Source of the DNA: Comamonadaceae bacterium 2PF
Lineage (GTDB): Bacteria > Pseudomonadota > Gammaproteobacteria > Burkholderiales > Burkholderiaceae_C
Assembly (NCBI GenBank): GCA_005502875.1
Contig: SCMV01000016.1
Location: 1 to 64,000 of the forward strand
Direction: 5' to 3'
DNA length: 64,000 nt
Shown here: piece by piece, positions 1 to 64,000 of the stretch
Position numbering within the stretch: position 1 is the first letter of the stretch
Layout: each line of letters starts with the position of its first letter
Program-made: the position numbers and the translations under genes
The notes under the pieces: generated by a model
What the model was told of the DNA's origin: nothing
Seen by the model: the letters and a program-made list of their open reading frames with translations, nothing else
The model's database searches: none

Positions 1-119
1 TGCGCTTCGTCGATGTTCCCAATCCAAGGCTGCTCTGCTTCATGGGCTCAATGGTCTCAGGCAATCAGGCCGCCGCCAAGCACGCGTTCCGGCGATTTAT
101 GCAGACCTTCCCTAGCATT

Positions 120-162
120 CCCCCTCATACAAAACTTCACACAGCCCACTAGATTGAGGGGG
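120..162. promoter_or_regulatory. inverted repeat upstream of the MHS transporter gene
   Basis: CCCCCTCA at 120-127 is the exact reverse complement of TGAGGGGG at 155-162, with a 27-base gap. It lies 52-94 bases upstream of the transporter start, where an operator or leader hairpin would sit. No convincing -10/-35 pair was found nearby. The rest of bases 1-119 shows no gene that I can support. Confidence 0.3.
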
Positions 163-213
163 TGACAACGCCACAAGCGTGGTCCAACACCGCAATGACG
201 AGGAGCTTTTGAC

Positions 214-2052
214 ATGGCTACAACCAGCGTTTCGAACGCCCCGATGACCACCGAGGAAAAGAAGGTGATTTTCGCCTCCAGCCTCGGGACGGTTTTCGAG
301 TGGTATGACTTTTACCTGTACGGTTCTTTGGCGGCCATCATCGCCAAACAGTTTTTTGCCGGGCTGGACCCAACATCGGCATTCATTTTTGCCTTGCTGG
401 CTTTCGCCGCAGGTTTCATCGTCCGCCCCTTTGGCGCACTGGTTTTCGGTCGCCTTGGCGACATGATCGGTCGCAAGTACACATTCCTCGTCACCATTTT
501 GCTGATGGGCGCCTCGACGTTCATCGTCGGCATCCTGCCCAACTACGCCTCCATCGGCGTGGCGGCGCCTGTCATCCTCATCATCCTGCGCCTGCTGCAA
601 GGCTTGGCGCTGGGCGGTGAGTACGGCGGCGCGGCAACCTATGTGGCCGAGCATGCGCCTCATGGCCGCCGTGGTGCCTACACCGCATGGATCCAGACTA
701 CCGCCACGCTGGGTCTGTTCCTGTCGCTGATCGTGATCCTGACCACCCGCACCATGATTGGCGAAGAAGCCTTCGCCGATTGGGGCTGGCGCGTGCCGTT
801 CATCGTCTCGCTGGCCCTGCTGGGCATCAGCGTGTGGATCCGCATGAGCATGAACGAGTCGCCGGCCTTCAAGAAGATGAAGGCCGAGGGCAAGACCTCG
901 AAGGCCCCGCTGACCGAATCCTTCGGCCAATGGAAGAACCTGAAGATCGTGATCCTGGCCCTGGTTGGCCTGGTCGCGGGTCAGGCCGTGGTCTGGTACA
1001 CCGGTCAGTTCTACGCCTTGTTCTTCCTGACGCAGACGCTGAAGGTCGATGGCGCGACGGCCAACATCCTGGTCGCGATGTCGCTGCTGATCGCCACGCC
1101 GTTCTTCGTGGTGTTCGGCTCGCTGTCGGACAAGATCGGCCGCAAGCCCATCATCCTGGCGGGTTGCCTGATCGCTGCATTGACCTACTTCCCGCTGTTC
1201 AAGGCGCTGACCCACTACGCCAACCCCGACCTGGAAAAGGCCCAGACCACCGCACCGGTGACCCTGGTTGCCGACCCGGCCGAGTGCTCGTTCCAGTTCA
1301 ACCCGACTGGCACGGCCAAGTTCACCAGCTCTTGCGACATCGCCAAGCAACTGCTGGCAACGGGCTCGGTGAACTACGAGAACGTGGCCGGCCCGGCAGG
1401 CGCGACCGCCGTGGTCAAGGTGGGTGAGGTGGCCATCAACAGCTACTCGCCGACCAAGGTCACCGAGGCCGACGTGCCTGCGGCCAAGGAGGCAGCGGCC
1501 AAGGCCAACGAAGCTGCCATCGCCAAGGTCGCCGAGGCCAAGGCTGCAACCGGTGCCGACGCCGCCACCAAGCTCAAGGACGCCGAGAAGGCCGCCAAGG
1601 AGGCCGCCGCCGCCCTGGCCGCGTTCGACAAGGATCCGAAGGCCGCAGCAGCCAAGGTCATCGACGGCCAGTTCAAGAAGGCCGTCACCGGTGAGCTCAA
1701 GAAGGCAGGCTACCCCGCCAAGGCCGACCCGGCCAAGGTGAACAAGCCGATGATCGTCGCCATCCTGACCATCCTGGTGATCTACGTCACCATGGTCTAC
1801 GGCCCGATCGCCGCCATGCTGGTGGAGATGTTCCCGACCCGCATCCGCTACACCTCCATGTCCTTGCCGTACCACATCGGCAATGGCTGGTTCGGCGGCC
1901 TGCTGCCCACCACGGCCTTCGCCATCGTGGCCCAGACCGGCAACATCTACAACGGCCTGTGGTACCCGATCATCATCGCCATGGTCACCTTCGTGATCGG
2001 CCTGCTGTTCGTGCGCGAAACCAAGGACGTGGACATCTACGCCGGCGACTGA
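214..2052 (+). CDS. MHS-family MFS transporter with a long periplasmic insert
   Basis: Inner-membrane solute:proton symporter of the metabolite:H+ symporter (MHS) branch of the major facilitator superfamily, the branch that includes ProP, KgtP and ShiA. The substrate cannot be told from sequence. The start ATG follows a GAGGAGC ribosome site. MFS loop motifs are GRLGDMIGRK at residues 79-88 and GSLSDKIGRK at 302-311. At 612 residues it is much longer than the usual 430-550. The excess is a loop of about 175 residues (roughly 335-508) between predicted helices 9 and 10, which should face the periplasm. It holds two cysteines (ECSF and SSCD contexts) and then an Ala/Lys/Glu-rich, probably helical stretch from residue 416 to about 490. 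The gene stands alone and ends at a strong terminator. Confidence 0.85.
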   Translation: MATTSVSNAPMTTEEKKVIFASSLGTVFEWYDFYLYGSLAAIIAKQFFAGLDPTSAFIFALLAFAAGFIVRPFGALVFGRLGDMIGRKYTFLVTILLMGASTFIVGILPNYASIGVAAPVILIILRLLQGLALGGEYGGAATYVAEHAPHGRRGAYTAWIQTTATLGLFLSLIVILTTRTMIGEEAFADWGWRVPFIVSLALLGISVWIRMSMNESPAFKKMKAEGKTSKAPLTESFGQWKNLKIVILALVGLVAGQAVVWYTGQFYALFFLTQTLKVDGATANILVAMSLLIATPFFVVFGSLSDKIGRKPIILAGCLIAALTYFPLFKALTHYANPDLEKAQTTAPVTLVADPAECSFQFNPTGTAKFTSSCDIAKQLLATGSVNYENVAGPAGATAVVKVGEVAINSYSPTKVTEADVPAAKEAAAKANEAAIAKVAEAKAATGADAATKLKDAEKAAKEAAAALAAFDKDPKAAAAKVIDGQFKKAVTGELKKAGYPAKADPAKVNKPMIVAILTILVIYVTMVYGPIAAMLVEMFPTRIRYTSMSLPYHIGNGWFGGLLPTTAFAIVAQTGNIYNGLWYPIIIAMVTFVIGLLFVRETKDVDIYAGD

Positions 2053-2148
2053 CCTCAGCGCCGATGCCCGGCCGGATCACAAGTCCGGCTGGCACGGCCC
2101 AGGCTGACCCGCCTGGGCCATTCGGACGGATGGCACCGTGCAAAGAGC

Positions 2149-2174
2149 AAGGCCCCGCATTGCGGGGCCTTTTT
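2149..2174 (+). terminator. rho-independent terminator of the MHS transporter gene
   Basis: AAGGCCCCG and CGGGGCCTT flank a short loop and are followed by a T run. It lies about 100 bases after the transporter stop, between convergent genes. Confidence 0.8.
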
Positions 2175-2208
2175 CGTTGGCGAGCGCGTCAGCCGTGCTG
2201 CGACGCAA

Positions 2209-2565
2209 TCACTTGGTAGCGAGGATCCAGGTCACGAGTTGCTTGGCTTCGGCTTCGTTGACCTGGCCTTGCGCAGGCATGGGCCCCATGGGCATGTTCC
2301 AGACGCCGCCACCGCCTTTGCGAACCTTGGCGGCGAGCTGCTCAACGGCCTTTTTGTTGCCCTTGTATTTTTTGGCGATGTCGGCAAAAGAGGGGCCCAC
2401 CACCGCCTTGTTGACCTGGTGACAGGCCAGGCAGGCCTTCTGGCGGGCGAGGTCTTCGCTGGCATGGGCCGGGGAGAGGGCGCTCAGCGCAGTCAGCGCA
2501 GCGCCCAGCAAGGCGGGGGCGAGGGGGCGCATCAAGGTGCGGGAAATCGTCATCGCAGCAAACAT
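2209..2565 (-). CDS. class I cytochrome c, c551/c552 type
   Basis: Small periplasmic electron carrier. The preferred ATG start has a GGAG ribosome site 7 bases upstream; the longer TTG start (2583) has none. Residues 1-35 form a Sec signal peptide ending AHA. The single haem-binding motif CLACH spans residues 45-49, and a Met-rich stretch (91-96, NMPMGPM) supplies the axial methionine. The mature part is about 83 residues, the size of cytochrome c551/c8, with the family's VGPSF and WNMP features. The gene stands alone, convergent with the MHS transporter. Likely donor to a terminal or nitrite-type reductase, but no partner is encoded nearby. Confidence 0.88.
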   Translation of the reverse strand: MFAAMTISRTLMRPLAPALLGAALTALSALSPAHASEDLARQKACLACHQVNKAVVGPSFADIAKKYKGNKKAVEQLAAKVRKGGGGVWNMPMGPMPAQGQVNEAEAKQLVTWILATK

Positions 2566-2668
2566 CCGGGGTCTCCGTTGCAAGAAGGTGATTTATAAAC
2601 GCAGCAGGGCCGCTTTCGGACGACCGCCTGGGGGCGGTGTGCCGCAGGCCAACAAAGGTGAATGACAC

Positions 2669-2932
2669 ATGTGGTTCGTGGCAATCGGCGTCGCCATGCT
2701 GGTGATGAACCTGGCCGGCATCGGCCCGGTGGGTGAGTGGACTTGGGCCGGATTTGGCAAGGCCTGGCTCATCCTGGTGCCCTTTGGCCTGGCCTTGGCT
2801 TGGTGGGGCTGGTCGGACGCGTCTGGCCGCACCCAGCGCAAGGCCATGGAAAAGGTGGATGCCAAGCGTGAGGCCCGCCGCCAAAAAGCCCTGGACGCGC
2901 TGGGTTTGCAGAAGCCGGGGCGCCGTCGCTGA
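2669..2932 (+). CDS. small Trp-rich membrane protein (TIGR04438-like)
   Basis: An 87-residue protein with one or two hydrophobic segments (about residues 2-20 and 30-48) rich in Trp (W2, WTW, WWGW), followed by a highly basic tail (REARRQK, PGRRR). It matches the conserved betaproteobacterial small Trp-rich protein family from memory; the function is unknown. An AGGTG ribosome site lies 9 bases before the ATG. The next gene, ilvD, starts 56 bases on but appears to have its own -10 element, so shared function is not implied. Confidence 0.7.
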   Translation: MWFVAIGVAMLVMNLAGIGPVGEWTWAGFGKAWLILVPFGLALAWWGWSDASGRTQRKAMEKVDAKREARRQKALDALGLQKPGRRR

Positions 2933-2946
2933 CCAGGGCCGGGGCT

Positions 2947-2952
2947 TAGAAT
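2947..2952 (+). promoter_or_regulatory. candidate -10 element for ilvD
   Basis: TAGAAT lies 36 bases before the ilvD ATG, giving a 5' leader of about 30 bases that contains GGAG 7 bases before the start. No good -35 hexamer at 16-18 bases. Confidence 0.35.
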
Positions 2953-2988
2953 CGCGGGTTCCCCATACCGCGCTTTCCGGAGCCCCTC

Positions 2989-4839
2989 ATGCCCCAATAC
3001 CGTTCCCGCACCTCGACCGCCGGCCGCAACATGGCGGGTGCACGCGCCCTGTGGCGCGCCACCGGCATGAAGGACGGCGACTTCGAAAAACCGATCATCG
3101 CCATCGCCAACAGCTTCACGCAGTTCGTGCCTGGCCACGTTCACCTCAAAGACCTGGGTCAGTTGGTCGCCCGTGAGATCGAAGCTGCGGGCGGTGTGGC
3201 GAAAGAATTCAACACCATCGCGGTCGATGACGGCATCGCCATGGGCCACGGCGGCATGCTGTATTCGCTGCCCTCGCGCGACCTGATCGCCGACAGCGTC
3301 GAGTACATGGTCAATGCCCACACGGCCGACGCGCTGGTGTGCATCTCCAACTGCGACAAGATCACCCCGGGCATGCTGATGGCCGCACTGCGCCTGAACA
3401 TCCCCGTGGTCTTCGTCTCCGGTGGCCCGATGGAAGCCGGCAAGGCCAAGATCGAGGGCAAGGTCATCGCCCTGGACCTGGTGGACGCCATGGTCAAGGC
3501 CGCCGACAAGAACTGCTCCGATGAGGAAGTGGCCATGGTCGAGCGCTCGGCCTGCCCGACCTGCGGATCGTGCTCCGGCATGTTCACCGCCAACTCGATG
3601 AACTGCCTGACGGAAGCCCTGGGCCTGTCCTTGCCTGGTAACGGCACCATCGTCGCCACGCACGCCGACCGCGAAAAGCTCTTCCGTCGCGCCGGCCGCA
3701 CCATCGTCGACCTGGCCAAGCGCCATTACGAACAAGACGACTTCAGCGTCCTGCCGCGCAACATCGCCAACTTCAAGGCCTTCGAGAACGCTGTGGCGCT
3801 CGACGTGGCCATGGGCGGCTCGACCAACACCGTGCTGCACCTGCTGGCCGCCGCCCGCGAGGCCGAGGTGCCTTTCACGATGGCCGACATCGACCGCATG
3901 TCGCGCAAGGTGCCTTGCCTGAGCAAGGTGGCGCCGGCCGTGCCCGACGTGCACATCGAAGACGTGCACCGCGCCGGCGGCATCATGTCCATCCTGGGCG
4001 AGTTGGCCCGTGGCGGCCTGCTGCACACCGACGTGCCGACCGTGCACAGCAAGACCATGGCAGAGGCCATCGCCAACTGGGACGTCACCGTCACGCAGGA
4101 CGAGGCGGTGCACACCTTCTACAAGGCGGCGCCCGGTGGCATCCCCACGCAGGTGGCCTTCTCGCAGGACAGCCGCTGGAAGGCGCTGGACCTGGACCGC
4201 GCCAAGGGCGTCATCCGCTCGAAGGAAAACGCCTTCACGCAGGACGGCGGCCTGGCCGTGCTCTACGGCAACATCGCGGAGAAGGGCTGCATCGTCAAAA
4301 CCGCCGGGGTTGACGAGTCCATCTGGGCGTTCAGTGGCAAGGCCCGCGTCTACGAGAGCCAGGACGATGCGGTCGAAGGCATCCTGGGTGAAGAGGTGCA
4401 GGCTGGCGACGTGGTCGTCATCCGCTACGAAGGCCCCAAGGGTGGCCCTGGCATGCAGGAAATGCTGTACCCCACGTCCTACCTCAAGAGCCGTGGCCTG
4501 GGCAAAGCGTGCGCGCTGCTGACCGACGGGCGCTTTTCGGGCGGCACCTCGGGTCTGTCGATCGGTCACGCTTCGCCTGAAGCCGCTCAGGGTGGTGCCA
4601 TCGCCCTGGTCGAGAACGGCGACACCATCGAGATCGACATCCCGAACCGCCGCATCCACCTGGCCATCAGCGACGAGGAAATGAACCGCCGCCGCGAAGC
4701 CATGGAGGCCAAGGGCCCGAACGCCTGGAAGCCGGCCAACCGCCAGCGCCACGTCTCGGCCGCGCTGCAGGCCTACGCCCTGCTGACCACTTCGGCCGAC
4801 ACCGGCGCCGTGCGCGACCTGTCGCAACTGCAACGCTGA
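2989..4839 (+). CDS. ilvD: dihydroxy-acid dehydratase
   Basis: Cytoplasmic Fe-S enzyme of valine, leucine and isoleucine synthesis. It dehydrates 2,3-dihydroxy-isovalerate and 2,3-dihydroxy-3-methylvalerate to the 2-keto acids. The length, 616 residues, equals that of Escherichia coli IlvD. Cluster cysteines are C122 in [10 protein letters not shown] and C195 in CPTCGSCSG; the flanking block GKLEG-type IlvD/Edd core is continuous. The strong match to IlvD rather than Edd comes from the SNCDK and CGSCSGM blocks. The start ATG has GGAG 7 bases upstream. It is convergent with clcA, whose stop lies only 10 bases downstream, so its terminator sits inside the clcA reading frame. Confidence 0.97.
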
Positions 4840-4849
4840 GCCTTTGCGT

Positions 4850-6235
4850 TCACCCTGCAGCCCCCGTTCGGCCCGGGTCTGCTTCAGAGGCGTCCACGAT
4901 CGTGGGCGCCTTTTTTCTTGCCGCCACGACGTTGGCCACCATCTGCCTGGCCAGTGTGTCGTAGAACGGGCGCGCGATCAGCCGAGACAGCGCAGCAGCC
5001 AGCATCGCGGAGCCCATCAGGCTCAGGACCATGGCGTGCCCATCCACCATCTCCATCACGATGATGAAAGCCGTCAGGGGGGCCTGTGTCACGGCGGCCA
5101 GGAATGCCGCCATGCCAATGGCGATGAGCACGGGCCTGGGGTCGGCAGTCAGCGAGGCGATCTCGTGGCCGATGCTTGCCCCCATCGTCAGCGAAGGCGC
5201 GAAGATGCCTCCTGGCACACCGCAGATCGCCGACAGCCAGGTGGCCAGGAAGCGCAGCACCGTGTCCAGGCCCTGGGTGGCGTCCTGGCCTTCGAGCATC
5301 TGCCGGGTGGCCATGTAGCCGCTGCCAAAGCTGTGGCCTGAGCTGGCCAAGCCGATGCTGGCCACGGCGAAGCCGCAGGCTGCGGCGAACCAGCATGGGT
5401 GAACCTGGCGAAATCGCCGAAACCGATCCTGGCCGGGGCTCAAGGCCCAACTGAGCAGGCGCGAGAACAGGCCCCCGGCCGCGCCACAAGCCAGCGTGAC
5501 AGCCAGCCCTGGCATCAGCAAGGACCAAGCGATGGCCTCGACCTGGATGCGACCGAAGTAGGTGCCGCTGCCGAATGCCGAGACGGCAACCAGGCCCGCG
5601 ATCACGATGGCGGCGATCAACAGGCCGCTGGCGCGGTCTTCCGGTCGGCGCGAGAGCTCTTCGATGGCAAAGACCACGCCGCCCAGGGGCGTGTTGAAGG
5701 CAGCGGCCACGCCCGCCGCACCGCCCGCCACCAGCAAGCCTCGCTCGTTGAAGTGGCTGCGTTGCGGCAGCCATCGCCGCGCGTGGTGCATGACCCCAGC
5801 TGCCACTTGCACCGAGGGGCCTTCGCGGCCAGTCGACAGGCCGGCGAGCAAGCCGGCGGATGTCAGCAGCACCTTGGCCAGCGACAGCTTCAGGGACACG
5901 AACAGACCTCGCTGCTCTGGCAGGATGTCTTCGTGTTGCGCCGCCAGCACCTGCGGGATCCCCGATCCTGCCGCCGCCGGCACCCAGCGCCGAGTCAGCC
6001 AAACGATGGCGGCGGTGAGGGCAGGGGTCCAAAGCAGGACAAGCCAGGGCTGTGCCTCGTGCAGCTTGAAGAAGGTGTCAAGCGCGGCCTCGCTGAGCCA
6101 CGTCAGGGCGATCACGGCCAGTCCGGACAGCACCGCGAAACCGATGATCACCAACCGTGCGGCCCAGCTGCGCCAATCGGATAATTCACGGCTGAGCGAA
6201 TCGGCCGCGCCGATTTCGGAAGAAGGCTCGCTCAT
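4850..6235 (-). CDS. clcA: CLC-family chloride channel/antiporter
   Basis: Inner-membrane CLC protein of 461 residues with all three selectivity-filter signatures: GSGIP, GREGP (containing the gating glutamate) and GGIFAP. About ten hydrophobic helical segments are spread through the protein. There is no C-terminal CBS pair. Bacterial homologues exchange Cl- for H+ in acid resistance or pH homeostasis; channel versus exchanger behaviour cannot be settled here. It is divergent from the adjacent MarR gene, which may regulate it (inference). The 3' end overlaps the ilvD terminator. Confidence 0.92.
   Translation of the reverse strand: MSEPSSEIGAADSLSRELSDWRSWAARLVIIGFAVLSGLAVIALTWLSEAALDTFFKLHEAQPWLVLLWTPALTAAIVWLTRRWVPAAAGSGIPQVLAAQHEDILPEQRGLFVSLKLSLAKVLLTSAGLLAGLSTGREGPSVQVAAGVMHHARRWLPQRSHFNERGLLVAGGAAGVAAAFNTPLGGVVFAIEELSRRPEDRASGLLIAAIVIAGLVAVSAFGSGTYFGRIQVEAIAWSLLMPGLAVTLACGAAGGLFSRLLSWALSPGQDRFRRFRQVHPCWFAAACGFAVASIGLASSGHSFGSGYMATRQMLEGQDATQGLDTVLRFLATWLSAICGVPGGIFAPSLTMGASIGHEIASLTADPRPVLIAIGMAAFLAAVTQAPLTAFIIVMEMVDGHAMVLSLMGSAMLAAALSRLIARPFYDTLARQMVANVVAARKKAPTIVDASEADPGRTGAAG
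4888..4916 (+). terminator. ilvD terminator nested in the 3' end of clcA
   Basis: AGGCGTCCAC and GTGGGCGCCT (one U-G wobble) surround a GATC loop and run into TTTTTT. It starts 49 bases after the ilvD stop and lies wholly inside the convergent clcA coding region. Confidence 0.8.
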
Positions 6236-6286
6236 CGAATTGACACTGTTTTCATCTCACCATGCCTCACAAGTGCGATCCCCTTG

Positions 6287-6304
6287 TGTCGGAAGCAACC
6301 GACA
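6287..6304. promoter_or_regulatory. 6-6-6 inverted repeat over the marR start
   Basis: TGTCGG (6287-6292) and CCGACA (6299-6304) form a perfect dyad with a 6-base spacer containing the GGAAG ribosome site, and the dyad touches the ATG. It could be an autoregulatory MarR operator or an mRNA hairpin hiding the ribosome site. A perfect TTGACA lies at 6240-6245 without a good -10. Confidence 0.4.
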
Positions 6305-6771
6305 TGCCCGTCCCCGCCAGGCAGGTGCTCCGGCAGTTCCGTGTGATCTTCAATGCCGTCAAAACGCATTTCAGGCAGATCGAGCACGAGAGTGGCCTGG
6401 GAGGTGCTCAGGTCTGGGCTTTGAGCGTGGCAGCCGAATCGCCAGGCATCGGCGTGGGGCAGCTGGCACAGGCCATGGACATCCGGCAGCCCACTGCGAG
6501 CAACTTGGTGCGAGGGCTGGTCAGCAAGGGCCTGATGCGCTCCGAGCGCTCTGGCACCGACCGCAGGGCGGTGGCGCTCTTTGCCACCGAAGAAGCGATG
6601 GCGATCCTCGATCGCGTGCAGGGGCCTTGGGAGGGGGTCTTGCCACATGCGTTGGGGACGCTGGACGAGGTCACCTTGCTGCGTTTGCAAGCTGACCTGG
6701 GTCAGGTGATCCACAGCTTGGCGATCCCGGATGCGGCAGACGCGGCGACCACGCCACTCGCACAACTGTGA
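6304..6771 (+). CDS. MarR-family transcriptional regulator
   Basis: A 155-residue winged-helix repressor. The recognition segment runs VGQLAQAMDIRQPTASN, followed by the wing SERSGTDRRAV, typical of MarR. The start at 6304 is preferred because GGAAG stands 8 bases upstream; an in-frame ATG at 6262 lacks a ribosome site. Ligand unknown. It is divergent from clcA (about 70 bases apart), so clcA is the first candidate target along with its own gene. A small-RNA-like unit follows immediately downstream. Confidence 0.85.
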   Translation: MPVPARQVLRQFRVIFNAVKTHFRQIEHESGLGGAQVWALSVAAESPGIGVGQLAQAMDIRQPTASNLVRGLVSKGLMRSERSGTDRRAVALFATEEAMAILDRVQGPWEGVLPHALGTLDEVTLLRLQADLGQVIHSLAIPDAADAATTPLAQL

Positions 6772-6794
6772 AACGTTCGACCGCTGCTGCATTT

Positions 6795-6813
6795 GTGCAA
6801 ATATAATCTGCAC
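6795..6813 (+). promoter_or_regulatory. TATAAT promoter flanked by a GTGCA/TGCAC dyad
   Basis: A perfect TATAAT (6802-6807) sits inside GTGCA-N9-TGCAC (6795-6799 and 6809-6813). The -35 region is weak (GACCGC at 17 bases; TTCGAC at 20), which suggests regulated or activator-dependent use. The only downstream element before a terminator is the candidate small RNA. Confidence 0.45.
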
Positions 6814-6884
6814 GATCCTGGCGCGCGAGTGCCGGGGGGATCAAAAGAGCGTTTTCAGACCCCGCGTGTCGGGGTCTTTTTTTT
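6814..6884 (+). ncRNA. candidate ~70-nt Hfq-type small RNA
   Basis: From a predicted start near 6814 to the T run at 6884 there is no open frame. The RNA can fold into a 5' hairpin (TCCTGGC 6816-6822 with GCCGGGG 6831-6837), a single-stranded A-rich linker (6843-6846), and a terminator hairpin ending in eight T. It lies between two convergent genes (marR and the antiporter gene), so the promoter has no protein gene to serve. Identity and targets are unknown. Confidence 0.4.
6857..6884 (+). terminator. strong intrinsic terminator
   Basis: AGACCCCG (6857-6864) pairs with CGGGGTCT (6870-6877) across a 5-base loop, followed by T through 6884. It would end both the marR message and the candidate small RNA. 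Confidence 0.85.
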
Positions 6885-6886
6885 GT

Positions 6887-8143
6887 TCAGATCAGTTTGA
6901 GGCAGACCATGGCCACCAGGGTCGGGCCTGCGGCGTACAGCAGCAGCGACAAAGCGTTGATCGACTGCTCATGGAAGTCGCCCTTGAGGATGGCCGCGCC
7001 TGCCGGGTTCGGGGCGTTGGCGATCAGCGTCAGGCCGCCGCCGGTGACGGCCCCTGCCACCAATGCGTACTTGAACTCAGGGCTCAGACCGGGCACCAGT
7101 GAGCCCAGGTAGGTCAGGGCGGCGTTGTCGGTGATGGCCGTCAGCGCGGTGGCGCCGTAGTAAACCGCATCGCTGTTCATGCTCAGCAGCAGGGGCTCGA
7201 GCCACCACTGCTGTTGCCCTCCCAGCACCACCAGGCCGGCCAGGAAGAACGCCACCATCAGACCTTCGCGCAAGATGGGGGGCGACTGATGGCGCTGGTA
7301 AGCGTTCATGAAGCCCAGGAAGAACAGCAACAGCCCCAGGAACACCGCAGCGTGGTGCGCGAAGGCGACGATGCCAGCCAGGAAGGCCAGGTGGATGACC
7401 GTGACCGGCAGGGGCGGCATGGGTTCGGGTGAGTCGGTGGCCGGGCGCAGCCGGATGAATTCGCGGGCGAACAAAACCACCAGGGCGGTGGCGTTGATGC
7501 CGACGGCCAGCGCTGCCTTCCAGCCGAAGTTCGAGAGCATGAAAGCCAGGTCCCAGCCCCAGGCGCTGGCGACCATCAACACGGGCGGGGCGGCGTAAGG
7601 CGTGAGCGTGCCGCCGATCGACACGTTGACGAACAGCACGCCCAGCACGCCGTACTTGAGCCGCTCGGAAATGCCCAGCTTGAACAGCCCATCGCGCAGC
7701 AGCAGCGCGGCCAGGGTCATGGCGGCCGGCTCGGTGATGAAGGAGCCCAGCAGCGGCACGAAGGCCAGGATCACCAGCGTCAGGCCCATGGCCCCGGGCA
7801 GCGGAATCAACCGCGTCAGGATGCGCGTGAGCAGGCCGGCAAGCTGGATGATGGGCTTGCTGGCGGCCGCCACCATGATCGCGAAGACGAACAGCGGCTC
7901 GGTGAAGTTGCGGCTGTCGATGTAGTGCACGGCGTCTTCCTTGCCGTTGACCGCGAACATGAACACCATCAGCACCATGGCCCAGAAACCAAACACCACC
8001 TCGACCTCGGCGAGGAAATGCCACAGACCTGCGTGGGCGGGGCGAGTGTGGGCCAGGTGCTCAAAAAACTTGGTCGAGAACGTGTGAAGCAGGGCGATGC
8101 CGAACAGCACGGCGCCGATGATCTGGATGGTGGTCGGATGCAT
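6887..8143 (-). CDS. putative Na+/H+ antiporter (Na_H_antiport_3-like membrane protein)
   Basis: A polytopic inner-membrane protein of 418 residues with about 11-12 hydrophobic segments. It resembles the putative Na+/H+ antiporter family PF07399 and, more broadly, the ion-transporter superfamily, with polar breaks such as ITEPAAMTLAALLL, GGTLTPYAAPP and ITDNAALTYLGS. Transport of Na+ is family inference only. The ATG at 8143 is chosen because AGGA lies about 8 bases upstream; upstream in-frame starts lack a ribosome site. It stands alone, divergent from lgt and convergent with the marR/small-RNA unit. Confidence 0.75.
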   Translation of the reverse strand: MHPTTIQIIGAVLFGIALLHTFSTKFFEHLAHTRPAHAGLWHFLAEVEVVFGFWAMVLMVFMFAVNGKEDAVHYIDSRNFTEPLFVFAIMVAAASKPIIQLAGLLTRILTRLIPLPGAMGLTLVILAFVPLLGSFITEPAAMTLAALLLRDGLFKLGISERLKYGVLGVLFVNVSIGGTLTPYAAPPVLMVASAWGWDLAFMLSNFGWKAALAVGINATALVVLFAREFIRLRPATDSPEPMPPLPVTVIHLAFLAGIVAFAHHAAVFLGLLLFFLGFMNAYQRHQSPPILREGLMVAFFLAGLVVLGGQQQWWLEPLLLSMNSDAVYYGATALTAITDNAALTYLGSLVPGLSPEFKYALVAGAVTGGGLTLIANAPNPAGAAILKGDFHEQSINALSLLLYAAGPTLVAMVCLKLI

Positions 8144-8223
8144 GCGCGGGATCCTAGCAGCGCCCTGGGCTGGGATCTCTCGAGTCGCCGTTGTGAACGC
8201 CCACATGCGGTATCGTTCGCGCC

Positions 8224-9033
8224 ATGCTGACGCACCCCCAATTCGACCCCATCGCCCTGTCTCTGGGGCCCCTGCAGATCCACTGGTATGGCCTGACCTA
8301 CCTGGCGGCTTTCTCGCTCTTTTACCTGCTCGCTTCCCAGCGCGTGAAACGCCCCTGGTACGCCGAGGCCGGCTGGACGCGCGAAACCATCGAAGACCTG
8401 TTGTTCTTTGGTGTGCTGGGCGTGATCCTGGGAGGCAGGTTGGGCTACGTGCTGTTTTACAAGCCCGCTTATTACCTCAGCCACCCGGGTGAAATCCTGG
8501 CCGTCTGGCAGGGGGGCATGGCCTTTCATGGCGGGCTCATCGGCGTGATCCTGGCCATGTGGGTGTTCGCCTGGCGCCGCAAGCGCTCGTTTTTCGAGGT
8601 GGCCGACCTGGTCGCTCCCTGCGTGCCTGTGGGCCTGGCTGCTGGGCGCATCGGCAACTTCATCAATGGCGAGCTGTGGGGACGCGCAGCCGACCCGAGC
8701 CTGCCCTGGGCGATGGTCTTTCCTCAGTCGGGAACCGACATCGCCCGCCACCCGTCGCAGCTCTATCAGTTTGGCCTGGAAGGGCTGGCCCTGTTTGTTT
8801 TGTTGTGGCTGTACGCCCGCAGCCCGCGTCCGCGAGGAGCGGTGGCCGGCGCCTTCCTGTTCGGCTATGGCGCCTTCCGTTTCGTGGCCGAGTGCTTCCG
8901 CGAGCCCGACAGTTTCCTGGGCCTGCTGGCGCTCAACATGAGCATGGGCCAGTGGCTGTGCGTGCCGATGATCGTGCTTGGCGCACTGATTTGGGGCGTT
9001 GCACAGAAAAAAACCTCTGCGGGTCAGGGCTGA
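8224..9033 (+). CDS. lgt: prolipoprotein diacylglyceryl transferase
   Basis: Inner-membrane enzyme that moves the diacylglyceryl group of phosphatidylglycerol onto the lipobox cysteine of prolipoproteins, the first step of lipoprotein maturation. 269 residues, within family range. The Lgt signature [14 protein letters not shown] lies near residue 140, with upstream catalytic-region blocks GGRLGY and GGMAFHGG. About seven hydrophobic segments. Several predicted lipoproteins in this window (the CotH-like and globin proteins) would be its substrates. Monocistronic; the downstream hairpin works for the opposite strand. Confidence 0.97.
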
Positions 9034-9043
9034 GCAGCGGGGT

Positions 9044-9079
9044 AAAAAAAAGCCCCCCATCCGACAGGACAGGGGGCTT
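9044..9079 (-). terminator. terminator of the nrt operon
   Basis: Read on the minus strand, AAGCCCCC pairs with GGGGGCTT (plus 9072-9079 with 9050-9057) and is followed by a run of T (plus A run 9044-9050). It lies about 130 bases past the nrtD stop. Between it and nrtD I see no gene. Confidence 0.75.
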
Positions 9080-9207
9080 AAAAGGGTCGGTGGCGTTTTC
9101 GCAAACCCACTGACCCCCGCTGAGGAAGACCGCCGGCTTCGCAAGAAACCGACGGCCGCCGGAACAGATGCAAACGCTGTGCCAGCCCGGCGGGGGCCGC
9201 AGGCCGC

Positions 9208-10008
9208 TCAGGCAGCCTGCTTGTGCGCCACGCCGTGGCGGGTGTAGAGGAAGTCCAGCACGGCCTTGCGGCAGTGCATGTAGGTGGCGTCCTCGGCCAG
9301 CTCGACGCGGTTGCGCGGGCGGGCCAAGGGCACCTCCAGCACCTCGCCGATGGTGGCGGCCGGGCCGTTGGTCATCATCACGATGCGGTCCGACAGCAGC
9401 ACGGCCTCGTCCACGTCGTGGGTCACCATGACCACGGTGCTGTTGGTGCGCGCCACGATTTTGAGCAGTTCGTCCTGCAGGTGGGCGCGGGTCAGGGCGT
9501 CGAGCGCGCCAAAGGGCTCGTCCATCAGCAGCACCTTGGGCTCCATGGCCAGGGCGCGGGCGATGCCCACGCGCTGCTTCATGCCGCCCGAGATCTCGTT
9601 GGGGCGCTTTTGTGTGGCGTGCGCCATGTTGACCAGCTCCAGCGCGGCCTGGGTGCGGGCCTTGAGCTGGGCCTTGCTCTCCTTGGCACCGAACACGCGC
9701 TCGACCGCCAGGTAGACGTTGTCGAAGCAGGTCAGCCAGGGCAGCAGCGAGTGGTTCTGGAACACCATCGCGCGCTCGGGGCCGGGGCCTGCGATCTCGC
9801 GGTTGTCGCAGATCAGGCCGCCGCTCGAAGGCGTCAACAGGCCGGCGATCAGGTTCAGCAGCGTGGACTTGCCGCAGCCCGAGTGCCCGATCAGCGCGAT
9901 GAACTCACCCTTGTTGATCTGCAGGTTGATCTCGCGCAGCGCATGGAACTGGCCCTTCTTGGTGTTGAACACCATTTCGGCCTGGCTGATGTCGATGAAT
10001 GCGGTCAT
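9208..10008 (-). CDS. nrtD: nitrate/nitrite-type ABC transporter ATPase
   Basis: Cytoplasmic ATP-hydrolysing subunit (266 residues) of the NrtD/SsuB/TauB class. Walker A GHSGCGKST is at residues 41-49, the Q-loop Gln at 84, signature SGGMKQR at 140-146, Walker B ending LLMDEP at 160-165 and the switch His in THD at 197. The ribosome site GGAG lies 6 bases before ATG and 10 bases after the nrtB stop, so the two are translated as a unit. The nitrate assignment rests on the NasT/ANTAR leader upstream; sequence alone would also allow taurine, cyanate or bicarbonate. Confidence 0.88.
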   Translation of the reverse strand: MTAFIDISQAEMVFNTKKGQFHALREINLQINKGEFIALIGHSGCGKSTLLNLIAGLLTPSSGGLICDNREIAGPGPERAMVFQNHSLLPWLTCFDNVYLAVERVFGAKESKAQLKARTQAALELVNMAHATQKRPNEISGGMKQRVGIARALAMEPKVLLMDEPFGALDALTRAHLQDELLKIVARTNSTVVMVTHDVDEAVLLSDRIVMMTNGPAATIGEVLEVPLARPRNRVELAEDATYMHCRKAVLDFLYTRHGVAHKQAA

Positions 10009-10018
10009 GGTGATCTCC

Positions 10019-10933
10019 TTACTCGAAGCTGAAGCGCTTGGCGATGGCCACGAGGGCGTTTTCCAGCAACAGGCCGACGATGCCGATCACGAAGATGGCG
10101 ATGATGATGTGCTGCACGTTCAGGTTGTTCCACTCGTCCCACACCCAGAAGCCAATGCCCACGCCACCGGTCAGCATCTCTGCGGCCACGATCACCAGCC
10201 AGGCCGTGCCCACCGACAGGCGCACGCCGGTCAGCATGTAGGGCAGCACCGATGGGAAGAGGATCTTGGTGACGATCTTCCACTCGCTCAGGTTCAGCAC
10301 CTTGGCCACGTTGAGGTAGTCCTCGGGCACGCGCTGCACGCCCACGGCGGTGTTGATGATCATCGGCCAGATCGAGCAGATGAAGATGGTCCAGATGGCG
10401 GCCGGATCGGCCGACTTGAACACCAGCAGACCGATGGGCAGCCAGGCCAGCGGCGAGACCGGGCGCAGCAGGCTGATGATCGGGTTGAGCATGCCGCCGA
10501 TCACCTGCGAGCGGCCGATGATGAAGCCCATCGGGATGCCCACCAGCGCGGCCAGGCCAAAGCCCATGGCCACGCGCTTGAGCGAGAACCAGATGTTCCA
10601 GCCGATGCCCTGGTCATTGGGGCCATTGCTGTAGAACGGATCGGAGAACAGCACCACCGCTGCGTCCCAGGTCTGCAATGGCGTCGGGAAGGTGGTGCTC
10701 TTCATGGTGAGCAGGGCCCAGATGCCGATCAGCAAGGCCAGGCCGGCAACAGGAGAGAGGATCTTCATGGCCAAGCCCGCCCAGTCAAAGGTGGCCTTGG
10801 GGGCCTGGATGGGGGCCGGGGCGGCGGTGGAGGAGGCGGCTGTCATGGGCGTGGAGGCGGACTTCGCGGAGGCCTTGTCGGCGCGCAGGGCGTCGCTGGC
10901 TTCGGATGGGCTGTGGAAAACGGCGCTGACCAT
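10019..10933 (-). CDS. nrtB: nitrate/nitrite-type ABC transporter permease
   Basis: Inner-membrane permease (304 residues, BPD_transp_1 fold) with five to six helices. The cytoplasmic EAA loop is visible as EDYLNVAKVLNLSEWKI in the C-terminal half, where the ATPase docks. The start ATG at 10933 has AGGAG about 6 bases upstream; a longer in-frame start at 11029 has none. Residues 1-55 form an Ala/Ser/Pro-rich cytoplasmic extension before the first helix, longer than in most relatives. Second structural gene of the nrtA-nrtB-nrtD unit, 251 bases after nrtA with a strong hairpin in between. Confidence 0.88.
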   Translation of the reverse strand: MVSAVFHSPSEASDALRADKASAKSASTPMTAASSTAAPAPIQAPKATFDWAGLAMKILSPVAGLALLIGIWALLTMKSTTFPTPLQTWDAAVVLFSDPFYSNGPNDQGIGWNIWFSLKRVAMGFGLAALVGIPMGFIIGRSQVIGGMLNPIISLLRPVSPLAWLPIGLLVFKSADPAAIWTIFICSIWPMIINTAVGVQRVPEDYLNVAKVLNLSEWKIVTKILFPSVLPYMLTGVRLSVGTAWLVIVAAEMLTGGVGIGFWVWDEWNNLNVQHIIIAIFVIGIVGLLLENALVAIAKRFSFE

Positions 10934-11048
10934 GGAGGACTCCTTTGGTGCAGTGAGAGGTCGGGGGCGGATGGGGCGCAAGGGCCCCACCCGGTTCAGC
11001 GTCTGCAAGAAATTGGCCTGACGAGCCATCCTTCATCGGGATGACCGG

Positions 11049-11070
11049 CCCCCTCCCGCGAAGGAGGGGG
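11049..11070 (-). repeat. stem-loop between nrtA and nrtB
   Basis: CCCCCTCC and GGAGGGGG form a perfect 8-bp stem with a 6-base loop and no T run. Placement after a binding-protein gene suggests an mRNA-stabilising element that raises nrtA over nrtB and nrtD. The rest of the 251-base gap shows no reading frame I would defend. Confidence 0.55.
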
Positions 11071-11184
11071 CGGTGCCATCGGGGGCGCTCTGGTGGGCCG
11101 GCCTCAGCGGGGCTCAGTGGTGAAGCTGCGAAAACGTTGAACCGGGTGGCTTGCAATGGGTGGGCTTGAAGGTGGGGTCTTGCC

Positions 11185-12429
11185 TCAGACCTTGATCTTG
11201 AAACCGTCGGCGTACTTCTTCGGGTCTTTGCCGTCCCAGACCACACCGTCGATCATCTTGGTGGTGCGCATGACGTCCTTGGGGATCGGCACGTTCAGCG
11301 CGCTGGCGGCCTGCTTGTACAGATCGACCTTGTTGACCTGCTTGGCCACCGCCAGGTAGTCGGGGTGGTCTTTGAGCAGGCCCCAGCGCTTGTGCTGGGT
11401 CAGGAACCACATGCCGTCGCTGAGGTACGGGAAGTTCACCGTGCCGTCGTTGAAGAACTTCATGTGGTTGGGGTCGTCCCAGGTCTTGCCCAGGCCGTTC
11501 TGGTAGCGGCCCAGGATGCGCTGGTTGATCGCGTCCACGCCCGTGTTGACATAGGACTTGGCGGCGATGGTCTCGGCCATCTTCAGCTTGTTCTGCAGGC
11601 CGGCGTCGATCCACTTGCCGGCTTCGATGATCGCCATCATCACGGCGCGCGCGGTGTTGGGGTACTTCTTGACGAACTCATCGGTCGTGCCCAGCACCTT
11701 CTCGGGGTGGTCCTTCCAGATGTCCTGCGTGGTGGTCGCGGTGATGCCGATGCCATCCATGATGGCGCGGTGGTTCCAGGGCTCGCCCACGCAGAAGCCG
11801 TCCATGTTGCCCACGCGCATGTTAGCCACCATCTGCGGCGGCGGCACGGTGATGACCTTGGCGTCCTTCATCGGGTTGATGCCATAGGACGCCAGCCAGT
11901 AGTACAGCCACATGGCGTGGGTGCCCGTCGGGAAGGTCTGCGCGAAGGTGTACTCGCGCTTGTCCGTGCTCATCAGCTTGGCCAGCGACGCGCCGTCTTT
12001 GCCACCTGCATCGGCCACCTTCTTGGACAGGGTGATGGCCTGGCCGTTGTGGTTGAGGTTCATCAGCACGGCCATGTCCTTCTTGGGGCCGCCGATGCCC
12101 ATCTGCACGCCATAGATCAGGCCGTAGAGCACGTGCGCCATGTGCAGGTCACCATTGACCAGCTTGTCGCGAACACCAGCCCAGGAGGCTTCCTTGGTCG
12201 GCACGATCTTGACGCCGTACTTCTTGTCGAAGCCCAGCACCGATGCCATCACCACGGAGGCGCAGTCGGTCAGGGGGATGAAGCCGATCTTGACTTCTTC
12301 CAGCTCCGGCTTGTCGGAGCCAGCGGCCCAGACGGCGGAGGGCAATCCGGTGGCAGCACCGACCGCGCCGGCAGCGGCAACGGTCTTCAAGATGGTGCGG
12401 CGGGTCATGTTCGGATCCTGCTGATTCAT
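11185..12429 (-). CDS. nrtA: nitrate/nitrite-type ABC transporter substrate-binding protein
   Basis: Periplasmic binding protein of 414 residues in the NrtA/CmpA (NMT1-like) family. The N-terminus carries a twin-arginine motif TRRTILK followed by an Ala-rich hydrophobic stretch ending at AVWA, so export is probably by Tat. Family blocks GFIPLTDCASVV, HMAHVLYG and FCVGEPWNHRA are visible. The ATG at 12429 is preceded by AGGAAAG. It is the first gene after a leader with two ANTAR hairpins and a terminator. No assimilatory nitrate or nitrite reductase gene follows in the operon, so the reductases must lie elsewhere. Confidence 0.88.
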   Translation of the reverse strand: MNQQDPNMTRRTILKTVAAAGAVGAATGLPSAVWAAGSDKPELEEVKIGFIPLTDCASVVMASVLGFDKKYGVKIVPTKEASWAGVRDKLVNGDLHMAHVLYGLIYGVQMGIGGPKKDMAVLMNLNHNGQAITLSKKVADAGGKDGASLAKLMSTDKREYTFAQTFPTGTHAMWLYYWLASYGINPMKDAKVITVPPPQMVANMRVGNMDGFCVGEPWNHRAIMDGIGITATTTQDIWKDHPEKVLGTTDEFVKKYPNTARAVMMAIIEAGKWIDAGLQNKLKMAETIAAKSYVNTGVDAINQRILGRYQNGLGKTWDDPNHMKFFNDGTVNFPYLSDGMWFLTQHKRWGLLKDHPDYLAVAKQVNKVDLYKQAASALNVPIPKDVMRTTKMIDGVVWDGKDPKKYADGFKIKV

Positions 12430-12450
12430 GGTGCAAAGCTTTCCTGTTTT

Positions 12451-12514
12451 GAAAAACAAAAAAGGTGTCCTCGATGCGACTGGCCCTTTGGCTCGACGCA
12501 GCGAAGACACCTTT
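12451..12514 (-). terminator. leader attenuator terminator upstream of nrtA
   Basis: On the minus strand AAAGGTGTCTTCG (plus 12502-12514) pairs with CGAGGACACCTTT (plus 12461-12473), 13 bp with one G-U wobble and a 28-base loop, and runs into TTTGTTTTT. It ends 22 bases before the nrtA start, so unrelieved termination would silence the transporter. Confidence 0.85.
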
Positions 12515-12526
12515 GTCCGGAAGCTC

Positions 12527-12576
12527 GGGGCCCATCGTTGAGCACCCAAGTCACGCAAGGTCGCCGTTGACCCTGC
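12527..12576 (-). promoter_or_regulatory. two-hairpin ANTAR antitermination element
   Basis: Hairpin P1 (plus 12555-12576) has an 8-bp stem and loop AACGGC; hairpin P2 (plus 12527-12546) has loop AACGAT. Both are six-base loops with A at position 1 and G at position 4, the published ANTAR RNA rule. An 8-base linker separates them, and the attenuator terminator begins 12 bases further on. The adjacent upstream gene encodes an ANTAR-domain NasT-like protein, the expected ligand. Confidence 0.85.
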
Positions 12577-12589
12577 TTGCCTGGAGTGA

Positions 12590-12606
12590 TGCAAAGCCTG
12601 TGCCAG
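12590..12606 (-). promoter_or_regulatory. sigma54 (-24/-12) promoter of the nrt operon
   Basis: CTGGCACAGGCTTTGCA on the minus strand has GG and GC spaced by exactly 10 bases and differs from the sigma54 consensus at one well-conserved base. The predicted start near 12579 is 3 bases before ANTAR hairpin P1. This implies NtrC-type nitrogen control. I could not find a clean NtrC site; imperfect dyads lie at about 12680-12696. Confidence 0.75.
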
Positions 12607-12715
12607 CTCTGGATTAGGCCTGCATCGCAGGAAAGAGGGGCGGGTGGGGTGCCTGAGCCCCTGTTGCGGTGCCCCGAGCGCACCGTCACGGGGTGGCGCG
12701 CACCGACGCGGGGGC

Positions 12716-13351
12716 TCAGCCCAGCAGGTCGGCGGCGTCGATGAGGCGCTGCGCCACCTCGGCCAGCTTCAGGCCGCGGTCCATGGCCGCCTTGCGCAGG
12801 CGCGAGTAGGCTTCCTGCTCGGACAGCCCCTGGCGGGTCATGAGCAGGCCCTTGGCGCGGTCGATCACCTTGCGCTCTTCGAGTTGGTTGCGCGCATCGG
12901 CGAGTTCGCTGCGCAGGCGCTCTTCATGCTCGAAGCGCGCCAGGGCCACGTCCAGAACGGGCTTGATCTGGGCGGCGGTGGTGCCTGCCACCACGTAGGT
13001 GGACACGCCGGCCGAAATGGCCTGGCGCACGTAGCTGGTGTCCGGGTCATCCGAGAGCATCACGATGGGACGACGCTCGTCGCGCGTGGCCATCACCACG
13101 TGTTCCAGGATGTCGCGCCCTTGTGATTCGGCATCGACCACAATCAGATCTGGCTGAATTTGCACCAGGCGTTCGGGCAGGAATCGGTCACCAGGCAGGG
13201 TGGCGACCACGTTGTAGCCCGCTTCCAGCAGCGCGATGCGCAGGATGCGCGTGCGCTCGACCTCGGCCACCTCGTCATCGTCCGGCTCCAGTGACATGGT
13301 CACGGGCAGGATGATGACGACGCGCAGGTGAAGGGCTGGCGGTTGCGGCAT
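12716..13351 (-). CDS. nasT: NasT-like response regulator with RNA-binding ANTAR domain
   Basis: An antiterminator of about 211 residues. The N-terminal receiver-like domain has QPDLIVVDAES around the phospho-acceptor position; the C-terminal ANTAR domain has the pattern RAKGLLMTRQGLSEQEAY and ends in an amphipathic helix. Family members bind paired hexaloop hairpins and prevent termination in nitrate-assimilation leaders. Here such a leader lies directly between this gene and nrtA. Start choice is uncertain (ATG at 13351, 13360 or 13363; none has a good ribosome site). No NasS nitrate-sensor gene adjoins it in the window. Divergent from tsaD. Confidence 0.88.
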   Translation of the reverse strand: MPQPPALHLRVVIILPVTMSLEPDDDEVAEVERTRILRIALLEAGYNVVATLPGDRFLPERLVQIQPDLIVVDAESQGRDILEHVVMATRDERRPIVMLSDDPDTSYVRQAISAGVSTYVVAGTTAAQIKPVLDVALARFEHEERLRSELADARNQLEERKVIDRAKGLLMTRQGLSEQEAYSRLRKAAMDRGLKLAEVAQRLIDAADLLG

Positions 13352-13450
13352 GTCCGGCATCATGCAACAAACGCACCCTGGGCCTGCGTGGGACTTCGCT
13401 GGTGTGGCCATGCGACCACCTGGTTTGGCGCGGCGTCCTACACTTGAGGG

Positions 13451-14524
13451 ATGTCTGTCCGCCCCCAACGCATCCTGGGCATCGAATCGTCGTGCGACGA
13501 GACCGGGGTCGCCCTCGTCCAGCTCGACGAGCAACGCCCGCCCCAATTGCTCGCCCACGCCCTGCACAGCCAGATCGACATGCACCAGGCCTATGGCGGT
13601 GTCGTGCCCGAGCTGGCTTCCCGAGACCACATCCGCCGCGTCGTGCCGCTGACCCGACAGGTCATGGCCGATGCCGGCCTGTCCCTGCCTGACGTTGACT
13701 TGGTGGCCTACACCCGGGGGCCAGGTCTGGCCGGTGCGTTGCTGGTCGGTGCCGGCGTGGCGTGTGCGCTGGCCACGAGCCTGGGCAAGCCCATGCTGGG
13801 CATCCACCACCTGGAAGGGCACCTCCTGTCGCCGTTCCTGTCGGCCGACCCGCCTGAGTTTCCGTTCATCGCGCTGTTGGTCTCCGGTGGGCACACGCAG
13901 CTCATGCGGGTCGATGGGGTGGGGCGCTACGAGTTGCTGGGCGAGACGGTGGACGACGCCGCTGGCGAGGCCTTCGACAAGTCCGCCAAGCTGATGGGCC
14001 TGCCATATCCGGGCGGGCCGCACCTGTCGCGCCTGGCTGAGGGCGGGCGCGAAGACGCGTTCGATCTGCCTCGCCCCATGCTGCACAGCGGCAACCTCGA
14101 CTTTTCGTTCGCCGGCCTGAAAACGGCGGTGCGCACCCATTTGGTGCGTCTGGGCTGGCTGGATGACGCGGCTGCCTTGGCCGATCCTGCCAGCCGGGCG
14201 ACCCTGGTCGACCTGGCGGCGTCCACCCAGGCAGCCATCGTCGAGGTGCTGGTCAAGAAGTCGCTGGCGGCCTTGAAGGAAACCGGCCTCAAGCGCGTGG
14301 TGATCGCGGGCGGGGTGGGGGCGAACCGGCTGCTGCGCGAACAATTGGGCCGCGCCTGCCAGCGACGAGGCATCCGCGTGCACTACCCGGAGCTGCACCT
14401 GTGCACCGACAACGGCGCCATGATCGCCCTGGCGGCGGCCATGAGGGTGCAGGCCGGGCTGGCCCAACCCAGCCACGAGCCGGTGTTCGATGTGCAACCG
14501 CGCTGGCCCCTGGCCAGCGCCTGA
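13451..14524 (+). CDS. tsaD: tRNA N6-adenosine threonylcarbamoyltransferase
   Basis: Cytoplasmic ASKHA-fold enzyme that, with TsaB and TsaE, transfers the threonylcarbamoyl group to A37 of ANN-decoding tRNAs. 357 residues. The metal-binding pair H120 and H124 lies in HHLEGH; other family blocks are IESSCDETG near the N-terminus, VSGGHTQL, and CTDNGAMIA near the C-terminus. Adjacent to but divergent from nasT, and followed by the rpsO promoter, so it is probably monocistronic. Confidence 0.97.
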
Positions 14525-14532
14525 CGGCTGCC

Positions 14533-14561
14533 TCGACCGCCTGGCGAAATCCTGATATAGT
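14533..14561 (+). promoter_or_regulatory. sigma70-like promoter for rpsO
   Basis: TCGACC (14533-14538) and TATAGT (14556-14561) are spaced by 17 bases. The predicted leader of about 170 bases before rpsO is GC-rich and long enough to hold an S15 autoregulatory structure, which I could not identify by eye. Confidence 0.55.
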
Positions 14562-14736
14562 GACGGGCTGTCCTGCTTGGGGAGCTTGGCTTGTGCCAGG
14601 GGCTTTTCTCGCAGGGCGTTCGCACGACCCGGGTCGGTTTCACCTGGTGTCGCAAGTCCAACGCAGAAACCGCACGCCCAGGCAACCCAGACAAGAAGCC
14701 CGGCGCAGGCGGCCTGCATGTTTTTCAGGAAACACC

Positions 14737-15006
14737 ATGTCCGTCGCAGACCTCAACACCGCAGCCATCATCAAGGACAACGCCCGTGGCGCCAACGACA
14801 CTGGCTCCCCCGAAGTGCAAGTCGCCCTGCTGACCGCTCGCATCAACGAACTGACCCCCCACTTCAAGGCCAACAAGAAGGACCACCACGGTCGTCGCGG
14901 CCTGCTGCGCATGGTCAGCCGTCGTCGCAAGCTGCTCGACTACCTCAAGGGCAAGGACTTCGGTCGTTACACCGCGCTGATCCAGAAGCTGGGCCTGCGC
15001 AAGTAA
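14737..15006 (+). CDS. rpsO: 30S ribosomal protein S15
   Basis: 89 residues, the same length as the E. coli protein. It binds 16S rRNA in the platform of the small subunit. Family blocks [28 protein letters not shown] and LLDYLK are all present. The start is fixed by alignment to the family and by AGGA upstream; longer upstream in-frame codons belong to the leader. Own promoter and own terminator, although pnp follows as in many bacteria. Confidence 0.97.
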
Positions 15007-15021
15007 GCACCGCATGACGAC

Positions 15022-15065
15022 AAAAAGCCTGTCTGGACGCCTCCAGCACAGGCTTTTTGTTTTTT
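15022..15065 (+). terminator. rpsO terminator
   Basis: AAAAAGCCTGT and ACAGGCTTTTT form an 11-bp stem topped by an inner CTGG/CCAG stem, followed by a T-rich tail, 15 bases after the rpsO stop. Confidence 0.9.
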
Positions 15066-15094
15066 CACGCCGGCACTCATTCGAGCGACCGCTG

Positions 15095-15164
15095 TGTCAT
15101 TCCAGCGTGGTTGACTCCCTCGGGTCAGCAACGCACCTCGCGGCTCAGCCCCGCTGGAATGGCA
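15095..15164 (+). promoter_or_regulatory. long-range hairpin in the pnp leader
   Basis: CATTCCAGCG (15098-15107) is an exact reverse complement of CGCTGGAATG (15152-15161). The stem extends to 13 bp with one wobble, and the loop holds a smaller TGAC/GTCA stem. It lies 62-132 bases before the pnp start, matching the place of the RNase III-processed leader hairpin through which E. coli PNPase represses itself. Function here is inference. Confidence 0.5.
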
Positions 15165-15226
15165 TCGCGACAGAGTGAAGGCACCCTCCGGGCCATGTGG
15201 CCCGACACAAACAGGAGACCGCATCC

Positions 15227-17509
15227 ATGACCATGTTCAACAAAGTCACCAAGACCTTCCAATGGGGCAACCACACCGTCGTGATGGAGACGGGTGAGAT
15301 CGCCCGCCAAGCCACCGGCGCCGTGCTGGTCGACATCGAAGGCACCGTTGTGCTGGCCACCGTCGTGTGCGCCAAGACCCCCAAGGCCGGCCAGGACTTC
15401 TTCCCCCTGACCGTTGATTACATCGAGAAGACCTACGCCGCCGGCAAGATCCCTGGCAGCTTCTTCAAGCGCGAAGCCAAGCCTTCCGAGCTCGAAACCC
15501 TGACCTCGCGCCTGATCGACCGCCCGATCCGCCCGCTGTTCCCCGAAGGCTTCTACAACGAAGTCCAGTTGGTCATCCACGTGGTGTCGCTGAACCCCGA
15601 AGTCTCGGCCGACATCGCCGCCATGGTCGCCTCCAGCGCTGCGCTGTCGATCTCCGGCATTCCCTTCAATGGCCCCATCGGTGCCGCCCGCGTGGGCTAC
15701 ATCAATGGCGAATACGTGCTGAACCCCAGCATCGCCGAGATCGCCAACTCCAAGATGGACCTGATCGTCGCCGGCACCGAAACCGCCGTGCTGATGGTCG
15801 AATCCGAAGCCGACCAGCTGTCCGAAGACGTGATGCTGGGTGGCGTGGTGTTCGGCCACGAGCAAGGCAACATCGCCATCCAGGCGATCCACGAGCTGGT
15901 GCGTGACGCCGGCAAGCCGGCCTGGGACTGGCAGCCGCCTGCCAAGGACGAAGACTTCATCGCCAAGGTCAACGGCCTGGCCGAAGAAAAGCTGCGCGCC
16001 GCCTACCAGATCCGCTCCAAGCAAGCCCGCACCCAGGCTTGCCGCGCCGCCTACGCCGAAGTCAAGGGCGCCCTGACCGCCGAAGGCATCGCCTTCGACG
16101 CCGTCAAGGTCGAAAGCCTGATGTTCGACATCGAAGCCAAGATCGTGCGCAGCCAGATCCTGGCCGGCGAGCCCCGCATCGACGGCCGCGACACCCGCAC
16201 CGTGCGCCCCATCGAGATCCGCACCGGCGTGCTGCCGCGCGTGCACGGCTCGGCTCTGTTCACCCGTGGTGAAACCCAGGCCCTGGTCATCGCCACCCTC
16301 GGCACCGAACAAGACGCCCAGCGCATCGACGCACTGACCGGCGACTTCCGCGACACCTTCCTGTTCCACTACAACATGCCTCCGTTCGCCACCGGCGAAA
16401 CCGGTCGCGTGGGCTCGCCGAAGCGCCGCGAAATCGGCCACGGCCGCCTGGCCAAGCGCGCCCTGGTGCCGCTGCTGCCCGCCAAGGAAGACTTCGCTTA
16501 CACCGTGCGCGTGGTCTCGGAAATCACCGAGTCCAACGGCTCCTCGTCGATGGCTTCGGTCTGCGGCGGCTGCCTGGCCATGATGGACGCTGGCGTGCCG
16601 ATGAAGGCCCACGTGGCCGGCATCGCCATGGGCCTGATCAAGGACGGCAACAAGTTCGCCGTGCTGACCGACATCCTGGGTGACGAAGATCACCTGGGCG
16701 ACATGGACTTCAAGGTGGCCGGCACCACCGGCGGCATCACCGCCCTGCAGATGGACATCAAGATCCAGGGCATCACCAAGGAAATCATGCAGGTGGCACT
16801 GGCTCAGGCCAAGGAAGCCCGCCTGCACATCCTGGGCAAGATGGTCGAAGCCATGGCCGGCGCCAACACGGAAGTCTCCGAGTTCGCGCCCCGCCTCTAC
16901 ACCCTCAAGATCAACCCGGAAAAGATCCGTGACGTGATCGGCAAGGGCGGCGCCACCATCCGCGGCCTGTGCGAAGAGACCGGCTGCCAGATCAACATCG
17001 CCGAAGACGGTGTCATCACCATCGCTTCGACCGATGGCGCCAAGGCCGAGTTCGCCATCAAGCGCATCAACGAGATCACCGCTGAAGTGGAAATCGGCGC
17101 CACCTACGAAGGCGCCGTCACCAAGCTGTTCGACTTTGGCGCCCTGGTGAACCTGCTGCCCGGCAAGGATGGCCTGCTGCACATCAGCCAGATCGCCCAC
17201 GAGCGCGTCGAGAACGTGGCCGACTACCTCAAGGAAGGCCAGATCGTGAAGGTCAAGGTCCTCGAGACGGACGAAAAGGGCCGCGTCAAGCTGTCCATGA
17301 AGGCCCTGCTGGAGCGCCCTGAAGGCATGCCCGAGCGCGAAGAGCGCGGCGACCGTGGCCCCCGTGGCGACCGTGGTGATCGCGGCGGCCGTGACCGTGG
17401 CGACCGCGGTGACCGTGGTGAGCGCCGTGACCGTGCGCCCCGCGCCGAGCAGGCTCCCCAGGAAGCTGGTGCCGAGTCGCAAGGCCAAGAGCAACAACAG
17501 CAGCAGTGA
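15227..17509 (+). CDS. pnp: polyribonucleotide nucleotidyltransferase (PNPase)
   Basis: 3'-5' phosphorolytic exoribonuclease and degradosome component, 760 residues. Two RNase PH domains, then a KH domain with [11 protein letters not shown] near residue 570, then an S1 domain (about 625-695). ATG at 15227 has AGGAG 9 bases upstream; a GTG at 15197 is in frame but lies before that ribosome site. The C-terminal tail from residue 703 is unusual: Arg-Gly-Asp repeats ([19 protein letters not shown]-like) followed by a poly-Gln end, likely disordered. The stop overlaps a GTG in frame with tpiA. Confidence 0.97.
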
Positions 17510-17514
17510 GCACC

Positions 17515-18261
17515 ATGAAGAAGCTGGTTGTTGGCAACTGGAAGATGCACGGCAGCCGTGCGTCCAATGCCGAGCTGCTGCAGGGGCTGCTGGCGGCTGA
17601 CCTGACCTCGACGGCGCCTCGCGCCGACGTGGCGGTCTGCCCGCCCGCTGTGTTCCTGGCTGACGTGGCCGATGCCCTCAAGGGTTCGGCCATCGCCTTC
17701 GGTTCACAAGACGTGTCCGCTCAGGCTCAGGGTGCGTACACCGGCGAGGTGTCTGGCCCCATGCTCCGCGAGTTGGGTGCCACTTACGCGATCGTCGGTC
17801 ACTCCGAGCGCCGCAGCTACCATGCCGAGTCGGACCAGTTGGTTGCAGACAAGGCCAAGGCAGCTCTGGCTCACGGCCTGGTGCCGATCGTTTGTGTGGG
17901 TGAGACCCTGGGTGAGCGCGAAGCCGCTCAGACCGAAGCGGTCGTGGGTCGCCAGCTCGATGCTGTCATCGCCACCCTGGGTGCCGATGTGGCCAAGGTG
18001 GTGGTGGCTTACGAGCCCGTTTGGGCCATCGGCACCGGCAAGACCGCTTCGCCTGAGCAGGCGCAGGCCGTGCACGCTTTCTTGCGCGCGCGCCTGAAGT
18101 CGGCTCAGCCGGCGGCGGCTCAAGTGCCCCTGCTTTACGGCGGCAGCGTCAAGCCTGACAACGCAGCGGAGCTGTTCGCCCAAGCCGACATTGATGGCGG
18201 CCTGATTGGCGGCGCCTCGCTCAAGGCGGCTGACTTCGCCGCCATCGCGCGCGCGGCCTGA
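17515..18261 (+). CDS. tpiA: triosephosphate isomerase
   Basis: Glycolytic enzyme that interconverts dihydroxyacetone phosphate and glyceraldehyde 3-phosphate; (beta/alpha)8 barrel of 248 residues. Catalytic K10 (GNWKMHG), H96 (GHSERR) and E167 ([11 protein letters not shown]) are intact. The ATG at 17515 gives the standard [10 protein letters not shown] start; a GTG at 17506 overlapping the pnp stop is an alternative. Only 5 bases separate it from pnp, so it is probably co-transcribed, and secG follows after 38 bases. Confidence 0.97.
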
Positions 18262-18299
18262 TCGGCTTGCGCATTCACTGATTTCAGGAGTTCGAGTTC

Positions 18300-18671
18300 A
18301 TGCAACAAGCCTTGTTGACCATCGTCTTGCTGCTGCAAGTGGTGTCGGCGCTGGCCATGATTGGCCTGGTGCTGGTCCAGCACGGCAAGGGCGCCGACAT
18401 GGGCGCCTCATTCGGGGGCGGCTCGTCCGGCAGCCTGTTTGGTGCCACCGGTAGTGCCAATTTCCTGTCCCGCTCCACGGCGGTGGCGGCCACGGTGTTC
18501 TTCGTGTCCACCCTGGCGTTGGCGTACTTCGGCACCAACCGTGGTGCCGTGTCGGAGCAGCCATCGTTGCTGGAGCAGGCGGCCAGTGCCGCAGCTCAAG
18601 CCTCGGGTGCAGCGCCGGCTTCGGCCCCCGCCGCGCCCGCATCTGGCGCGGCCCTGATTCCCACCAAGTGA
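18300..18671 (+). CDS. secG: preprotein translocase subunit SecG
   Basis: Small inner-membrane subunit of the SecYEG export channel. 123 residues with two transmembrane segments (about 4-26 and 55-75) flanking the conserved GKGADMGASFGGG loop. The C-terminal ~45 residues are Ala/Pro-rich low complexity, as in other betaproteobacterial SecG. AGGAG stands 8 bases before the ATG. Last gene of pnp-tpiA-secG; a large hairpin starts 7 bases after its stop. Confidence 0.95.
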   Translation: MQQALLTIVLLLQVVSALAMIGLVLVQHGKGADMGASFGGGSSGSLFGATGSANFLSRSTAVAATVFFVSTLALAYFGTNRGAVSEQPSLLEQAASAAAQASGAAPASAPAAPASGAALIPTK

Positions 18672-18677
18672 GGTCGG

Positions 18678-18712
18678 GTGCGCGTTCTCTGGGTGCACCC
18701 AGGGGCGCGCAC
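18678..18712. repeat. large nested palindrome after secG
   Basis: GTGCGCG (18678-18684) and CGCGCAC (18706-18712) enclose the perfect 14-base palindrome CTGGGTGCACCCAG (18689-18702). As RNA it folds into one long hairpin without a T run; as DNA it is a strong dyad. It is either the 3' end of the pnp-tpiA-secG message or a protein-binding site. Confidence 0.5.
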
Positions 18713-18763
18713 GAAAGTACACATTCACGCCACACACCCTGCGTGAAGAAGTGTTTTTCGGTT

Positions 18764-18769
18764 TAGAAT
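18764..18769 (+). promoter_or_regulatory. candidate -10 for the tRNA-Leu transcript
   Basis: TAGAAT is followed about 7 bases later by a 5' hairpin (CTTCGG 18776-18781 with CCGAAG 18801-18806). The -35 is poor. It would give a leader of about 100 bases before the tRNA. Confidence 0.3.
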
Positions 18770-18879
18770 CTGAGTCTTCGGTGAGCAATCCTCAGGCAAG
18801 CCGAAGCAAAGTTCGACAAGCGGTCACAAAGAGGTGATGCAGCTTGACGTCAGGTCCCCAGCCTGGTGTCCATTCGAAT

Positions 18880-18964
18880 GCCGACGTGGTGAAATTGGTA
18901 GACACGCTATCTTGAGGGGGTAGTGGCGAAAGCTGTGCGAGTTCGAGTCTCGCCGTCGGCACCA
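18880..18964 (+). tRNA. tRNA-Leu (GAG)
   Basis: 85 bases with a full cloverleaf: acceptor GCCGACG/CGTCGGC, anticodon stem CTATC/GGTAG, loop TTGAGGG with anticodon GAG (18914-18916), a long variable arm, T-loop GTTCGAGTC and an encoded CCA. It decodes CUC/CUU. The neighbour secG is the same as for leuU in E. coli. Confidence 0.95.
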
Positions 18965-19178
18965 AAAGATCAAACGAGTCTTTGTGTCCACCCACATGAT
19001 CAGCGCCAGTTGCTTGCTTGTAGCTGATCGGATGTGCGACGACAGGATCCCGTCGGGGTTCCGTGTCCGTGGTGCGAAGTTCTCTGGAGGGCGCGCCCTG
19101 GCCGCTGCCAAGTCGGTTTTATTTCCGGCTGGTGGGTTGCCTGGCGCGCTTTTTGTTTTGTCGATGTGTTCCAATCGC

Positions 19179-19201
19179 GCAGCGCACGCTTGGTGCGCTG
19201 C
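19179..19201 (+). promoter_or_regulatory. perfect 9-bp hairpin in the nuo leader
   Basis: GCAGCGCAC and GTGCGCTGC flank the 5-base loop GCTTG, ending 31 bases before the nuoA start. No T run follows, so it is more likely an mRNA 5' structure or operator than a terminator. The 268-base gap from the tRNA to nuoA shows no gene and no clear promoter. Confidence 0.5.
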
Positions 19202-19232
19202 AGCATGACGTTCAATCAGAAAGCCCATGGCC

Positions 19233-19592
19233 ATGAACATTGAGCAATACCTGCCAGTCATCCTTTTCATCCTGGTCGGCGTGGGTGTCGGCGTTGCGCC
19301 TCAGGTGCTGGGTTTCTTGTTGGGCCCCCGTCGCCCTGACGAAGCCAAGAACTCCCCGTACGAATGCGGCTTCGAAGCCTTCGAAGACGCGCGCATGAAA
19401 TTCGATGTGCGCTATTACCTGGTCGCCATCCTGTTCATCCTGTTCGACCTGGAAATCGCATTCTTGTTCCCCTGGGCCGTGGCCCTCAAGGAGGTCGGCA
19501 TGACCGGCTTCCTGACCGTCATGCTGTTCCTGGGCATCCTGGTCGTGGGTTTTGCCTACGAGTGGAAAAAGGGCGCCCTGGACTGGGAATGA
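19233..19592 (+). CDS. nuoA: NADH-quinone oxidoreductase subunit A
   Basis: Membrane-arm subunit with three transmembrane helices, 119 residues. The conserved loop [20 protein letters not shown], which contributes to the quinone-site region, is intact, as is the C-terminal [10 protein letters not shown]. Start at 19233 (MNIEQY) matches betaproteobacterial relatives; an ATG two codons earlier is possible and neither has a good ribosome site. First gene of the fourteen-gene nuo operon. Confidence 0.95.
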
Positions 19593-19663
19593 AGCTGCAG
19601 ACCGTGCCCACCCCACCAGCCTGGGCACCGATGGGCACCAACGGAATCTGAAGAGGTAATCAC

Positions 19664-20140
19664 ATGGGCATCGAAGGCGTTTTCAAGGAAGGTTTCATCA
19701 CCACCTCCGCCGACACCCTGATCAACTGGTCGAAGACCGGCTCGCTGTGGCCGATGACCTTCGGCCTGGCGTGCTGCGCGGTCGAGATGATGCACGCGGG
19801 TGCCGCGCGCTACGACATCGACCGCTTCGGCATGCTGTTCCGCCCCAGCCCTCGTCAGTCCGACCTGATGATCGTGGCCGGCACGCTGTGCAACAAGATG
19901 GCACCCGCGCTGCGCAAGGTCTACGACCAGATGGCCGAGCCCCGCTGGGTGCTGTCCATGGGCTCGTGCGCCAACGGCGGCGGCTATTACCACTACAGCT
20001 ACTCGGTGGTGCGCGGTTGCGACCGCATCGTGCCCGTCGACGTCTACGTGCCGGGCTGCCCCCCGACCGCTGAAGCGCTGCTCTACGGCATCTTGCAGCT
20101 GCAAGCCAAGATCCGCCGTGAGAACACCATCGCCCGCTGA
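19664..20140 (+). CDS. nuoB: NADH-quinone oxidoreductase subunit B
   Basis: 158-residue peripheral-arm subunit carrying the terminal [4Fe-4S] cluster N2, the electron donor to quinone. Ligands are visible as the adjacent pair C37-C38 ([10 protein letters not shown]), C102 (GSCANGGG) and C132 (PGCPPTAE). GAGG ribosome site 13 bases upstream. Followed after 15 bases by nuoC. Confidence 0.97.
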
Positions 20141-20155
20141 TCAGGAAGCACGCGC

Positions 20156-20767
20156 ATGAGCCAGAAACTCGCCACCCTGCAAGCCGCCCTGGAGTCCGCT
20201 CTGGGTGACAAGATCAAGCGCCTGGTCGTCGACCGCGGCGAGATCACCATCACCGTTTCCGCTGCCGACTACGAAGGCGTGGCGCTCACCTTGCGCGACG
20301 ACGCCTCGCTGAAGTTCGAGCAGCTGATGGACCTGTGCGGCATCGACTATTCGGCCTACAAGGACGGAGCCGAAAGCATCTACACCGAAGGCCCGCGTTT
20401 TTGCGTCGTCAGCCACCTGCTGTCGGTGACCAAGAACTGGCGCGTGCGCCTGAAGGTGTTTGCCCTGGATGACGACTTCCCCGTCGTCAAGTCGGTCAAC
20501 CCGATCTGGAACGCAGCCAACTGGTTCGAGCGCGAAGCCTTCGACCTGTATGGCATCGTGTTCGATGGCCACGAAGACCTGCGCCGCATCCTGACCGACT
20601 ACGGCTTCATCGGTCACCCCTTCCGCAAGGACTTCCCGGTGTCCGGCCACGTCGAGATGCGCTACGACGCCGAGCAAAAACGCGTGATCTACCAGCCGGT
20701 GTCCATCGAGCCGCGCGAGATCACCCCGCGCATCATCCGCGAAGACAACTACGGTGGTCTGCACTGA
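20156..20767 (+). CDS. nuoC: NADH-quinone oxidoreductase subunit C
   Basis: 203-residue peripheral-arm subunit (30-kDa family), encoded separately from nuoD rather than fused as in E. coli. Family signature [13 protein letters not shown] is visible as [20 protein letters not shown], followed by PFRKDFP. Start context AGGAAGCACGCGC. Confidence 0.96.
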
Positions 20768-20785
20768 TCGCTGGAGCACTGAGTC

Positions 20786-22039
20786 ATGGCTGAAATCAAG
20801 AACTACACCCTGAACTTCGGTCCGCAGCACCCTGCGGCACACGGCGTGCTGCGCCTGGTGCTGGAGCTGGACGGCGAAGTCATTCAGCGCGCCGACCCCC
20901 ACATCGGCCTGCTGCACCGTGCCACCGAAAAGCTGGCCGAGTCCAAGACCTACATCCAGTCGCTGCCCTACATGGATCGCCTGGACTACGTCTCGATGAT
21001 GAGCAACGAGCACGCTTACTGCCTGGCCATCGAGAAGATGCTGGGCGTGGACGTGCCGGTTCGCGCGCAGTACATCCGCGTGATGTTCGCGGAAATCACC
21101 CGCGTGCTGAACCACCTGCTCTGGCTGGGCTGCCACGGTTTCGACTGCGGCGCCATGAACATCCTGATCTACTGCTTCCGCGAGCGCGAAGACCTCTTCG
21201 ACATGTACGAAGCGGTGTCGGGCGCGCGCATGCACGCGGCCTACTTCCGTCCGGGCGGGGTCTACCGCGACCTGCCGGACACCATGCCGCAGTACAAGGC
21301 CAGCAAGATCCGCAACGCCCGCGCCATCTCGAAACTCAACGAGAACCGCCAGGGCTCGCTGCTGGACTTCATCGACGACTTCACCCAGCGCTTCCCCAAG
21401 CTGGTGGACGAGTACGAAACCCTGCTGACCGACAACCGCATCTGGAAGCAGCGCACCGTCGGCATCGGCGTGGTCTCGCCTGAGCGTGCCCTGCAAATGG
21501 GCATGACGGGCGCCATGCTGCGTGGCTCGGGCGTCGTGTGGGACCTGCGCAAGCACCAGCCCTACGACGTCTACGACAAGCTGGACTTCGACATCCCCGT
21601 TGGCACCAACGGCGACTGCTACGACCGCTATGTGGTGCGCGTGGAAGAGCTGCGCCAGTCCAACCGCATCATCAAACAGTGCGTGGACTGGCTTCGCCAG
21701 AACCCGGGCCCGGTCATCACCGACAACCACAAGGTGGCACCGCCTTCGCGCGTCGAGATGAAGTCCTCGATGGAAGAGCTGATCCACCACTTCAAGCTCT
21801 TCACCGAAGGCTTCCACGTGCCCGAGTCCGAGGCTTATGCCGCGGTCGAGCACCCCAAGGGCGAGTTCGGCATCTACCTGGTGTCCGACGGCGCCAACAA
21901 GCCCTATCGCCTGAAGATCCGCGCCCCCGGCTTCCCGCACTTGGCCGCCCTGGACGAGATGTCCAAGGGCCACATGATTGCCGACGCCGTGGCCATCATC
22001 GGCACGATGGACATCGTGTTCGGTGAGATCGACCGCTGA
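20786..22039 (+). CDS. nuoD: NADH-quinone oxidoreductase subunit D
   Basis: 417-residue 49-kDa-type subunit forming the quinone cavity with NuoB. Conserved blocks [14 protein letters not shown] and HIGLLHR near the N-terminus, the [12 protein letters not shown] segment and the C-terminal [10 protein letters not shown] are intact. It belongs to the [NiFe]-hydrogenase large-subunit fold without metal ligands. Spaced 18 bases after nuoC. Confidence 0.97.
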
Positions 22040-22079
22040 TCGACCACACAGACGCGACCGCCAACCGAGCAGCCCCACC

Positions 22080-22565
22080 ATGTTGAGCGAACAAACCAAA
22101 GCGCGGTTCGACCGCGAACTCGCCAAGTACCCGGCCGACCAGCGCATCTCCGCGGTCATGGCCTGCCTGTCCATCCTCCAGCAGGAGCGTGGCTGGGTCT
22201 CGTCCGAGAGCGAGCAGGAACTGGCCGACTACCTCGGCGTGGCCCCCATGGCCGTGCACGAAGTCACCAGCTTCTACAACATGTACAACCAGAAGCCGGT
22301 GGGCCAGTTCAAGCTGAACGTGTGCACCAACCTGCCTTGCCAACTGCGCGATGGTGAAAAGGCCCTGCAGCACGTCTGCAGCAAGCTGGGCGTCGAGCCC
22401 TACGGCACCACCGCCGATGGCGTGTTCACCGTGCAACCCAGCGAGTGCCTGGGTGCCTGCGCCGATGCGCCGGTGATGCTGGTCAACGACCGTCAGATGT
22501 TGAGCTTCATGAGCAACGAGAAGCTGGACCAGCTGCTCGACCTCCTGAAGTCCAAAGCGAAGTGA
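22080..22565 (+). CDS. nuoE: NADH-quinone oxidoreductase subunit E
   Basis: 161-residue thioredoxin-fold ferredoxin subunit holding the [2Fe-2S] cluster N1a, with Cys pairs in CTNLPC and CLGAC. Part of the NADH-dehydrogenase module together with NuoF and NuoG. The ATG is about 40 bases after nuoD. Confidence 0.96.
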
Positions 22566-22576
22566 AGGGCAGGGCG

Positions 22577-23920
22577 ATGATCGATCTCTCCCAATTTCAG
22601 GCGACCGGCAAGGAAACCGTTTTCCACGGCCGCCACATCAACCCCCAGATCTACGCCGACATCAACGGCAGCAACTGGTCCATCAAGGATTACGAAGCCC
22701 GCGGTGGCTACGCAGCCCTGCGCAAGATCCTGGGCAAGGACGGTGGTGAAGGCCTGTCGCAAGACCAGGTGATCGCCGAGGTCAAGGCTTCCGGCTTGCG
22801 TGGCCGTGGCGGCGCCGGCTTCCCCACGGGCCTGAAGTGGAGCTTCATGCCCCGCGCCTTCCCGGGTCAGAAGTACCTGGTGTGCAACTCCGACGAGGGG
22901 GAGCCGGGCACCGCCAAGGATCGCGAGATCCTGATGCACAACCCGCACACCGTCATCGAAGGCATGATCATCGCGGCCTACGCGATGGGCATCTCGGTGG
23001 GCTACAACTACATCCACGGCGAGATCTTCGAGGTCTACGAGCGCTTCGAAGCGGCCCTGGAAGAAGCCCGTGCGGCCGGTTACCTGGGTGACAACATCCT
23101 GGGCAGCGGTTTCAGCTTCCAGCTGCACGCGCACCACGGCTTCGGCGCCTACATCTGCGGCGAAGAAACCGCGCTGATCGAGTCGATCGAAGGCAAGAAG
23201 GGCCAGCCCCGCTTCAAGCCGCCGTTCCCGGCGAGCTTCGGCGTCTACGGCAAGCCCACCACCATCAACAACACCGAAACCTTCGCGGCCGTCCCCTGGA
23301 TCATCCGCAACGGTGGCGAGGCTTACCTGGCCGTCGGCAAGCCCAACAACGGTGGCACCAAGCTGTTCACCGTCTCGGGCGACGTCGAGATGCCCGGCAA
23401 CTTCGAGGTCCCGCTGGGCACGCCCTTCAGCACCTTGCTGGAGCTGGCCGGTGGCGTGCGCAAGGGCCGCAAGCTCAAGGCCGTGATCCCCGGTGGTTCG
23501 TCTTCGCCGGTGATCCCCGCCGATGTGATGATGGGCCTGACGATGGACTATGACGCTATCGCCAAGGCGGGCTCCATGCTGGGCTCGGGCGCGGTCATCG
23601 TGCTGGACGACTCGCGGTGCATGGTCAAGAGCCTGCTGCGCCTGAGCTACTTCTACATGCACGAGTCCTGCGGCCAGTGCACGCCTTGCCGCGAAGGCAC
23701 GGGCTGGCTGTGGCGCGTGGTGCAACGCATCGAGGCCGGCCAGGGGCGCCTCGAAGACATCGACCTGCTGAACTCGGTCGCCGACAACATCCAGGGCCGC
23801 ACCATTTGCGCGCTGGGCGATGCCGCCGCCATGCCGGTGCGTGCCTTCATCAAGCACTTCCGCGAAGAGTTCGTGCACCACATCGAGCACAAGACCTGCG
23901 TGGTCCCGGCCTATGTCTAA
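22577..23920 (+). CDS. nuoF: NADH-quinone oxidoreductase subunit F
   Basis: 447-residue flavoprotein that binds NADH and FMN and holds [4Fe-4S] cluster N3. [10 protein letters not shown] and [14 protein letters not shown] form the nucleotide and FMN site; [10 protein letters not shown] plus a later Cys (RTICALGD) ligate the cluster. AGGG ribosome site close to the ATG, 11 bases after nuoE. Followed by a 105-base gap with a REP-like element, the longest interruption in the operon. Confidence 0.97.
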
Positions 23921-23925
23921 GCGCC

Positions 23926-24000
23926 CCCACGCTCGGAATACCTCGCTGCCCCCCGCGGGGGCTGGCCTTCCTTGGGGCGGCCCGGCGGAAGGCCGGCCGC
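23926..24000. repeat. REP-like palindromic element between nuoF and nuoG
   Basis: Two hairpins in tandem: GCCCCC/GGGGGC (23948-23962, 3-base loop) and GGCCTTCC/GGAAGGCC (23964-23994, loop with an inner GGG/CCC). The composition and the preceding CCCCCACGCTCGG...CCTCGCTG block resemble a dispersed intergenic palindrome that I recall from Comamonadaceae genomes. It appears once in this window. It may reduce read-through or tune stability between nuoF and nuoG. Confidence 0.5.
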
Positions 24001-24025
24001 ACGCCGCAAAAGGTGAGTAAACGCT

Positions 24026-26341
24026 ATGGTTGAAATCGAAATCGACGGCCGAAAGGTCCAGGTCCAGGAAGGCTCCATGCTGATCCGGGCCGCCGAAGAA
24101 CACGGCACCTACATCCCGCACTTCTGCTATCACAAGAAGTTGTCGGTGGCGGCGAACTGCCGCATGTGCCTGGTGGACATCGAGAAGGCTCCCAAGCCCA
24201 TGCCCGCCTGCGCCACGCCTGTGACGCAGGGCATGATCGTTCGCACCAAGAGCGAAAAAGCCATCAAGGCCCAGCAGTCCGTCATGGAGTTCCTGCTGAT
24301 CAACCACCCGCTGGATTGCCCGATCTGCGACCAGGGGGGGGAGTGCCAGCTGCAGGACCTGGCCGTGGGCTACGGCGCCGGCAAGTCGCGCTACGAAGAA
24401 GAAAAGCGCGTGGTGTTCCCCAAGGACGTCGGCCCGCTGATCTCGATGGAGGAGATGAGCCGCTGCATCCAGTGCACCCGCTGCGTCCGCTTCGGCCAGG
24501 AAATCGCCGGCGTGATGGAGCTCGGCATGTCCAACCGTGGTGAGCACTCCGAGATCGAGACCTTCGTCGGCCGGTCGATCGACTCCGAGCTGTCGGGCAA
24601 CATGATCGACATCTGCCCGGTCGGCGCGCTCACCAGCAAGCCCTTCCGCTACAGCGCTCGCACCTGGGAGCTGTCGCGCCGCAAGAGCGTCTCGCCCCAC
24701 GATTCCACCGGCGCCAACCTGATCGTCCAGGTCAAGAACGGCAAGGTGATGCGCGTGGTGCCGCTCGAGAACGAGTCGGTCAACGAATGCTGGATCGCCG
24801 ACCGCGACCGCTTCAGCTATGAGGCCTTGAACAGCGACGACCGCCTGACCCAGCCCATGATCAAGCAGGGCGGTCAGTGGCGTGAAGTCGACTGGACGAC
24901 AGCCCTGGAGTACGTGGCCAACGGCCTCAAGGGTGTCAAGACCGAGCACGGTGCCGCCGCCATCGGCGCGCTGGCCACCGAGCACAGCACCGTCGAAGAG
25001 CTTTACCTGCTGGGCCAGCTGGTGCGTGGCCTGGGCTCCGACAACGTCGACACCCGCCTGCGCAATGCCGACTTCACCAATGGTGCTGGCGCCCGCTGGC
25101 TGGGCCTGCCCGTGGCCGAGCTGAGCACGCTGGACCGCGCCCTGGTGATCGGCTCCTTCCTGCGCAAGGACCACCCGCTGTTCGCCTCGCGCCTGCGCCA
25201 GGCTGTCAAACGCGGCGCCAAGGTGTCCGCCATCGGTGGCGCCAACGACGACTGGCTGATGCCCCTGGCTCAGCGCGTCACCGTGGCCCCGAGCGCCTGG
25301 GCGCAGGCCCTGGGTGACGTGGCCGTGGCGATCGCCAACCAGTTGGGCCTCGACATCCCCTGCAGCGGCACCGCCACCGACGCCGCCAAGGCCATCGCCG
25401 CCTCGCTGCTGTCCGGCCAGAACAAGGCCGTGTTGCTGGGCAACGCCGCCGCGCAACACCCGCAAGCCTCGACCCTGCAGGCCCTGGGCCAGTGGATCGC
25501 CGAGAAGACCGGCGCCAAGCTGGGCTACCTGAGCGAGTCGGCCAACACCGTCGGCGCTCAGCTCGTGGGCGCGCAGCCTCAGCAAGGTGGCCTCAACGCC
25601 GGCCAGATGCTGTCGGGCAAGTCGATCAAGGCGCTCGTGCTGCTGGGCGTCGAGCCCGAGTTCGACAGCGCCAACCCGGCCGCTGCGGTGCAAGCCGTGC
25701 AAGCCGCCGAGATGGTCGTGGTGATGAGCCCCTTCAAGGGCGCTGCCCCCGAATACGCCGACGTGATCCTGCCGGTTGCGCCTTTCAGCGAAACCTCTGG
25801 CACCTTCGTCAACGCCGAAGGCCGCGCTCAGAGCTTCCACGGCGTGGTCAAGCCCCTGGCTGAGACCCGTCCGGCCTGGAAGGTGCTGCGCGTGCTGGGC
25901 ACGATGCTGGGCATCAGCGATTTCGCCTTCGAAACCTCGGAAGAGGTCAAGGCCCGCGCCCTGGGTGACCTGGCCGCGCTGCCAGCCAAGCTGAACAACG
26001 CCACCTCGGCCGCCATCGCCATCGGTGGTGGCACCGGCGCCCTCGAGCGCTTGGCCGACCTGCCGATCTACAGCGCCGACGCCTTGGTGCGTCGCTCGCC
26101 CTCGCTGCAAGCCACGGCCGATGCCAAGCCGCCCGTGGCCAGCTTGCCGCCTGCCCTGTGGGCCGAGCTGGGTCTGAGCGAAGGCGCGCAAGTCAAGGTG
26201 TCGCAAGACGCGGCTTCGGCTGTGCTGCCCGCCGTGCTCGACGCCAGCCTGCCGGCCAACGTCGTGCGCGTGCCCACCGGTCACGTCGCCACCGCCTCGC
26301 TGGGTGCTGCCTTCGGCAACATCCGCGTCGAAAAGGCCTGA
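24026..26341 (+). CDS. nuoG: NADH-quinone oxidoreductase subunit G
   Basis: 771-residue Fe-S subunit of the molybdopterin-oxidoreductase fold. N-terminal [2Fe-2S] ferredoxin domain (Cys in HFCYH, NCRMC, ACATP), then [14 protein letters not shown] for cluster N5-type ligation with a His, then [10 protein letters not shown] and CPVGALTS for N4. The fourth site found in E. coli (N7) is absent: its cysteines are replaced in the stretch [18 protein letters not shown] ribosome site upstream. Confidence 0.97.
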
Positions 26342-26360
26342 AGGGCAGGGGAGACAACAG

Positions 26361-27419
26361 ATGATTGACACCCTCTACAACGCTGGAGCTGCCAACCTCG
26401 GTGCCGCATGGCCCGTGGTCTGGTCGCTCATCAAGATCGTGGCCCTGCTGTTGCCGCTGCTGGGCTGCGTCGCCTACCTGACTTTGTGGGAACGCAAGGC
26501 CATCGGCTGGTCGCAGATCCGCCCGGGCCCGAACCGCACCGGTCCGTTTGGCCTGCTGCAGCCCATCGCCGACGCCGTCAAGCTGATCTTCAAGGAGATC
26601 ATCACCCCGACGGCGGCCAACAAGGGCTTGTTCTTCCTGGGCCCGATCATGACCATCATGCCGGCCCTGGCCGCATGGGCCGTGATCCCCTTCGGCCCTG
26701 AAGTCGCGCTGGCCAATGTCAACGCCGGCCTGCTGTTCCTGATGGCCATCACCTCGATGGAGGTCTATGGCGTGATCATCGCCGGCTGGGCTTCGAACTC
26801 GAAGTACGCCTTCCTGGGCGCCCTGCGCGCCTCGGCGCAGATGGTGTCGTACGAAATCGCGATGGGCTTCTGCTTCGTGGTCGTGCTGATGACAGCCGGC
26901 TCGCTCAACATGACCGACATCGTGCTGAGCCAGAACAAGGGCCAGTTCGCCGACATGGGCCTGAGCTTCCTGTCCTGGAACTGGCTGCCGCTGCTGCCCA
27001 TCACCGTCGTGTACTTCATCTCTGGCCTGGCCGAAACCAACCGCCACCCCTTTGACGTGGTCGAAGGCGAGTCGGAAATCGTGGCCGGTCACATGATCGA
27101 GTACTCGGGCATGTCCTTCGCCATGTTCTTCCTGGCCGAGTACGCCAACATGATCCTGGTCTCGACCCTGTGCGCGATCATGTTCTTCGGCGGCTGGCTG
27201 CCCCCGATCGAAGCCCTGAGCTTCATCCCGGGCTGGATCTGGCTGGGCATCAAGACCTTCATCATCGTCACCATGTTCCTGTGGGTGCGCGCCTCGTTCC
27301 CGCGCTTCCGCTACGACCAGATCATGCGCCTGGGCTGGAAGATCTTCATCCCCGTCACCCTGGTCTGGCTGATCGTGGTGGGCGTCTGGATGATGTCGCC
27401 CTGGAACATCTGGAACTGA
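26361..27419 (+). CDS. nuoH: NADH-quinone oxidoreductase subunit H
   Basis: 352-residue membrane subunit with eight or more helices, joining the two arms and lining the quinone channel. Conserved [21 protein letters not shown] and [20 protein letters not shown], with its acidic residues, are intact. The ATG follows nuoG by 19 bases with GGGGAG upstream. Confidence 0.97.
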
Positions 27420-27439
27420 GACTGAGAGGACACCCCACC

Positions 27440-27931
27440 ATGAGCACGTCCTTCAAGGAATTCGTCTCCAGCTTCTTCCTGCTGGAGTTGTTCAAGGGCC
27501 TGGCCGTGACCGGCCGCCACTTCCTCAAGCCGCACATCACCGTGCAGTTCCCGGAAGAAAAGACCCCGATGTCGCCGCGCTTCCGTGGCCTGCACGCCCA
27601 ACGCCGCTATGACAACGGCGAAGAGCGCTGCATCGCCTGCAAGCTGTGCGAAGCGGTCTGCCCGGCCATGGCCATCACCATCGAGTCGGCCGTGCGCGAA
27701 GACGGCCAGCGCCGCACCACGCGCTACGACATCGACCTGACCAAGTGCATCTTCTGCGGTTTCTGCGAAGAAAGCTGCCCGGTCGACGCCATCGTCGAGA
27801 CGCACATCTTCGAATACCACGGTGAAAAGCGTGGCGACCTGTACTTCACCAAGGACATGCTCCTGGCGGTGGGTGATCGCTACGAAAAGGACATCGCTGC
27901 CAACAAGGAGGCGGACGCGAAATATCGCTGA
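27440..27931 (+). CDS. nuoI: NADH-quinone oxidoreductase subunit I
   Basis: 163-residue ferredoxin-like subunit with two [4Fe-4S] clusters (N6a, N6b): [12 protein letters not shown] and [12 protein letters not shown]. An N-terminal amphipathic helix ([17 protein letters not shown]) anchors it to the membrane. Twenty bases after nuoH, 6 before nuoJ. Confidence 0.97.
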
Positions 27932-27937
27932 CCGATC

Positions 27938-28576
27938 ATGGACACCTTCAGCCTACTTTTCTACACCTTCTCTTTCGTGCTGGTCTACGCGGGCTTCCGC
28001 GTGATCACCGCCAAGAGCCCGGTGACCGCCGCCCTGCACCTGGTGCTGGCCTTCGCCAGCGCCTCCTGCGTCTGGATGCTGCTGCAGGCCGAGTTCCTCG
28101 CCATCGCCCTCGTGCTCGTGTACGTGGGGGCGGTGATGGTGCTCTTCCTGTTCGTGGTGATGATGCTCGACATCAACACCGACTCGCTGCGCCAGGGCTT
28201 CTGGAAGCACTTCCCCGTGGCCGGCATCATCGGCGTGGTCATCGCCCTGGAAATGTCCTTCGTGCTGACCCGCGGCTTTGACCTGCCCACGGCCAAGCCG
28301 ATGCCGCCCGAAGTCGCCCAGGTGGCCAACACCAAGGCGCTGGGCATCGACCTCTACACCAACTACCTGTTCCCCGTGCAGGTGGCTGCAGTCATCCTGC
28401 TGGTGGGCATCATCGCCGCGATCGCCCTGACCCTGCGTCAGCGCAAGGACTCGCGTTCGCAGAACGTCGGTGAGCAGGTCCGCGTCAAGAAGGCCGACCG
28501 CCTGCGGGTGGTCAAGGTGGCGCCTCAGGTCGAGGCCCCCGCAGCTGCTCAACAAGAAGAAGGAGGCAAGGCATGA
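27938..28576 (+). CDS. nuoJ: NADH-quinone oxidoreductase subunit J
   Basis: 212-residue membrane subunit with five helices; [16 protein letters not shown] holds the pi-bulge helix of the family. The C-terminal ~40 residues are charged and cytoplasmic and longer than in E. coli (184 residues). It ends in an ATGA overlap with nuoK, so the two are translationally coupled. Confidence 0.96.
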
Positions 28577-28887
28577 CCACCTCGATCACCCTCGGGCACT
28601 TCTTGTCGCTCGGCGCCATCCTGTTCGCGATGTCGGTCATCGGCATCTTCCTGAACCGCAAGAACCTGATCGTGCTGCTGATGGCCATCGAGCTGATGCT
28701 CCTGGCCGTGAACATGAACTTCGTGGCCTTCTCCCATTACCTTGGGAACATGGACGGTCAGGTCTTCGTGTTCTTCATCCTGACCGTGGCGGCCGCCGAG
28801 TCGGCCATCGGTCTGGCCATCCTGGTGGTGTTGTTCCGCAACCGCTCGTCGATTGCCGTGGACGAACTCGACACCCTCAAGGGCTGA
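28573..28887 (+). CDS. nuoK: NADH-quinone oxidoreductase subunit K
   Basis: 104-residue MrpC-like subunit with three helices; the two buried glutamates of the proton path lie in [11 protein letters not shown] and [11 protein letters not shown]. Overlaps nuoJ by four bases; nuoL follows after 24. Confidence 0.97.
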
Positions 28888-28911
28888 TGCGACGCCAGGA
28901 GAACAAGAACC

Positions 28912-30918
28912 ATGTCTGAGCTTTCCCTCAACTCCCTGCTGGCGGTGCCCCTGGCGCCGCTGGTCGGATCGATCGTCGCGGGCCTGTTCGGCGGCTACAT
29001 CGGCCGACGTCCTGCCCACCTGATCACCATCCTGGGTGTGCTGGTGTCCTTCATCATCTCGGCGATGACGCTGAAGGCGGTGGCCGTTGACGGCGCCACC
29101 TTCAACGCCACCGTCTACGAGTGGATGACCCTGGGCTCCCTCAAGATGGAAGTCGGCTTCATGGTCGACGGCCTGACCGCGATGATGATGTGCGTGGTGA
29201 CCTTCGTGTCCCTGATGGTGCACATCTACACCATCGGCTACATGGAAGAAGACGACGGCTACCAGCGCTTCTTCTCGTACATCTCGCTGTTCACCTTCTC
29301 GATGTTGATGCTCGTGATGAGCAACAACCTGCTGCAGCTGTTCTTCGGCTGGGAAGCGGTGGGCCTGGTGTCGTACCTCTTGATCGGTTTCTGGTTCAAG
29401 AAGCCCACGGCGATTTTCGCCAACATGAAGGCCTTCCTGGTCAACCGCGTGGGTGACTTCGGCTTCATCCTGGGCATCGGCCTGCTGCTGGCCTACACCG
29501 GCACGCTCAACTACACCGAGCTGTTCGCCAAGGCCAACGACCTGACCGCCTTGAGCCTGCCCAAGACCGACTGGTCCCTGATCACGGTCATCTGCATCTG
29601 CCTGTTCATCGGTGCGATGGGCAAGTCGGCGCAGTTCCCGCTGCACGTGTGGCTGCCTGACTCGATGGAAGGCCCGACCCCGATCTCCGCGCTGATCCAC
29701 GCCGCCACCATGGTGACGGCAGGCATCTTCATGGTGACCCGCATGTCGCCGCTGTTTGAGCTGTCGGACGCCGCGCTGAACTTCATCCTGGTGATCGGCT
29801 CCATCACGGCGCTGTTCATGGGTTTCCTGGGCATCATCCAGAACGACATCAAGCGCGTGGTGGCTTACTCCACGCTGTCGCAGCTGGGTTACATGACCGT
29901 GGCCCTGGGCCTGTCGGCCTACAACGTGGCCGTCTTCCACCTGATGACGCACGCCTTCTTCAAGGCCCTGCTGTTCCTCGGTGCCGGCTCGGTCATCATC
30001 GGCATGCACCACGACCAGGACATCCGCAACATGGGTGGCCTGTGGAAGCGCATGCCCATCACCTGGATCACCTCGCTGCTGGGCTCGCTGGCCCTGATCG
30101 GCACGCCTTTCTTCGCCGGTTTCTACTCGAAGGACTCGATCCTGATCGCCGTGGAGCACAGCCACCTGCCGGCCGCTGGTTTCGCCCAGTTCGCCGTGAT
30201 GACGGGTGTCTTCGTGACCGCCTTCTACAGCTTCCGGATGTACTTCCTGGTCTTCCACGGCAAGGAGCGCTTCCACCACAAGCCGTTCCCCGGCGAGCAT
30301 GACCACCACGACGACCATGGTGACGAGCACCACCACGAGCCGCACGAGTCCCCATGGGTGGTGACGGCCCCGCTGCTGCTGCTGGCCATCCCCTCGGTCG
30401 TGATCGGCTTCCTGACCATCGAGCCCATGCTGTTCGGCGACTTCCTGAAGTCGGCCATCACGGTGGACGCGGCCAAGCACCCGGCCATGGCCGAGCTGGC
30501 GCACCACTTCCACGGCGCCACCGCCATGGCCCTGCACGGCTTCCAGACCCTGCCGTTCTTCCTGGCGCTGGGCGGTGTGGTCACGGCTTACGTGTTCTAC
30601 CTGGTGGCCCCGCAGATCCCGGCGTTCTTCGCCAAGGTGCTGCGTCCGCTGATCGTCATCGGCGAGAACAAGTACTTCCTCGACTGGTTCAACGAAAACG
30701 TCCTGGCCGCAGGTGCTCGCCTGCTCGGCCGTGGCTTCTGGAAGATCGGCGACGTTGCCCTGATCGACGGCTTGCTCGTCAACGGCTCGGCCAAGCTGGT
30801 CGGCTTGATCGGCTCGGTGGTCCGCCTGTTCCAGACCGGTTACCTCTATCACTACGCGCTGGTCATGATCCTGGGGGTGTTCGCCCTCATGACCTGGTTC
30901 GTGTTCATGCAACCCTGA
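28912..30918 (+). CDS. nuoL: NADH-quinone oxidoreductase subunit L
   Basis: 668-residue antiporter-like proton-pumping subunit with the long lateral helix at its C-terminus. Key blocks: GWEAVGLVSYLLIGFW, GAMGKSAQFPLHVWLPDSMEGPTP and the HAATMVTAG segment. A loop at residues 455-478 contains ten histidines in 24 residues, an unusual metal-binding-like insertion on a soluble loop. AGGAG lies upstream of the ATG. Confidence 0.97.
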   Translation: MSELSLNSLLAVPLAPLVGSIVAGLFGGYIGRRPAHLITILGVLVSFIISAMTLKAVAVDGATFNATVYEWMTLGSLKMEVGFMVDGLTAMMMCVVTFVSLMVHIYTIGYMEEDDGYQRFFSYISLFTFSMLMLVMSNNLLQLFFGWEAVGLVSYLLIGFWFKKPTAIFANMKAFLVNRVGDFGFILGIGLLLAYTGTLNYTELFAKANDLTALSLPKTDWSLITVICICLFIGAMGKSAQFPLHVWLPDSMEGPTPISALIHAATMVTAGIFMVTRMSPLFELSDAALNFILVIGSITALFMGFLGIIQNDIKRVVAYSTLSQLGYMTVALGLSAYNVAVFHLMTHAFFKALLFLGAGSVIIGMHHDQDIRNMGGLWKRMPITWITSLLGSLALIGTPFFAGFYSKDSILIAVEHSHLPAAGFAQFAVMTGVFVTAFYSFRMYFLVFHGKERFHHKPFPGEHDHHDDHGDEHHHEPHESPWVVTAPLLLLAIPSVVIGFLTIEPMLFGDFLKSAITVDAAKHPAMAELAHHFHGATAMALHGFQTLPFFLALGGVVTAYVFYLVAPQIPAFFAKVLRPLIVIGENKYFLDWFNENVLAAGARLLGRGFWKIGDVALIDGLLVNGSAKLVGLIGSVVRLFQTGYLYHYALVMILGVFALMTWFVFMQP

Positions 30919-30934
30919 GCACGAGGAAGCGCCC

Positions 30935-32422
30935 ATGCAAACCATGTCCAACATCCTCTCTCTGGCCATCTGGGTCCCGGTGGCATTCGGGATCCTGCTG
31001 CTGGCCGCCGGCCGCCAGGACAACCCCGGCGCTGCGCGCTGGATCGCCTTGGTCGGCTCGATCGCAGGTTTCCTGGTCACCATCCCCCTGATGACCGACT
31101 TCGACACCACGACCGCTGCGATGCAGTTCGTGGAGAAGGCCCCGTGGATCGAACGCTTCAACGTCACGTACCACCTGGGTGTCGATGGCATCTCGATGTG
31201 GTTCGTGCCGCTGACGGCCTTCATCACCGTCATCGTGGTGCTGGCTGGCTGGGAGGTCATCGAAGACCGCCCGCACCAGTACTTCGGGGCCTTCCTGATC
31301 CTGTCGGGCCTGATGATCGGTGTGTTCGCCGCGCTCGACGGCATGCTGTTCTACGTGTTCTTCGAAGCCACGCTGATCCCGATGTACATCATCATCGGCG
31401 TGTGGGGTGGCCCGCGCCGTGTGTACGCCGCCTTCAAGTTCTTCCTGTACACGCTGTTGGGCTCGCTGCTGATGCTGGTGGCCCTGATCTTCCTGTACTA
31501 CAAGTCGGGTGGTTCGTTCAGCATCCTCGACTGGCACAAGCTGCCGCTGGGCGCCACGCCGCAGGCGCTGCTCTTCGGTGCCTTCTTCGCGGCCTTCGCC
31601 GTGAAGGTGCCGATGTTCCCGGTGCACACCTGGCTGCCCGACGTGCACGTCGAAGCACCCACAGGTGGCTCGGCCGTGCTGGCCGCCATCATGCTGAAGC
31701 TGGGTTGCTACGGTTTCCTGCGCTTCATGCTGCCCATCGTGCCGGACGCCTCGCATGAGTTCGCGCCGCTGGTGATAACCCTGTCGCTGATCGGTGTGAT
31801 CTACATCGGCCTGGTGGCGATGGTGCAGGGCGACATGAAGAAGCTGGTGGCGTACTCGTCCATCGCGCACATGGGCTTCGTGACCCTGGGCTTCTTCATC
31901 TTCAACGAACTCGGTGTGGTCGGTGGCCTGGTCCAGATGATCGCCCACGGCTTCGTCTCGGGCGCCATGTTCCTGAGCATTGGCGTGCTGTACGACCGCG
32001 TGCACTCGCGTGAGATCGCCTCTTATGGCGGCGTGGTCAACACCATGCCCAAGTTCGCCGCCTTCGCGCTGCTGTTCTCGATGGCCAACTGCGGCCTGCC
32101 GGGCACCGCTGGCTTCGTGGGCGAGTGGATGGTGATCCTGGGTGCGGTCCAGTACGACTTCCTGATCGGTGCCCTGGCTGCCACCGCGCTGATCTTCGGC
32201 GCCGCCTACACGCTGTGGATGTACAAGCGCGTGTACTTCGGCGACGTGACCAACGACGACGTGCGCGGCCTGAGCGACATCAACGCCCGCGAATTCCTGA
32301 TCCTGGCCGTGCTGGCGGCCGCCGTGCTGTGGATGGGTATCCAGCCCAAGCCCTTCACCGACGTGATGCACGTCTCGGTGACAGAGCTGCTCAAGCACGT
32401 CGCTCAAAGCAAGCTGAACTGA
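30935..32422 (+). CDS. nuoM: NADH-quinone oxidoreductase subunit M
   Basis: 495-residue antiporter-like pump subunit. The essential Glu in FFEATLIPMYIIIG and Lys residues in KVPMFPVHTWLPD are present, as is HVEAPTGGSAVLA. A second in-frame ATG (MSNIL) lies three codons on. Sixteen bases after nuoL. Confidence 0.97.
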   Translation: MQTMSNILSLAIWVPVAFGILLLAAGRQDNPGAARWIALVGSIAGFLVTIPLMTDFDTTTAAMQFVEKAPWIERFNVTYHLGVDGISMWFVPLTAFITVIVVLAGWEVIEDRPHQYFGAFLILSGLMIGVFAALDGMLFYVFFEATLIPMYIIIGVWGGPRRVYAAFKFFLYTLLGSLLMLVALIFLYYKSGGSFSILDWHKLPLGATPQALLFGAFFAAFAVKVPMFPVHTWLPDVHVEAPTGGSAVLAAIMLKLGCYGFLRFMLPIVPDASHEFAPLVITLSLIGVIYIGLVAMVQGDMKKLVAYSSIAHMGFVTLGFFIFNELGVVGGLVQMIAHGFVSGAMFLSIGVLYDRVHSREIASYGGVVNTMPKFAAFALLFSMANCGLPGTAGFVGEWMVILGAVQYDFLIGALAATALIFGAAYTLWMYKRVYFGDVTNDDVRGLSDINAREFLILAVLAAAVLWMGIQPKPFTDVMHVSVTELLKHVAQSKLN

Positions 32423-32435
32423 AGGCCTACACAAC

Positions 32436-33917
32436 ATGACTGACCTGAACTGGCTCGCGGTGACCCCCGAGATCGTCCTGCTGGGCATGGCCTGCCTGGT
32501 GGCGTTGCTGGACCTCTTCGTCACCTGTCCCCAACGCCGTCCCACCTACTACCTGACCCTGGCTTCGCTGGCCGCAGTCGCCGCCTTGCACCTCGTCGAG
32601 ATCGACAACGGTGCGACGGCCTACGCCATGCAGAAGATGGTCGTGATCGACCCCATGGGCCACCTGCTGGCCCTGTGCGCGACGCTGGCCACCATGGGCA
32701 GCCTGGTCTACGCCCAGGTCTACGCCGGCCCGCGCGACCTGGCCAAGGGCGAGCTCTACACCCTGAGCATGTTCTCGCTGCTGGGCATCAGCATCATGAT
32801 CATGGGCAACAACTTCCTGACCATCTACCTGGGTCTGGAGCTGATGTCTTTGTCGCTGTACGCGCTGGTGGCCCTGCGCCGCGATCACGCTCAGTCGACC
32901 GAAGCGGCCATGAAGTACTTCGTGCTGGGTGCGCTGGCTTCGGGCTTCCTGCTCTACGGCCTGTCGATGATGTACGGCGCCACCGGTTCGCTCGACATCG
33001 CCGAGGTCTACCAGGCCACGCTGGCTGGTGACTTGAACAAGCAGGTGCTGGCTTTCGGTCTGGTGTTCATCGTGGCCGGTCTGGCCTTCAAGCTGGGCGT
33101 GGTGCCCTTCCACATGTGGGTGCCCGACGTCTACCAAGGCGCACCCACGGCCGCCACGCTGCTGATCGCCGGTGCGCCCAAGCTGGCTGCTTTCGCGATC
33201 ACCATGCGCATCCTGGTCGAAGGCCTCATCAACCTGGCCACCGACTGGCAGCAGATGATGATGATCCTGGCCGTGGCCTCGATGACGCTGGGCAACCTGG
33301 CCGCGATCGCGCAGACCAACCTCAAGCGCATGCTGGCGTACTCGGGCATCGCGCAGCTGGGCTTCATGCTGCTGGGCTTCGTGCCCACCGTGATCGCTGG
33401 CAACACCGTCTCGGCCGGCAATGGCTACGGCTCGTCGCTGTTCTACGTGCTGACCTACGTGCTGACCACGCTGGGCACCTTCGGTCTGATCATGGTGTTG
33501 TCTCGCCCCGGTTTCGAGTCGGAGCAGGTCTCTGACCTGGCCGGCCTGGCCAAGCGCAGCCCGGTGCTGGCCGCTGTCATGCTGGTGTTCATGTTCTCGC
33601 TGGCCGGCATCCCGCCGACCGTGGGCTTTTACGCCAAGCTGGCCGTGCTGCAGTCCCTGATCACGACCAACTCGCCGCTGCTGCTGCAGCTGTCCATCGT
33701 GGCGGTGCTGCTGTCGCTGGTGGGTGCGTTCTACTACCTGCGCGTCGTCAAGGTCATGTATTTCGACGAGCCGGTGCAGACGCAAGCCGTGGCCGAAGGC
33801 TCGGGCGCTCGCTTGCTGCTGTCGGCCAACGCGCTGGCCGTGCTGGTGCTGGGCATCTTGCCCAGCGGCCTGCTGTCGCTGTGCGCCCGCGCCATCACGC
33901 AGTCGTTGGCGGGCTGA
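32436..33917 (+). CDS. nuoN: NADH-quinone oxidoreductase subunit N
   Basis: 493-residue antiporter-like pump subunit, last of the nuo set. Family blocks LGLELMSLSLYALVAL, KLGVVPFHMWVPDVYQGAPT and the AYSGIAQLGFML segment are intact. Followed after 31 bases by the DUF2818 gene with no terminator seen between them. Confidence 0.97.
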   Translation: MTDLNWLAVTPEIVLLGMACLVALLDLFVTCPQRRPTYYLTLASLAAVAALHLVEIDNGATAYAMQKMVVIDPMGHLLALCATLATMGSLVYAQVYAGPRDLAKGELYTLSMFSLLGISIMIMGNNFLTIYLGLELMSLSLYALVALRRDHAQSTEAAMKYFVLGALASGFLLYGLSMMYGATGSLDIAEVYQATLAGDLNKQVLAFGLVFIVAGLAFKLGVVPFHMWVPDVYQGAPTAATLLIAGAPKLAAFAITMRILVEGLINLATDWQQMMMILAVASMTLGNLAAIAQTNLKRMLAYSGIAQLGFMLLGFVPTVIAGNTVSAGNGYGSSLFYVLTYVLTTLGTFGLIMVLSRPGFESEQVSDLAGLAKRSPVLAAVMLVFMFSLAGIPPTVGFYAKLAVLQSLITTNSPLLLQLSIVAVLLSLVGAFYYLRVVKVMYFDEPVQTQAVAEGSGARLLLSANALAVLVLGILPSGLLSLCARAITQSLAG

Positions 33918-33948
33918 TGGGCAGGCCGCATCGCCAAGAGGGCCCGGC

Positions 33949-34254
33949 ATGACGGGCCTGGTCCCCGCCTGGGCCGTCGTCACCGTGCTCCTGGCCGCGT
34001 TGATCGCGGCCAATTTGCCGTTTGTGAACGAGCGGCTGTTTGTGTTTGGCCCAAGCCGTGAGCCCAAGACGGTGGCTTGGCGGGTGCTCGAGCTGCTGGT
34101 CTATGGCACGCTGATTGCGCTGCTTGGTCGTGCGCTGGAATCCCACCTCGGCCGCGCCAGCGTGGTGCGCTGGGAGTTCGTGGCCGTGTGGCTGTGCGTG
34201 TTCCTCACGCTGGCCTTTCCGGGCTTCGTCTGGCGTTACCTGCGCAAGCATTGA
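33949..34254 (+). CDS. DUF2818 membrane protein
   Basis: 101-residue hydrophobic protein with three predicted transmembrane segments and an almost invariant-looking stretch NLPFVNERLFVFGP. It belongs to the DUF2818 family, which in betaproteobacteria is found directly after nuoN; that position suggests a role in complex I assembly or stability, but no function is established to my knowledge. Probably the last gene of the nuo transcript. Confidence 0.85.
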   Translation: MTGLVPAWAVVTVLLAALIAANLPFVNERLFVFGPSREPKTVAWRVLELLVYGTLIALLGRALESHLGRASVVRWEFVAVWLCVFLTLAFPGFVWRYLRKH

Positions 34255-34297
34255 GCCCTGCACGAGGCGGCCGCCGACCCCTGCCAGACTGACCACC

Positions 34298-34879
34298 ATG
34301 AACCAGGACAACGACGCCCACCTCAAAGAGCACACGCTGAGTTCGACTCGGGTGTACGAGGGCTCCTTCATCCGCGTGCAGCGCGACGAGGTGCGCCTGC
34401 CCGATGGCAAGCAGGCTGCGCGCGAGTATGTGCTTCATCCGGGGGCGGTGATGATCGTGGCGGTGCTGCCGGACGGGCGCCTGGTGCTTGAGCGCCAATA
34501 CCGCCACCCAGTCAAACGCGTGATGATCGAGTTCCCGGCCGGCAAACTGGACCCGGGCGAGGGCGGGCTGCGTTGCGCGCAACGTGAGCTGCTTGAAGAA
34601 ACCGGCTACACGGCGACCCGCTGGGCCCGCGCTGGCTTGATGCACCCGGTCATCGGCTACGCCGACGAGTTCATCGAAATCTGGTTTGCCGAGGGTTTGA
34701 AGGCGGGCGAGCGCCAACTCGACGAGGGGGAGTTCCTCGACGTGTTCGCCGCCAGCCAGCAGGAACTCGAGGACTGGGTTCGAGACGGCGAGTTGACCGA
34801 CGTGAAAACCATCGTCGGCATGATGTGGCTGCAGAAATGGCGCGGCGGTGACTGGCCGCTGCAATGGGTCGAGGCATGA
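34298..34879 (+). CDS. NUDIX hydrolase, ADP-ribose pyrophosphatase-like
   Basis: 193 residues. The Nudix box G-x5-E-x7-RELLEETG is visible as GKLDPGEGGLRCAQRELLEETGY-type sequence around residues 86-108, preceded by IEFPAG as in ADP-ribose pyrophosphatases. Expected reaction: ADP-ribose to AMP and ribose 5-phosphate; exact substrate is inference. Separated by 43 bases from DUF2818. Confidence 0.88.
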   Translation: MNQDNDAHLKEHTLSSTRVYEGSFIRVQRDEVRLPDGKQAAREYVLHPGAVMIVAVLPDGRLVLERQYRHPVKRVMIEFPAGKLDPGEGGLRCAQRELLEETGYTATRWARAGLMHPVIGYADEFIEIWFAEGLKAGERQLDEGEFLDVFAASQQELEDWVRDGELTDVKTIVGMMWLQKWRGGDWPLQWVEA

Positions 34880-34930
34880 CATCCCCTCACGTGCTGCCGC
34901 TCGATTCGGTGGTGCCGCAGAACGATCAAC

Positions 34931-35512
34931 ATGCTGGTGGTTGACCTCCATTGCGAACATGGCCACGTCTTCGAGGGCTGGTTCGCCTCAGCCGATGACC
35001 TGGCGTCGCAACAGGCCCTTGGGCTCGTGAGTTGCCCGGTGTGTGCCTCGACTGAGGTGGTGCGTCGGCCGTCCGCTGTGCGGCTCAACGTGTCGGCGCT
35101 CAAGGCTGAAAAGGCGGGGGCACGGGCTTCGGTGTCCGGCAAGCCCGTGCACCCGCCTGGGCAAGTGCCATCCGGGCGGGGTGACGTGGCGCAAACGGTT
35201 GGCGCTGCGCAGCGAGTGCCCCTGGGTGCCCCGACGCAGCCTCAGGCCGCCGAGGTGCACGCCGAACCGGGCATTGCCACCGCCGAGGCGCTCCAGGCGA
35301 TGTACCTGCAAGCGGTCCGGCACGTGCTCGAGCACACCGAAGACGTGGGCGATGGCTTTGTCAAAGAAGTGCGCAACATCCACCGGGGCGACGCCCCGCA
35401 GCGGGCCCTGAGAGGGCAGGCTGATCAGGACGAGGTCGCCGAGCTCAAGGATGAGGGCATCGACGTGATGTCGCTGGCCATTCCGGAGTCGCTCAAGGGG
35501 CCTTTGCAGTGA
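34931..35512 (+). CDS. DUF1178 family protein
   Basis: 193-residue cytoplasmic protein. N-terminal HCEHGHVFEGWF and, about 20 residues later, CPVC form a zinc-ribbon-like set; the C-terminal half holds the helical HTEDVGDGFVKEVRNIHRGD block of DUF1178. The middle (about 60-110) is Gly/Pro/Gln-rich linker. Function unknown. It follows the NUDIX gene by 51 bases and is convergent with the dehydrogenase gene. Confidence 0.85.
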   Translation: MLVVDLHCEHGHVFEGWFASADDLASQQALGLVSCPVCASTEVVRRPSAVRLNVSALKAEKAGARASVSGKPVHPPGQVPSGRGDVAQTVGAAQRVPLGAPTQPQAAEVHAEPGIATAEALQAMYLQAVRHVLEHTEDVGDGFVKEVRNIHRGDAPQRALRGQADQDEVAELKDEGIDVMSLAIPESLKGPLQ

Positions 35513-35566
35513 AGGCGCGGTTGGCCGCTTGGTTCGGCAGCCGCTGATGGCAGGCGCGGGCGCCCA

Positions 35567-37096
35567 TCAGGCGCTCGGGGCGTCCTCATGTGCCGCAGGC
35601 AGCATCCGCCCTGGGTTCAACACCCCCTTGGGGTCCAACGCAAGCTTGATGGCCTGCATCGCCGCCAGGGCTGCCGGGGGGTGGCGCCTGGCCAGCTCGT
35701 GTTTTCGCAACTCGCCGATGCCGTGCTCGGCCGAAATCGTGCCGCCGAGGGCCTGCACCGTGTCGAACACCAGCGTGTTGACAGCGAGCTCGAACGCTTC
35801 GAAGGCGTCGCCACGGGCGCAATCAGCCGGTGGCTGGACGTTGAAGTGAAGGTTGCCGTCACCCAGGTGGCCAAAGCAGACCACGGCCGAGTCCGGCCAG
35901 CGCTGGCGCAGCACAACGTCGACCTGCGCGATGAAGTCGGGGATGCGCGAGGTTGGCAAGCCGATGTCGTGCTTGACCATGCGGCCGGCGATCTTTTCGG
36001 CCATGGGGATGGCCTCGCGCAGTCGCCACATGGCCGCGCGCTGCGACAGCGATTGAGACAGGCAGGGGCTGGCGCCCTCACGTCCGCCTGCATCCGTGCT
36101 GTCGGCTGTCGCGCTGCCGGCCTCGACCAGAACGCTGGCCAGGCGTTCTTGCGCATCGGCGTCGGAGAGCGGGCTCACGGCTTCGAGCAAAAGCCACCAG
36201 GGACTGTCTTCGCCCTGGGCCTGCAGGGACGGCGCGGTGGGCAGTCGCACGCCTGCCAGCGCCCCCACGACGTCAGGCAGGTGCGTGTGCACCAGCGAGA
36301 GCGGCAGCGGTGCCATCAGTTCACAGGCCGTGAGTCCGGCGTCCAGTGCCAGGCGAGCCTGGCGCAAAAGGGCCACCGCGGCAGCTGGGTTGGCGCAGGG
36401 GACCAGGGCGGTGGCGCAGCCCTTGGGCGCTGGGTAGAGCCGCAGGCTGGCCGCCGTGATGATGCCCAGCGTGCCTTCGCTGCCGATCAGCAGGTGGCGC
36501 AGGTCGTAGCCGGTGTTGTCTTTGCGCAGGCCCTTGAGCAAGGACCAGACCTCGCCCTGAGCCGTGACCACCTCCAGGCCCAGGCACAGCTCGCGTGCGG
36601 TGCCGTAGCGCAGCACCTGCGTGCCGCCTGCGTTGGTGGCCAGCACGCCGCCGAGCGTGCAGGTGCCCTCCGAGGCCAGGCTGAGCGGAAAGAGCAGGCC
36701 CGCGAGGGCCGCAGCTTGCTGGACCTCGGCCAGGGTGCAACCCGCTTGCGCGGTCATCGAGAGGTTGTTTTCGTCCACCGACAGCACCTGGTTCAGGCGC
36801 CGCAGGCTGAGCACGACCTGCTTGCCGCTGGCGTCCGGCACCGAGCCGCCCACCAGGCTGGTGTTGCCACCTTGTGGCACGAGGCTGGCACCGTGGGCGG
36901 CGCACAGCCTGACGGCGGTGGCCACGCCCGCTGTGTCGGCCGGGCTGACCACGGCGAGTGCCCTGCCGTGGTAGCGGCCGCGCCAGTCTTGCAGGTGCTC
37001 GGTCAGTGGCTGGCTGTCATGGGGCTCGCGCACGGCCTGCTCACCCAGCTCCGCTCGCAGGGCGCGCAACAGGTCGGCGTGGCCGGTGGAAGACAT
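35567..37096 (-). CDS. FAD-linked oxidase (D-2-hydroxyacid dehydrogenase type)
   Basis: 509-residue flavoprotein: N-terminal PCMH FAD-binding domain (SLVPQGGNTSLVGG, EGTCTLGGVLATNAGG, YGTARELCLGLEVV) and C-terminal FAD-oxidase domain with CFGHLGDGNLHFN and ISAEHGIG, the metal/substrate His blocks of D-lactate and D-2-hydroxyglutarate dehydrogenases. Substrate not decidable. Its ATG overlaps the stop of the upstream DUF2069 gene (TGATG), so it is translationally coupled to it. Confidence 0.9.
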   Translation of the reverse strand: MSSTGHADLLRALRAELGEQAVREPHDSQPLTEHLQDWRGRYHGRALAVVSPADTAGVATAVRLCAAHGASLVPQGGNTSLVGGSVPDASGKQVVLSLRRLNQVLSVDENNLSMTAQAGCTLAEVQQAAALAGLLFPLSLASEGTCTLGGVLATNAGGTQVLRYGTARELCLGLEVVTAQGEVWSLLKGLRKDNTGYDLRHLLIGSEGTLGIITAASLRLYPAPKGCATALVPCANPAAAVALLRQARLALDAGLTACELMAPLPLSLVHTHLPDVVGALAGVRLPTAPSLQAQGEDSPWWLLLEAVSPLSDADAQERLASVLVEAGSATADSTDAGGREGASPCLSQSLSQRAAMWRLREAIPMAEKIAGRMVKHDIGLPTSRIPDFIAQVDVVLRQRWPDSAVVCFGHLGDGNLHFNVQPPADCARGDAFEAFELAVNTLVFDTVQALGGTISAEHGIGELRKHELARRHPPAALAAMQAIKLALDPKGVLNPGRMLPAAHEDAPSA

Positions 37097-37560
37097 CAGG
37101 CTGGGGCCTTCGGGGCCTGGCCCTTCTTGGCCTTGGGGGGCAGCACCTTCAGCCGCTGTCGCACGTACACCAGGCAGCCGACGAACAGCGCGGTGCTCAG
37201 CGCCACCTCGATGCCAGCCAGCCATTGCGATGTGCCCCGGTCACTCGCCGCCCGCACCACGCCTTCGGTGAAGTACAGCCAGATCAGCAGCGACATCCAG
37301 CGGTAGGTGTAGAGGCGGTGACGCAGCATGCCGGTCAGGGCCAAAGTCAGGGGCAGTGCTTTCCAGGCCAGCACGCCGGTGCCGCCGGGCAGCGGCGCCA
37401 GCCACAGCTCCCAGGCCACGCACAAGGCAATCAGGGCCACCAGCGCAGCCACACAAGCGGCGCGCAGTTGCTGGATCAGGGCCAGGCGCTGTGGCGTGTG
37501 CTGACCCAGGATGGGGTCGTCCAGGGCGACATCGCTGTCGAGGGGAGGCGTCAGGGGCAT
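37096..37560 (-). CDS. DUF2069 membrane protein
   Basis: 154 residues with three to four hydrophobic segments and a basic C-terminal tail (LPPKAKKGQ). The central YTYRWMSLLIWLYFTEGVVRA-type segment is typical of DUF2069. Function unknown. First gene of a two-gene unit with the FAD-linked dehydrogenase; divergent from the YihY gene. Confidence 0.8.
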   Translation of the reverse strand: MPLTPPLDSDVALDDPILGQHTPQRLALIQQLRAACVAALVALIALCVAWELWLAPLPGGTGVLAWKALPLTLALTGMLRHRLYTYRWMSLLIWLYFTEGVVRAASDRGTSQWLAGIEVALSTALFVGCLVYVRQRLKVLPPKAKKGQAPKAPA

Positions 37561-37639
37561 GGTGGGGTGAGGCTGCTTGGCGTGGCGCGGGCGCGCGTGG
37601 CCGGGCAGGCAGTGTACAGACGCTGGCATCATAGCCAGC

Positions 37640-38881
37640 ATGACATCCAAGAGGCCCCTCCTGGCCCGCGCATCGCAGCGCTGGCACCTGCTTGTCGAGA
37701 CCCTTCGCACCTGGCCCTGGCGCCAGACCTGGGACACCCTGCGGCAGCGTTTTCGAGAAGACCGGCTGGGTGTGACCGCCAGCAGCCTGACCTTCACCAC
37801 CACCATCGCCCTGGTGCCTTTGTTCACGGTGATGCTGGCGTTGTTCAGCGCCTTCCCGGTGTTCGGTCGCTTTCGCAAGGCGCTGGAGCAGCAGGTGCTG
37901 GCCGGCATCCTGCCGGACGTGATTGCCAAGCAGGTGGTGCTGTCGCTGACCAAGTTCGCTGCCAAGGCCAGCCAGCTCGGGGTGTTGGGCTTGATCGGCC
38001 TGGGCGTGGCCGCCATGGCCCTGATGCTGACCATCGACCGCACGCTCAACGGCATCTGGCGGGTGCGCAGCTCCAGGCCGATCGCGCAAAGGGTGCTGGT
38101 TTACTGGGCGGCCCTGACGCTGGGGCCCCTGTTGCTGGGTGGGAGCCTGTCGTTCACGTCCTACTTGCTGTCGGCCTCGCGCGGCCTGGTGGGCGAGCTG
38201 CCGGGTGGTGTCGGCTTCCTGCTCTCGTTGACCCTGTTCGTGCTGCAGACGGCCGGGTTCGCTGCGCTCTACAAGTACGTGCCGAACACCTTCGTGCGCA
38301 CCGAGCACGCCTGGGGCGGGGCGATTTTTGCCTCCCTGGGGCTGGAGCTGGCACAACGCGGGCTGGCGCTTTACCTGGCCAAGGTGCCGGCGTACTCGAC
38401 CATTTACGGGGCCTTCGCGGCCGTGCCGATCTGCCTGATCTGGATCTACCTGAGCTGGCTGATCGTGCTCATGGGGGCGGTGGTGGCGGCCTACACGCCC
38501 AGCCTGCTGTCGCAGGTCAAGCGCTGGCCCGATGCGCCGGGGCTGCAGTTCTCGCTGGCGCTGGCCATCCTCAAGGCGCTGGCGGTGATGCAGCACAGCG
38601 AGCGCAAGGGCCTGTCGACGGTGGGGCTGGCGCAGCACCTGCGCACCGACCCGCTGCAGATCGAGCCGCTGCTCGAGGCGCTCAAGGCGCTGGACTGGAT
38701 CGCCGAGCTGAACGAGCCCGAGGGCGATCGGGGGGCGCGCTACGTGTTGCTTTGCGACCCGGACCACACCCGCGTGGGGCCGCTGGTCGAGCGCTTGCTG
38801 CTCAAACAAGACCTGCTGGCACAGGGTTTCTGGCGCGAGGCGGCGCTGGAACGCCTCACGCTGCGTCAGGTCATGAGCTGA
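37640..38881 (+). CDS. YihY/BrkB family inner-membrane protein with C-terminal winged-helix-like extension
   Basis: 413 residues. Residues ~45-280 carry six hydrophobic segments and the YihY core (ASSLTFTTTIALVPLFTV, LYKYVPNT, GAFAAVPICLIWIYLSW). Once annotated as RNase BN, a name now considered wrong for this family. From about residue 295 there is a soluble domain with HSERKGLSTVGLAQHLRTDP, which looks like a winged helix and is known from other betaproteobacterial members. Function unresolved. Confidence 0.88.
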   Translation: MTSKRPLLARASQRWHLLVETLRTWPWRQTWDTLRQRFREDRLGVTASSLTFTTTIALVPLFTVMLALFSAFPVFGRFRKALEQQVLAGILPDVIAKQVVLSLTKFAAKASQLGVLGLIGLGVAAMALMLTIDRTLNGIWRVRSSRPIAQRVLVYWAALTLGPLLLGGSLSFTSYLLSASRGLVGELPGGVGFLLSLTLFVLQTAGFAALYKYVPNTFVRTEHAWGGAIFASLGLELAQRGLALYLAKVPAYSTIYGAFAAVPICLIWIYLSWLIVLMGAVVAAYTPSLLSQVKRWPDAPGLQFSLALAILKALAVMQHSERKGLSTVGLAQHLRTDPLQIEPLLEALKALDWIAELNEPEGDRGARYVLLCDPDHTRVGPLVERLLLKQDLLAQGFWREAALERLTLRQVMS

Positions 38882-39032
38882 TTCCTGCTTTTTCTGGCAG
38901 GATCAGGGTCATCCCGCTGGTCACTTTGGCGCAGGTCTGTCGCAATCAAGGTGACACCCCTTGCGTGCCGGCACCATCCGGTATCGCGACAATGTGCAAC
39001 CCACTGTGAGACCCCACCGAGGAGACACATCC

Positions 39033-39503
39033 ATGAAAGTCAGCGACATCCTGCGCGTCAAGGGCAGCACCTTGTTCACCGTTCAGCCCGAGCAGCCGCT
39101 GGCCGAAGCCGCCCAGACCATGTCCGAGCATGACATCGGCTCCCTCGTGGTCATGGACCACGGCGACCTGGCCGGCATGCTCACCTTCCGCGAGGTCATC
39201 CGCGGTGCGGTCAAGAATGGCGGCAGCTTTGGCTCGCTGGTGGTGCGCACCGTGATGGACGACCACCCCCTGACCTGCACCCCCGAGACCGACATCGACG
39301 AGGTGCGCCGCATGATGCTCAGCCGCCACGCGCGCTACATGCCGGTCATGACCCAGCGCACGCTGATGGGCGTGATCTCGTTCTACGACGTCGCCAAGGC
39401 CGTGGTCGATGGCCAGGACTTCGAAAACCGCATGCTCAAGGCCTACATCCGCGACTGGCCGGTGGAAGAAAACGCCGGCGGCGAGCGCCAGGCGCTGCTC
39501 TGA
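39033..39503 (+). CDS. CBS-domain protein
   Basis: 156-residue cytoplasmic protein made of a tandem CBS pair (about 7-65 and 74-132; motif GSLVVMDHGDLAGMLTFRE and ARYMPVMTQRTLMGVISFYD). Such stand-alone pairs bind adenine nucleotides and sense energy state; the partner is unknown. Ribosome site GAGGAG before the ATG; own terminator. Confidence 0.9.
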   Translation: MKVSDILRVKGSTLFTVQPEQPLAEAAQTMSEHDIGSLVVMDHGDLAGMLTFREVIRGAVKNGGSFGSLVVRTVMDDHPLTCTPETDIDEVRRMMLSRHARYMPVMTQRTLMGVISFYDVAKAVVDGQDFENRMLKAYIRDWPVEENAGGERQALL

Positions 39504-39531
39504 GCCGGTTTTCACCTGATGCGCATGCAAC

Positions 39532-39554
39532 GCCCGGTTCGTCCGGGCTTTTTT
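39532..39554 (+). terminator. terminator of the CBS-protein gene
   Basis: GCCCGG TTCGT CCGGGC followed by six T, 29 bases after the stop. Confidence 0.88.
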
Positions 39555-39626
39555 GTTGCCGCCATGAACTTTCCCGCATGGGGGACAATACGCTTTTGCG
39601 TCACTGATTGATCTGGATCCCGCGTC

Positions 39627-40727
39627 ATGGCTGGCAGCACCATTGGTCTTTTGTTCACCGTCACCAACTTCGGCGAGTCGCACGGCCCGGCCATCGGCTG
39701 CGTCATCGACGGCTGCCCCCCGGGCATGGTCTTGTCCGAAGCCGACATCCAGCCCGACCTGGACCGCCGCCGCCCCGGCACCTCGCGCCACGTCACCCAG
39801 CGCAACGAGCCCGACGCCGTCGAAATCCTCTCCGGCGTCTACGAGGGCAAGACCACGGGCGCGCCCATTGCCCTCTTGATCCGCAACACGGACCAGCGCA
39901 GCAAGGACTACGGCAACATCCTGCAGACCTTCCGCCCGGGCCACGCCGACTACACCTACTGGCACAAGTACGGCATCCGCGACCCGCGCGGTGGTGGCCG
40001 TTCCTCGGCCCGCCTGACCGCGCCCATGGTGGCCGCTGGCGCCGTGGCCAAGAGGTGGCTGCGCGAGCAGTTCGGCACCGAGATCCGTGCCTGCATGACC
40101 CAACTCGGCACCGTGCCCATCGCCTTCGAAGGCTGGGAGCACGTGCCCAACAACCCGTTCTTTGCGCCGAACACCAGCCAGATCGAGCAGCTCGAAGCCT
40201 ACATGGACGAGCTGCGCAAGGACGGCGATTCGTGCGGCGCCAAGCTCATCGTCGAGGCCTCGGGCATGCCCGTGGGCCTGGGTGACCCGCTGTTCGACAA
40301 GCTCGACGCCGACATCGCCCACGCGATGATGGGCATCAACGCGGTCAAGGGCGTCGAGATCGGTGCGGGTTTCGAGAGCGTGTCGCAGCGCGGCACCGTG
40401 CATGGCGACGAGCTGCACCCCGATGGGTTCGCGTCGAACCACGCTGGCGGCGTGCTGGGCGGCATCTCGACCGGGCAAGACCTGCGCGTGGCGATCGCCA
40501 TCAAGCCGACCAGCTCGATCCGCTCGCCGCGCCAGTCCATCGACCTCAATGGCCAGCCGGCCACGGTCGAGACCTTCGGTCGCCACGACCCTTGCGTGGG
40601 CATCCGCGCCACGCCGATCGCCGAAGCGATGCTGGCGCTGGTGCTGATCGACCACGCGCTGCGCCACCGCGCACAGTGCGGTGACGTCGAGGTCAGCACG
40701 CCCAAGATCCCGGCTTCGCGCGGGTGA
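39627..40727 (+). CDS. aroC: chorismate synthase
   Basis: Last step of the shikimate pathway: anti-elimination of phosphate from EPSP to chorismate with reduced FMN. 366 residues. Signatures [39 protein letters not shown] and [24 protein letters not shown] are all present. Own unit between two terminators. The window's pabBC gene uses its product. Confidence 0.98.
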
Positions 40728-40760
40728 ATGACGCCAACCGCGTCGCGATGACACCATGAA

Positions 40761-40784
40761 AAAGGGACCCGATCGGGTCCCTTT
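40761..40784. terminator. bidirectional terminator between aroC and gloA
   Basis: A perfect 24-base palindrome (AAAGGGACCC-GATC-GGGTCCCTTT) between convergent genes. T runs are short on both sides (TTT on plus; TTTTT on minus). Confidence 0.65.
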
Positions 40785-40807
40785 GTGCTTTCTGAGGTGG
40801 GCGCTGT

Positions 40808-41224
40808 TCAGTTCAGTTCGGACGCGGCCTGCGGGCGCTCGATCAACTCCACCTTGTAGCCGTCGGGGTCGGTGATGAAGGCGATCACGGTGTTGCCGCC
40901 TTTGACCGGCCCGGCTTCACGCGTGACGGCGCCACCGAGTGCCTGGGCCTTGTCGCGCACCGCGTCGCACACGGCCTTGGCGTTGTCCACCCCGATCGCG
41001 ATGTGGCCGTAGGCCGTGCCCAGCTCGTACTGCTCGACACCGTGGTTGTAGGTCAGCTCGATCTCGGCGTGCTCGGGGTTGCGCCCGTAGCCCAGGAAGG
41101 CCAGCGTGTACTGCTGTTCGGGGCGGTCGGTGGTGCGCAGCAATTGCATGCCCAGCACCTGGGTGTAGAAGTCGATGGAGCGTTGGAGGTTGCCAACGCG
41201 CAGCATGGTGTGAAGGAGGCGCAT
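40808..41224 (-). CDS. gloA: lactoylglutathione lyase (glyoxalase I)
   Basis: 138-residue metalloenzyme that converts the methylglyoxal-glutathione hemithioacetal to S-lactoylglutathione. The N-terminus [10 protein letters not shown] matches E. coli GloA and fixes the start; metal ligands H5, E in AEIELTYN, H in YGHIAIGV and E in YKVELIE are all present, predicting the Ni-type enzyme. No ribosome site is visible. Confidence 0.96.
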
Positions 41225-41273
41225 GGGGAGGGGTGCCAAGCCGTGGTGTCAAAGACCGAAGTTTGCCGCAAGG

Positions 41274-41299
41274 GGCCCCAGGCATGCAGCGCTGGGGCC
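41274..41299. repeat. hairpin between fasciclin gene and gloA
   Basis: GGCCCCAG and CTGGGGCC form an 8-bp stem with a 10-base loop, without a proper T run. Possible weak 3' end of the fasciclin message. Confidence 0.4.
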
Positions 41300-41339
41300 T
41301 TGTGCGCCAGCGCCTGGTGGTGCGCGGGGCCCGCTCAGC

Positions 41340-41873
41340 TCATTTGAACTGAGGCAGCAGGACGCTGTCGATGAGCCAGACCGTGCCGTTGTTCGTCTTC
41401 ACGCCTTTGCAGGCGGCCACCGATTGGTTGACCGAGGCGCCGTCCTGGTCGTAGGCCACGTACAGCGTCTGGCCTTGCAAGGTCTTGACCTGCGTGGGGA
41501 TCAGGCTGCGACGCGGGTCGGCCGTGCCGGCGCTGACGTGGTAAGTCAGCACCTGTGTGAGCAGTTCGTTGCTGCCGCCGATCAGGCCGAGCAGGGGCGC
41601 GGGCACCTTGCCGAATGCCTCGTTGGTGGGGGCGAACACCGTCAGGGGGCCAGGGCCGTTGAGGGCGTCGACCAGGCCTGCGCTGCTCACCAGCGACACC
41701 AGGGTGCTCAGCTCTGGCGTGGCGACCGCAGCTTCCACGATGGTGCCGGGGAACACGGCCAACGTGGTGTGTCGGCACTTGAGGTAGCTGGCAAAGTTGG
41801 TGCTGGCTTGGGTGGCCGTGCTGGCGGCGATGAGGGCCGATGCAAGGCCGACGGCGCGAAGGAAGCTCTTCAT
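41340..41873 (-). CDS. secreted fasciclin (FAS1) domain protein
   Basis: 177 residues: Sec signal peptide (1-23, ending TQAS), then one FAS1 domain with the H1 block LTVFAPTNEAFGKVP and the H2 region TYHVSAGT. Four Cys-poor, periplasmic or surface; FAS1 proteins mediate adhesion. A cysteine pair (C33, and C155 in VAACKG) could form a disulfide. GGAG precedes the ATG. Alone between gloA and pabBC on the minus strand. Confidence 0.88.
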   Translation of the reverse strand: MKSFLRAVGLASALIAASTATQASTNFASYLKCRHTTLAVFPGTIVEAAVATPELSTLVSLVSSAGLVDALNGPGPLTVFAPTNEAFGKVPAPLLGLIGGSNELLTQVLTYHVSAGTADPRRSLIPTQVKTLQGQTLYVAYDQDGASVNQSVAACKGVKTNNGTVWLIDSVLLPQFK

Positions 41874-42014
41874 TTGCGTATCTCCTGATCAAGGTGGATG
41901 GTCGATTCAGGCCACACGCAGCCAGAGGGCTGCGGCGCGACCTGAAGGCCAGATACGGCAGAGCAGGCACCGTGGATGCAGCAATCCCCGGCGACGTTTG
42001 AGGAAATAACCCGT

Positions 42015-43859
42015 TCAGGTTGACGTCAAAGTGACGTCGATCCAACCGCGCACGCTGTTGATCAGCGCCAAGCCCTCGGCACGGTCCAAATCGGACAAGG
42101 GCAGCAGGCGCTCTTGAAGGGTGCCCTGCGAGAGCAGCTCAGCCCTCATCACGCCCGGCAGCAGGCCGCTGACAAGCGGTGGCGTCCACCACTGCCCATC
42201 CAGCTTCAAGGCCAGGTTGCCGATGGTGAATTCCGTGAGCTCGCCTGCGGCGTTGAAGAGCAGGGTGTCCAGGCACCCCGTCGGTGCCTTGAAGGCCGCG
42301 TAGGCTTGTCGGCGCGTGGTCTTGTGGCGGATGAAGTCGTCGGCGGGTGGCATGGGCCGCGCCGCCAGCGCCACGCGCTGGGGGGCGTCGAGCGCGGCGG
42401 GCAGTGGCGCCGCCTCGACCTTCACAATGCCCTCAGCCGACACCAGCAGCCGGACCTTGAACACACCTTGCGGATGCGCGCAGGCCAGCGACGCCAGCGC
42501 CTGCTGAACCGCCTCGTCATCCAAGCGGTGGCCGAAGTGGTCGGCGGCGGTCCGCAATCTGGCCAGGTGGGCATCGAGTCGCAGCAAACGACCGTCTTGC
42601 AGCCTCATCGATTCGAGCAGATCGAAGGGCTGGCTGGCACGGTCGAGGAAGCCGCGCTTGACCTGCCATTCCCGCCACTCTCCCTGTGCGCTCGCATCCA
42701 GCGTGATGCCGCTGCCGATGCCGCAATGCGCCACCCATGGGGCAGGGGGCGGTGGCGTGTGCAGCACCACCGTCCTGATGGGCACGTTGAGGGTCACGCG
42801 CCCGCCTGGGCTCATCAGGCCCACGGCGCCACAGTACACGCCGCGAGGGCCTGTTTCCAGCCGGGCGATGTGGTGCATGGCCTGGCGCTTGGGGGCGCCA
42901 GTCACCGAGCCGCATGGGAACAGCGCGGCGAAAGCCTCGCTCAGTTTCAGCCCCTGGCGCGAGCGGGCCGTGATGGTCGAGGTCATCTGCCAAGCCGTGG
43001 GCAGGGCCTGCAGGTCGAACAAGGACGGCACCCTGACGCTGCCGACCTCGGCGACGCGAGACAAGTCGTTGCGCAGCAGGTCCACGATCATCAGGTTCTC
43101 GGCGCGCTCCTTGGGGCTGATGCGCAGGTGGTCGGCGGCGGCCTGGTCGGTCACCGGATCGCTGCCACGCGCAGCCGTGCCCTTCATCGGGCGGGTGGTG
43201 ATCACCTCGCCATCCCAGTCGAAAAAGAGTTCGGGCGAGACGCTCAGCACCACCCCGGGGCTGCGGCTCGCGGCGCGAGCGTCGAGCATCAGGCCATAGC
43301 CCTCGGGCTGGCTGCGGCGCAGGGCTTCAAAAAAGGGTTCAATGGCCTCGGGGCCGCCTTCAAAGGGGCTGCGCAGGCGGCTGGTCAGGTTGACCTGGTA
43401 GACCTCGCCAGAGCGGATGAGTTCGCGGATGCGATCGATGCGGCCAGCGGCCTCGGGTTCGCCGAGGTCACAGGCCCAGTCGTTGGCCGACCACTTTGCC
43501 GATGGGACCTGACCGCTGGCAGGTGCCATTGGCGCCTCGTGACCTGACTGGACGTTTGATTCGACCTGTTCGGGCAAGAAGACCGCCCACACGGCGTAGG
43601 GCTGGCCTGGCGGCAAGGCCTTGACCGGCAAGCAGCCATCCAGGCCTGGTGCGGCTTCATAGGCCACCCAACCGACCAGCCAGTGTCCGGCGCGCGCCAG
43701 TTCGTGGGCGGCGTCCAGCAGGCCTGGCACCTGGCTGGGGTCGTGCGCGACCAGCCAGCGCAGGGGCTGGTGCAAGGTCAGCTGGCGGCGCGCGAGCCCT
43801 GGTGCTTCGGGCGGGAAGTCCACCCGGGCCGTTGGGGCGCCGGGCAATTGGTCAAGCAC
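42015..43859 (-). CDS. pabBC: fused aminodeoxychorismate synthase component I / 4-amino-4-deoxychorismate lyase
   Basis: 614-residue bifunctional folate enzyme. Residues ~1-390 are the chorismate-binding domain (GEVYQVNLTSRL, RPMKGTAARG, LIVDLLRNDLSRV-like and PCGSVTGAPK). Residues ~400-614 are a class IV aminotransferase fold with the PLP Lys in RHKTTRRQ and the TGCLDTLLFN.ELTEFTIGN block. It makes p-aminobenzoate from chorismate with a separate PabA. The start is uncertain: GTG at 43859 overlaps the dsbB 3' end; TTG at 43901 is the longer choice. Last gene of ridA-dsbB-pabBC. Confidence 0.92.
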   Translation of the reverse strand: MLDQLPGAPTARVDFPPEAPGLARRQLTLHQPLRWLVAHDPSQVPGLLDAAHELARAGHWLVGWVAYEAAPGLDGCLPVKALPPGQPYAVWAVFLPEQVESNVQSGHEAPMAPASGQVPSAKWSANDWACDLGEPEAAGRIDRIRELIRSGEVYQVNLTSRLRSPFEGGPEAIEPFFEALRRSQPEGYGLMLDARAASRSPGVVLSVSPELFFDWDGEVITTRPMKGTAARGSDPVTDQAAADHLRISPKERAENLMIVDLLRNDLSRVAEVGSVRVPSLFDLQALPTAWQMTSTITARSRQGLKLSEAFAALFPCGSVTGAPKRQAMHHIARLETGPRGVYCGAVGLMSPGGRVTLNVPIRTVVLHTPPPPAPWVAHCGIGSGITLDASAQGEWREWQVKRGFLDRASQPFDLLESMRLQDGRLLRLDAHLARLRTAADHFGHRLDDEAVQQALASLACAHPQGVFKVRLLVSAEGIVKVEAAPLPAALDAPQRVALAARPMPPADDFIRHKTTRRQAYAAFKAPTGCLDTLLFNAAGELTEFTIGNLALKLDGQWWTPPLVSGLLPGVMRAELLSQGTLQERLLPLSDLDRAEGLALINSVRGWIDVTLTST

Positions 43860-44340
43860 GGCGAGCTGGGTTGAGCACGTTGAGGAGCAGCACCAGGCCA
43901 ACGATGGCGAACAAGGCCAGGGCCCAGAACTCGAAGGGCACGCCCAGGACGCTGACGGCGGCGTCGGCGCAGGTGGCGCGCACCTCGAACCATTCCGGCA
44001 ATTGCCTGTCCAGGCCCGTGGCCATGACGATGCGGTCGGCCAGCGTCATGTCGCAGGACGAGGTCTTGGCCGCCACGAAGTGTTGCCACAGCGCCGCCGC
44101 GATGCCGCCCGCCGCCAAGGGCATGGCCAGAGCCGACACCAGCCTGCGAGGCAGCGCCGGCAGGGCCGCCCCCAGCAGGCAAAGGCCAGCCAGCGCGACG
44201 AAGATCAGCCGCTGCAGGACGCACCAGGGGCAGGGTTGCATGTTGAACTGGTGCTGGGCCAGCAAGGCCAGGCCCACTGACGCTGCACAAGCCAGGCCAG
44301 CGGTGGCCAGCAGCACGCGGGGGGACAGCCGCAGGTTCAT
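43852..44340 (-). CDS. dsbB: disulfide bond formation protein B
   Basis: 162-residue inner-membrane quinone reductase that reoxidises DsbA. Four helices; periplasmic Cys pairs in QPCPWCVLQR and in SSCD/ATCAD loops are present. ATG is 2 bases from the ridA stop and the 3' end overlaps pabBC, so the three genes form a tight unit although the functions are unrelated. Confidence 0.95.
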   Translation of the reverse strand: MNLRLSPRVLLATAGLACAASVGLALLAQHQFNMQPCPWCVLQRLIFVALAGLCLLGAALPALPRRLVSALAMPLAAGGIAAALWQHFVAAKTSSCDMTLADRIVMATGLDRQLPEWFEVRATCADAAVSVLGVPFEFWALALFAIVGLVLLLNVLNPARRA

Positions 44341-44342
44341 GA

Positions 44343-44798
44343 TCAGCGCACCTCGGCGATCAGCTCGATCTCGACGCAAGAGCCCAGCGGGATCTGCGCC
44401 ACGCCGAAAGCGCTGCGAGCGTGGCGACCTGCTTCGCCGAAAACCTCGGCCAGCAGCTCGGAGCAGCCATTGGTGACCAGGTGGTGCTCGGTGAAATCGG
44501 GCGTGGAATTGACCAGGCTCATGACCTTGACGATGCGCACGACCTTGTCCAGGCCACCGGCTGCCACGGCCAGCGTGCCCAGCAGGTCGATGGCGACGGC
44601 GCGCGCGGCCTGCTGGCCCTGGGCGGTGACCATGTCTTTGCCCAGTTGGCCGACCCAGACCTGGCCGTCCTTCTTGGCGATGTGGCCCGACAGGAAGACG
44701 AGGTTACCGGTGCGGGCAAAGGGCTGGTAGGAGGCGGCGGGCACGGCCACGGGAGGCAGGCTGATGCCCAGGGCCTGGAGGCGTTGTTCGATCGACAT
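44343..44798 (-). CDS. RidA family protein (2-iminobutanoate/2-iminopropanoate deaminase-like)
   Basis: 151 residues of the YjgF/YER057c/UK114 family, long subclass with the VFLSGHIAKKDGQVWVGQLGKD and SCVEIELIAEV ends; the conserved Arg (GRHARSAFGVAQIPLG) that binds the substrate carboxylate is present. Family enzymes hydrolyse reactive enamine/imine products of PLP enzymes, so sitting upstream of a PLP-dependent pabC domain may be meaningful (inference). Confidence 0.88.
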   Translation of the reverse strand: MSIEQRLQALGISLPPVAVPAASYQPFARTGNLVFLSGHIAKKDGQVWVGQLGKDMVTAQGQQAARAVAIDLLGTLAVAAGGLDKVVRIVKVMSLVNSTPDFTEHHLVTNGCSELLAEVFGEAGRHARSAFGVAQIPLGSCVEIELIAEVR

Positions 44799-44935
44799 GG
44801 GGTTGGGTGTCGGAAAAAAGAGGGGGTGGCACCCGCTTCTTGGGGCGTCTTTCATGGGGTTCGGCGCGAGGCCAACCCGATGGCAGCCGATCCTACACTG
44901 AGCCGAAACACAACGAACAGGGAAGGGGCAGCCAC

Positions 44936-47503
44936 GTGTACACATGGCTCGGCGCCAGCCTGGCCTGGCTGCTGGGAACGGGGCTGCAACTCATGTCGGG
45001 ATCGCCCACGCGAGCGTGGTGCGGCGTGGCGCTGGTGTGGGGTGCGAGCTGCTTGCTGCTTGGCCTTGTGGGTCGGGTGTGGGTGCGTTGGCGAGCTGGT
45101 GGCCAGGACCTCATTGACGCGCGTGGCGCGACATGGCGTTGGTGGGCGGCCTGGCGGGTCCTCGCTGTGCTGGGCCTGGCTTGCCTGGCCTGGGGGCTGA
45201 CAGGCTGGCGCGCATTGGACAAGCTGGAGCAGCGCTGGCCGGCAGACCTGTCTGCCGATGACGTGTTGGCCGATTTGCGCTGGGCTGGCCTGCCTCAGCG
45301 CCTCCCGGCTCAGGCGCCGAGGGCGAGCGCGCCATCTCCAACCCCTGCGCCCAACGTGGTGCGCTGGCAAGTCGAAGCGCGCATCGTGCGCTGGCTCGAA
45401 CCTTCCGCCCCGCCGTCCGGCATCAAATGGCCCGAGCGTGTCCAGCTTTTCTGGGAGCGGCCAACTGCCGATGGGCCGCCGCAGCCAGGCGAGTCGTGGC
45501 GCGTCGCCATGCGCCTGCGTGCACCCGATGACCGCGTCAACCCCGGGGTGGGTGACGGCTCCCTCGGGCGGTTTGCGCGGGGTGTGCGGGCGGTCGGGCG
45601 GGTGGTCTCTGCCCAAGCCCTGCCTGCGCAGGGTCGACCGGCCCCGGGCTGGATCGAATCCAGGCTTGATGCGATCGATGGCTGGCGACAGCGCGTGCGC
45701 GACAGCATCCGTGCCCACGTGCAAGACCCGCGTGCTGCCGGGGTGCTGGCAGGGTTGTCGGTGGGCGACCAGGCCGCGATCAGCCGTGCCGACTGGGCCG
45801 TGTTGCAGCGCACAGGCACCGCCCACCTGGTCAGCATCAGCGGCACCCACGTGGCTTTGCTCGGGGTGCTGGCGGCGTGGCTGGTGCGAGCGGTCTGGTC
45901 CCGCCTGCCGGGGCTGACCCGCCTGGTGCCCGCGCACGCGGTGGCGGCCTGGGTGGCCCTGGGTGTCTCGACACTCTACGCCCTGGCCGCAGGCTGGGGC
46001 GTGCCCGCGCAGCGCACGGTGTGGATGATGGCCTTCGTCACCGTGCTGGCCACCGTGGGGCGGCGCTGGCCCTGGCCGCTGGTGTGGCTGCCTGGTGCCG
46101 CGCTGGTCGCGGTGACGGATCCGTGGGCGCTGGCCCAGCCAGGCTTCTGGCTGTCCTTCGTCGCGGTGGGGGTGCTGCTGGCTTCGGGTGTGCGAGTGCC
46201 CGAGGCGTCGGCCGACGAATGGGCCGAGGGGCGCTGGTGGTCCCGCTGGCGCGAGGCAGGGGGGGAGTTGCTGCAGACCCAGCGCCTGGTGGCGGTGGCC
46301 CTGGCGCCCCTGGCCCTGGTGTGTTTTCAGCAGGTCTCCATCGTGGGGGCTGGGGTCAACCTGCTGGCCGTGCCGCTGTTCACCCTGGTGTTCACGCCAC
46401 TGGCGCTGGCCGGGGTGGTCGTTCCCATTTGCTGGGACGTGGCGGCCTGGGGGCTGCAGGTGAGTTGGTGGGCGCTGTCGTCGAGTGCCCAGGCCCCAGG
46501 TGCCGTGTGGACGGTGCCCGCTTTGCCCGGCTGGGTGGCGGCCAGCGGCATCGCGGCGGCCTTCGTGCTGGCGCTGCCTGGGCGCTGGCCCTGGCGGGTG
46601 TTGGCCTTGCCTTTCCTGCTCCCCTTTTTTCGCCTGCCAGACGCCTGGCACCTGCTGCCCAAGCCACTGCCCGGTCAGTTCAGCGTGGTGGTGGTGGACG
46701 TGGGGCAGGGGGGCGCCACCTTGGTCAGGACGTCGTCGCACACGCTGATGTTCGACGCCGGTCCGCTGCGCCCAGACGGCAGCGACCTGGTCGAGCGCTT
46801 GCTGGGGCCCATGCTTCAGTCTCTGGGTGTGCAACGGTTGGACGCGCTCGTGATCAGCCACGACGATGCCGACCACAGCGGTGGTGCGCAAAGCTTGCTG
46901 GGCAGCATGGAGGTTGGAGAGTTGATGACGCCATTTCAAGCCGATCACCCTCTGCTGCGGCATCCGGTGTCACATCGAGCTTGCGAAGCGGGCTTGAGTT
47001 GGACCTGGGATGGGGTCATTTTCAGGATGTTGCACCCTGGGCCAATGAAGGCAACGGATTCCGACAACGCACGCTCGTGCGTGCTGCAGGTGGAGGCCCC
47101 TGCGCAGCAGCCTGTGCGCTTGCTGCTGACGGCCGACATCGAGGCCGATCAGGAGCGGGCCCTGCTGGCACGTTGGCCGGCCGCTCAGTTGCGCAGCACG
47201 GTGATGCTGGTGCCGCACCATGGCAGCCGCACCTCATCGACGCCCGAGTGGTTGCGCGGGGTGGCGCCTTGGCTGGCCGTGGTGCAGGTGGGCGAACGCA
47301 ACGCCTATGGGCACCCCAGCCCAGCGGTCATGCGGCGCTACGCGGCAGAGGGCATCCCCACGGTCACCACGCCGGCGTGCGGCGCGTTCGTGTGGGACAG
47401 CTCCGACGTGGCAGCCGGGGCGCCAGCCGTGTCGGCTTCAAGCAGTCAGCCTGTGCTCGGCCGATGCTGGCGATCGACGAGGACCCATCAATGGCAGCAA
47501 TGA
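44936..47503 (+). CDS. comEC: DNA internalization competence protein ComEC/Rec2
   Basis: 855-residue inner-membrane channel for single-stranded DNA uptake. GTG start with GGAAGGGG 7 bases upstream; divergent from ridA. N-terminal DUF4131 region with helices, central competence domain (LVSISGTHVALLG and following helices), then a beta-lactamase-like domain from about residue 580 with VDVGQGGATLV, SHDDADHSGG, LTADIE and VPHHGS, suggesting an intact nuclease-like site. Ends 67 bases from the convergent corC-like gene. Natural transformability is possible but other com genes are not here. Confidence 0.94.
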   Translation: MYTWLGASLAWLLGTGLQLMSGSPTRAWCGVALVWGASCLLLGLVGRVWVRWRAGGQDLIDARGATWRWWAAWRVLAVLGLACLAWGLTGWRALDKLEQRWPADLSADDVLADLRWAGLPQRLPAQAPRASAPSPTPAPNVVRWQVEARIVRWLEPSAPPSGIKWPERVQLFWERPTADGPPQPGESWRVAMRLRAPDDRVNPGVGDGSLGRFARGVRAVGRVVSAQALPAQGRPAPGWIESRLDAIDGWRQRVRDSIRAHVQDPRAAGVLAGLSVGDQAAISRADWAVLQRTGTAHLVSISGTHVALLGVLAAWLVRAVWSRLPGLTRLVPAHAVAAWVALGVSTLYALAAGWGVPAQRTVWMMAFVTVLATVGRRWPWPLVWLPGAALVAVTDPWALAQPGFWLSFVAVGVLLASGVRVPEASADEWAEGRWWSRWREAGGELLQTQRLVAVALAPLALVCFQQVSIVGAGVNLLAVPLFTLVFTPLALAGVVVPICWDVAAWGLQVSWWALSSSAQAPGAVWTVPALPGWVAASGIAAAFVLALPGRWPWRVLALPFLLPFFRLPDAWHLLPKPLPGQFSVVVVDVGQGGATLVRTSSHTLMFDAGPLRPDGSDLVERLLGPMLQSLGVQRLDALVISHDDADHSGGAQSLLGSMEVGELMTPFQADHPLLRHPVSHRACEAGLSWTWDGVIFRMLHPGPMKATDSDNARSCVLQVEAPAQQPVRLLLTADIEADQERALLARWPAAQLRSTVMLVPHHGSRTSSTPEWLRGVAPWLAVVQVGERNAYGHPSPAVMRRYAAEGIPTVTTPACGAFVWDSSDVAAGAPAVSASSSQPVLGRCWRSTRTHQWQQ

Positions 47504-47569
47504 CCTGCCGCCACAGGTGGTCGCAAGGACCGTTTCGCTGGGCCTGCGGCATGGGCGCGCTCCGAGGCT

Positions 47570-48862
47570 TCAGTCGGCCTCGTTCAGCCTGCTGGCCAGG
47601 ATCTTGTCGATGCGCTTGCCGTCCATGTCGACCACCTCGAATCGCCAGCCGTGCCACTCGACCGTGTCTGTCACACGGGGCAGTCGGCCCAGCAGCAGCA
47701 TGACCAGGCCGGCCAGCGTGTTGTAGCGGCCACGGTCTTCGTCGGGCAGGTTTTTGATCTCCAGGCGGTCCTTGAGTTCGGGGGCCGGGATGAGGCCGTC
47801 GATCAGCCAGGAGCCGTCGTCGCGCTGCACGGCCCAGGCGTCGTTCGGCTCGGCAGGCGTGAACTCGCCGGTGATGGCCTCGAGCACGTCGCGCAGGGTG
47901 ATGACGCCTTGCACCTCGCCGTACTCGTCGACCACGAACACCATCTGCGTGTCCGAGCCACGGAAGTGCTCCAGCAACTCCATGCCGGAGAGGGTTTCGG
48001 GCACGAACACCGCAGGCAACAGGTTCTGGCTGAGGTCGTTGCTTTGCTGTTGCGTGAGTTGGTGCAGCAATTGCTGGGCCGTGACCACGCCCACGACGTC
48101 GTCGAGGCCACCTCGGCAAACCGGGTAACGCGAATAGCCGTGCTCGGCGATGATGGCGATGTTCTCGGCCATGGGCTCTTCGATGTCGAGCCAGGCGATG
48201 TCGCTGCGCGGGATCATCATCGAGCCGATCTGGCGCTCGTCCAGGCGGAACACGTTGCGCACCATCTGGTGCTCGTGGGCCTCGATCACGCCGGCGTCCA
48301 GGCCTTCTTCGAGCTGGGCGGCGATCTCCTCTTCGGTCACGCTGCGCCCGCCGTTGTCCTTGATGCCCAGCAGCTTGAGGATGCCTTCGGTGGTCACCGA
48401 CAACAGGTGCACGAAGGGCTTGGTCAGGCTGGAGATCACCTTCATGGGTGGCGCCATCACGCGGGCCACGGACTCGGGGTACATCTGGCCCACGCGCTTG
48501 GGCACCAGCTCACCGAAGATGATGGTGGCGAAGGTGATGATGACCACGACCAGCGCCGTGGCCGTGATGTCCGCGATGCCTTCGGTCAAAGGGAAATGGG
48601 TCAGCAGCCACTGCGCCAGCGGGCTGGAGAACGCGGCCTCACCGACGATGCCGTTGAGCACGCCGATGGAGGTGATGCCGATCTGAACGGTCGACAGGAA
48701 CTGCGTGGGGTTGTCATGCAGGTCGATGGCAGCCACCGCGCCCGCGTCCCCTGTCTCCGCCATGACCTGTAGCCTGGCCTTGCGACTGGCCGCCAGAGAC
48801 ATCTCTGACATGGCGAACAAGCCGTTGAGCAGGATGAGGAAAATCAGCAGCGCAAAGTCCAT
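47570..48862 (-). CDS. hemolysin/CorC family protein (CNNM domain, CBS pair, CorC_HlyC domain)
   Basis: 430-residue membrane protein. Residues ~1-185 form the DUF21/CNNM transmembrane domain (GLFAMSEMSLAASRKARL start, FGELVPKR), 210-330 the CBS pair (MIPRSDIAWLD), and ~345-425 the CorC_HlyC domain. Homologues act in Mg2+/Co2+ efflux; hemolysin is a legacy name. The ATG at 48862 is chosen since the frame upstream has no family similarity. Divergent from apaH. Confidence 0.93.
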   Translation of the reverse strand: MDFALLIFLILLNGLFAMSEMSLAASRKARLQVMAETGDAGAVAAIDLHDNPTQFLSTVQIGITSIGVLNGIVGEAAFSSPLAQWLLTHFPLTEGIADITATALVVVIITFATIIFGELVPKRVGQMYPESVARVMAPPMKVISSLTKPFVHLLSVTTEGILKLLGIKDNGGRSVTEEEIAAQLEEGLDAGVIEAHEHQMVRNVFRLDERQIGSMMIPRSDIAWLDIEEPMAENIAIIAEHGYSRYPVCRGGLDDVVGVVTAQQLLHQLTQQQSNDLSQNLLPAVFVPETLSGMELLEHFRGSDTQMVFVVDEYGEVQGVITLRDVLEAITGEFTPAEPNDAWAVQRDDGSWLIDGLIPAPELKDRLEIKNLPDEDRGRYNTLAGLVMLLLGRLPRVTDTVEWHGWRFEVVDMDGKRIDKILASRLNEAD

Positions 48863-48925
48863 TGATGGCACCGGGCATGGCCGGGCCGCCTGAGAAGGGA
48901 CAGCAAGCGTAGCAGAATCCGGGCC

Positions 48926-49753
48926 ATGGACTACCTCGTTGGCGACCTGCAGGGCTGTTGCGATCCGCTTGAGCGATTGCTGCAGACCCTCGACTTTTCT
49001 CCCTCCCGAGATCGGCTCTTCCTCCTGGGGGACCTGGTCAACCGCGGCCCCGATTCGCTGGGCGTGCTGCGGCGCCTGAGGGCGCTGGGCGGGGCGGCCA
49101 CCTGCTTGCTGGGCAACCACGACCTTCACTTGTTGGCGATCGCGCACGGGGTGCGAAAGCCACACCGCAGCGACACACTCGATGTCATCTTGAATGCGCC
49201 CGACCGCGACGACTGGCTGAACTGGCTGCGCCAGCAGCGCCTGGCGGTGTGGGACGCTGGTTGGCTGATGGTGCACGCGGGCGTGCTGCCGCAGTGGGAC
49301 GCCGCGCGCACCGTGGCGCTGGCAGGTGAGGTCGAGGCCATGCTGCGCAGTCCTGACCTGGGCGACTTCCTCACGCAGATGTACGGCAATGAGCCCGCTC
49401 GCTGGGACGATGCGCTCACGGGCGTGAGCCGCTGGCGCTGTGTGGTCAACGCGCTGACGCGCCTGCGTTTTTGCACGCCCGAGGGTGAGATGGAGTTCGC
49501 GACCAAGGAGGGCGCGGGCGGTGCGCCCGAGGGCTTCGTGCCTTGGTTCGAGGTGCCGTCTCGTGGCACCCAGGGCACACCGGTGGCGTTCGGGCACTGG
49601 TCGACGTTGGGACTCATCGACCGGCCCGATCTGCTGGCGCTGGACACCGGTTGTGTGTGGGGCGGATGCCTCACCGCGGTTCGCGTCGATGGGGGGCGGC
49701 GCGAGGTCTTTCAGGTGCCGTGTGAACAGGCACAAAAACCGACTCAAGCGTGA
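48926..49753 (+). CDS. apaH: bis(5'-nucleosyl)-tetraphosphatase, symmetrical
   Basis: 275-residue metallophosphatase that splits Ap4A to two ADP and can decap Np4-capped RNA. All metallophosphoesterase motifs: VGDLQG, GDLVNRGPDS, GNHD, VHAG and FGHWSTLG. Short 63-base divergent gap to the CorC-like gene. The tRNA-Ser promoter begins just after its stop. Confidence 0.95.
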   Translation: MDYLVGDLQGCCDPLERLLQTLDFSPSRDRLFLLGDLVNRGPDSLGVLRRLRALGGAATCLLGNHDLHLLAIAHGVRKPHRSDTLDVILNAPDRDDWLNWLRQQRLAVWDAGWLMVHAGVLPQWDAARTVALAGEVEAMLRSPDLGDFLTQMYGNEPARWDDALTGVSRWRCVVNALTRLRFCTPEGEMEFATKEGAGGAPEGFVPWFEVPSRGTQGTPVAFGHWSTLGLIDRPDLLALDTGCVWGGCLTAVRVDGGRREVFQVPCEQAQKPTQA

Positions 49754-49766
49754 GCCTCACTGCCAC

Positions 49767-49772
49767 TACAAT
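49767..49772 (+). promoter_or_regulatory. -10 element for tRNA-Ser
   Basis: TACAAT lies 13 bases before the mature tRNA 5' end, giving a very short leader. The -35 at 17 bases (TCAAGC) is weak and overlaps the apaH 3' end. Confidence 0.45.
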
Positions 49773-49784
49773 GCCTGCTTCCGA

Positions 49785-49874
49785 GGGTGTGTGGCCGAGC
49801 GGTTTAAGGCACCGGTCTTGAAAACCGGCGAACGTTTGCGCGTTCCGTGAGTTCGAATCTCACCGCACCCGCCA
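49785..49874 (+). tRNA. tRNA-Ser (UGA)
   Basis: 90 bases: acceptor GGGTGTG/CGCACCC with one wobble, anticodon stem CCGGT/ACCGG with loop CTTGAAA (anticodon TGA at 49819-49821), long class II variable arm, T-loop GTTCGAATC and an encoded CCA. Reads UCA and, by wobble, other UCN codons. Confidence 0.95.
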
Positions 49875-50020
49875 AAATCTGGTTCCTGTGGTCGCGTGGT
49901 GGTCATCAACCTCCGCGTTGGTGCCGCTCAGGGGTCGTGGTTGTCCAATGCCCTCACGGACCGTGAGGCAAGTCGGTCCAATCGCGCTGCCAGACCCGAT
50001 GCCCCGCGTACCTCCTGACC

Positions 50021-51181
50021 ATGAACCAATCCCCCCGGGAAACACTCGCCGTGGCTGACGCTCAGCGCGCCTTGTACGACCAGATCGAGGCCGAGTTCGA
50101 GGCCATCAAACTCAAGTACCGCGACAAGCTGGGGCCGCAAGACGTTGCCTACATCAAGCGGCTGCGTGCCTGGTCGCGACGCTTCGAGGTGCTGGGGCGC
50201 GGCTTGCTCTGGGTCAGCAAGGAGCCGATCACTTTTGGGTTGGGTGTGCTGTTCGTCTGGCTGCACCGCAACATCGAGTCCATCGAGATCGGCCACAACG
50301 TGCTGCATGGTCAGTACGATGGTTTTGCCGAGATCCCGCAGTTCCATTCGCGCAACTTCAAGTGGAAGGCGCCGGTGGACGAAGAGGGCTGGCGCCGCGA
50401 GCACAACGCCCTGCACCACGTGCACACCAATGTGTTCGAGAAGGACCCGGACCTGAACCACGGCATCTTGCGCATGAACGACAAGACGCCATGGAACCCC
50501 ATGCACCGCTGGCAAGTGCCCATCTACCTGCTTTGGGTCTACCCGCAGATCCTGTACGGCTTCAACAACCAGAACCTGGGCTTTCGGCAGGTCCAGCGCG
50601 CCAAGGACTTCCCCGAGGGCAACAAGGGCTACGCCCTGGTCGAACACCCTGGGCAGAGCGAAGCCGACCTCAAGCGTCGGCACAGGCACTCTGTGCTGCG
50701 CGTGCTGTTCAAGGAATACCTGGTGTTCCCGTTGCTGGCACTGGCCACCGGCTTCTCGTTCTGGAAGGTGTTCCTGGGCAACATGCTGGCCGATGCCATC
50801 AACAACTACTGGATCGCGCTGACCATCCAGGCCACGCACTTCACTGCGCCACTTCAGCCCGAAGAGGCGCTGAACCACCGTGGCCACTGGTACCTCAGCC
50901 AGCTCGATTCGTCGGTGAACTTCAAGGGCCCGCGCTTCATGAGCATCCTGTGGGGGCACCTGAACTACCAGGTCGAGCACCACCTGTTTCCCGACATCCC
51001 GTCGCGTCACTACCCGGCGATGTCCAAGGAGGTTCGCGCCGTGTGCCGCAAGCATGGTTTGAACTACCAGGTCAACGAAACCTGGGGGCGCGCCATCCGC
51101 AACTACGTGGCGCAGATGTGGCAATTCTCCAAGCCGCCGCAGGACGACCCAGGCATGCCCGCTGGAGTGAACCGTGCTTGA
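50021..51181 (+). CDS. membrane fatty-acid desaturase
   Basis: 386-residue di-iron acyl-lipid desaturase. Three His boxes: GHNVLHG, EHNALHHVH and QVEHHLFP, with four hydrophobic stretches between them. The Gln in the third box and QVEHH resemble front-end or linoleoyl-type desaturases rather than DesA-type delta-9 enzymes; position specificity is inference. Its 3' end overlaps the start of the ferredoxin-reductase gene by 8 bases, which strongly suggests an electron-transfer pair. Confidence 0.9.
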   Translation: MNQSPRETLAVADAQRALYDQIEAEFEAIKLKYRDKLGPQDVAYIKRLRAWSRRFEVLGRGLLWVSKEPITFGLGVLFVWLHRNIESIEIGHNVLHGQYDGFAEIPQFHSRNFKWKAPVDEEGWRREHNALHHVHTNVFEKDPDLNHGILRMNDKTPWNPMHRWQVPIYLLWVYPQILYGFNNQNLGFRQVQRAKDFPEGNKGYALVEHPGQSEADLKRRHRHSVLRVLFKEYLVFPLLALATGFSFWKVFLGNMLADAINNYWIALTIQATHFTAPLQPEEALNHRGHWYLSQLDSSVNFKGPRFMSILWGHLNYQVEHHLFPDIPSRHYPAMSKEVRAVCRKHGLNYQVNETWGRAIRNYVAQMWQFSKPPQDDPGMPAGVNRA

Positions 51182-52313
51182 GCGTGCGCTGAATTCGGTC
51201 GCATCCTGGGGGCTCGATCGCGTGGGGCGCGGCAGCGTGGACTACGTGGTCAGCAACACCATGACGGAGTTCAACCGTCGCGTGTTGCCCTTCGTCTGGA
51301 CCTACGACCTCAAAGCCCTGGTCGAGCAGGTGATTGACGAGGCCACCGACGTCAAAACCTTCGTGCTGCGCCCCAATCAGCACTGGCCAGGCATGAAGGC
51401 GGGCCAGCACCTCGAGGTGTTGCTGAAAGAGGGCGATCAGGTGCACCACCGGTGCTACAGCCCTTCGGCAAAGCCGCACGGGCGGCTGGCCATCACCGTC
51501 AAACGCAAGGCGGGCGGTGTGGTCTCGCAATGGCTGCACAGCACCGTTCGAGCAGGGCAGGTGCTGACGCTGGGCAAGCCCCGTGGCCATTTCACGCTGG
51601 GCGATCCGCGGGTGCAACGCAAGGTGCTGATGCTGGCGGCGGGCTCGGGCATCACGCCCATCGCATCGATGGTGGCGCAATGCCTGTCGATGCCCGAGGG
51701 AGAGCGGCCCGACCTGAAGGTGATGGCCCAGTTTCGCCTCCCTGGTGATGTCATCTTTCGGGCCGACATGCTTGATTGGGCGGCCAGAGGAGTGCCGGTG
51801 ACCTTGGCCCTGAGCCGGTCTCAGGGGGGGCAGGCCACCGAAGGGCTGCCGACCGTTGACCGTTTGGATGCGGCGCAGATCCTGCGCGAATGCCCGGATG
51901 TGGCCCAGCGCCATGTCTACCTGTGCGGCCCCGATGGTTTCATGCGCAAGGTGGTGCAGGCGCTGATGGAGCTTGGCGTGCCCGCTCGCCACATCCACTC
52001 CGAGCGTTTCGAGATGGCCGCTGCGGTGCATCCGCCAGGCGATGAGGTTGGCATGGTGGACCTCGATGGCGCCGAGGTGGTGTTCGAACACATCAACGCA
52101 GCGATCACGCTCAAGGCGTCTGACCAGGGCAAGACCTTGCTGCAGCTGGCCAACGAACACGGGCTGCACCTGGAGCAAGGTTGCGGCAAGGGTGCTTGCG
52201 GCACCTGCAAGCTCACGGTGCACGAAGGGCAGGCGCACGGCAACGTGCTGGGCAGCAGCGTTTACCTGTGCACGAGCTTTCCGGCATCGCGCACGCTGGT
52301 GTTGGGCGCCTGA
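51174..52313 (+). CDS. ferredoxin reductase with C-terminal [2Fe-2S] domain
   Basis: 379 residues: FAD-binding FNR domain (RCYSPSAKPHGRL), NAD(P)-binding domain (LAAGSGITPIASM, CGPDGFM) and plant-type [2Fe-2S] ferredoxin domain (CGKGACGTCKL and a fourth Cys in YLCTS). GTG start with GGAG upstream, overlapping the desaturase. Predicted role: carry electrons from NAD(P)H to the desaturase di-iron centre. The first ~45 residues are an extra N-terminal segment. Confidence 0.92.
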   Translation: MLERALNSVASWGLDRVGRGSVDYVVSNTMTEFNRRVLPFVWTYDLKALVEQVIDEATDVKTFVLRPNQHWPGMKAGQHLEVLLKEGDQVHHRCYSPSAKPHGRLAITVKRKAGGVVSQWLHSTVRAGQVLTLGKPRGHFTLGDPRVQRKVLMLAAGSGITPIASMVAQCLSMPEGERPDLKVMAQFRLPGDVIFRADMLDWAARGVPVTLALSRSQGGQATEGLPTVDRLDAAQILRECPDVAQRHVYLCGPDGFMRKVVQALMELGVPARHIHSERFEMAAAVHPPGDEVGMVDLDGAEVVFEHINAAITLKASDQGKTLLQLANEHGLHLEQGCGKGACGTCKLTVHEGQAHGNVLGSSVYLCTSFPASRTLVLGA

Positions 52314-52439
52314 TGCGGTTCCCCATGCAGGGGGGCACGCATCGCACATCATTCCCTCAGGATCTGCTCAAAGGGTTTTCCACGTTCTCCCTCAGGGTGG
52401 TGTCATATGAACAATCCCCGCCATGACAACAACGGGAGG

Positions 52440-52455
52440 CGCGACAGAAGTCGCG
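52440..52455 (+). promoter_or_regulatory. hairpin against the ribosome site of the CotH-like gene
   Basis: CGCGAC-AGAA-GTCGCG is a perfect 6-bp stem ending one base before the AGGTG ribosome site (52456-52460) and 9 bases before the ATG. It may set translation efficiency. The 150-base gap upstream of the gene shows no clear promoter. Confidence 0.4.
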
Positions 52456-52463
52456 AGGTGAAC

Positions 52464-54380
52464 ATGGCTCAAAGACTGTTGGCAACTGCGTCCGTGCTCG
52501 GGGGCTTGTTGCTCCTGTCGGGGTGCAACGAAACCACGGTGTCTGGTGAGGTGCTGGCAGAGGTCGCCGAAGGCGCCTGGGTTTGCCTCGACACCAACGG
52601 CGACCTGCTGTGCGACGAGACCGAGCCCGGCGGGGCGGTTCAGGCCGACGGTGCATTCCGGTTCCTGCGTCCGACCCTGATGCCCGTGCACGCCATGAAC
52701 CTGGTGGTGCAGGTGCCTGATCAACCGACCCAGACGCCGCCGGTCGGCCCCTTGCCCGGCGGTGTGTTCGTGCTGGCCACGCCGGCGCGTGACGATGCCG
52801 CGCTCGTCACGGGCTTGAGCACCTTGTTGGCCATGCATCGGCCGGGGCCGGGGCAGGGCCAAGACGAAGACATCACCCTCGTCGAATCCAACTTGAAGCG
52901 AACGTTGGGCCTGCCTGAGGACGCCTCATTGTTGGCTGACCCAGGCGCTGACGCGGAGCATGGCTTGAAAAGGCTCGATGGCTTGGTCGTGACGGCCCTG
53001 CGTCAGGGCGCCCAGGCGCACTCGCAGACCTTGGCTGGCGACGCGGGGCCATCTGGGGCATCCACGCGGGCAGCTGCCGAGGTGCTGGCGCCCGTCATCG
53101 GGCGCTACACCCAGGCCGAGACCGGGCAGTTGCTCCACACCGTCGGTGAGCGCACGCTGGTGCACGAAACCAAGGCGGCTTTTGCGCCGCACAACTGCGT
53201 CACGTTGCCCCCCCCAATGGTCGTCATCGACACGGCGGGCGGAGCGCCGATCCTGGACAAGGAAAACTACGTTCAGGCCCAACTCACGATGGGGGCCACG
53301 GCGGACTTCCCTCAGGCCCTGAACTTGTCGACCAAGGTTCGCGGACGCGGTAACTCCACCTGGAACCTGGAGAAAAAACCCTATCGCCTGAAGCTGGACA
53401 GCAAAAGCAAGGTGCTGGGGATGACGTCGGACAAGGATTGGGCCTTGTTGGCCAACCACACCGACAAGACCATGCTGCGCAACGCCGTCGCGCTGTGCCT
53501 GGGACGTGTGATGGGCATGGCCTACACGCCTGCGGCGCACCACGTTGAGGTGCGACTCAACAACGATTTCCTGGGGCTCTATCAACTCGTCGAGCACGTC
53601 AAGGTCGCTGATCACCGCGTGAACATCGGTGCTGCAGCCACCAGCCCTGACGATGTCGATGCCGGGTTCTTTCTGGAGATCGACGCCAGGCTCGATGAAA
53701 CCCACTGGTTTCGCAGCCTGAACATGCGCCCGTACACCGTGAAGTCAGATGTCCTGGATGCCGTTCAGGTCACGCGCATCCGCGATGTGGTCAACGCCAT
53801 GGAGTCAGCCCTGTTTGGCAGCGATCATCGGGATCCGGCCATCGGCTATGCCGCACACCTGGATGTCGAGGCCCTGGTCGATTTCTACCTGATCAACGAG
53901 TACCTGCGCAACAACGATGCGTTCTACTCCAGCACCTTTGTCTACAAGGGGCGAGGGGGCAAACTCACGTTCGGGCCGCTCTGGGATTTCGATTTGGCGG
54001 CCGGAAACGTGAAGTTCAACGACAACGCTTCGCCCATCGGGTGGTGGCTGCGTGAGCCGAGCAATGTCAATGCGTCCTACATCAAACAACTGCTCACAGA
54101 CCCCGTTTTCGAGCAGCATGTGAAGGCCCGATGGCAGCACTTGAGGCAGCAACTGCCAGCTTTGCAGGCTTACATCCAGCAAAGCGCCGAAGTCCTGCAG
54201 GCCAGCCAGGCGCGCAACTTTCAGCGCTGGGACGTTTTGAACACCCCCATTTCGCCCAGTCCCCTGGCGTTGGGCAGCTACGAGGCGGAGGTGTCTCACC
54301 TGCGAACCTGGTTGGCGCAGCGCGCCGTCTGGATGGATGAGCAGCTGTTGCCATCGCCAGTGGCATTGGCATTGCCTTGA
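52464..54380 (+). CDS. CotH-kinase family lipoprotein
   Basis: 638 residues. N-terminal lipoprotein signal with lipobox LSGC (C21). Residues ~37-55 have a Ca-binding-like repeat with two cysteines (DTNGD, CDETEP). From about residue 270 the CotH kinase fold: KVRGRGNSTW, KKPYRLKL, HTDKTMLRN, LYQLVEHVKV, FFLEID and the metal-binding WDFD near 507. Bacillus CotH phosphorylates spore-coat proteins; here it would be a secreted, membrane-anchored kinase-like or carbohydrate-active protein of unknown substrate. ATG at 52464 chosen over 52407 by signal peptide and AGGTG. Confidence 0.82.
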   Translation: MAQRLLATASVLGGLLLLSGCNETTVSGEVLAEVAEGAWVCLDTNGDLLCDETEPGGAVQADGAFRFLRPTLMPVHAMNLVVQVPDQPTQTPPVGPLPGGVFVLATPARDDAALVTGLSTLLAMHRPGPGQGQDEDITLVESNLKRTLGLPEDASLLADPGADAEHGLKRLDGLVVTALRQGAQAHSQTLAGDAGPSGASTRAAAEVLAPVIGRYTQAETGQLLHTVGERTLVHETKAAFAPHNCVTLPPPMVVIDTAGGAPILDKENYVQAQLTMGATADFPQALNLSTKVRGRGNSTWNLEKKPYRLKLDSKSKVLGMTSDKDWALLANHTDKTMLRNAVALCLGRVMGMAYTPAAHHVEVRLNNDFLGLYQLVEHVKVADHRVNIGAAATSPDDVDAGFFLEIDARLDETHWFRSLNMRPYTVKSDVLDAVQVTRIRDVVNAMESALFGSDHRDPAIGYAAHLDVEALVDFYLINEYLRNNDAFYSSTFVYKGRGGKLTFGPLWDFDLAAGNVKFNDNASPIGWWLREPSNVNASYIKQLLTDPVFEQHVKARWQHLRQQLPALQAYIQQSAEVLQASQARNFQRWDVLNTPISPSPLALGSYEAEVSHLRTWLAQRAVWMDEQLLPSPVALALP

Positions 54381-54425
54381 TGGGCACTTGAGCGCCTTGC
54401 CCTGCCTGCTGGTTGCAGGACCGCC

Positions 54426-56864
54426 TCAGTGGGCTTCGGCCAATTCGGGCGAGGGCTGCTTCGCTGGGGGCACCCAACTCGACACCCACTGCGGCAGTTG
54501 GTCTGCAGGCATGGGCTTGGCGATCCAGTAGCCCTGGGCGATGTCGCAACCCAGCTCGCCCAGCAGCCCCCAGGCGGCACCTTCTTCCAGGCCCTCGGCC
54601 GTCACCTTCAGGCCCAGGTTGTGTGCCAGGTCGACCACCGACCGCACGATCTTCGCGTCCTGGGCATCGTGGTGCATGTTCATCACGAAAGAGCGGTCGA
54701 TCTTGAGTTCGTGCACGGGCAGGCGTTTGAGGTAGGCCAGCGACGAGTACCCTGTGCCGAAGTCGTCGATCGACATCTGCAGGCCCATGTCGTGGAACTG
54801 CTCGAGTGTTTGCTGGGCGCGATTGGGGTCGTCCATGATCGCGCTTTCGGTGATCTCCAGGCACATCGCGTTGGGCGGCACCTGGTGTTCGTGCAGCAGC
54901 GCGCTCACGCGGGCAGGCAGTTCGGGGTCGATCAGGTCGCGGGCTGAAAGGTTGATCGACATCTGCAGGGGCAGGCCCTGGTCGGCGCACCGTCGCCAGG
55001 TGCGCATGGACTCGAGCAGCAACCAGGTGGTGATCTGACGGATGAACCCCGATTGCTCGGCAAAGGGGATGAACAGGCCAGGGGGCACCATGCCACGCGA
55101 GGGGTGTGCCCATCGGATCAGGGCTTCGGCGCCGACGACGCGGCCGGTGCGAAGGCACACCTTGGGTTGCAGGAACAGGCGAAACTCGTTTTGCTCGACC
55201 GCTTGTCGAAGCTCGCCGAGCAGAGACAGCGCTGCGTCCGATTTGACGTCGAGCTCCGGGCGGAAAATGGTGTGGCCGGTCTGCGCCTGTTTGGCGTGGT
55301 GCATGGCCAGCTCGGCGCGTCGCATGAGGCTGGCGTCATCGGTGGCGTGTGCCGGGCAGGCTGCGATGCCGATGCCTGCGCCCAGGTCCACCGTGCTGCC
55401 GTTGAGGTCGATGGTGGCCTCCAGGCCTTGCTGAACCTGCCTGGAAACCGCCAGCGCGTCTTCGATGCTGCCGCGCTCAAGGAGGATGGCGAATTCATCG
55501 CCACCCAGCCGGGCCACCGTGTGATCGGCCCCGTTCAGCCGCTCGAGCAGCAGGCGCGCGACGCGTTGCAGCAACTGGTCGCCTGCGTCGGTGCCCAGCA
55601 CGTTGTTGACATGCCTGAAGCGATCGAGGTTGAGCATGACGATTGCACACCCTGTGTTCTGTGCGACGGCCCGTGCCACGGCATCGCGCACGGCGATGGA
55701 AAAGCCTGCGCGATTGGGCAGGCGAGTGAGGGCGTCGGTCAGGCCACTGCGGCGGATCTCGCTTTCGCGCTGGTGAACGGCCTGGCGCATCGACTCGAAG
55801 GCCTCGGCGAGCTCGCCGATTTCGTCGTCGCCGTGTCGCGGGATGGGGGCATTGAAATCACCCCGAGCCAGGCGAGAGGCCAGGCGTGTGAGGCTGGTCA
55901 CGGGTGTGGTGATGCGGCGTGCGGTCATGGCGCTGCCGATGGCGAACGCGAGCACGCCAAAGCCATTGAGCGCGAGGATGGCCAGCTGCAGTTGCTGAAA
56001 TGGCGCGACGGCGGCGTCCACGGAGCGCAGCATCACGGCATAGATGGGCACCTGAGGGTCGGCGCCGAGAGAATGCAGCCGCGCCACGTGCAGGCCATCC
56101 GGCAGCTCGAATGACATGCGGTTGGCGCCCGTGGCCGCCGACGCCGACGCTGCGGGCATCCACTGGCCCAGCAGAGATTGGCGGGCGTCATCGCTCATCA
56201 GCGACAGGGCCGCCTGCCAGCCGCCTGCCTGGGTGCGCGTGACGATCACCAGGTTCATGGCGGTGAGCTGCGTCATGTCGCGAACCAGGCGCTCGTCGAG
56301 CTGGAAGCCCATCACGACCCAACCGATGGTCAGCGGCGCCCGGATCGGCACGGCCACCAATTGGTGCACCTGCTTGCCAATGGACACGATCAAGCCTGAA
56401 GCGCCAGGGTCCTCGGTGGACTCTGCTTGCCGAATGGCGCTTTTGACCCGTCCAGCCATGTCGCTCGATGGGGGCTTGGTGCTTGCCTGAATCGCGCCTT
56501 GGGCGTCGGTGATGATCGAGAAGCTGGCTCCTGCTCGCTCGCCGTGGTTCTCAAGGGCCGACACCAGGGTTTCGGTGTCGCCGCTGGAGAGGGCTTCGCG
56601 AAAGCCGTAGTCCGCCGCCAGCAGCCGGGTTGACTCGCTCAGGTGGGTGGCGCTTTGTCGCAGCAGGCGCCTGAAGACCTGCTCGCCCAGGTCCAGGGAG
56701 GCGCCCAGCAGTTCTCGGGCGTTGTGATCGATGCTGCGTTGCACGAGCGCAAAGGTGACGACCTGCACCAGCAACAGCAGGCCCAGGAACAGCGCGACGA
56801 TGCGAAACGCCAGCCGGCGTCGCAGGGGGAGCGCTTCGACCTGGGTGCCGCCTTCGGTGTTCAT
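54426..56864 (-). CDS. membrane-bound GGDEF-EAL cyclic-di-GMP protein
   Basis: 812 residues. Transmembrane helices near 20-40 and 308-330 bracket a periplasmic sensory domain of ~265 residues; then HAMP (about 331-385), GGDEF domain with intact RLGGDEF near 453, and EAL domain with AEALIRW near 580 and DDFGTGYSS. Both catalytic motifs look intact, so it may make or degrade c-di-GMP, or one domain may be regulatory. The ATG overlaps the stop of the cupredoxin-like gene (ATGA), hence translational coupling. Last gene of the globin/cupredoxin/c-di-GMP unit. Confidence 0.92.
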   Translation of the reverse strand: MNTEGGTQVEALPLRRRLAFRIVALFLGLLLLVQVVTFALVQRSIDHNARELLGASLDLGEQVFRRLLRQSATHLSESTRLLAADYGFREALSSGDTETLVSALENHGERAGASFSIITDAQGAIQASTKPPSSDMAGRVKSAIRQAESTEDPGASGLIVSIGKQVHQLVAVPIRAPLTIGWVVMGFQLDERLVRDMTQLTAMNLVIVTRTQAGGWQAALSLMSDDARQSLLGQWMPAASASAATGANRMSFELPDGLHVARLHSLGADPQVPIYAVMLRSVDAAVAPFQQLQLAILALNGFGVLAFAIGSAMTARRITTPVTSLTRLASRLARGDFNAPIPRHGDDEIGELAEAFESMRQAVHQRESEIRRSGLTDALTRLPNRAGFSIAVRDAVARAVAQNTGCAIVMLNLDRFRHVNNVLGTDAGDQLLQRVARLLLERLNGADHTVARLGGDEFAILLERGSIEDALAVSRQVQQGLEATIDLNGSTVDLGAGIGIAACPAHATDDASLMRRAELAMHHAKQAQTGHTIFRPELDVKSDAALSLLGELRQAVEQNEFRLFLQPKVCLRTGRVVGAEALIRWAHPSRGMVPPGLFIPFAEQSGFIRQITTWLLLESMRTWRRCADQGLPLQMSINLSARDLIDPELPARVSALLHEHQVPPNAMCLEITESAIMDDPNRAQQTLEQFHDMGLQMSIDDFGTGYSSLAYLKRLPVHELKIDRSFVMNMHHDAQDAKIVRSVVDLAHNLGLKVTAEGLEEGAAWGLLGELGCDIAQGYWIAKPMPADQLPQWVSSWVPPAKQPSPELAEAH

Positions 56865-57481
56865 GGTTTGCTCGCGCTCCCGAGTCGGATGACACGTGGC
56901 CCGCCGGCGGCCTGGGCTTTGAATCCCTGGCGCTGAGGCGGTTGCTTGTCGCCCATTTGCGGGTGCCATGCCTGAACGGTGTGATCTCCTGCTGGCACCT
57001 CCAGCGTGGCGACCCCCGCCTTGTTGGTGATGGCAAAGTGCGGCGTGTTGACCACGTGGATGAATGCCGTCATGCGGTCATGGATGTTGCAGCCCAGGAT
57101 GGCTGTGCCAGCCTTGTCGAACACCACGGGGGCAGCAGGTGTGCCCGCATAGAGCTTGATCTCGAACGGTTTGGTCGACGAGAACGAATAGATGTGGTGC
57201 CGGATGGTGTCGAAGTTCGGAAAGCTGACGGCCGTGCCGGTTTGAACAACCAGCAACGTGGGCACGAAGCTGCGATCGCGTTGACCCATTTCTGCCTGGG
57301 TGCCCGGCGCGGCGGTGGGCTTGCCGCCCGCCACCTCGATGGAGACCACGGCGTCGGGCAAGGGTGAGCCGTTGGCGTCCAGAACGGTCACGCTCAGAGG
57401 CGCTGCGATGGCCTGCGCGCACGCCAGGCCCAGCAGTGCCTCGGTGAGCAGGGGCGGCCGCGAGGACTTGGTCTGTGGCAT
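56861..57481 (-). CDS. periplasmic cupredoxin-like protein (methylamine-utilization-type)
   Basis: 206 residues: signal peptide (to about 27, IAAP), a carboxypeptidase-regulatory-like strand set, then a cupredoxin-like fold with the type-1 copper pattern: H95 or H96 in RHHIYSF, C131, H134 and M137 in GCNIHDRM. Relatives are annotated only as methylamine utilization protein by association. Possible role: copper redox sensor or electron carrier for the GGDEF-EAL protein. Overlaps that gene by 4 bases and follows the globin gene by 12. Confidence 0.8.
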   Translation of the reverse strand: MPQTKSSRPPLLTEALLGLACAQAIAAPLSVTVLDANGSPLPDAVVSIEVAGGKPTAAPGTQAEMGQRDRSFVPTLLVVQTGTAVSFPNFDTIRHHIYSFSSTKPFEIKLYAGTPAAPVVFDKAGTAILGCNIHDRMTAFIHVVNTPHFAITNKAGVATLEVPAGDHTVQAWHPQMGDKQPPQRQGFKAQAAGGPRVIRLGSASKP

Positions 57482-57493
57482 GCCTGATGCCCC

Positions 57494-57961
57494 TCAGCGA
57501 TCTGCTGCGACCATGTCGCGGCGGGTGGGGGCCAGCCTTCGCAAGAGCTCGTTCTTGGCGCCCTGGGAGACGCCCGCGCGGTCGAGCTCCTCTCGCAGGA
57601 TTTGCACGGTGGCTTCGAACTCCGAGCCTCCCAGGCCCAGGTCGGCGTGTGACTTGCGCATCGTTTCGCCCTCGTAGACGCAGGGGCCATCTGCCGCCTT
57701 GCAGAGGTATGCCGACAGGCTGACCGAGAGCGTGCGCAGGTTGATGCCATCGAAGGTGCGCTGGGTGCGCGGATCGGTGGCCATGCGCTGCAGCGTTGCG
57801 CGGCTGATGGATTCGATGCCTGCGACACCACCGAGTTGCTGGTACAGCGGCGTGGCAGGAGGGGGGCTGCTGCACCCCACCAGGTGAAGCAGCAAGGCGA
57901 GCGGAACCAGCGCCAGGCCGAACCGGCGCCCGAAGCGTGAACGTTTTGCAGGGTGTGGCAT
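57494..57961 (-). CDS. truncated-hemoglobin (group 1) lipoprotein
   Basis: 155 residues. Lipobox LVGC (C30) after a basic start and hydrophobic segment, so the globin is membrane-anchored in the periplasm; most truncated globins are cytoplasmic. Globin part from ~residue 40 (LYQQLGGVAGIE) with the proximal His H105 in MRKSHADLGL and two Cys (C87, C94) near the haem. Predicted ligand: O2 or NO. First gene of the three-gene unit. A GTG at 57970 is a longer alternative. Confidence 0.82.
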   Translation of the reverse strand: MPHPAKRSRFGRRFGLALVPLALLLHLVGCSSPPPATPLYQQLGGVAGIESISRATLQRMATDPRTQRTFDGINLRTLSVSLSAYLCKAADGPCVYEGETMRKSHADLGLGGSEFEATVQILREELDRAGVSQGAKNELLRRLAPTRRDMVAADR

Positions 57962-58014
57962 GGTCGTCACTCGTTGGCAATGATCGCCACTGTGTCAGTT
58001 TCGGGCATGGGTGT

Positions 58015-58054
58015 TTTCTCGTGAACGGGGCGTTGACGGGCCTATTTCTCGTGA
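58015..58054. promoter_or_regulatory. 10-bp direct repeat in the divergent globin/DUF3034 promoter region
   Basis: TTTCTCGTGA occurs at 58015-58024 and again at 58045-58054, start to start exactly 30 bp, about three helical turns. A TTGACG (-35-like) sits between them at 58033-58038. This looks like a pair of binding sites for one regulator controlling the DUF3034 gene and possibly the divergent globin unit. Confidence 0.5.
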
Positions 58055-58121
58055 TGTCTGCCTCATGTTCAGGCGAAGATGCGTCCACCCAGCGATGGCT
58101 GGCCGGCTGGAGGATCTGTCG

Positions 58122-59012
58122 ATGAACGCAACTTTTTCACCCTTGACACCCAAGCGCGTGACCCAGCGCCTGCTGGCCCTGGCGTGGCTGCTTGTTGCCA
58201 CCACCTCCTGCTGGGCGGGCGATCGCTTGCTGGGCACATCGGGCGTGTCCCAGGTCGAGGGCGCGGCCGGTGGCGGCCTCACGCCATGGGCTGTCATCGG
58301 CGGCAACGGCAGCAGCGACCAGGTCGGCGCCTCTGCCTACGCCACCCACATTCGCACGCAGGGCAAGTTCAACCTGAACATCCAGGGCGTGGCCGTCGGC
58401 GTGAAGAACCGCGTCGAGGTCTCCATGGCGCGTTGGAGCTTCAAGTTCAGCGACACGGTGCCCGGCAAGAGTGCCCAGATGAACGTGCTGGGCGCCAAGG
58501 TGCGCGTGCTGGGCGATGCCGTCTATGACCAGGACGTTTGGTGGCCGCAGGTGAGCGTGGGCTTTCAGCACAAGCACAACGAAGATTTCAAGCTCGTGCC
58601 CACCTTGCTGGGGGCCACACGGGGCTCGGACACCGACTGGTACGTGGCCGCCACCAAGGTTTGGCTGGGTGCAGCCTGGGGCCGCAACGTGTTGGGCAAC
58701 TTGACCTTGCGTGCCACGCGGGCCAACCAGTTCGGGATCCTCGGGTTCGGTGGAGACCTGGGCAACCGACACCAGTTGATGCCCGAAGCGAGCCTGGCGG
58801 TGCTGGTGCGCGACGACCTGGCCGTGGGCGCCGAATGGCGGGCCAAACCCGACCGTCTCAGCGCCTTCAAGGAAGAGAACGCCTGGGATGCCTTCGTGGC
58901 GTGGTTCCCGCATCGCAACCTGAGCCTGACGGCGGCTTGGCTGGAGCTGGGCAACATCGCCGACAAGCCGAACCAGCGCAGCCTGTACCTGTCGGCGCAA
59001 GTCGGTTTCTGA
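58122..59012 (+). CDS. DUF3034 outer-membrane protein
   Basis: 296 residues. Signal peptide to about 34 (SCWAGDR), then alternating hydrophobic/polar beta strands with many aromatic residues and a terminal Phe (SAQVGF), the hallmark of BAM-inserted outer-membrane barrels. It belongs to DUF3034; function unknown. GGAGG ribosome site 8 bases before the ATG. Divergent from the globin/cupredoxin/GGDEF-EAL unit, an association that I recall from other betaproteobacteria. Confidence 0.82.
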   Translation: MNATFSPLTPKRVTQRLLALAWLLVATTSCWAGDRLLGTSGVSQVEGAAGGGLTPWAVIGGNGSSDQVGASAYATHIRTQGKFNLNIQGVAVGVKNRVEVSMARWSFKFSDTVPGKSAQMNVLGAKVRVLGDAVYDQDVWWPQVSVGFQHKHNEDFKLVPTLLGATRGSDTDWYVAATKVWLGAAWGRNVLGNLTLRATRANQFGILGFGGDLGNRHQLMPEASLAVLVRDDLAVGAEWRAKPDRLSAFKEENAWDAFVAWFPHRNLSLTAAWLELGNIADKPNQRSLYLSAQVGF

Positions 59013-59059
59013 GGGCGCCAGCGCCGTGACGCCCGCTCCGATGGGCGGCGAGCGCACGC

Positions 59060-59096
59060 AAAAAAACAGCCCGCGCGCTCAAGGCGACACGGGCTG
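59060..59096 (-). terminator. minus-strand intrinsic terminator with no protein gene
   Basis: On the minus strand CAGCCCG and CGGGCTG (plus 59090-59096 and 59067-59073) are followed by seven T (plus A run 59060-59066). On the plus strand the hairpin has no T run, so it is oriented to end a transcript coming from the 59.1-59.4 kb region. Confidence 0.7.
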
Positions 59097-59340
59097 CGCT
59101 GCGGCCTCTCACCACCGGAGGGCCTGGACCGGTGGGGCGATCCCCAGTCCTGAACCCCTTGCGGGGAGCCACCTCACCGGTGGCGTGGTGCAGCCGGATC
59201 GCCCGGCCGACCTGAGTGGAGCAGGTCTGGCACCCTGTTGACCCCCGTTACCCGTGGGCCTCACGGTTGACGAACACCTCGTCGATCACCGTGAACTCAT
59301 TGTGCGCCAGTGCCTTTTGCGCGTCTGTGTGTTTTCTCAC
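59060..59340 (-). ncRNA. candidate structured RNA with a possible 30-codon leader frame
   Basis: The stretch 59013-59408 (396 bases) holds no recognisable gene on the plus strand. Minus-strand features are a GGGCGATCC/GGATCGCCC stem (plus 59185-59193 with 59135-59143), inside it CCACC/GGTGG and CCCC-GCAA-GGGG hairpins, a CCACCGG/CCGGTGG hairpin, and the terminator at 59060. A GTG frame of 30 codons (59340 to 59248) ends just before the structured part. No promoter or ribosome site could be defined and it matches no RNA family known to me. Confidence 0.3.
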
Positions 59341-59408
59341 GACTTGGTGATGCCGCGCATGGAGAGGCCTTGAGCTGTGCGAAAGTTGACGTCAGGAAGG
59401 TTGAAACC

Positions 59409-60944
59409 ATGGCCTCAGAAGTCCTGACCACCACCCAGATGGCGAGCGCCGACGCCGCCACCATTGCACGGGGCACACCGGGCATCGTTCTCATGCGTGC
59501 AGCAGGTGAGGCCGTGGCCCGAGCCATCGTCGAGCGGTGGTCGCCTCGGCCCGTGAACGTGTTGTGCGGGCCTGGCAACAACGGGGGCGACGGCTGGGTG
59601 CTGGCGCGCCTGCTGCGTCAACAGGGCTGGCCCGTGCGGGTGCACGCCATGGTGCCTCCCCAATCTCTTCGAGGCGATGCAGCTCAGGCAGCTGGGGAAT
59701 GGCTGGCGATGGCCCAAGACGCCGGCGGCGTCGGCTGGCACCCGCTGAGCGAGGCCAACCCCCAGGCTGGCGAATTGGTGGTGGATGCGCTGTTCGGCGC
59801 GGGCCTGAGCCGCCCGCTGGACGAGCCGGTGCAGCAGCTGCTCGAGCGCGTGGCCATGCGACACGTGCCCATCGTGGCGGTCGATGTGCCGAGCGGGCTT
59901 TGCGGGGACACCGGGCGTTCTCAAGGCGCTGTGCCGTGCGCGTTGACGGTGACGTTCTGCCGACTCAAGCCCGCCCACCTGCTGATGCCGGGCCGCGCGC
60001 TGTGTGGCGAAGTGGTGCTGGCCGACATCGGCATCCCGGATGCCGTGGTGCGCGAAGTGGGGGGGCAAGCCTGGGAAAACCTGCCCGGCCTGTGGACAGA
60101 CACCTGGCCTTCGGTGGACGTGGCTGGGCACAAGTACCACCGTGGTCATGCCCTGGTGTGGGGTGGCGGGATCATGACCGGTGCGGCTCGCCTGTCGGCC
60201 AGGGCCGCCGCACGCGTGGGCGCCGGGCTCACCACGGTGTGCGTGCCGCAGTCGGCCTGGGCCGTCTATGCTGCGTCGCTGACCAGCATCATGGTGCACC
60301 CGGTGGGTGGCGAAGGGGCGGCGCAGTGGCAGGCTGGGTTGAGCTCCCTGCTGGCCGATGACCGCCTGAGCGCCGCGCTGATCGGGCCAGGGGCGCTGGG
60401 CGGAACGCAACCCGGTGGCCTGCGCGCCCTGGTGCTGACCCTGCTGGCCAGTGGGCGCCCCGTGGTGCTGGACGCCGATGCGTTGACGGTGTTCTCCGAA
60501 GACCCTTCGCTGCTGTTCGCGGCGATTGCCGGGCACAGCCGTCCGGTGGTGCTGACGCCTCACGATGGGGAGTTCAACCGGCTCTTTCGCAACCCGCAGG
60601 TGGCGGCGGCGACCAGCAAGCTGGAGCGCGCCCGCGAGGCCGCGCGCCTGAGTGGCGCCGTGGTGCTGCTCAAGGGGGCCGACACCGTGGTGGCCTCACC
60701 CGATGGGCGAGCCAGCCTCAACCGCCACGCGCCCATTGAGCTGGCCACGGCTGGCTCGGGCGACGTGCTGGCGGGTTTGGTGCTGGGCCTGCTGGCGCAG
60801 GGCATGCCCGCCTGGCAGGCGGCTTCTGCGGCGGTGTGGTTGCATGGCGAGGCGGCGCGCGCCTTCGGGCCGGGGCTGATCGCCGATGACCTGCCGGATC
60901 TGGTGCCCGCGGCCTTGCGCCGGCTGAACAGCCTGAGGTCCTGA
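59409..60944 (+). CDS. nnrD: bifunctional NAD(P)H-hydrate epimerase / ADP-dependent NAD(P)H-hydrate dehydratase
   Basis: 511-residue repair enzyme for damaged NAD(P)HX. Residues ~1-215: YjeF-N epimerase domain (GPGNNGGDGWVLARLL, DALFGAGL, VDVPSGL). Residues ~225-505: ribokinase-like dehydratase domain (GHKYHRGHALVWGG, LTPHDGEF, LLKGADTVV, ATAGSGDVLAG). ATG chosen for AGGAAGG upstream. The 396 bases before it are the non-coding stretch described separately. Confidence 0.95.
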   Translation: MASEVLTTTQMASADAATIARGTPGIVLMRAAGEAVARAIVERWSPRPVNVLCGPGNNGGDGWVLARLLRQQGWPVRVHAMVPPQSLRGDAAQAAGEWLAMAQDAGGVGWHPLSEANPQAGELVVDALFGAGLSRPLDEPVQQLLERVAMRHVPIVAVDVPSGLCGDTGRSQGAVPCALTVTFCRLKPAHLLMPGRALCGEVVLADIGIPDAVVREVGGQAWENLPGLWTDTWPSVDVAGHKYHRGHALVWGGGIMTGAARLSARAAARVGAGLTTVCVPQSAWAVYAASLTSIMVHPVGGEGAAQWQAGLSSLLADDRLSAALIGPGALGGTQPGGLRALVLTLLASGRPVVLDADALTVFSEDPSLLFAAIAGHSRPVVLTPHDGEFNRLFRNPQVAAATSKLERAREAARLSGAVVLLKGADTVVASPDGRASLNRHAPIELATAGSGDVLAGLVLGLLAQGMPAWQAASAAVWLHGEAARAFGPGLIADDLPDLVPAALRRLNSLRS

Positions 60945-60949
60945 CCCGC

Positions 60950-62680
60950 TCAGTTCACGCAGGTGCGGTTCTTGCCCGTGCGCTTGGCCTCGTACAGGCC
61001 GATGTCGGCGCGCTCCAGCGCGGCCTCGATGGGCTCGCCGGGGCGGTAGGCCGTAACCCCCGCCGAGAAGGTGATGAACACCTTGTGCTCGTCGTGGGTG
61101 AAAAACTCCGCGCTGAGCGTGCGCTGCAGCCGCGTCAGCGCCTGCTGGCCTTCGTCGGCCGGCGTGTCCGGGAGCATGACCACGAACTCCTCGCCGCCGT
61201 AGCGCGCCACCACGTCCACCGGGCGCAGGCATTCGCTGACCCGCCGCGCGAGGAACTTCAGGGCCTCGTCGCCGGTCTGGTGTCCCAGCTGATCGTTGAG
61301 CTTCTTGAAGTTGTCGACGTCGAGCAGGCCGATCGCCAGCGTCGTGCCCTGGCGTTCAACGCGCGCTTGCTCGGCCTCGAAAGCCCGCATCATGCCGCGC
61401 CGGTTGGCGATCTGGGTCAGCGGGTCGGTGGACACCTCGTCGGAGAGCTTGCGGATCTCGTCTTCGAGCGTCTTCACGCGCTCGCTCAAGGCGTGGGCCT
61501 TGCTGTGCTCTTCCTGCAGCTTGACCTGGGTCTGGGCGACCACCGACTGCACCGAGCGGCTTTCGGCCACCATCTCGCGCACCACGCCGGTCAGGCTTTC
61601 GAGCGAGTCGGCCTGGTCGATGGTGTCGGCGTAGCGGCCCAGGTTGGACTGGAATCGGTCGGTGGTGCTGCCCAACTCGCCGATCTCCTGGAGCATCTGC
61701 TGGATGAGTTGCTTGAGGGCTTCGCGCGCGTTTTCGCGTTCGAGTTTGAGTTGCTGTTGCTTGATGCGCGCGTCATCGAGCAGTTGCTGAACATGGCGCA
61801 AGCCTCGGCTGTCGATGCCTTCCGAGAGCTGGTGGCGCATCGCCTGGACCTGACCTTGCGCCCAGCTCTCGTCCTCTGCCAGGTCGACCAGGCTGTCGGT
61901 CAGGGACTGGCACAGGCCCATGAGCTGATCGAGCAGGCGATGGCGTTGTTCGATGATGCCGCGCGCCTGGGCGCAGGCCTCGTTGACGCTGGATTGGGCC
62001 TGGACGGCGGCCGTGAGCGCCTGTGCCGTGGCCTGGGCGCGTGGGCTCGCTGACGCAGGGGGCAGCGCCACTTGCACCGTTCGCACCAGCTCGTCGACGG
62101 CGGTGAGTGCACTGGCGGGCCAGCCTGATGCCGATGGCGGCGTCTGCTGACCTGGCGTCGTGGGGTGGGTCGAGCTCGCGCTCAGCGCCTCAGGTGGCTT
62201 CTGCGCCGCCGGCGCTGCAGCGACGAGGGGCTGGGCCTCGGGCGATGCAGCCATCGCGTCTGCCGTCCCATCGTCTTCGAGCGGGGCGTTGTCCAGGGTG
62301 TCGCTGTCCCAGCTTTGCACCAGCTGGCTCAGGCGCTGGTGCAAGCGTTGGCCCGAGCTCTTGCTGCCTTCGAGCACACGCTGCAGGCTGTCCTTCTTGC
62401 GCGCCGCAGTCCACTGGCGCCCACCGCGCTCGGCGCCACGCAAAATGCGGCCGATCAGCTTGGACCAGCGCTCGCCTTCTTCGGCCTGGGTGCTGGCTTG
62501 GCTGGTGGCATCGGATGGCGAGGCCTTGTCCCGTGGCTTGTCGGCTCCGTTGGCATCGGATGACGGCACGCCCGACTCGGCCTCGTAGGCCTTGCGGTAG
62601 TTCTCGGGCGTGGGTTCGAGCCTTTGCTCGGCGAGACGCCGCAGGGCGGCCTTGGCCAGGTTCGCGGGGGGCTGGGACAT
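60950..62680 (-). CDS. diguanylate cyclase with long coiled-coil N-terminus
   Basis: 576-residue soluble protein. Residues 1-~200 are Ala/Pro/Ser-rich and poorly ordered with a conserved-looking start (LEPTPENYRKAYEAE); ~200-415 are heptad-like, probably coiled coil. The GGDEF domain has an intact active site GGEEF (495-499) and an allosteric I-site RPVD (486-489), so c-di-GMP synthesis with product inhibition is predicted. It starts 4 bases after the stop of the GGDEF-EAL gene, in one operon with it. Convergent with nnrD (5-base gap). Confidence 0.93.
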   Translation of the reverse strand: MSQPPANLAKAALRRLAEQRLEPTPENYRKAYEAESGVPSSDANGADKPRDKASPSDATSQASTQAEEGERWSKLIGRILRGAERGGRQWTAARKKDSLQRVLEGSKSSGQRLHQRLSQLVQSWDSDTLDNAPLEDDGTADAMAASPEAQPLVAAAPAAQKPPEALSASSTHPTTPGQQTPPSASGWPASALTAVDELVRTVQVALPPASASPRAQATAQALTAAVQAQSSVNEACAQARGIIEQRHRLLDQLMGLCQSLTDSLVDLAEDESWAQGQVQAMRHQLSEGIDSRGLRHVQQLLDDARIKQQQLKLERENAREALKQLIQQMLQEIGELGSTTDRFQSNLGRYADTIDQADSLESLTGVVREMVAESRSVQSVVAQTQVKLQEEHSKAHALSERVKTLEDEIRKLSDEVSTDPLTQIANRRGMMRAFEAEQARVERQGTTLAIGLLDVDNFKKLNDQLGHQTGDEALKFLARRVSECLRPVDVVARYGGEEFVVMLPDTPADEGQQALTRLQRTLSAEFFTHDEHKVFITFSAGVTAYRPGEPIEAALERADIGLYEAKRTGKNRTCVN

Positions 62681-62684
62681 GGTT

Positions 62685-64000
62685 TCAGCGGGGCACGCTC
62701 ACCAGGCGCGATGCATGTTCGTTCGACAGGTTACCGAGGCGAGGCAGGGTCTGGCCCTGCTGGGTGTCCTGCAGCCAGCGTTCGACGTCGGCGGCAGACA
62801 TGGGACGAGCGTACAGGAAGCCCTGGCAGATGTGGCAGCCCAGGTTGTAGAGCACTTCCATCTGTGAGAGCTTTTCCACGCCTTCGGCGACCACGCGAAG
62901 CCCCAGGGCCCGCGCCAGCGCGATGATGGCCGAGACGATGGCCGAGCTTTGAGGCGTGTCACCCAGGTCGCGCACGAAAGAGCGGTCGATCTTGAGCTCG
63001 CTGATCGGCAGGGTCGTCAGGTAGGACAGCGACGAATAGCCCGTGCCGAAGTCGTCGATCGAGATCTCGGTGCCCAGCTGGTTGAGTCGGTGCAGCGAGG
63101 GCACGACGCCCTGAAGGTCTTTCATCAGGCCGGTTTCAGTGATCTCGAGTTCGATGGCGCGTGGCGGCACCTGGCGCGCTTGCAAGATGGCCTCGATCTT
63201 CTCGACCAGGTCGCTTTGCTCGAACAGGCGCGAGGGCAGGTTGACGGCGATGGAGGCGTCGAAGCCGAAGTTGCGGTGCCACTCGGCGGCCTGGCGGGCT
63301 GCCTCGTCGATGGCCCACAGGCTCATGTGGTTGATCAGGCCGGTGGCCTCGGCCAGCGGGATGAAGTCGCCCGGGGGCACCAGCTGGCCATTGCGGTTCC
63401 AACGCATCAGGGCCTCGGCGCCGACCATGCGGTTGGTGCGCACGTCGATCTTGGGCTGGTAGTGCAGCACCAGTTCCTTGCGCTCCAGGGCCTTGTGCAG
63501 GGCGGTGTCGAGGTCCAGCCGCACGCGGCCCTTGGAGGCCAGTTGCGGGTCGTGCAGCTGCGCGGTGTTGCGGCCCTGGCTCTTGGCCAGGTCCATGGCC
63601 ACGTCGGCGTTGCGCAGCAGGTCGGCCACGTTCAGGCCGTGCTGCGGGAACACCGCCACGCCCACCGAGGCCGTGATGAAGCACTCCTGGCCGGCCACCA
63701 TCATCGGCTCGCGCAGGGCGTCGAGGATGACGTAGGCCGTGGCCATGGCCTCGCGCTCGTTGCTCACCTCGGGCAGCAGCACGACGAACTCGTCGGCGCC
63801 CAGGCGGCCCACGGCTTCGAGGGTGCGGTGGGCCCGGTGTCCGTTGGCGTCCAGGTTGCCTTCGATGATCTGGTCGGAGTGGCGCACGCAGTTGCGCAGT
63901 CGCCGCGAGACCTCGATGAGCAGCTCGTCGCCAGCGTGGTGCCCCAGGTTCTCGTTGATGATCTTGAAGCGGTCCAGCCCCACCTGCAGCAGCGCCACGC
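62685..64000 (-). CDS. GGDEF-EAL protein (5' end beyond the window)
   Basis: At least 437 residues are visible; the gene continues past base 64000. The GGDEF domain is degenerate (GADEF in RLGADEFVVLL) and carries a short insert (NLDANGHRAHRTLE) before it, while the EAL domain has GAEALMRW, EITETGLM, DDFGTGYSS and KIDRSFV. Prediction: a phosphodiesterase whose GGDEF half is regulatory or inactive as a cyclase. It precedes the active diguanylate cyclase by 4 bases, giving an operon with opposing activities. Confidence 0.9.
   Translation of the reverse strand, partial: VALLQVGLDRFKIINENLGHHAGDELLIEVSRRLRNCVRHSDQIIEGNLDANGHRAHRTLEAVGRLGADEFVVLLPEVSNEREAMATAYVILDALREPMMVAGQECFITASVGVAVFPQHGLNVADLLRNADVAMDLAKSQGRNTAQLHDPQLASKGRVRLDLDTALHKALERKELVLHYQPKIDVRTNRMVGAEALMRWNRNGQLVPPGDFIPLAEATGLINHMSLWAIDEAARQAAEWHRNFGFDASIAVNLPSRLFEQSDLVEKIEAILQARQVPPRAIELEITETGLMKDLQGVVPSLHRLNQLGTEISIDDFGTGYSSLSYLTTLPISELKIDRSFVRDLGDTPQSSAIVSAIIALARALGLRVVAEGVEKLSQMEVLYNLGCHICQGFLYARPMSAADVERWLQDTQQGQTLPRLGNLSNEHASRLVSVPR

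Follow-up and report, generated by a model that had tools for sequence, protein, structure and literature searches.

A four-gene unit of barrel, globin, cupredoxin and GGDEF-EAL protein, co-inherited in proteobacteria, points to an envelope-to-c-di-GMP reporting system

The window analysed here is the whole stretch of 64,000 nucleotides from Comamonadaceae bacterium 2PF (contig SCMV01000016.1, positions 1 to 64,000). Packed together on its minus strand are the genes of a group-1 truncated globin lipoprotein (57494..57970; Pfam match, lipobox LVGC by eye), an amicyanin-like cupredoxin (56861..57481; 206 aa, signal peptide by eye) and a dCache_3-HAMP-GGDEF-EAL protein (54426..56864; 812 aa), the last predicted to be a c-di-GMP phosphodiesterase of the inner membrane whose sensor domain lies in the periplasm. 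The gene of a DUF3034 outer-membrane beta-barrel (58122..59012, plus strand) is divergent from them. According to the open reading frames of the window, 12 bases lie between the globin stop and the ATG of the cupredoxin gene, whose own stop shares an ATGA overlap with the start of the GGDEF-EAL gene. An earlier note on this DNA had described three minus-strand genes stitched together in this way, and the recomputed coordinates and spacing agree with it. The gene set that it had named, a lipid-anchored globin, a copper-site protein, a c-di-GMP enzyme and a divergent barrel, was likewise recovered from Pfam matches, the ligand motif and the fold match. The longest DUF3034 reading frame begins with a GTG at 58011 and ends at 59012; the alternative ATG at 58122 is the likelier start because a signal-peptide-like stretch follows it directly (by eye). 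In the divergent region between the globin and DUF3034 genes (57971..58121), no sigma-70-like site was found by promoter scan. FNR-type boxes (TTGAY-N4-RTCAA) were also considered as regulator sites and were set aside: the 164 stretches scanned upstream of the families contained 0 exact and 3 one-mismatch occurrences, no more than background.

The DUF3034 assignment (PF11231) is very strong, with an E-value of 4.7e-99 and 331.5 bits against a cut-off of 25, and the structure model is predicted to be an outer-membrane barrel with 12 long strands, in agreement with the barrel that the earlier note had described. In the fold search its nearest folds were FapF, Omp33, OmpG and sugar channels. FapF was the top structural match (E 3.2e-7), with an identity of 8-14% and TM-scores up to about 0.6, and the sugar channels NanC (0.70) and VhGalP (0.73, both TM by target length) fit as well as or better than FapF. 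The protein is predicted to belong, with its 12 long strands, to the same class as FapF and further barrels of 12 to 14 strands, but it differs from FapF in sequence and in gene context.

The globin reading frame matches Bac_globin at E 4.9e-13 (Pfam) and carries the proximal His108, the CD1 Phe73, Cys90 and Cys97. Both haem residues, proximal His and CD1 Phe, are kept in 39/42 aligned globins, and in a second set of 29 that includes the window globin they were found in 29/29 and 28/29, respectively. Three of the 42 are without both residues, and haem therefore appears dispensable in some lineages. The distal residue of group-1 truncated haemoglobins is the B10 tyrosine. It is absent from the window globin, and Leu, Ile, Val or Met occupies the position in all members of both sets (42/42 and 29/29), with a Tyr one position on in four of the 29. 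By its domain, proximal His and CD1 Phe, the protein is assigned to the group-1 truncated haemoglobins, and haem binding is predicted; it is no textbook member, because the B10 tyrosine is missing. The lipid-anchored truncated globin of the earlier note is upheld in its Bac_globin domain and conserved proximal His, with the missing distal residue as a correction. Compared with trHbN, the fold, proximal His and CD1 Phe are shared, whereas the globin here is secreted, often a lipoprotein, has two invariant Cys, and lacks B10 Tyr. The accessible part of a paper on truncated haemoglobins of iron oxidisers (PMC3770913) makes no mention of the four-gene linkage.

No Pfam or NCBIfam family exceeded its cut-off for the window cupredoxin. 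It is assigned by its ligand motif, by a weak profile match in the PDB and by an AlphaFold/Foldseek match. The predicted copper ligands are His95, Cys131, His134 and Met137. These ligands, with their C-x2-H-x2-M loop, are invariant in the 30/30 best profile hits, window included (the weak hits L025 and L026 and lower-ranked places lie outside this count), and in 20/20 relatives found by phmmer, in agreement with the His-Cys-His-Met copper-site pattern noted earlier. The same set occurs in 80/80 cupredoxins of another alignment, which was partly pattern-selected. The AlphaFold model (pLDDT 92.7) has amicyanin as its top Foldseek match (E 5.8e-6, probability 1.00, TM 0.64 by target length), and amicyanin and pseudoazurin are its nearest folds. 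Ligand set and predicted fold together place the protein in the type-1 cupredoxin class, with copper binding predicted. Amicyanin and pseudoazurin are electron carriers, and amicyanin has the ligand spacing C-x2-H-x2-M; fold, His-Cys-His-Met set and loop are the same in the window cupredoxin, which is however longer, its C-terminal part weakly matching an Ig-like family (Pfam). Two candidate electron partners were sought in 61 genomes, namely 60 of the 65 cupredoxin-positive genomes (G061, G062, G082, G092 and G223 were left out) and G118. The methylamine dehydrogenase light chain (PF02975) was present in 2/61 and lacking in 59/61, a difference from amicyanin. NirK was over the cut-off in 4/61, and the count rises to 37/61, the window genome included, when sub-cut-off matches are added. 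The window genome has no match over the cut-off for either family. Neither is supported as a general partner, and the protein was not regarded as amicyanin proper.

In the 812-aa protein, Pfam matches to dCache_3 (E 2e-19), HAMP, GGDEF (9.5e-31) and EAL (1.4e-73) were found, along with two hydrophobic segments (by eye). The EAL catalytic positions are kept in 67-68/68 aligned EAL domains, suggesting an intact phosphodiesterase site with predicted activity. Some relatives have a degenerate GGDEF motif, which is why the phosphodiesterase is regarded as the conserved output; the c-di-GMP enzyme with a periplasmic sensor proposed earlier stands in its sensor domain and EAL site, with the predicted output narrowed to hydrolysis. 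The sensor class is dCache_3 (70.6 bits, over its cut-off). A CHASE4 metal sensor of the IsmP type was rejected, as CHASE4 scored E 0.0029 and 18.2 bits, below the cut-off of 26.2. In an alignment of 13 sensor sequences no His, Cys or Met is invariant, and one Asp is; a PDB search with the sensor domain did not return 8Z84 at E<=10.

The co-occurrence analysis of the four families that the earlier note had proposed was run on 397 genomes of the phylum. The globin is present in 46/46 DUF3034 genomes and linked in 45, with gaps up to 386 bp, at a threshold (E<=1.9e-26) chosen after seeing the data, which keeps 48 of the 114 genomes having E<=1e-3; at E<=1e-20 there are 54 globin genomes and the globin-to-DUF3034 direction becomes 46/54, the reverse 46/46 being independent of the threshold. 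The cupredoxin, at a threshold (E<=1e-14) also chosen after seeing the data and keeping 65 of 92 genomes having E<=1e-3, is present in 45/46 and linked within 6 kb in 40. All four families are found in 44/46 DUF3034 genomes. Conserved linkage outside the window genome, whose absence the earlier note had named as a refutation, is established. Two items were left out of the lists: in G118 a second DUF3034/globin pair, which contains stops, and in the window genome a sensor match of 52 residues. At genus level DUF3034 occurs with the cupredoxin in 29/30 genera (Fisher p 3e-25, not corrected for phylogeny); the reading of the genus-level tree is based on L167-L176 only, L180 and L181 being linked loci. 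The linkage of the four families is far beyond chance. Gene order is shuffled, and four different layouts contain all four genes, which argues for a joint function. Fusions between genes of the four families were not seen in the scanned loci (matches in 163 loci).

The dependency among the genes is nested. Genomes that have the barrel and globin but no cupredoxin are rare (G118 and the 53% complete G015 are such cases), and the cupredoxin is usually paired with the phosphodiesterase: cupredoxin and sensor domain are together in 60 genomes, linked in 54, and 16/397 genomes have them without DUF3034. The single cluster of the earlier note is therefore one conserved unit, but a hierarchical one, in which DUF3034 and globin are accessory to the cupredoxin-phosphodiesterase pair. 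Co-inheritance of the four genes in many proteobacteria, in more than one gene order, points to an undescribed system reporting from the envelope to c-di-GMP. In the reading that we tentatively prefer, at slightly under an even chance, the four genes form one envelope-spanning signalling module running from barrel and globin through the cupredoxin to the EAL phosphodiesterase. DUF3034 would form a channel of 12 strands in the outer membrane, and the globin would be a haem-loaded periplasmic protein, a lipoprotein in many species and probably located on the outer membrane, the two making a near-obligate pair. The cupredoxin would be a soluble, copper-loaded type-1 protein of the periplasm and the direct partner of the dCache_3 domain of the inner-membrane enzyme. 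The signal, perhaps a compound or a redox change entering through or near the barrel, would be registered by the globin and handed inwards to the cupredoxin as an altered redox or metal state, which would act on the EAL activity so that c-di-GMP is lowered or spared. In favour of this reading are the linkage and co-occurrence, the shuffled gene orders, the conserved ligand and catalytic residues, the predicted cupredoxin fold, the joint presence or absence of DUF3034 and globin in Aquabacterium and the scarcity of other recurrent neighbours. Against it count the lack of gene fusions, the Aquabacterium genomes in which the phosphodiesterase sits apart or has no more than a weak cupredoxin match beside it in the genome, the sensor alignment with its variable His, Cys and Met, the three globins that lost both haem residues, and the cupredoxin-free G118 and G015. 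The periplasmic chain for gas or redox sensing that the earlier note had proposed is partly supported. A further proposal, which we consider doubtful, makes the blue-copper protein of the periplasm the actual signalling ligand: a secreted haem globin, docked to the DUF3034 outer-membrane channel, would set the copper or redox state of the cupredoxin, and this state would switch the dCache_3 GGDEF-EAL enzyme.

Other explanations have to be weighed against such a module. Barrel, globin and cupredoxin may carry out envelope chemistry, moving electrons or detoxifying NO, peroxide or copper, with the c-di-GMP enzyme only a co-regulated companion tuning lifestyle. The electron carriers nearest in fold to the cupredoxin favour this, as does the separation of the phosphodiesterase from DUF3034, globin and cupredoxin in several Aquabacterium genomes. 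We nevertheless think it unlikely, since the two usual carrier partners tested are rare (2/61 and 4/61 over cut-off), the 16/397 genomes pair cupredoxin with sensor domain without any DUF3034, and no further family occurs in more than 15/80 loci. The search for a fifth partner bears on this last point: large unnamed clusters of reading frames were considered, and once those overlying the four families were removed, no other family was more frequent than one in 15/80 loci, which reads by eye as an ABC-transporter ATPase.

A role in acquiring copper or haem, with the barrel as entry route, globin and cupredoxin as binding proteins and the loaded cupredoxin as the signal of supply for the phosphodiesterase, would suit the outer-membrane barrel fold and the conserved metal ligands, and binding of copper or haem by CHASE4 GGDEF-EAL proteins is described in the available part of PMC13277305. 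That same ATPase does not, however, read as a dedicated metal importer, no neighbour recurs generally, and the nearest folds of the barrel are FapF, Omp33, OmpG and sugar channels; this explanation appears quite improbable. Export of a matrix component through a FapF-like barrel, with phosphodiesterase and metal proteins governing its timing, takes its appeal from the top structural match; given the low identity to FapF, the equal or better fit of NanC and VhGalP and the lack of a generally recurrent export-substrate gene nearby, it is very improbable. Chance neighbourhood or mere shared descent could draw on the partial relatedness of the unit-bearing genomes and on statistics that ignore kinship, but is contradicted by the 46/46, 45/46 and 44/46 co-occurrence, the four full layouts and the 30 genera, and is hardly credible.

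Among known systems, YfiN is the inner-membrane enzyme of YfiBNR. Pfam places the four proteins in families other than those of YfiB, YfiR and YfiN, and membership in that system was rejected; in the unit described here hydrolysis is the predicted output, and one member is an outer-membrane barrel. As far as the available part of PMC4655355 goes, this tripartite Pseudomonas system shares with the present unit an outer-membrane lipoprotein and further proteins that set c-di-GMP from a periplasmic signal. The one-component CHASE4 GGDEF-EAL sensors of the IsmP/PA2072 and PA0847 type in Pseudomonas, linked to iron, haem or copper, likewise consist of a c-di-GMP protein in the inner membrane whose sensor faces the periplasm; in the portion of PMC13277305 available the ligand is reported to be bound by the enzyme itself, whereas here there are separate cupredoxin, globin and barrel genes and a dCache_3 sensor. 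The claim that no such pathway is described accordingly stands for the four-gene unit, of which no published description was found by title or start of abstract among the open-licence matches listed, but not for haem or copper sensing by CHASE4 GGDEF-EAL proteins, which is published in that same source. DUF3034, the secreted globin class and the unnamed cupredoxin family hereby gain a functional context tied to control of c-di-GMP, the signal that decides between swimming and biofilm life. If the signalling reading is true, soluble metalloproteins would serve bacteria as periplasmic messengers in lifestyle decisions; if the blue-copper ligand reading is true, such an envelope-wide relay from copper and haem into c-di-GMP would be without precedent in the open-licence literature searched.

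Within the genus Aquabacterium, DUF3034 and globin are both present in 18/25 genomes and both absent in 7 (the globin of G010 being a weak contig-end fragment). The phosphodiesterase is found in 24/25 of these genomes, often at a separate locus, and is retained in four in which the cupredoxin is deficient, two having no match and two weak matches only.

The four genes considered here occupy adjoining positions in the window. The ORF reading bears out the arrangement described in the earlier note, in which three closely packed genes lie on the minus strand, encoding a globin (57494-57970), a cupredoxin (56861-57481) and a GGDEF-EAL enzyme (54426-56864), and a divergent DUF3034 gene lies on the plus strand (58122-59012). 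Pfam profiles assigned Bac_globin to the globin, DUF3034 to the barrel, and dCache_3, HAMP, GGDEF and EAL to the enzyme, whose dCache_3 domain is its sensor; the cupredoxin of the window gave no family above cut-off in Pfam and NCBIfam profile searches. The host genome (4.18 Mb, 95 contigs) encodes two other truncated globins (C64:450-812 and C63:8448-8804), both with Bac_globin scores above that of the cluster globin. The gene for a CotH-kinase-domain protein (PF08757, 52407-54380), whose N-terminus is lipobox-like, converges on the enzyme gene, and two further ORFs with GGDEF or GGDEF-EAL motifs (60950-63998) are found about 2 kb past the cluster. GGDEF/EAL profile matches likewise adjoin the cluster at two compared loci, L027 and L028.

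Genome context gives good support to a conserved envelope module of four proteins whose output is c-di-GMP. All four families were profile-searched in 397 genomes drawn evenly from the phylum and the results combined, giving 65 genomes with the cupredoxin, 46 with DUF3034, 48 with a cluster-type globin and 61 with the sensor domain; absences may be overcounted, as the profiles were made from cluster members and scoring was limited to the top first-look candidates. The globin was present in all 46 DUF3034 genomes (linked in 45) and the cupredoxin in 45 of them (linked within 6 kb in 40), while the cupredoxin and sensor occurred together in 60 genomes and were linked in 54. The full set was found in 44 of the 46 DUF3034 genomes, so that the linkage suggested for this genome is conserved beyond it. 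For the three pairs tested, Fisher p values were <=1e-41 by genome and <=6e-25 by genus, neither being corrected for phylogeny. Closer to the window, a cupredoxin match at E<=0.001 was obtained in 23/41 relatives and, at the same threshold, in 22 of 25 genomes of its probable genus, Aquabacterium (window genome counted; 2 of the 22 weak).

A scan of named genomes yielded at least 594 relatives, and gene order at the best 80 of these (L027-L106) was read with profiles built from those loci. One layout, globin-cupredoxin-enzyme with DUF3034 divergent, is betaproteobacterial. The order cupredoxin-enzyme-DUF3034-globin on a single strand was seen in Herbaspirillum and in those loci from Pseudomonas, Pseudoxanthomonas and Gilvimarinus that have all four genes. 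Among the four-gene loci of the 397 genomes, cupredoxin>enzyme>DUF3034>globin accounted for 25 cases, plus 2 with an additional enzyme copy, followed by globin<DUF3034< cupredoxin>enzyme> (6 cases), the layout of the window (2 cases) and DUF3034>globin>cupredoxin>enzyme> (1 case). Partial arrangements comprised cupredoxin>enzyme pairs alone (19 cases, in some of which a DUF3034-globin pair lies elsewhere in the genome), DUF3034>globin pairs alone (5 cases; in 4 the cupredoxin and enzyme are found elsewhere, and G118 has neither), mixed single cases including DUF3034 (5) and an enzyme>cupredoxin pair (1 case); lone genes also occur.

DUF3034 and the globin are mutually dependent. Both are present in 18 of the 25 Aquabacterium genomes, the globin of G010 being a weak contig-end fragment, and both are missing in the other 7. 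This pair lacks the cupredoxin in 1 genome of the 397 (G118) and once within Aquabacterium (G015, 53% complete), and the cupredoxin and sensor occur without DUF3034 in 16 of the 397 (60 less 44). The pair of G118 (C1:544459-545709, L177) lies in a genome without a cupredoxin or sensor match; contig 3 of the same genome holds another DUF3034/globin pair, with a stop. The enzyme was found in 24/25 Aquabacterium genomes, G015 being the exception. In four of them (G002, G008, G019, G023) it is present with the cupredoxin missing or weakly matched, which argues against the view that the enzyme strictly requires the cupredoxin.

At ten Aquabacterium loci fetched for this question (L167-L176) the enzyme stands apart from the cupredoxin, and a presumed holA-like gene is present in the stretch at 4 of them. 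In the enzyme tree these ten form a single clade (100/100) nested among cupredoxin-linked enzymes, with a Methylibium clade as neighbour (85/91, not a starred branch). The presumed holA-like gene also flanks the cupredoxin-enzyme pair at nine loci from Roseateles, Methylibium, Sphaerotilus and their allies (L031, L032, L037, L038, L039, L044, L048, L049, L052), a setting like that in which several Aquabacterium have the solo enzyme. Because of this shared gene and the nested position, it is probable that the enzyme of these Aquabacterium stayed at the older place and that the cupredoxin came to join the globin elsewhere.

The His-Cys-His-Met copper-site pattern claimed for the cupredoxin is kept across relatives. 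The predicted ligands His95, Cys131, His134 and Met137 are invariant in 80/80 aligned proteins, a set in which some loci were found via a pattern containing Cys, His and Met, and equally in the best 30 and 20 others found without it. The model (pLDDT 92.7) matched amicyanin, pseudoazurin and NirK best in the PDB; the ten top matches share 17-26% identity with it, and coverage of the protein is partial. A profile search also gave a marginal NirK match (E 0.0073). If the cupredoxin were an ordinary electron donor to methylamine dehydrogenase or NirK, that enzyme would be expected in the genome. In profile searches of 61 genomes, the methylamine dehydrogenase light chain was found in 2 and NirK above cut-off in 4, neither exceeding its cut-off in the window genome; NirK matches under the curated cut-off in 33 additional genomes were taken for other multicopper proteins.

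The nearest solved structure to the globin is 1dlw (E 7.2e-12). The proximal His and the CD1 Phe are each retained in 39/42 globins, and Cys90 and Cys97 in 42/42; in a second set the counts are 29/29 (His), 28/29 (Phe) and 29/29 (both Cys). B10 Tyr was found in 0/42 and 0/29 globins of these two sets. Three cluster-type globins, those of L031 and L033 and an additional copy at L030 (4542-5882), have lost both haem residues and are possibly haem-free globins in or beside the four-gene unit. A lipobox pattern was matched in 31/42 globins. Some of these matches may be false, as for L045, which looks more like a protein with a plain signal peptide, and the pattern missed at least one probable lipoprotein (L104). 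Several genomes of family f58 carry small globins in adjacent pairs (e.g. G096 C44:10914-11768), and profile searches gave no DUF3034 match in any f58 genome with such pairs. In the enzyme, the EAL catalytic positions are invariant in 67-68/68 aligned sequences, one row being truncated, and the GGDEF aspartate is retained in 59/69; both motifs are intact in the window. The DUF3034 model (pLDDT 83.2, first 21 residues poorly modelled) has 12 long strands, its closest folds being FapF, Omp33, OmpG and sugar channels.

The chemistry and signal of the module are predictions, and the most interesting candidate reading is that it may act as a copper-haem relay. No published account of the four-gene unit was found in the open-licence literature, where long result lists were covered in part; DUF3034 is named in two papers whose titles indicate other subjects. 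YfiBNR is the known system nearest in architecture. The nearest published idea comes from Pseudomonas aeruginosa, where GGDEF-EAL proteins are reported to sense iron, haem and copper through CHASE4 (PMC13277305).

No general fifth member was seen in flanks of up to 8 kb at 80 loci, since, with ORFs overlying the four families removed, the most frequent additional family occurs in just 15/80 loci and the second in 13/80; by eye, the former looks like an ABC-transporter ATPase and the latter like a LysR regulator. At nine loci without linked DUF3034-globin (L042, L054, L057, L072, L076, L082, L083, L085, L097), genes of one family lie directly upstream of the cupredoxin. The family is DUF4394 (PF14339) in L054 and L083, the two tested, and this upstream gene is a possible alternative input partner.
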